From: Ectocarpus siliculosus
Lineage: Eukaryota; Sar; Phaeophyceae; Ectocarpales; Ectocarpaceae
DNA: 26,633 bases
Reading direction: 5' to 3'
Assembly: GCA_000310025.1 (NCBI GenBank)
Contig: FN649753.1
Coordinates: forward strand, 791,092 to 817,724
Below the pieces are notes generated by a model. The model saw nothing but the letters and a program-made list of their open reading frames with translations. It did no database searches and was not told the origin of the DNA. Of this stretch, positions 1-26,633 are shown in pieces. A program made the position numbers and the translations under genes. How positions within the stretch are numbered: the first letter of the stretch is position 1; the number at the start of each line of letters is the position of its first letter.

Positions 1-196
1 CGGCAGCATGAACGACCAGCAAGTGCTACCGAATATGGTGCGGAGACCATCTCTGGTGTCGCGGAACCGCCCACGTGACTTTCACGCCGCCGTTCACTCA
101 CAATCCAACGTGGTCGGACGAGGAGTGGATAAGTTTTCTCCACGTCAGAACTCACCGAAAAACGGCCAAATTACCAATCACACGAAACCGTCGCAG
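1..196. other. Left edge, unassigned sequence before first EML exon
   Basis: No recognisable exon lies here. The bases just before 197 end in a CAG acceptor, so at least the right part is intron of the EML-type gene. The reading frame stays open from 8, but its protein resembles nothing I know before the Gly-His-Thr-Asp that opens the WD repeat at 197. Confidence 0.4.
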
Positions 197-363
197 GGAC
201 ACACCGACTCTTGCAAAGCCCTGGCGCCGCACCCGACCCGACCGTGGTTCATCACCGGAGGCACCGACGGCGTTCTCAGGCTCTGGGACGCGCGCTCGAG
301 GAGGCAGCTGAGCGCCGCGCGGCTGGTGGGCAAAGTCTGCAGCGCGGCGTTCCACCCGGCCGG
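197..363 (+). CDS. EML exon: WD40 blade
   Basis: The exon follows a CAG acceptor and ends before GTGAGC at 364. It encodes a full WD blade starting GHTDSCKALAPHP and containing TGGTDGVLRLWD, ending FHPAG. It leaves two bases over, which join the first base of the exon at 817. Confidence 0.85.
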
Positions 364-3300
364 GTGAGCGCAAGCACACGCGCACACACACACGCGCGCC
401 CAAACACAGAAAGCGCGTTGCTCGTGGTCTATGCATCACGCTACACCACTGACACTTCAGTGATCGATCAGCCGCGTGTCGTGTCGTCGATGCCAACAAG
501 AAACATACACACATAGTCTATGCGTAGAGGATCGAAAACCCGTTTGAGTACACGGGCAGTTCTCTCGGAGCCCTGGGGGCAGGCGGGTCTAAGAGCGGGG
601 GATCTGAGAGGAACAGCGATTCCAACACAGCAATGCGGGCAAGGGTATCACCCCCGCTCATGACGACGAAACACATTCATAAAAGAGCACGAAAGCACGG
701 TTGGTGCCTCCCTCTCGTCGTTCGACCCCTCTTTCCCCCCACATCCCCCGTGCTTGTCCCAACCTTTTGGCAAAACCGACAAGATGCTTCCTCCTTACCA
801 ACCGCCGATCAAACAGGGAGCTCGTTGCCGTAGGGAGCGAAGCCGGAGACTTTCTGCTGATGGCATTGAGACTGCCGCCGCGGAGGTCGTCCACGACACG
901 CCACGAGGACCCAAACCGCCGACAAAATGCCTCCGCGGAAGAAGAAAGAGACGAGATGGCGTTGGGTTTCTCGTGGGACGTGCTCGCTCGGAAGCGAGTA
1001 ATCGGTGGGGGTGGCGGTGGCCCTAATGGCCGCGCCCCTAGTAGCATCAGCAACAGCAACAGCATCGACAAGAGAGCAACGCCGGTGACCAAGCAGGGGA
1101 GCTTTCACAGGGATGGAGGTGCCACCAACGTCCCTGTCCCCGCAAGCGCCACTTTTGGGGGCGGCGAGGGCGGCTTGGCCGAGACAGTCGGCGGCGAGGC
1201 TGCACGCAACGGAGGCGGCGGCGGAGAAGGGGTTGGAGCCGACCACCGACATCGACAACCAGGACCCGTAAAGTTCGCACCAAGACCAGACAACGACGAG
1301 TACGACGGTATTGCCGGCACGTCATTGTCACCGCCGCGGCCTGCGAAAGGAAACAAGGACGGGCTCCCGTCACCTCATTGTTGCGGGTCATACGCGGCGA
1401 TGGGGGCATCGGCCGCGGCGGCAGCGACAGCGGGGAAGGCGATGATAAGCGTCAGCGCATTGCGCTTCTCTCCGGACGGCGGGGTCCTAGCGGCGGCGTG
1501 TGGGATGTCGATATTCCTCTACTCTGAGGCAACAGCGGCGGCACCGGCGGCGGAGAACGGGGCGGGGGCCGGGACCGCCCGGGAGGCGGCCATGGCACCC
1601 GACAGAGAGGGCCGTGTCGCCAGTGGTGGTGACAGAAACGGCAGAAGAAGTGACGGCACCGGTGGAGTGAAAGGGAGCTACCACCGGTACGCGGTGTGCA
1701 CTGGGCACGTGAGCAAGGTCAAATCCTTTGACTTCAGCCGCGACGGGTCCGTCCTGCAGAGCAACGACGCATCTGGCGAGCTCCTTTTCTGGAAGGCGTC
1801 GAGCGGAAAGCAGGTAGGTGCAAGACTCTTTGTGTCTTTTTCAACAATCTAATATTGAAGTTCCTCACACCATATGCCGATATCGACGTGCGTTTTCAAA
1901 GCGTCGTGAAACGAAGATATTTTGACAACTGTACGCCTTTCGGGACGGGTGAATAATTCACCAGTAGTCCTTGAGTTTCGTCTCCTGTGGTGCCCTCTCG
2001 TTCGACCTCTTGGGGTGCAGATATCCCACGGATTCAGCGTCAGAGACGTGGAGATGGATTCGTGGTCATGCCCGGAGGGTTGGCCGGCGCAGGGGCTCCG
2101 GGGCAATCGGGCTGGTGGGGGGGTAGCGGACGGTGGAGGAGGGGAGGACGTCGGGGCGGGTGTTACAGTGGTGTGTCGTTCGAAGGCGGAGGACGTGATG
2201 GCGGTGAGTACGATAATGCGTCATGCACATCATATGTTACTCTTATGTACGAACTTCACTTGTCGCTATTGTGTGGTATAAATCAAGGTAGCAGAACAAT
2301 TGTCGCAACAGCTTGTGACGGGCAGTGCAGGGTGAGGGGGAAGAGAAAAAACAAACAGCAGTGTTGCGAGTTTTTTTACCTATGATCGCGTGCAAATTGA
2401 CGTCTTGTTACTTACATACATACATAGTTCGGCTATCCCGGAATGATTGTTCATGCCAGTGCCGTATCTCAATCTATTTTCTATTTTTCTTAATATGACA
2501 TAACGAACCCATCTCTATCATAGAAAAGAGTCAGAGACAGATTAGCAATGAATTCATAGCGTCAGGAAAAGCTACCTGTATGTCTACGATTTCCCAGACA
2601 GCATATAGGGACATCTTCCCTGCGGGTAACAGGCTCAACAAAACAGTTTGGTAGCTCTCATATATTTTGCACGCGACACCGCGTTCCGACCTGAGACCAT
2701 GACAAAGGCAAGAAGAGTTTGAGAGCTCCGTCGCAAGTTTGCTCCTTGTATTCTTCGCCCCACGTTGTATCACAATGTCGACCATCAATTGTGGCTGTTT
2801 CAACACCATCGCAACTCACTCAGCAAACAAGCTTCTGTCGACATCTCAGGCTATGAAGTATACATATTGCATTCGCTATGCGTGGTGGTGTGTGTCATGC
2901 TAGGTACCACCACGCAGTGAAAGGTAGCAGATGCCGAGAAAGTCATTTAGGCGTGATGCGAAATCCCTGACACATCGGTCTTCGAATGGAATTTCAAGAC
3001 AAACACACTCAACGAGAAAGTTGTTGTGAGTTTCCGAAATTTCAAATTCACAACCGCCGTTGCTTCCGATTTGCGAACCGCGACATTCCATTGATATGGT
3101 TCACATTCATTCGACATGCGAGTCATTTTCGATTTGTGAACTCTGGAACTTTCACTCGAAGATTTTGATACTTTCCCACATACATACGCTTTCCTGTTGA
3201 AACCGCACATGCTCAGCTTGAGTTGGAGCATACGTGTTGCAGAGTTGGGGTGCTCTTGGTACCACCTACTTCTCCGCCGCCCCTGGCGTCTCTTACCCGT

Positions 3301-3626
3301 GGCCCCAGCATGGTTGCGTATTAACGCCTGCCGATTCTTTGGGGGACCGAAGACACTATAGTCACAGGTATCTTGGGATGGAAACTACTGAATACGAACT
3401 AATATTTTCTCAAGGAGAAGCGTGAAAGCTCCATTGCCGCACTGAATGAATTTCAGGCGGGTGACGGGGACGGGTGCATCAGGGTTATGCGCAACCCCGC
3501 TCCCTTGGGCGGCGAGGCCCGGATGAACTGGGGGCACAAGTCCGCGAGTGGAGTGTCGGGGATATCTTTTCTTTGCGACGACCGCAGGCTGGTCTCCGTC
3601 GGTGGCACATGTGTCTTCGTCTGGAG
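197..3626 (+). CDS. EML-type WD40 microtubule-associated protein (partial, 4 exons seen)
   Basis: Exons 197-363, 817-1813, 2021-2203 and 3457-3626 join in frame (intron phases 2, 0, 0) to about 505 residues. The order of motifs matches the C-terminal propeller of echinoderm microtubule-associated-like proteins: GHTD...FITGGTDGVLRLWD, ELVAVGSEAGDFLLM, ISVSALRFSPDGGVLAAA, YHRYAVCTGHVSKVKSFDFS, the EML-typical GKQ...VRDVE followed by CPEGWPAQG, VVCRS, then AGDGDGCIRVMRNP and a last WD strand ending VFVWR. EML proteins bind microtubules through a tandem propeller; I infer that role. The N-terminal HELP domain and first propeller lie left of the window. Unusual: two long disordered insertions in exon 2. 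The 3' end is uncertain: the gene may stop soon after 3626 or use small exons I cannot fix. Confidence 0.85.
817..1813 (+). CDS. EML exon: WD40 blades split by long disordered insertions
   Basis: The exon starts after AAACAG and ends before GTAGGT. It opens with ELVAVGSEAGDFLLM, a WD strand. About 190 residues rich in Gly, Ala, Arg, Ser and Glu follow, then ISVSALRFSPDGGVLAAACGMSIFLYSE. A second insertion of about 50 residues precedes YHRYAVCTGHVSKVKSFDFS and NDASGELLFWKASSGKQ. In animal EML proteins these strands are separated by only a few residues, so the insertions must sit in loops of the propeller. Confidence 0.85.
2021..2203 (+). CDS. EML exon: RDVE/CPEGWP segment
   Basis: Phase 0 on both sides: acceptor GGGGTGCAG, donor GTGAGTA. 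It encodes 61 residues including VRDVEMDSWSCPEGWPAQG and VVCRSKAEDVMA. The RDVE-x-(5)-C-x-G-W pattern is specific to EML proteins rather than general WD40 proteins and is the strongest single clue to the family. A Gly-rich stretch of about 20 residues replaces the short family loop. Confidence 0.85.
2204..3456 (+). other. Intron of the EML gene, 1253 bases
   Basis: Bounded by GTGAGTA and TTTCAG. Phase 0 continuity of the protein across it (VMA then AGDGDG) argues that no coding exon is hidden inside. It is AT-richer than the exons, with a short (ACAT)n run near 2411-2426 and no recognised element. Confidence 0.7.
3457..3626 (+). CDS. EML exon: last WD40 strands seen
   Basis: It begins after ATTTCAG and reads AGDGDGCIRVMRNPA, then WGHKSASGVSGISFLCDD and RLVSVGGTCVFVWR, the usual closing blade of an EML propeller. 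A donor-like GTTAGC follows at 3627. Reading through stays open to a TAA at 3822 with a sequence that does not look like the family, so either an intron starts here or the protein ends with an unrelated tail. Confidence 0.8.
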
Positions 3627-5341
3627 GTTAGCGCTTCTGTACGCAGCCTGCAACTGCTGTTATCGACGTGTCTCATTGTCGCGATACGTCTTGTTGTTGT
3701 GCACTTTTCCAGCAATGCGCACCCATCGTGCCAACCACGGAGCAGCTCGTCTCGTCGAAACATTGCCTTCGAAACATGTGAGTTCAAGGTGCTGTAAGAA
3801 AATCTCATCACCACGGTCGTAATGCTTGTTTGTGGATGGAACAGGCACGTGCGGCGTCCATCCCCACATGACAAAACGGGACAGAACAACGACCGCCACA
3901 ACTAGGATCGCCGCGAGGGAAAGCAAGAAGAAGAGCTAGTTTAGACCGCTTGCCGGACGATGGCAACCAGTTGCATCAAACCATAGTGGCGTTTGATTTG
4001 TTTTTTCCTTACCCTTTGTTCAGCAGTTTGTTTGGTAAAGCTGCGCGTGCGTGTATGGCGTCTGGATGATTGATGGTGGAAACACTACAACCTGGTGTAC
4101 CGAGTTCAACGTCGCCACCATGATGCTCGAACAAAAGCAACTGTCTATCGCGGAGTTTCACGTACGTGGGAGAATCGGACATGTGCTCCTCACACAGCAT
4201 TGGCCTTGCATCGGTGAATGCGCGCGAAGCAGACGTTCCATTGTGGGGAATGTAGCCACTATATTCGTTCGTAGATGGGGTTCAACAGAACCAGAATGGT
4301 AAGTACAGCTGCAGTCGTGTGCACCGTTTTGTGGATGGCAATTGAACGGCTTTGACGGCACATAACGGGCTCCAGGTAACAACAATCAGATGCCCTGCGG
4401 ACGTTGTTGACAGGACATTCACTACGGGACTACTATTGCTGCCGTGGTACAGCTGTCTGTATGATCTCCGCAGGAATCCAACGAAAATAGCGCTCCCACG
4501 TCGTTGTGACAATGGCGAAATCAAATGTATAATTTTTCCCGAAGTGAAGCGGGTGTACACAGAATTGTCGCGGAACCTGCAATGTTGGCGCCGATGGCCC
4601 TGAAGCTGCCCTGCCGTACTAGACATGGGGAACGTCACGGAAAAGTGTACTGCGGTCAACAACAACGCCACTGTAGATATAGTCCACAATCCACAACAAG
4701 GCCCCCGCCGCGTGGAAAATACCGCTTGGGACACACACATTTCACTACGACCGTAATTAAGCGGGGAAACTCAAAACCCTTCTGACGTTGGCTCTATACA
4801 TACTTAATCCAACATTCGAAAAGAGAGCAACCTTCCCGCCGTTTCTAACTGTACCGCGGTACCGTTATCAGTAGATGACACCATGAAGAGTCGTCGTATG
4901 CCTCCATCTTTGATCTTTGGTCGCCCAGCCCCCCGACACACCACGCCATCAGCCGTTACAACCCTCGTCAAAGGTGAGGAACGACATCACCATAAGGGGA
5001 CCACAGGGACCACACTAAATACGCCGCTTTCAAAACACCTCGTCCTGGAAACTCTACAACATAATTTCGAGCAAATAACATCACATTTGATACCGCACAC
5101 AACGCCTCACCCCCTCTCTCCATTCCCCGTGTCGTATTTCCTTTCGCTGAATATACACCGTTCGTTGAAGACGTGGTGGTACCTTCACGTATGGGTGCTT
5201 GAGACTGCAAGCAAAACGTTCTACTTTCGCATCAAGATGGTACAGAATACCACCTACACGCATCACGGTCGGGAAGAAAAAATACCTTACAGTAGATACC
5301 TTCCGTTGCCTAAGACTTTATGCCCTCGGCATCAGACATCG
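3627..5341. other. Region between the convergent EML and MORN genes
   Basis: It holds the unresolved 3' end of the EML gene and the 3' flank of the MORN gene. A tiny potential exon at 4275-4298 (acceptor GTAG, donor GTAAGT) would keep phase after 3626, but it is too short to support. A 197-codon open frame at 4883-5476 resembles nothing and overlaps the MORN terminal exon antisense. Confidence 0.5.
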
Positions 5342-5455
5342 TTATACATCAGACACCGCCTCCGCCGTGGAAGCGATCGACGGTGCTATGGCTGCGGCGG
5401 GGAGTTGCGGATCCGGTTGCTCAGCTTCAGGAACGACAATAGGAGTGTCTGGTTG
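5342..5455 (-). pseudogene. MORN gene terminal exon
   Basis: After the acceptor ATTATTTCCAG, phase 0 coding reads QPDTPIVVPEAEQPDPQLPA, then AAIAPSIASTAEAVSDV and TAA at 5344-5342. It is a Pro/Ala/Glu-rich disordered tail with no domain. Phase agrees with exon 7. Confidence 0.65.
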
Positions 5456-5847
5456 CTGGAAATAATGATTGGGTAGTCATTTTTGCCACATAGCGGGGAA
5501 TTGAAGGAAGGAAGAGGGGGAGAAGGGGTGACATAGTTAGCACAGGCGTGTGGAGAACCCAGAATTCACCTCCCCCAAAAATAAACATTTGGTTATTTGC
5601 CAGACTGCCAAAACAGCACACCCGCCGATTCCATGCTACATACTTGGCAACCCGTTTCCAGGAATTGTCGGACACTACAACTCAAGTTGATCAAAGTATT
5701 GAATCCCAAAAGAAAGTGCCATCCGATGCGGACAAAACGCAAGCCCGCCCAAAATTGTTCCAACAAATCAACAAGGCGGCCTGGATGTTTGAAGTTTCAG
5801 TTTCCATCATGTTCACGTATGAAATGCCGTCTAACCGCCCCTCTCAC

Positions 5848-5998
5848 CATCATACGCAGATGGTTGATATGCCTCATAAGATTCCTGAGCTCGTTTCCTT
5901 GAATCGTGCACTCGATGCCGTCAGCGCGATAATGGACGCTTCGGGACCCTTGCGCCGTGGAGTCGAGCGCCTTGTCATCTTCCCACTGGCACTCCTAT
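5848..5998 (-). pseudogene. MORN exon 7, starting with TAG
   Basis: After the acceptor GTGCAG the first base completes Arg (from the two leftover bases of exon 6) and the next codon is TAG, exactly where DGSR-Tyr is expected. The frame continues as ECQWEDDKALDS and VHYRADGIECTIQGNELRN, ending HINHLRMM before GTGAGAG in phase 0. Confidence 0.7.
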
Positions 5999-6342
5999 CT
6001 GCACCAATGGTCTCGCAGCAAGCGTGGAGAGTAAAACAACGCCGCGTACTCTCTGACATTCATGTTTTCCGGCGAAATGCGGGTGCCACACAAACCACGA
6101 GAAATGCGATGATGGCCAAACGTTGGGCGTTCCCATTGACGTACACGCGATGAAAGATAACAAGTACATGTAGGAACTTTGATACATGCCCCTGGGGGGC
6201 ATCATTCCCCGCGCCGCGGAAAGAGAGACCTACCCGAGGTACCGTACTGCCGCCGGGGGTGGGGTGGTGAGAGACGAATCTCGCCCCACCGCCCCTCCTC
6301 CCACACCCTCGCCTTGGCCTCAACCATGTCCCTGGCTCTCAC

Positions 6343-6544
6343 CTAGAACCATCGGGGAAGACGATGCTTCCGCGGCCCGTCCTGCGATCATCGTGGAACA
6401 TCCCCTCGAAGGTCAGCCCAACCTCGGTCCACTCGTAGTGGCCTCGTCCACTCCTGCGGTCAAGAGCCTCGGTGCAAGTCTCCGTGGGGCCAGCGGTAGA
6501 CGCCCACGCCGTGCCTTCTGCCGTTGTCGAAGCCGCCCTCGTAG
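6343..6544 (-). pseudogene. MORN exon 6, with frameshift
   Basis: It reads YEGGFDNGRRHGVGVYRWPH and GDLHRGS, then TGA at 6462-6460. One base over, the MORN sequence resumes as DRRSGRGHYEWTEVG, TFEGMFHDDRRTGRG and FPDGSR up to the donor GTGAGAG. The break lies inside one MORN motif at about 6461-6463, and the motif is short by a few residues there, so a small deletion is likely. Confidence 0.8.
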
Positions 6545-7026
6545 CTGGAAGAGAGACGCCAGCAGAGTACATGTACCGGGAGGACTGAAGGTCAAGAGGT
6601 ACTCACTCCAACGTCAGACTCGTCTCAGAATCCGGAACACACGCCGTCGCCACCCACGACACTCAGGCACGCCACATCAGGCGCAACAGTACAAGTAGCA
6701 TGGTACACGATGCGTTTTTTCCTGAACCGAAGCATGAAGTGAAAGCCGTGTTCGCATTTGGCTTAGCCTGAGAGTAATGGTGTGAACAAAAAGAAGAGAA
6801 CAGAGACAAGGCAAGAGAAGCAACACAAAGACGGAACGCCGTTCGACGACGGTGGGACAGAAAGGTCTAACACATTCCAGACACACAAAATGGGGAAGAG
6901 ATGGAGCACGGCACAGCTAGCATCAGATGCGCATTGAGGGAAGGGTGTTGAGAAAGAGATGGGCGCACGGCATAGACAGCCGAAACAGCATGGCACAGAC
7001 ATTCCGCTTAGTGCTTCTCTGCTCAC

Positions 7027-7198
7027 CTGTTACCATTGGCGTAGAAGTAGGTTCCGCGGCTGTGGCACTTGCCACCATCGAACTACCCTTCGTATCTCGC
7101 CCCCGTGGCGTAATAGTATGTGCCCTCCCCGTGCGGCTTTCCGTAGAGCCACTGCCTCACGTAACGATTGCCCGAGGCGTACCACGCGTTTCCCTCTC
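7027..7198 (-). pseudogene. MORN exon 5, with in-frame TAG
   Basis: It encodes GEGNAWYASGNRYVRQWLYG, then KPHGEGTYYYATGARYEG. A TAG at 7085-7083 follows, then FDGGKCHSRGTYFYANGN in the same frame. The stop sits where MORN repeats usually have Glu. No GT-AG pair can remove it. Two invariant Gly positions are also changed (YVRQW, CHSRG). The donor AG|GTGAGC keeps phase with exon 6. Confidence 0.8.
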
Positions 7199-7484
7199 CT
7201 GCCAAGTGGAAGAACCAAGACAATCAAACAGCAGCTCGGATGAGTGAAGAAGGAAATACAATAACAGAGGTACAGTCCTGGCTCGTGCCTCCTGGGCCTT
7301 TGCTCTATAGTCTGGACAATGGCGTCCATTTCGGCTGCGCACAAAGGCAATGAACGAGTGGTACAAAGCAGGTACGTCCATTGCTTGAAACTTTCGAGCG
7401 ATTGAAGGTGAGGTGAACCGTGGATGAAGCAGTGAAATAGCGATAGAGCAAGACAAGAATAAACCAATGGACATCCCAACAAAC

Positions 7485-7663
7485 CCCCATTTTGGAGCGT
7501 GCCAGCTCCGGTCATCTCAACGTGTTGCACGTTGCCTTGCCACTGTCCCTCGTAGCTGGAGCCGTCAGCAAACAGGAAAGGCCCTTGACCGTGTCTGCGC
7601 CCTGCTTGCAACTCCCCGATATACCGCCCGCCAGATGAGAAGATGAATGCGCCGCTTCTTACC
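7485..7663 (-). pseudogene. MORN exon 4
   Basis: It follows a strong pyrimidine tract and CTCCTCAG. It encodes VRSGAFIFSSGGRYIGE, then LQAGRRHGQGPFLFADGSSY and EGQWQGNVQH, and ends GAGTLQNG before GTTTGT. Phase 1 at the end matches exon 5. Confidence 0.75.
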
Positions 7664-8054
7664 CTGAGGAGCAACGTGAAAAAGAAGTGGAAAAATGACG
7701 CGCGGCATGAACAAAAATTAGGTCTCTGGGTAGTGCACTGAGTTGAGACGATTCATCCAGTGGTGTCGGGACAAGACGCTAACACATTGGCAACATACTG
7801 GTTTGTGTCGTAGCCATCACACGACGGCCCTGCTAGAAACACGGTTCGGCGGAGAACTTCCATCATGTGCCACGGCGGCAGACTAACCGGATGTCAGCAC
7901 GAGAAGCTGAAGACTTGCGCGCGGTTGCAACCGTACCGTAGCCCGTCGTCTCGAACCGTATGGCCCCAGCGGTCGGGTGCTACCGACCCCGCAAGCGGTC
8001 TACCCAGGGCACATCGTGACGACACTGCTGACCATGCAACGTCGTCGGCATCAC

Positions 8055-8145
8055 CTGCATCCACAGCCCCTTGAAGGAAGAGCTATCGGCGAAGAAGAAC
8101 GCCGCGAAGCCGTGCTGCGAGTCGTTCTCCCAGTCGCCGACGTAT
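8055..8145 (-). pseudogene. MORN exon 3
   Basis: It encodes YVGDWENDSQHGFAAFFFAD and SSSFKGLWMQ. It starts after ACACAG and ends before GTGATG in phase 0. The following exon has one unpaired leading base, so the frame breaks at this junction. Confidence 0.7.
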
Positions 8146-8400
8146 CTGTGTTCAGTTCATCAAAGCACGAAAGATCAGCATGCAGGAATGCGCAATAAAG
8201 GCCAAGGAAACACAAACCGGCCGCGCAACTATGTATTTACTGCACGTTTGCTTGTTGATTGATGCAGCACACACCATCTGCGGTCAATACGAGTGCACTG
8301 CATTGGCACACATGGCCCGATTTGGCTTGTCTGCTTACAAAAGCGCACAGAGCATATGCGTCAGCATGTCGAGTAAGTCAGAAACAGCCAGACCACGCAC

Positions 8401-8469
8401 TTTCCCCCGCTGGCGAGGTTGAGTGTTCCCTTTCCGTGGCGTTTGTCTCCCTTGAAGTATCCCTCGTAC
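8401..8469 (-). pseudogene. MORN exon 2
   Basis: A 69-base exon encoding YEGYFKGDKRHGKG and TLNLASGGK, one complete MORN motif. Its donor AAA|GTGCGT is phase 2 and joins the next exon in frame (Lys-Tyr-Val-Gly). Confidence 0.75.
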
Positions 8470-8778
8470 CTACAAGAGGAGCTACGACAAGACACAAGAT
8501 ACAAGAAAGGCCACCAAAACCGTCGGGGACAGTAGTGATGCGCAACGAAGAGGAGGGGAAGGGTGCATGGATCAGGGGTCACATCATACCCTGTCAGTGA
8601 CGTTTGAGCACAACACAGCAAACGTTGGAAGTAGGCGTTGGTATTTATTTGACGCCATGCGCATCCTTGGCTACCTCGGTTTGGCTCTGGAAATCGCAGT
8701 TCAACAAGGCGACTCTAAATAATCGGTAGATATGCATACCAGACACTGGTTATTTGTACCATTACCAATAGCACGCAC

Positions 8779-8872
8779 CGGCTTTCCGTCGTGAAAGAAG
8801 TAGCAGCCCTTCCCGTGCCTCATTCCATCCTTCAAAGGTCCCACGAACGCCGACCCGTCAGAGTAATGGGTT
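8779..8872 (-). pseudogene. MORN exon 1 (first supported)
   Basis: It encodes THYSDGSAFVGPLKDGMRHGKG and CYFFHDGKP after a GTAG acceptor. The donor GTGCGT at 8778 leaves phase 0, but the next exon needs two leftover bases. A GC donor four bases earlier (after GGAAA at 8783) would restore frame and match the phase-2 junction seen elsewhere in the gene. Confidence 0.7.
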
Positions 8873-9094
8873 CTACATGTATAGTGTCTCCTTACGATAG
8901 CGGGTACTGGAGCACCGTATCCCACAAAAACCCCGGCATTCTCGAGTCCCCTCTCTGTCCAGCGGATCCAGAACGTATACCCTGAAGCGGGCAACGTCAG
9001 GTTCATTTTTGTGCATGCAAAGGTGTTGATGAGCACAGCGTTGCCGGCACTGCATTGGTATCTGATCAGAGGAGAGGCCACGCACGACGCAAAC

Positions 9095-9149
9095 AACACG
9101 GAGGGTTTCTCCGAAATATTTCCGGTCGGGCCATACATACGTACGTGTT
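9095..9149 (-). pseudogene. Possible further upstream MORN exon
   Basis: After an AAG acceptor the frame reads TYVWPDRKYFGETL, close to half a MORN motif (W-P-D-x-R-K-Y-x-G-E) but lacking the Gly after Asp. No donor that joins 8872 in frame is evident, and about eight motif residues are missing between them. The end is approximate. Confidence 0.35.
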
Positions 9150-9842
9150 CTTAGTGTGGGGAGATTGGGCAGAGCGCACCAAAAACGCATTGATGGGCCA
9201 CTACAGCAGTACAGGAGTTTGGTGTACACATGTCAGACCAAAGCCGAAACTTCACCTGGTGGGGTTGCCGCATGTCGGGTGCGTCCCATCTGTCAATGCT
9301 TTTCTACATTATTAGTGCAGCAGTAGTCAATTCTCTCCACCTGTTTGCGGCGCGCACCATGTACCAGCCGTATGATGTGCTCGGCGCTCTCTCTCAGCTT
9401 TCTTTGCTGTTTGCGGAAGCGCAGTTAAAAAGCTGGATGCTGCTGCCGTCCTTTCTTCGTATAGCTGCGGTCTGCTCTCTATGGGGGAGCAGTGGTTCAC
9501 ACCGGAGCGGCGAATTTTTCAGCAGGCGCAGAAGTGCAGTAGGAATGTCACGTCTTGACCAATCAGGGATGGATGTGGCTGGTGGTTTCCTTCCCTATGC
9601 TCGGAACATTCCTTGCGTAGACTATTGCTTCAGAAAGAGGAGTATAAAATCGCATGTAGGACAGAGATCGCTGATTGGCTGATGGTCACGCCGCCGAGGG
9701 AGAATTCCCCGACAGATGTAGCACAGCAGCAGCAGCAGGAGCATGACACACGAAGACAACACACAAGACAACCAGCACAGCAGCACACGTGCGGTGGAAC
9801 AAGGGCAGCCAAGCTCGGGTTCGACTGTCAGAGCCGGTTGCC

Positions 9843-9856
9843 TGCTGTCGACAGCA
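9843..9856. repeat. Perfect 14-base palindrome
   Basis: TGCTGTCGACAGCA reads the same on both strands. It may be a binding site for a dimeric factor or chance. Confidence 0.6.
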
Positions 9857-10715
9857 CAACAGGCGAGGGATGCGACACAGGTTCAATCTGCTGTTGTCAT
9901 TTCTGCTGACCGATCTTTTGGTGAGCTTGCCCCACAAATGTACGTACCCACCCCCAAGACAGAGACTGCTGCAGGTCAAGGGCGGCCAAAAGGAACACAT
10001 CGTACGAGGCATCGGGAGCAATTTTTGAGGGTTGCCTGCTGCTAGCAGCGTATTAGTGAGGGAGGCAAGTGCACACAAGTCAATCAACCTGCGGTGGTTT
10101 GTCTTCGTCTGTCTGCACGTCGATCTTTGATCCACAACCAACAGACGCACCCCAAAACAGAGCGACAGTGAGACGTTTTTCTCTCCTCTCGCTTCTTCCG
10201 ACGACAGCTAACAGCAGTATAGTATAGGGCACACACTGCTCGCGTCTCGCTCTCGCCCAGACTCTTGCTGTGGTGTGTGTCTTCCTCCCCCCTTGTCCAT
10301 GTATGGCTCCGGGTGTGATGATGTCTGTTTGGTGAGCCTACTTTAAGCACGTCTGGTTCCGAAAAAGCCTCCACGTCGGGGAGACGCCAGAATGCGGCAC
10401 ATATATTCTGGACAGATGCTGTGTTATCTCGAGTCACTTATCACGGATTGAAAAGGTAGCAGTTGCTGGACAGCTCGGGCAAAAAGAACCCCTACCGGGC
10501 CGCTCTGAAAAAAAAAAGTACTCCATACAAAAGCAAAGTGTAAATACAGTAGTCTATTTAGACCATGTACTCTATGCTGTAGTGGGGCCGTTCATTTTTT
10601 CAGTTTTACGTGTAAAAATACTTCTTCGTGTGTCCTAAAAGAGCAGCGAAGATCAAGCGCTTCATCGAGATTGATACCAGCAATGCAGGGCAATAGAAAT
10701 CGGGAGCATACTCAT

Positions 10716-10732
10716 CGCATACTCAGTATGCG
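10716..10732. repeat. Inverted repeat, 8-base arms around one base
   Basis: Arms CGCATACT and AGTATGCG flank a single C. Another GCATACT lies just before, at 10707-10713. Function unknown. Confidence 0.6.
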
Positions 10733-10809
10733 GATGTATTGTTGCGTTGATGTTTATTGGCTTGTATTTTTCCGATCTGCTTGATTTCCATCACCGAAAT
10801 CTCGAGAGA

Positions 10810-10870
10810 TAGGTGTGTGCGAAAGCCAGCCGCGTACAAGCCGCGTGCAAGCCGCGTACCTAGGTGTGTG
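10810..10870. repeat. Three 10-base repeats framed by a direct repeat
   Basis: AGCCGCGTAC-like units repeat three times at 10828-10859 (middle unit has GTGC). TAGGTGTGTG occurs on both sides, at 10810-10819 and 10861-10870. Confidence 0.65.
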
Positions 10871-11992
10871 GAAAACAATCAATCTCTGCCTGCGGCTCGT
10901 GCCTACGACAAGAGAAATATCATGAAGCGAGAGGTGCCCGGTGTACGTCATAAGCAAAGCATGTGGCGCGATATCACAGACAACCCGTCCCGAGCGGAAC
11001 TCAGAGCACAACGTATCCGCACGCGGTGCAGTTTACACTACTCGTGGCAGTCAACCTCCGTGGATAATTGTGTCTGCGGGCTCTTGCACGAGGACGAAGG
11101 GCTCCCGGAGGTAAGCAAAGGTGTTTTGGAAAAATGTGGTAGTTTGGTCGGCGAGACCGGAAAGGAAAACACAGTATGTGAGAAGATGGGAGTTGCACGG
11201 GGCCTGCACCATCCAAGCAACGCATTCCGACGGAACCACACTCGAACATATTTCCCAAAGTGCCAACCAATCAGATGACAAGGTCCTTGGGCAGAGATCG
11301 GACCATTGTACTCAATACAAGGGTGGCCAAGCAAATGCTATGCATCAATTACATACTGAAGTCGCCAATAACAAGAATTTTTAGCGACGCGTACTCACGT
11401 GCGTAAGGTGCAATTCTGACGTGCGTCATACGATTCAGCAAGCCGTGAAACTCAGAATGACAGCTACTAAACATGCATATGTAGAGAATGAATTCAAACT
11501 CCAACCGGGTGAAGTGTCTTCTAGAAAATGACGGCCAAAAATGCATCCTGCTTGCCCAGCAGTACATGAAACACAGTAAAAAACACACCTGCACTACTAC
11601 TGCGTAACTTGATTCGAAGGTGACATTGCACTTTGTCGCTGTCACCAAGCAAGTCATCTCATGTATATTGCGATATAAACATCCAACAGACCCCCTCAAT
11701 GAAGCATTGGCCAAGGATCGATTGGTACTTATAATACGTCTAAATACCCCGGCTCATGAACTGGCAGATCACCACCAAGAAAAAAATCGACCTTCGCGAA
11801 GACACTACACAGCAGTACGTGTCCGCAAGAGCCAGAAGCTAAGACGGGGAGCAGGGCAGACAACAGGCCAAAAACAGAAGCTTGCAACATATCTTGCGTG
11901 CCAGCTTAAGCGGAGTTGGGCAGCAGGCGTTCCGGCACGCTTTGTTGGTCTCGGCAACTGAGTGCCATATCTTCTCTGCAGTCCGAAAGAAA

Positions 11993-12348
11993 TCATGGTC
12001 TCGTTGAGAATAGGGGCGGGGGAGGGGGCGGGGGGACAGCGGCTGGGGCAGCAGCAGCAGCGGGAGCAGCATCTGGACGAAATATCGCCCTGAGCATATT
12101 CAGGGCCGCCTTCATCTTCTCGCTCGTGGTCAGGTACGTGTACAGGGCAACCAGAATGGAGCCAATCGCGATCAAGGCGCTCAAGGTGAAGCGTGCGGGG
12201 TCCCCGCCGAACCAGAAGAACACGTACGTCTGGAACGAGAGCTGCGGGACGCTCTCAAGAGCCGCTTCCACGAACTTGATGCTGTTCATGTATGACTGCC
12301 TCTGGCTTAGTTTCTCCTCCTCCTCTTCCAGGGATTGTTCCGAGGCTC
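11993..12348 (-). CDS. XKR module, C-terminal exon
   Basis: The acceptor CTACTAG matches phase 1 from 12907. It reads GASEQSLEEEEEKLSQRQ, then FVEAALESVPQLSFQTYVF, FTLSALIAIGSILVALYTY and SEKMKAALNMLRAIFRPD, an Ala/Pro-rich tail and TGA at 11995-11993. The E-x-x-P-Q-L motif in a helix is the most XKR-like feature in the protein. Confidence 0.8.
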
Positions 12349-15300
12349 CTAGTAGCGCTGGTGTTCGTGGTTGAGCGGGGTGGAGCCCATCAAGAACAGC
12401 AAGACGGCAGGCGATATGGGAAAGGCATGTTGCGTGTTGTGGACATAGATCTACAGTAACGCTTGAGCCCGGCGTTGACCACGTGTTGTGAAACCCGTGC
12501 ACTCGCTCGCCACAAACGAGAACAACCACTGGGGAAATCTATCGCGAGCAAAGATGGGCGCCGCTAACAACGGTCCGTCGGGCGTTCCTCACGACAGAAT
12601 GGCACAGCTCATGCAAAAAGGCAGGGGCATGGGGACAACGCTTACTCGCGGCCCCAAATGGGAAATTTTCGTTCATGTCACCGCAAGAAGCTACAATACA
12701 GCTTCTAGGTGGCATCCTGCTTGCCGACGAGGGGCGGGCCATGTATCCAGGGCTTGTTTTACGATTTCTTGGCAGTGAAAGCGCGGATGACATAAACGGC
12801 CGATGGGTCGCGATCGATCTATCACTTGTTGTGAACCCCCTGGGAAGACACGCAAGCACGTTGAGCATGCCGTCAAGGCACGTCGAGGTGCTGAAGCTCA
12901 CGTTACCTTTCATGAAAAGACCGATGTTCTGGCGAATGACGACCCAAGTTGCACCCACGATCAGGACAAGCGCCCACCAGCAGAACAAGACCAGAATAAG
13001 TTCAAACTTGAGCAAGATCAGGAACCACGCACACCAGTTGTCTTGGTTATCGGCGGCCTTAAGCCAATCCTGTCGACCAATCGACGTTCGCGAGTACAAG
13101 GGACAGTTCCAACAAGATCATCACACTCCAACGGATTAAAATGGGCGCGGAAGATCGTGAAAGTACGTTCAAACAGACAAACTAGAGTAAAGGTTTCGAG
13201 TTAATCGCGGGGAGGTGATTTCCCCGTGCTGCGGGGTGTGAAGGTTTCGGGTCGCTCTTGATCCACGTACCCTGCTGGCTGCCACGCGAACGATGAGCGT
13301 CTCCAAGCGAGCCCGAGCAGGCGTTCATTTCCGTCTGGTCTACAACCTGACGGGGTACTAGTGGAGAAAGAGCCCGCTCCTGGCACCGCGAGGCGCCTCC
13401 CAAAAAAAAAAGAAACAACGAGTCTTTACCCACCCGTTCCTGACAGCGGGGCGCCTCCCAAAAAATAACGAGTCTTTACCCACCGTGAACAGCGACCGAA
13501 GCCAGATGGGCAGGAAGGATCCGAGACATTTTTCTGCTTCCTCCCCGTCCTCCTTGGTCGCCCTCGCGGAGCGAGCGGTATTCTCCGGCTCCTCTGCCAG
13601 GTTGTGGTAAGAGGCGGCCCAAAACGGGAAGACGTAGAGGGGCAAAATGACGTTCTTGTCCGGCGGAGGATGGAGAGCGGCGAACGCGACCGTGAAGCGG
13701 CAGCTCAACACGAACAAGACGACCAGCAGCGTCGTCCACAGCGGGTGCGAGTCCATCCAGTAGCCGTAGATGACGGACAGGTCCGTCCCGACGTCTACCG
13801 GGGACGCCAACGCCATCACCGACTCGTACAGCTTCGTGAACATGAAGACGTACCGATTGCGGCGGCAGCGGGCGAGAAACGAGGGCGACGGCTGGCTTCC
13901 TTCACCGCTCGACCGCTCGCCGCCGCCGGTCGACCGCCCGCCGCCGCCTCCGCCGCCGCCGCCACCTCCGTCGTTCTCCTTCTTCTTCTTCTTGTCTTCG
14001 CCCTTGATACACCCCAACACACAGCCGACGCACCCCGCAAAGATCGCCACGCCCACCACGGCCATCGCCGCCACCCCAACCACGTTTGCGAGGTCCGGGT
14101 CCGAATCTTGAGGGGGCGAGGTCGGCGCCAGCGTCTGCCCCTGCAAGAGGCCGCTGCTCGCCGAAGAAGGGGCTGGCGCTGTCGTCGTCGGGAGGCCTTC
14201 CTCCGGTGGGAGCAGAACGAACGGCGCCCGTGTGAAGGGAGTCGGCGTCGTCTTCGGCGCCCGGATCGTCAACTGCGGGGCCGGGGTGGAGGGCACCGAC
14301 GACGGCGATGGAGACGGGGCCGGCGATTGAGACGGTGCCGGCGATTGAGACGGGGCCGGCGTCGGGATCGGTTCCACCTCCCCGACGTCCAAGGAAACCA
14401 GGACGAAATCCTCCTCCCCGTTGTTGTCCCCGTCCCAGCTGCCCTCGGTGGTGCCCGCCAGGATCGCCCGCGGGGCCCCCGCGACCACCTGCGAGACCGT
14501 TGCCGCGGTGATCCAGTCGCTGCTGTCGGTGCCGGCCTGGGGGCGTGGGGGCGTAAAGTGTGCAAACAGAGATACAAAAATACGCCAACCACCCGTTAGG
14601 TTGATCGCGCGCAGTGCCTGGCTGGCTTCTGGGTTGCGATCGTGGGTTGTAGCAGTGCATGTCTTTGTCGGTAAAAGGACAAGGCTACTGCCGTCAGCTC
14701 AAAGGGCGATCGTAAATGCACACAGCAGAAGAAAGAAAAGCGATATCTCCAACTGCGGGCGTCGCCCGGTCCCTAGACCGCAGCGCTTAGTGCCGGCAGC
14801 AAGCAGAACGCTGCTCGAGAGCAAAAACTGGGCATGTACAGGCAATCGTTTCGCCGGCCGGCAACAATCGGCTGTTCCCACGCATGTTGGGATACTCGCC
14901 CTGGCCTCATCAACCATTTTTTGCCTCCCCGCCGGAGGGAACATTGTTTGGCGGGGTGATGCAACTGGTACTACCCGTGGGTCCAAATCAAACTCGAGAA
15001 GCCACGTGGTCGCTGCGATCAGTGGTTGCTCCATTCGCATCCTTGGGTCTTCTAGCGCACGTGCTTCTATCCTCGTTGTACTTCTTGGCGGGGAATCGGG
15101 AAGTAAGCGCCAGAGACAGAAATGATTCAAGAGAGAAGCAAAGAGAGACAGAGACAGAATGCTACAGACGTGGCTAAAAGAGGACATGCACTGTTTTCTC
15201 GCGACATTATTGCTGGCGGGCATGGAGGCTCGCCCTACCGCACCGCTCAAATCCCGCTGATACCCAGAGCATGAAACGGCGCGTTTCACCGCGCTCGGCG

Positions 15301-17426
15301 AGACAGGCCTTGACCCGGCCGCGCCCACAAACACAACTTCTCTCCCGCCATCCACCGAGAGACGCTCGCTCGCTCGCTCGCTCACCTGCCACCGCCACAT
15401 CTCGCTCCCGTTGGCGTCGAGCCTCGCCGCGCAGAAGTCCGAACCCCCGGCGTTGGTCTCGGCCCAGTCACCCTCCGAGTACCCGGTCACGACGACGGAG
15501 TCGTCGTCCAGGATGGCGGCACCGAACAGCTTGTCCGCGGCCGAAGTCCCGTTCTGTCCACAGCCCGCGTGTTTTTTGTTAAATGTTTAATGTTCAGCGA
15601 GACACCGAACCAGATGTTATCATGCGCTCATGTAGTGGTAGGACGGCGGGCAGGGGTGCTCATGTTTTCCACGCCTTAGGCGTTAGGCCACTGAAACTAC
15701 GCCACCTCATTTCACGCGCTCATGTAGTGTAGTGGTAGGAAGGCGTGCATATGGGAGGGAGGGGTGCTCGTGTTTTGCACGCCTTAGCTGTTAGGTCATT
15801 GAGACTACGCCGCCTCTTTTCACGCCCTCACGTAGTGATAAGAAGGCGTGTGCGTGTGTTTTTGGCGAAACGCAATCTTCCCCGTAACAACGGGCCCTAG
15901 TTACCGGGGAAAACGTAGGGCTACAGCAGTCGAGACAGGTTCAGCTGGGTTGCGGCGGTTCTGCGGTGCCGTCTCGCACCTGCCAACGCCACAGCTCGGA
16001 CCCGTCCCGCCCGTCGATCTTGACCACCACGAAGCCCTCCGACCCCTTGTTGATCCCTCCGAAGGCGCCGGTGGAGTATCCGGCCAGATACACCCCGCCG
16101 TCCCTGCCCACGACCACCATCAGCCCAAACTCCTCGTCCTCGGTACCGTCCTGACAAGAAAATTAATCGAAAAATGCGCCCCCCCACCCCCCGACCACCA
16201 CATCCCGAAGGATGACGATGACATGTTCAAATATGATTGCGGCTCCGAGTGCGAAGAACGGGTTCATGTCGTTGCAGATTGTCCGGTTCACGAAACGCAG
16301 AGGGAAACATGCATGGCTGAGCTGGGGGGAAAAGGTAGGAGGAAGAAACAGAGGGATCATGGAGGCATGGGGCAGCCAGGCGAGGACGGTAGCTGTATTG
16401 GGGCATAGGAGGTTGGCTGAAAAGGAAGGACATGGTATCGGTAGGACAGATAGGCTAGGGAAATATTTGTTTAGCCCACCTTTGGTAAAGTAGAAAGCGA
16501 TACTGGTGATCGGTACTGTGGGAACAAGGCTTCGTCCTTTCCAGGACGCGTGGGGGTCAATGGTGTAACCGCTAAGGCATGGAAAATATAAGTACGTCCC
16601 CACGATATCCTGCGGTCCGTTGTGCTATCGAGAAAAACTTTCTTCGCCATTGTCGTCTTTATGGTGGGTTTTGGTGTTCACGTGGTTCGGCGGGGGCAAT
16701 GAATACCTGAACGTTCCCGACAGGCCACGTTATGGAAACTCGAACAGCCTCTCCTGCTACCTGCCGTATCTACGCAGCAAGGCTGGAGAACATGCACCGA
16801 AGGCATTCGGCAAACCTTACGACCATAGAAAAACACCACTGCGCCAAGGCCTTTGATGATATACAATCTCTCTGTCGTCTCTGTACACACAGACAGTGGT
16901 GTGGTCCCCACAACATCGCGGTCCCAATTAACGCGGTTCCCGATACGTGGCGGAATATATTTCTTGGCACAAGTACTATTCAGGGACCTTCCTCCAGTAG
17001 AGCGCCTCTCCGACATACCGCGGTTTTCTGACGGCCGTCATTACACCGCGGTATACAGTTGTGTTACCTGCCAGCGCCAGGCCAGGGTCCCGTTGGCGTC
17101 CAGCTTGGTCACGGCGAAGTCCGTCTCGCCTTCGTTGGGCTGGTTCCAGTCGCCTTCCGTGTAGCCTGCGAGGAAGACGGAGCCGTCGCCGTCCACGGCA
17201 ACCGCTTTCGTGGTGTCGTCGGCGTCCGTGCCATCCTTTTGGAGACGGACAGGATATTCGCGAGAATACGAGAGAGAAGGGGGGGGGGGAGAGACAGAGA
17301 GGGAGAGGGAGAGGGAGAGGGAGAGAGAGAGGGAGAGGGAGAGGGAGAGAGGGAGAGAGAGACAGGGAGAGACACGCAGGTAGGCAGGCAGGCAGACAGG
17401 TAGAGAGACCGACAGACAGGCAGGTA

Positions 17427-17487
<61 letters not shown>

Positions 17488-19192
17488 ACGGACGGACAGA
17501 CGGACAGGTAGACAGACACAGAAGGATACAACGAGAGAGACAGAGAGACAGAGAGACAGAGAGTGAAGGCCTTGTCGGACGTGATCAGAGGGGCGGGCGC
17601 TGCCGAACGTCCGCTGCATCATGGTGGCGGCTGGGAAAGAAACCTCTAGAATGCCTGTCTCAGGTGGACGATTGACGGCACCCCATATGATACGTCAATC
17701 AGGAGTAACCGCAAACGTAGACAAAACATCCCGCATCAACAAGAAATAAGTCGATTCTTGTCGAAAATAACCTCCGGGAGTCAAGTCATCCCGTTGGTAG
17801 CAACGCCATCGAAGGGCCTTGACCGAAGGATAACTGCCCCCTCTTGCCAGTTCCACAACGATCCCGTCTGTTACCTGCCACGACCAGAGCTCGTTGCCAT
17901 CGGCATCCAGCTTCGCGGCGCAGAAGTCGTACCCACCAACGTTGCTCGCGGCCCAGCTCCCCTCCGTTCGGCCGACCAGCACGACCTCGCTCCCGCTAGC
18001 GCTATTGGCGGAAGTTATTCCCACGAGAAGCTCGTCGTCAGATGTACCGCTCTGCCGAGGTTTGTTTGTTTTTGGCACGGCACACAGGCAAACCGAAAGT
18101 ATAGCTTTGGACATCCACCCGTGGTTTTCATTTCGTGCAACTACCGAAACCGATCGCTTCGTAAATTGATTTTCCTCAAACGCGGTAGACATTCCCCGCC
18201 CCCTTGCCGCGATCTCCTGCGGATTTTTCTTGGAAAAATGAAACTCACTTTCTCCGCCTCGCGTTTCACACCTACCTGCCACTTCCACAGAACCGCTCCG
18301 GACTCGTCGAGCTTCACGGCCGCTAAGTCGCCGAGCCCGGCGTTTGTACCGCTCCAGTCCCCCTCGGTGCTTCCGGCCAACACGACCGACCCGTCCGAGT
18401 TGACGACCGCATCGTTGAGGTTGTCCTCGTCGCTGGTGCCGTCCTGGTACATGAGCGCGGCGGCGTCACACGGAGCGGCGAAAACGCGAGAGAAAATATG
18501 GTGCTGGTGCAACACCGAAGCGGACGGGAGTCTGTCTCGCCTCCCGCGATGCTTCGTGTGGAGGAGAAGTTGGAAGCACGGCAATGTCGTTATCGGAACG
18601 GGAAGTCCTCTCCCGGTTTGTCGGCCGGGGGGCGTGCAGCGAGAAGACGGTTAGCCCGAGTGACGAACGTTTTTCGGGGTGAATACCTTAGCCTCCAATG
18701 TGCTTCACAGGGGGGCGGGTTGTACTAGGGGGCGGTGTCAACCGTGTGCATAGAGGCAAATCCAACTCGTTTGAAACGAACGTCCCTGTTCATCTACCAT
18801 TGGGAGAGTTGACAAGGAGAGCTCGGCCCGGCACTCATCACCTGTCGTGAGACGATCGGCAACGCGCTTCTTGCGAGAGTCTTTACACAAACACCAAACG
18901 ACTTCTTTCGTGAGCAACATCGGCAAACCGAGAGCAGCATAGGGCCTACTGCGAGCGGAACAGCTAACCGTGGGGGGAACAAACTTGTAAATATCTAAAC
19001 TCCGCCATCGACCGCACTGACCTGCCAATGCCACGAGTACACCCCGTCTGGTCCGAGCTTCACCGCTAAGAAGTCAAATCCACCCAGGCTGACGAAGGGA
19101 AAAAAATCGCCGTCCGTTCGACCGACCGCAATGATCGTCCCGTTGTCCCCGGCGGCGACGCCCTTCATGTTCTCGTTCGCCGGCCCCCCTCC
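11993..19192 (-). CDS. SBBP seven-bladed propeller fused to XK-related membrane module (5' partial)
   Basis: Nine exons, 19192-19022, 18443-18276, 18051-17875, 17235-17068, 16150-15980, 15553-15386, 14536-13484, 13069-12907 and 12348-11993, join without a frame break to 864 residues and TGA. Residues 1-341 are six SBBP repeats and the next exon opens with a seventh, giving the seven of one closed propeller. A Pro/Ser/Thr linker, a transmembrane helix, a Lys-rich and poly-Gly stretch, and several more membrane segments follow. These carry SPVDVGTDLSVIYGY and EAALESVPQLSFQTY, which resemble the D-x-x-T-D and E-x-x-P-Q-L motifs of XK-related proteins (Pfam PF09815). Animal XKR proteins include caspase-activated lipid scramblases; scrambling here is inference. 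A start codon and signal peptide are not seen. I know of no described protein with this order, but could not search. Confidence 0.8.
12349..12906 (-). other. Intron of the propeller-XKR gene
   Basis: 558 bases. Phase 1 continuity argues against a hidden exon. The minus strand stays open for about 70 codons at 12539-12870, but with no family resemblance and no phase-matched borders. Confidence 0.6.
12907..13069 (-). CDS. XKR module, middle exon
   Basis: It starts in phase 0 after GTCGACAG and ends in phase 1 before GTAACG. It encodes DWLKAADNQDNWCAWFLILL and a long hydrophobic stretch ending ATWVVIRQNIGLFMK, one or two membrane helices. The acceptor has a poor pyrimidine tract, so its border is less sure than the reading frame. 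Confidence 0.7.
13392..13484. repeat. Tandem duplication covering a splice donor
   Basis: Two copies of a unit beginning GGCGCCTCCC, then an A-run, then ACGAGTCTTTACCCACC occur at 13392-13433 and 13450-13483. On the gene strand each copy contains GGTGGGTAAAGACTCG, so the donor sequence exists twice, 50 bases apart. Confidence 0.8.
13484..14536 (-). CDS. Blade 7, linker, first transmembrane helix and first half of XKR module
   Basis: 351 codons, phase 0-0. Residues 1-56 are blade 7 (AGTDSSDWITAATV, ILAGTTEGSWDGDNNGEED, VSLD). Residues about 57-148 form a linker rich in Pro, Ser and Thr with a repeated SQSPAP unit. A helix at about 151-176 (VVGVAAMAVVGVAIFAGCVG) is followed by KKKKKEN and poly-Gly, so the C-terminal side is likely cytosolic. 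Residues about 228-310 hold YVFMFTKLYESVMALASPVD, VGTDLSVIYGY, WTTLLVVLFVLSCRFTVAFA and LPLYVFPFWAASY, which resemble XKR helices. The donor GTGGGT at 13483 lies in a tandem duplication. Confidence 0.85.
14537..15385 (-). other. Intron of the propeller-XKR gene, 849 bases
   Basis: Phase 0 on both sides. A purine-rich AGAGAGACAGAGACAG stretch lies near 15128-15160 and CTCG repeats near 15362-15382. Nothing else recognised. Confidence 0.6.
15386..15553 (-). CDS. Propeller exon, blade 6
   Basis: 56 codons, phase 0-0: NGTSAADKLFGAAILDDD, VVVTGYSEGDWAETNAGG and FCAARLDANGSEMWRWQ, followed by GTGAGC in a CTCG repeat. Confidence 0.85.
15625..15850. repeat. Imperfect tandem repeat in intron, 2.3 copies
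   Basis: Units start with CGCTCATGTAGTG: 15625-15716 (92 bases), 15717-15822 (106 bases, with a few small insertions) and a partial third from 15823. Shared blocks include GGGGTGCTC, CACGCCTTAG and GACTACGCC-like segments. Confidence 0.8.
15980..16150 (-). CDS. Propeller exon, blade 5
   Basis: 57 codons, phase 0-0: DGTEDEEFGLMVVVGRDGG, VYLAGYSTGAFGG and FVVVKIDGRDGSELWRWQ, followed by GTGCGA. The turn reads STGAF in place of TEGDW. Confidence 0.85.
16151..17067 (-). other. Intron between blades 4 and 5, 917 bases
   Basis: The longest intron of this gene. I searched it for another DGT...WRWQ exon and saw none. No other element recognised. Confidence 0.55.
17068..17235 (-). CDS. Propeller exon, blade 4
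   Basis: 56 codons, phase 0-0: DGTDADDTTKAVAVDGDG, SVFLAGYTEGDWNQPNEG and FAVTKLDANGTLAWRWQ, followed by GTAACA. The acceptor CCAAAAG is weak and lies next to the purine-rich repeat of the preceding intron. Confidence 0.85.
17277..17560. repeat. Compound microsatellite: (GGGAGA)n then (CAGG)n then GACAGA-type
   Basis: A purine-rich GA block runs from 17277 to about 17375, a near-perfect CAGG run of about 14 units from about 17430 to 17486, then GACGGACAGA and AGAGACAG units to about 17560. It lies in the intron between blades 3 and 4. On the transcript strand it is CTCCC/CCTG, strongly pyrimidine-rich. Confidence 0.9.
17875..18051 (-). CDS. Propeller exon, blade 3
   Basis: 59 codons, phase 0-0: SGTSDDELLVGIT, then a three-residue longer loop, VVLVGRTEGSWAASNVGG and FCAAKLDADGNELWSWQ, followed by GTAACA. 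Confidence 0.85.
18276..18443 (-). CDS. Propeller exon, blade 2
   Basis: 56 codons, phase 0-0: DGTSDEDNLNDAV, GSVVLAGSTEGDWSG, GDLAAVKLDESGAVLWKWQ, then GTAGGT. It is a textbook SBBP repeat: a hydrophobic strand, the G-x-T-x-G-D turn, then A-V-K-L-D-x-x-G. Confidence 0.85.
19022..19192 (-). CDS. Propeller exon, blade 1
   Basis: 57 codons, phase 0-0. It encodes GGGPANENMKGVAA, then GTIIAVGRTDGDFF, GGFDFLAVKL and SWHWQ before GTCAGT. It is the most divergent of the single-blade exons and lacks the DGT opening. The exon supplying the start must lie upstream. Confidence 0.75.
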
Positions 19193-19504
19193 CTGTCAGC
19201 AGCAAGAAGAAACGTATGTAGTAGTGAACTGCGGGCGATGCCCGCACTTAAGAACCTCTAGTTTAGCCCGAGGCTGTTTTTTTGTAAGGTCCTCTCATTG
19301 ACCACCAATGACCGCTATCTAGATAGGTTTGAGCGTAAGGGTTCCTACCCGGGCTCACAAAGGGTGCCCAAGTTCTTGTGCTTGGAGTTCTCCGAGTCTC
19401 AATTTTCTTACAGTAGCTGCCAAGTTCGTGAGTGCGGGCGTCTGTAAACCGCCAGCGGATCGCCGGGGGCGACACGGTGGAAGTTTTTTTCCCGCGGGCA
19501 AGGT

Positions 19505-19526
19505 CCTCCCAGTCAAAGCTGGGAGG
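19505..19526. repeat. Perfect hairpin, 8-base arms
   Basis: CCTCCCAG and CTGGGAGG flank a six-base loop TCAAAG. A longer hairpin follows 11 bases later. Confidence 0.75.
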
Positions 19527-19537
19527 CGAATGTTCTG

Positions 19538-19574
19538 CGCGAACCCATGGCTGAATGCTGTCCATGGGTTCGCG
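19538..19574. repeat. Perfect hairpin, 13-base arms
   Basis: CGCGAACCCATGG and CCATGGGTTCGCG flank an 11-base loop. It lies upstream of blade 1, in what would be intron or leader of the propeller-XKR gene. Confidence 0.85.
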
Positions 19575-19869
19575 ACCTATATGATGCTCACGGGACTAAA
19601 CGACGATCGAATTGTTGAACAGAGCAGAGTATCGGGGAACGTTCGGCCGGAACTTCTCCTCCTTCTTTTGGGGCAATTGACTCATCTGTCGCTTTCCTTA
19701 GACCCGCAACAACAATCTGTTAGCATACGATGGGAAGAGGGGGGGTGGCCGCCAAGCCCACGACGACACAACTTCGCAAGGATGACAAATGCCCCACCGG
19801 CGAGCTTCGCCATGTCGTTGCGCAATGCGTTTGCCTGTCTGTAAGCAAAAGTCACCAATCCAGCATCAC

Positions 19870-20080
19870 CTGCCACCGCCAATCTTCTGTCGCCATGCTG
19901 GGTACTGAGGTCCGTCGACCTCTCACTGCCGTGTAGACCGCGGAAATTCACTCCAAAGCGGTGGGGGCAATCTTGTCGCCTGCTGAGGCCAACCGCGATA
20001 CAATGAAGGTTGGAGAGGATGTAGGAGGATTTTCGTTATCGCCTTCGACCGGCGGTACCGACGAAAACGTGCAATGCTGA
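19870..20080 (-). pseudogene. Possible decayed propeller-blade exon
   Basis: The right-hand end on the gene strand reads Trp-Arg-Trp-Gln then GTGATG, exactly how the blade exons end. Upstream, in shifted frames, are PTFIVSRLASAGD (compare GTIIAVGRTDGD) and FGVNF (compare GGFDF). At least two frame changes and a TGA lie between. The start is approximate and resemblance is weak. Confidence 0.3.
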
Positions 20081-21000
20081 TTCACTTACGATGTTGAGGC
20101 CTTGTTAGGAACTGAACCCTGCTAAGCTACCCAAAGAAGCGAGCCTGCTGCATTCCGTTGCTGTTGAAGGCTTCGCGCCATTCCATTTTTTTTTCAAACC
20201 TCCGAGCCTGAAGAGCGTTCGGTACTGCTGACTGTAGTGCAATGGTTCGTCACGTGTGGCAGGCACTGACGGTTCGTCTACCGCAGTATGGTTGAGAAGT
20301 CGAAGAACGGCATCAAAGAGCCATCCAAACCCTTTAGTTCCCTCTTCCAGCGCAATCACGCAAAGCCTTTTTCTCGCCCTCGCAAGGCCGACCTTCGCCC
20401 CACATGAATCCCAAGAGTAGCTGTGGTGAACTCGAACGGTCCCGAAGGTAGGTGTGTGTACCTGGTACCGCACATGATGTTTGTGACAAAATGATAGCAC
20501 GTATATAATATATAATACTAGGGGGAACGATTGGCCCCCCGCCCCCCAGTGGGGCGGGCGGCCAGCATGCGTGGGATGGGCGCGGCGGTTTGATAGGCAG
20601 AGGAAGTAGAGGCGATAATAACATCGATACGAAAGAATGGTGTAAGTCTTAGACAACGTGAGGTCCTCACGTCCGTCCGTCCATGGCGTAGACAATCGAT
20701 AGATAAAAATAAAATGAAACCCAGGGGAATTTTCGTGAAAAATCGAGATGCCCGATCATCATCACCATCAAACGTACAGCGGAAGGAAGACGGGTGTGGG
20801 AAATTTTGCGAGGAGGGAATGCGTGCGTGGATGAGATCGAACATGACATCCATTCCGTGTATGACTGAGGTACTGCCACCTACGCTTTCGAACAACTTAC
20901 GACCTCGAATCGGAGGCTCGCAGACAACAGCACACCTATTGAGGTTTGTTTCCTCCAACAAACTGTCGGCTACCACCTTGCACGAAGACTTTGTTGCTAC

Positions 21001-21800
21001 AGGTTGACGCAAGTTCGCGTGTTTATTTTTGAGCGCGGAAAACATCCTGTTGGAGAACATCACTGCACGCTACAGCAGCAGCAATCTTCAACAGTATCCG
21101 GACAATGTCGTCTACGGCAGCTTTGAATCCGAATCGACACGGAACAAAACATGTTCAACACTGCGGGTGCATGCGCTAAGACGTGTCTACAGCAGCAGCA
21201 TTTCACTTCGCCCGGTGCCTCGCATTGAAGTATACCCTTCGGCATGCAGCAGGAGGTATCTCATGCAGCTGATGTCGCAAAGATGCGCTATTATGAGTTT
21301 TCTTCACCCACGTACACAACAATCGGTGTGGGTAGCAAAGCGGGCAAATATTTATGCCACCCCCCCCAAGCAGGAGACACAACATCAAATGCGGTGTTCT
21401 GTAGTTCGGCAGCAGCAACGAATGCATGCAACGGGTGGACGCAAGGTCGCATGTCACTGTTGAGCGCGGAGAACGTCCTGTTGGAGAACGTGTCACTGCA
21501 CGCTACAGCAGCAATGTTCTGTGATGTAGCCCACAGGTAAAGCACCTATGATTGATGATGGCAGATTGAGAACGAAGTAATTTTTATCCGAAATCATAGA
21601 AACAACACGAAACAAAACATGTTCAACAGGCGGGTGCATGCGCTAAGACTTGTCTACAGCAACAACGTTTCACTTTACCCGGTGGTGTGGCGTTCAAGCA
21701 CCCTTCGCGCGGTCGCCGGAGGTATGTCATGCAGCCGAAGTCGAAAAGATGAGCTAGTTTTCGGTCTTACCCAGCGTACTTCACTTCACGTGTACAAAAT
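21001..21800. repeat. Diverged tandem duplication, about 430-470 base period
   Basis: Copy A starts near 21001 and copy B near 21430. Matching landmarks are GAGCGCGGAAAACATCCTGT at 21031 and GAGCGCGGAGAACGTCCTGT at 21462, and ATGTTCAACA followed by CGGGTGCATGCGCTAAGAC at 21151 and 21619. Spacing grows by about 37 bases across the unit, so indels have accumulated. No coding function seen. Confidence 0.75.
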
Positions 21801-21820
21801 AAAATCTCGCAACTATAGAC

Positions 21821-21842
21821 TATATATATATATATATATATA
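21821..21842. repeat. (TA)n microsatellite
   Basis: About eleven TA units followed by a T-run. It lies at the end of the diverged duplication. Confidence 0.95.
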
Positions 21843-24800
21843 TTTTTTTTCCCCATACAATTAGTTCGAAATGTATGACGACACGACCGCAATCCTGTGA
21901 GTATTATAGAACATGATAACATGATAATAATAACGCTTATATAATCACTTGCTTGTAAGCACCTGGGCAACGGGTCGCAGCGGCAATAGGGCCCACGGAG
22001 ACCGCAAACCGAGAGAGCAAACACAACGGAGATCAGAGGGGGGGGGGGGGGGGCGAAAAACCGATACTGTATTGACTCTGGATTTTCCACCGGTGTACGC
22101 ACGATCTCCCTCTGTGGATGGACTCTTCTTCGGTACAGCAGTAGCTCAGAAGCGGTCAATTATTCACCATCCCAACCATCCTGTTTTGTCCCGCCCATCG
22201 AGTCCGGTTCCACAGACAAAAACATGCAATCTAGGCTATGTAACTATGTAGCCCTGTCACTGCTGAAGGTAGAGAACGCACTTACAGCAGTACACGTAAT
22301 CACAGTAAGTACGAAGACCTCACTCTCTGAGGGCTCGAGCGGTTCCGACATGGAGACCGGGACGGTCCGTCGTCGTTCTATGCAACAAGAAAGCTGCCCT
22401 TAACGGTCCCGTTCCAAGCGACAAAAGACACATACATGTAGAGGGTATCAAATATATCAAGATGTAGTGTGTGAGCGGTTGCTGCTCATCTCAGCTGCGA
22501 AACAAAAAACAACAGCTACATTCTACGGTAAAACCAAGTGCGACATACGAGTTACATACATACGCTGTTTTCAAGCCCCTCCCCGGGAGAAGATCACTCA
22601 CATCATCAGCGACCCTCTCTTTCGAGAGGTGGTGGTTCGGCAGCCTCCATCGATATCAGAACTTCAACATCAACAACGACCTCTCTTAGCGCAAGGAATT
22701 TGGATGTATTTACAATTCTCTCGGTAGGTGCGCCACGAATTTGTCCGGCCATATCAGATCAGGTAACACACAGGTAAAGGTATGTATGTATGTATGTAGT
22801 GTGAAGGTTGCGAATCTTTCAAGAATCTTTCGCCATACATGGACGAAGACCGCGTACGGCCGCCCCACGAGGGAAACGACCAGATGTGCGTTCCTTCTTC
22901 AAATGGTCTGCCTCTTCCGACAGACAGGCTGCAGGGGCAGCCCACATCGGTTATTATGTTGGTTTCGAGAAGAAGACAGCAAGCAGTACTCTACAAAATA
23001 GCTCGGAGACGGCCATGCATTTTTCATGTTGCAGTCAAAACAAAGAAGATTACCAGGTGGTCGAGCGCCGCACAGGTAGAACGTACGATCGGCTCTCCGC
23101 ACTCACACGCTGAAAGGCAGAACGCACCTGTCCTCTAGCTCTGGAGATTTTCTATTCCTGGCCTTGACCCATTCTCCCGTTTCTTTCCACGCACGTGCGG
23201 TACAGCAGTATCTGTGCAGTGAGGAGGGAGAGGAGAGGCACCCGCCGAACAGGAAAAGGGAAGTAATCCGGATCCCCGAAGAACGTTCCTTGCGTCGATA
23301 TCATTCCCAAGAACCATCCACAACCAATTGGGGCGTGTGTACGCGTACGAGTATGCTGCTTTTTCGAGGGTGCAACACACTAACACCCGCCCGAAATCTT
23401 CCCAAAATTGACGTGTTCCTCTACGCCTTCTCAACATGGACTGTAACGTCTTGTCGAGCATGTTGCCCACAGGGGAGACATCGCTGCATGCTGCTCGGGA
23501 AGCGTATTAGGCGTACGGTGGAACATATTATTATAGTCTACTAGGATAGTTTATCCGCTAAAGGTTTGGATCAACAGGACTGCTGTAAATGTTCTTTTCT
23601 GTGGAACGGGTCTGTGGAACAGGAAATCTTAATGCTTCTTTTAGAAAAGAAGCCAATTAACCAAAGGGAGTACTTACCCATTGCGCGGAGACGAACCAAA
23701 GCGTGTCCTATCAGCAGTACCCGTGGATCAAGAGAAGAGTGCCCCGGGCAACGCCGCATGCATCCTATATGAAAGCCCAACGCAAATTGATGGGCTAGGC
23801 GTACAGACCAGAAATAAATGACTTGGGGTACGGGAAAGACATTTCTTGTCTGCGGAACCCGCCCTACGTCGGCCAACTTCTCTCGATACTACCTCACGAG
23901 TGCATGCAACAAAGCATCATCAGTGTCGGCAAGAGTCGGAATAAATTATTTTACCTTGAGGGAAAGTAATCCAGAGGGAGGGAGGGAATTGACCCTTCGT
24001 CTTCGTCTTCGGTGCAGGCAGCAGGCAGTAGTTGCTCTAGTAGTAGATAGGTGTACAGATACACTGTGCTGAGAGTAGAGCTTAGACATTGACGGATCCC
24101 TGATCAATGCAACACACCCGCAGCTTCAAGCGGCTCACATGCATCGCCACCGGTGTTTAGTGAATGCACCACCTGGCCATGCAAGATCAACGTTGCAGAG
24201 GGCACGCCAGTGTCCAGTTGGAGAAATTGGTGGTTGCGCCGCGATTGATGGAAATTTCGCCGCATTCAAACAAAAGTACGCATATCTGAGGCGGCAGTGG
24301 TCTCGCCTGCACGCATATTTCTGTCGTGTATCAAGCGAGAGTGAAAAGGGAGGATCTTGGGAGACGCATCGATGCGAAACGAGATCATGCTGCCTGATCT
24401 TCTGGGCGTGCAGAAAATCCAAGCAAGGCTGCGTCCACATATATTGTTGGCTACGCACTTTGTAGCGTGATTTACACCGAATGATGCAGAACCAGGGCCT
24501 CACAAGCTTCGGGCAGAAAGCATGAGTACACCGGAGGGGAGGCTCGGCGCCGCTGACTGGCGAAGGGTGCTTGTGTTGTGCGGTGTAGTACGATGAGAAA
24601 ACCGCATTGAGAATACACAAGGAATGAGTAGATACAGTAAAATGGTAGACATCATCGGGGAGTCATTGGGATTGATAATAGTTTTCACTCGACACCAAAG
24701 TTTTGCGACAGCCAAACAACCGAGAATGCCCTGTCTGATCACGGATGGGTTGTCGCTTTGCCACACCGCGTAAACTTTCCAAAAAGCAGAAACAAGGGCA

Positions 24801-25421
24801 TCAATCTCGTGGCGCATGTAAGCTGGCGTTACGGCAGCAAACAACCAACACCCCCCCTCGCCTCGCGTCAGCAACACTTGTCTGCCCAACCAACGCTACT
24901 GCAGTCCAAAGAAAAATCAAGCCATGATCGAGTGCGCCCAAGAAAATTGGCCAAACGCGCTTGAGCTTCATTGCAACGCCCATATTTTTCCCTGTCGAAG
25001 TACCCGTGTACACACCGCAAGCATGTGCGGAATTTCTCTCTTCCGTCTATATTTCCCCATCGATTCACTCCTTTCAAATATGGCACGACGCGTCAACAAC
25101 GTCTTCACAAGAACAGAAAAAAAGTCATGCCAAACATAACGCTCCTATGTGCCCAGCCCAGCCCACTATTTAACACCGCCAACCCGAAGCCCCTTTTGGC
25201 ACGTCACCGAGCCAACTAACCCCTCCCGCTGCACCCCCGATGCCGGTGGAACATTCGGCCACAACCTATAGACACAGTTCAGGACGCTCAACTTTCTTCA
25301 CCCAAGCCCAGACCTTGGCAAAGCACGCGCGTTCATACGCACGAAAAAACAACGTCTGGCACGCCTCCTTCATTCACTCACACCCCAACAGATGCCCGCT
25401 GCTGATGACAAAGAAATACGC
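21843..25421. other. Gene-poor region
   Basis: About 3.6 kb without a recognised gene on either strand. Open frames of up to about 160 codons exist but show no domain, no consistent splice borders and no family resemblance. It includes a (GTAT)n run near 22780-22798 and the 3' flank of the gene ending at 25422. Confidence 0.55.
22038..22053. repeat. Run of 16 G
   Basis: Uninterrupted G tract preceded by AGA. Length is likely to vary between individuals or sequencing runs. Confidence 0.9.
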
Positions 25422-26633
25422 TCACTCCACACGCGGTCTCTTGTGCGCGTGCTGCTCGGCCCCTCCGCCTCTCTTCCCCATTTCGTCGTCGCTCAAGTCG
25501 TATCCGTCGTTGTCTTCGTCCTCGTCGGCAGCACCATCGCCGCCCGCAGCGCCTGCTGCTGCCGTTGCTCCGCCGTCAAAGCTTCCGGCCGAGCTGTTGC
25601 CGTTGTCGCTACCGCCGCCGTCGACCTCGCCGGCATTAGCATCAGCAGCAGGAGGGGTAGCAGCGGCTTCGACACTCATGGGAGCATCTGCATCTGCAGC
25701 AGCAGCAGCAGCAGCAACGGAAGCTTCTACTGTTTCTTCGTCGGCAGACCCGCCGTCGCCGCCGATGCTAAGCTCCTCTCGTTCTTGCTCCTCCTCCTCC
25801 TCCTCCTCCTCCTCCTCCTCCTGTGCGGCGATTTTCCGCGCTGACCCTGCCGAGTTTCCCGCCTCCTCCGCACCGTCGCCGCCGTCTTCAGCCCCCCCAC
25901 CGTCACCGCTACCGTCGTAATCATTGTCACCGCGGCCTACCGCGGGGCGCCCGCCCTCCTCGTCCAGAGCGGTGCCATCTCCGTCGTTGCTCCACGATTC
26001 TTGCCGCCTATCGCCGCCCAGATGCTGCTCCGACCTCATCACACGAGTCGCGGAAGGAGGGCCGCCGCCGCCGCCGCCGCCGCCGCCAACACGCCCCATC
26101 CCGGCGTTTCCCCCACCTAGCATGGCCTGCCTCACCCTCAGCAGGTGCCTGACTTGCTGCTCGCCCTCGCTCTCCTCCGGCGAACCGGGACCCTGGGGGT
26201 GCTGCTGCTGCTGCTGCTGCTGCCGCCCATCCGCTGTTCCCGCCGCCCCCGTCTCCGCGTTCGGGTTGAAGAGCATCCCCCGAGGCAGCGTCCGAGAAGC
26301 TGACGACCACCTCCCCCCGCCGCTGTGCCCCCCCTGGGAGTCTCGCGACGGCCCCGCCCTTGCTCTTCTCCCGCCCCGGCCGCTGCTACCGCCGCCGCCG
26401 CCGATGCTACCACCGCCACCACTGCCCATCGAGCTGAAGTAATACTCCCCGTTGCTACCGTCCCATGCTTGCAGCCCGCCCCAACCCCGCTGCCCCAGCC
26501 CCGCTCGCCGGTGGCTACTACCTCCGTGAGGGGAAGGTGAGCCGAAGCCTTCTCGTTCCCCTAGCCCCCGCCCGCCCGATGCCGACGACGCCGTCAAGTC
26601 TTCGTCCGCGAGGGCGATAACGTTTGACGATGA
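25422..26633 (-). CDS. Disordered homopolymer-rich protein, C-terminal part
   Basis: The frame is open from the right edge to TGA at 25424-25422, 403 residues, with no intron needed; the start lies outside the window. No domain recognised. In order: Gly/Ser/Arg-rich segments with an RGG-like stretch, a run of seven Gln, a short helix-like VRHLLRVRQAMLGG, nine Gly, an acidic Asp/Gly segment, about eleven Glu, Ala/Asp repeats, then DNDGYDLSDDEMGKR and HKRPRVE at the end. The acidic tracts followed by a basic Lys-Arg-Pro-Arg motif suggest a nuclear chromatin or transcription protein; this is inference. Several runs are coded by pure triplet repeats (CTC/TCC, CTG, GCC on the plus strand), so lengths may vary. 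A 226-codon frame on the other strand is its shadow. Confidence 0.7.
   Translation of the reverse strand, partial: SSSNVIALADEDLTASSASGGRGLGEREGFGSPSPHGGSSHRRAGLGQRGWGGLQAWDGSNGEYYFSSMGSGGGGSIGGGGGSSGRGGRRARAGPSRDSQGGHSGGGRWSSASRTLPRGMLFNPNAETGAAGTADGRQQQQQQQHPQGPGSPEESEGEQQVRHLLRVRQAMLGGGNAGMGRVGGGGGGGGGPPSATRVMRSEQHLGGDRRQESWSNDGDGTALDEEGGRPAVGRGDNDYDGSGDGGGAEDGGDGAEEAGNSAGSARKIAAQEEEEEEEEEEEQEREELSIGGDGGSADEETVEASVAAAAAAADADAPMSVEAAATPPAADANAGEVDGGGSDNGNSSAGSFDGGATAAAGAAGGDGAADEDEDNDGYDLSDDEMGKRGGGAEQHAHKRPRVE
25790..25821. repeat. (TCC)n triplet run coding poly-Glu
   Basis: About ten units of TCC on the plus strand, read as GAG/GAA-type Glu codons on the minus strand. Similar coding triplet runs lie at about 26061-26090 (poly-Gly) and 26201-26225 (poly-Gln). 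Confidence 0.9.

Follow-up and report, generated by a model that had tools for sequence, protein, structure and literature searches.

The minus strand of the window, by which we mean the whole 26,633-nucleotide stretch of Ectocarpus siliculosus DNA analysed here (C28:791092-817724), carries what we read, with about an even chance of being right, as one gene for a receptor-like membrane protein, in which an exoplasmic ligand-binding propeller would be joined to half of an XK-related (XKR) domain as its output and which would belong to a family whose members swap their output modules. Ten exons splice in frame to a protein of 873 residues without an internal stop (Table 1). The nine introns are all of the GT...AG type and 224 to 917 bases long; eight of them are in phase 0 and the last one is in phase 1. 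The protein begins with a short strand, which is followed by seven SBBP-type repeats and a stalk rich in Pro, Ser and Thr; a membrane helix and a lysine cluster then lead to the XKR module. The initial annotation had placed seven SBBP repeats, a linker, a membrane helix and XKR segments in a single frame, and all of these elements were recovered where it had put them, on the minus strand. Its nine exons are also all present; it had, however, missed the first exon at 19896-19870, which brings the total to ten. The fusion of propeller and XKR in one open frame, as proposed there, is borne out by the splice without an internal stop, the Pfam XKR match and the match to CylK.

Table 1. Features of the propeller-XKR gene; positions are those of the window.
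Feature	Position	Strand	Remarks
Exon 0	19870..19896	-	N-terminal strand MATEDWRWQ with the start codon; start shared with C33, C472, C13 and C1
Exon 1, SBBP-type repeat 1	19022..19192	-	repeat profile E 2e-18; splice
Exon 2, repeat 2	18276..18443	-	repeat profile E 2e-23
Exon 3, repeat 3	17875..18051	-	repeat profile E 2e-19
Exon 4, repeat 4	17068..17235	-	repeat profile E 2e-24
Exon 5, repeat 5	15980..16150	-	repeat profile E 4e-20
Exon 6, repeat 6	15386..15553	-	repeat profile E 8e-22
Exon 7	13484..14536	-	one open frame: repeat 7 without closing W.WQ, stalk, membrane helix, KKKKK, XKR TM1-TM2
Stalk, start (exon 7)	14389	-	
Membrane helix, start (exon 7)	14086	-	
KKKKK, start (exon 7)	13993	-	
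TM1, start (exon 7)	13801	-	with DVGTD
TM2, start (exon 7)	13741	-	
Exon 8	12907..13069	-	hydrophobic stretch that links XKR TM2 to TM3; the least secure exon
Exon 9	11993..12348	-	TM3, TM4, Ala/Pro-rich tail, stop at 11993
TM3, start (exon 9)	12283	-	with K..E...E..PQ
TM4, start (exon 9)	12190	-	

Skipping of exon 8 was considered and set aside: exon 7 could be joined to exon 9 in phase via the alternative donor GTAAAG, and the exon was kept, with a weak preference, because the score of the membrane part alone against the Pfam XKR family (PF09815) falls from 44.3 to 37.1 bits without it. Intron 3 contains a long GA and GGCA simple repeat at about 17280-17540. In the genome-wide family search, a 901-residue open frame is given for C28:803225-803431 and 804773-804892, where the stop-to-stop frames are 181 and 446. 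Elsewhere in the window, a WD40-type frame at 683-1852 on the plus strand matches the EML-like second-propeller model PF23414 (E 6.8e-12, below the model cut-off), and MORN repeats above the Pfam cut-off are found at 6339-6602 and 7030-7752 in a neighbouring gene on the minus strand.

Exons 1 to 6 encode one repeat each, with W.WQ as its closing strand directly ahead of the splice donor; the seventh repeat, at the start of exon 7, is without this strand. An iterated repeat profile finds exactly these seven repeats in the window, with E values from 3e-10 to 2e-24; as the profile was first built from the window's own repeats, these seven matches are partly there by construction. Independently of this profile, a search of the PDB with the propeller gave a match to CylK (E 3e-46), the C-terminal domain of which has been described as a seven-bladed propeller (PMC8916777). 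The NCBIfam model NF047494 matches the propeller with an E value of 2.1e-31, which is below its own 400-bit cut-off, and the delta-60 model does so with an E value of 1.1e-13, likewise below the cut-off of that model. Pfam SBBP (PF06739) remains just under its cut-off of 20.5 bits, with 19.7 bits for the 864-residue splice without the first exon and 17.7 bits for the propeller alone. A structure model was obtained for the intronless paralogue L025, and thus not for the window protein (mean pLDDT 70.0, pTM 0.76, 113 of 457 residues under 50). It contains 28 strands, one of which precedes repeat 1 while the last blade has three, a layout that a closed seven-bladed ring would need, and its best fold matches are five CylK entries, led by 7fh7. 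The start MATE...W.WQ is likely to be the ring-closing strand; exon 0 would supply the fourth strand of blade 7 and thereby close the ring. In sequence and number, the repeats resemble those of the bacterial SBBP or CylK-type seven-bladed propellers. Unlike these, the window gene is eukaryotic, encodes one repeat per exon, anchors its propeller in the membrane and lacks the N-terminal domain of CylK. Neither the propeller nor the XKR part found a relative when prokaryotic and viral contigs were scanned, an approach that detects close relatives only.

The propeller is not alone in this genome. Across its 492 contigs (189 Mb), a search with the propeller returned 70 matches with E values of 1 or below, and seven of these are the window's own exons. 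Seven repeats were counted in nine of the eleven loci scanned (the window and L001-L010) once split or weak pieces had been joined, and L008 and L010 have three repeats each; the count draws on weak pieces for repeat 2 of C1 and, in part, for C9 and C12, C472 has its first repeat truncated at the edge of the stretch scanned, and C13, C1 and C9 have theirs split. At C472, C13 and C1, one exon encodes repeat 7 together with a T/P-rich stalk, a membrane helix and a helical region, and protein-kinase exons follow downstream in the same orientation (PF07714, E values of 1.9e-23, 1.2e-24 and 1.1e-23). By order and strand, the propeller and kinase exons at each of these places read as one gene. L002 (C472), L003 (C13) and L004 together with L023 (C1) are listed as candidate receptor kinases with an SBBP-type ectodomain. 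The window gene has the same start, seven repeats, stalk and membrane helix as these three, but continues with an XKR module instead of a protein kinase. A second propeller-XKR gene was not found in the whole-genome searches with the propeller and with the membrane part. Among the six loci compared, C33 is by sequence the nearest paralogue (47% over 383 columns, branch support 0.898); its downstream frames, inspected by eye, show a Ser/Gly/Pro-rich stretch and a hydrophobic end and no XKR.

Much of the C472 locus is present in a second copy, and the three longest pieces aligned between the two are 93-95% identical. Blade shuffling was considered for six of the nine seven-repeat loci (all except C472, C9 and C22a) and rejected: best matches are those at the same position for five of seven blades from the window to C33 (four of seven in the reverse direction) and for five of seven each way between C13 and C1; distant pairs have none. 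For diversifying selection, the pair C22a and C22b, neither of which is the window gene, gave no sign over the seven repeats (dN 0.057, dS 0.103). A cluster of intronless seven-repeat genes with a membrane helix, some of them with a long T/P stalk, lies at C12:1.53-1.58 Mb (L009, L024, L025 and L027). L006 and L007 on C22 are similar neighbouring propeller loci, and the second one combines a Cys-rich stretch with a membrane helix and a Pro-rich tail.

The XKR similarity claimed in the initial annotation was found by profile search: against PF09815, the 864-residue splice reaches 36.9 bits, with an E value of 2.6e-9 and a cut-off of 24.8 bits. Taken by piece, exon 9 alone reaches 24.8 bits, which equals the cut-off, the part in exon 7 stays below it with 15.9 bits, and exon 8 gives no match. 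The match spans positions 11-176 of the 337 positions of the profile and hence only the first half; what had been called an XKR module is the N-terminal half of one. For the second half, there is no significant match in the frames of the window (best E 0.58), so that the gene does not encode a complete scramblase. XKR9 consists of two four-helix domains in succession; in the first of them, the acidic residues on TM1 and TM3 are strongly conserved and TM3 has a PQL kink (PMC8298096). The window protein has only this first domain. Scrambling by Xkr8 needs D26, D30, K134, E137 and E141, and W45 serves as a gate (PMC8500837). The window protein has D, D, Y and W at the spacing of D26, D30, Y37 and W45 and K, E, E and Q at the spacing of K134, E137, E141 and Q145. 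In 20,000 shuffles of the membrane part, the two spaced motifs arose five and three times, respectively, with the motifs chosen after their fit had been seen. When the Xkr8 residues were placed by ungapped counting by hand, eight of 14 matched and D12, R42, D129, Q155, R158 and Q163 did not; R214, D295 and W309 fall within the missing half, and R98, D180 and R183 could not be placed. The calcium-site segment of Xkr4, D123-V-G-T-D127 as read off the names of mutants (PMC10495444), is identical to DVGTD in the window protein, and E310 of Xkr4 may correspond to E141 of Xkr8.

Ordinary XKR genes are also present in this genome. Among the best candidates scored in the Pfam family search, XKRs are located on C477, C476, C8, C16 and C30 (two places) in addition to the window, and among the matches listed, XKR and propeller places coincide at the window alone. 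The XKRs of C477, C476 and C8, which were read over their full length, have the second half, and the ordinary XKRs read so far either have it or are fragments. C30:3382463 (L030) is a real multi-exon XKR of the ordinary kind, and its TM1 reads DVGTD, as in the window and in Xkr4. Weak XKR matches at C361, C206 and C6 look by eye like non-coding or repeat DNA and were discarded. The TM1 motif occurs in four of five ordinary XKR pieces tested and the TM3 motif in five of six. A genome search with the membrane part of the window protein returned only itself at E values up to 1. In phmmer searches of the PDB, this part found nothing up to an E value of 10; as the ordinary XKR L013 found nothing either, such a single-sequence search is insensitive. 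The window scores no more than 7.9-10 bits with a profile of three XKRs from the same genome, and hhalign with five such XKRs reached a probability of 44% over 45 columns around TM3. The structure model of L013 (pLDDT 41.1, pTM 0.29) was too poor to use. At the level of sequence, the profile match and the residue spacing show that the window protein carries an XKR half-domain: it shares PF09815 and, at the same spacing, the acidic pair of TM1, a W45-like tryptophan and the two glutamates and the PQL kink of TM3 with Xkr8, Xkr4, XKR9, L011-L015 and L030, but differs from them in having the N-terminal half only and, in addition, an N-terminal propeller, a stalk and an extra membrane helix.

The XKR half-domain might serve solely as a membrane anchor or dimer interface in a receptor or adhesion protein and take no part in scrambling, a reading that is possible though doubtful: four of the eight XKR transmembrane helices are missing, XKR9 itself did not scramble in vitro (PMC8298096) and the sister loci make do with a single membrane helix, yet TM1 and TM3 keep their polar residues, for which a plain anchor would have no use.

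Of the 100 residues that follow repeat 7, 53 are P, S or T. In the stretch examined around the membrane helix, K and R are absent on its N-terminal side and occur five times on its C-terminal side. The same holds for the family: in eight membrane helices picked by hand (window, C472, C13, C1, C9, C22b, C28:672k and C12), there are no K or R before and two to six after the helix, and the net charge after it is zero in C12 and positive in the other seven. Under the positive-inside rule, these charges would put the propeller on the exoplasmic side. Four N-glycosylation sequons lie within the first 410 residues, which proves nothing. The start MATE...W.WQ before a GT donor is shared by five genes (window, C33, C472, C13 and C1), a variant start, MSLPGDEIWRFQ, is present in C22b, and the patterns used did not find this start in C9 and C22a. 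When six loci were compared over as much as 3.5 kb ahead of their start, conservation began only with the methionine, apart from weak, chance-level matches before it. Twelve hydrophobic ATG frames upstream in the window were considered as signal peptides, and none could be linked to exon 1; the most signal-like one, at 24971, lies about 5 kb upstream of the gene and may be a first exon that went unrecognised.

Cytosolic propellers are common. With no signal peptide found, the propeller of the window protein could be cytosolic as well and the membrane helix could run in the opposite direction, which the start shared by five loci, the onset of conservation at the methionine and the lack of a conserved upstream peptide would favour. 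We regard this as unlikely, since the charge pattern holds in eight of eight membrane helices, the kinases of the sister loci would sit outside the cell and the XKR part would be inverted; moreover, the signal-peptide-like frame at 24971 could be the first exon. A propeller outside the cell is suggested by the charge pattern, whereas the absent signal peptide, odd for an exoplasmic domain of 400 residues, speaks against it. The exoplasmic position is nevertheless preferred because the XKR part then starts in the cytosol, as in known XKRs. The cell-surface receptor proposed initially gains support from the paralogues whose membrane helix is positive on its C-terminal side, three of them followed by kinase exons. 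For the propeller, which had been called extracellular, the charge pattern and the kinases favour this position; no signal peptide was found, and the family starts with MATE...W.WQ. That two adjacent genes or a misassembly have been read as one is very improbable, even though the gene model comes from the genome sequence and no second copy of the fusion was found in this genome, because blade 7, the stalk, the membrane helix and the first XKR helices share the open frame of exon 7, inside which the junction lies, and C472, C13 and C1 likewise have repeat 7, stalk and membrane helix together in one exon.

Seven-bladed propeller ectodomains are also found in the CRINKLY4-type plant receptor kinases, the repeats of which are not known to be related to those of the window gene. 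These kinases share the combination of propeller ectodomain, membrane helix and output domain with the window protein, but their output is a kinase and not an XKR (PMC4617170). The brown-algal LRR-ROCO genes are candidate receptors and, like the window gene, have one repeat in each of their symmetric exons; they differ from it in their LRRs, their cytosolic GTPase and the phase of their exons, which is 2 in LRR-ROCO and 0 in the window gene (PMC11378527). A review of brown algae names LRR receptor kinases and integrin-like proteins, and its text contains neither 'propeller' nor 'scramblase' (PMC8307928). Among the literature matches listed on XKR fusions, protists, SBBP or propellers and receptor kinases, which cover few subscription journals, there was no propeller-XKR fusion; searches for XKR in stramenopiles or Ectocarpus gave no match, and those for SBBP or propellers in Ectocarpus gave no such fusion among the matches listed.

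In the receptor-like protein that we favour, the propeller would be located outside the cell or in a lumen and the lysine cluster inside, so that the N-terminus of the XKR part would face the cytosol, as known for XKRs. The propeller, a fold that often serves to bind other molecules, would bind a ligand or a wall component, and the XKR half-domain would act as the output by changing the distribution of lipids or the activity of a partner, possibly as a dimer and with the help of external calcium. If the half-domain scrambles lipids, it may do so alone, as a dimer or together with an ordinary XKR. Across the family, the same type of ectodomain would be placed before different output modules. 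A more specific version, in which two copies of the N-terminal XKR domain stand in for both halves of an ordinary XKR and a ligand on the exoplasmic propeller together with external calcium, bound by DVGTD and the glutamate of TM3, opens a path for lipids, is rather improbable; if it were true, an alga-like host would have a receptor family that signals either by phosphorylation or by the exposure of lipids.

The known scramblases of the XKR family are described as being switched on from inside the cell, by caspase cleavage or by phosphorylation of the C-terminal tail (PMC8500837, PMC8298096). The fusion to a binding domain suggests that a scramblase-type module may here be controlled from outside the cell, and a natural N-terminal half makes the function of half an XKR directly testable. 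The sister loci, in turn, point to a family of receptors in which one ectodomain is combined with different outputs.
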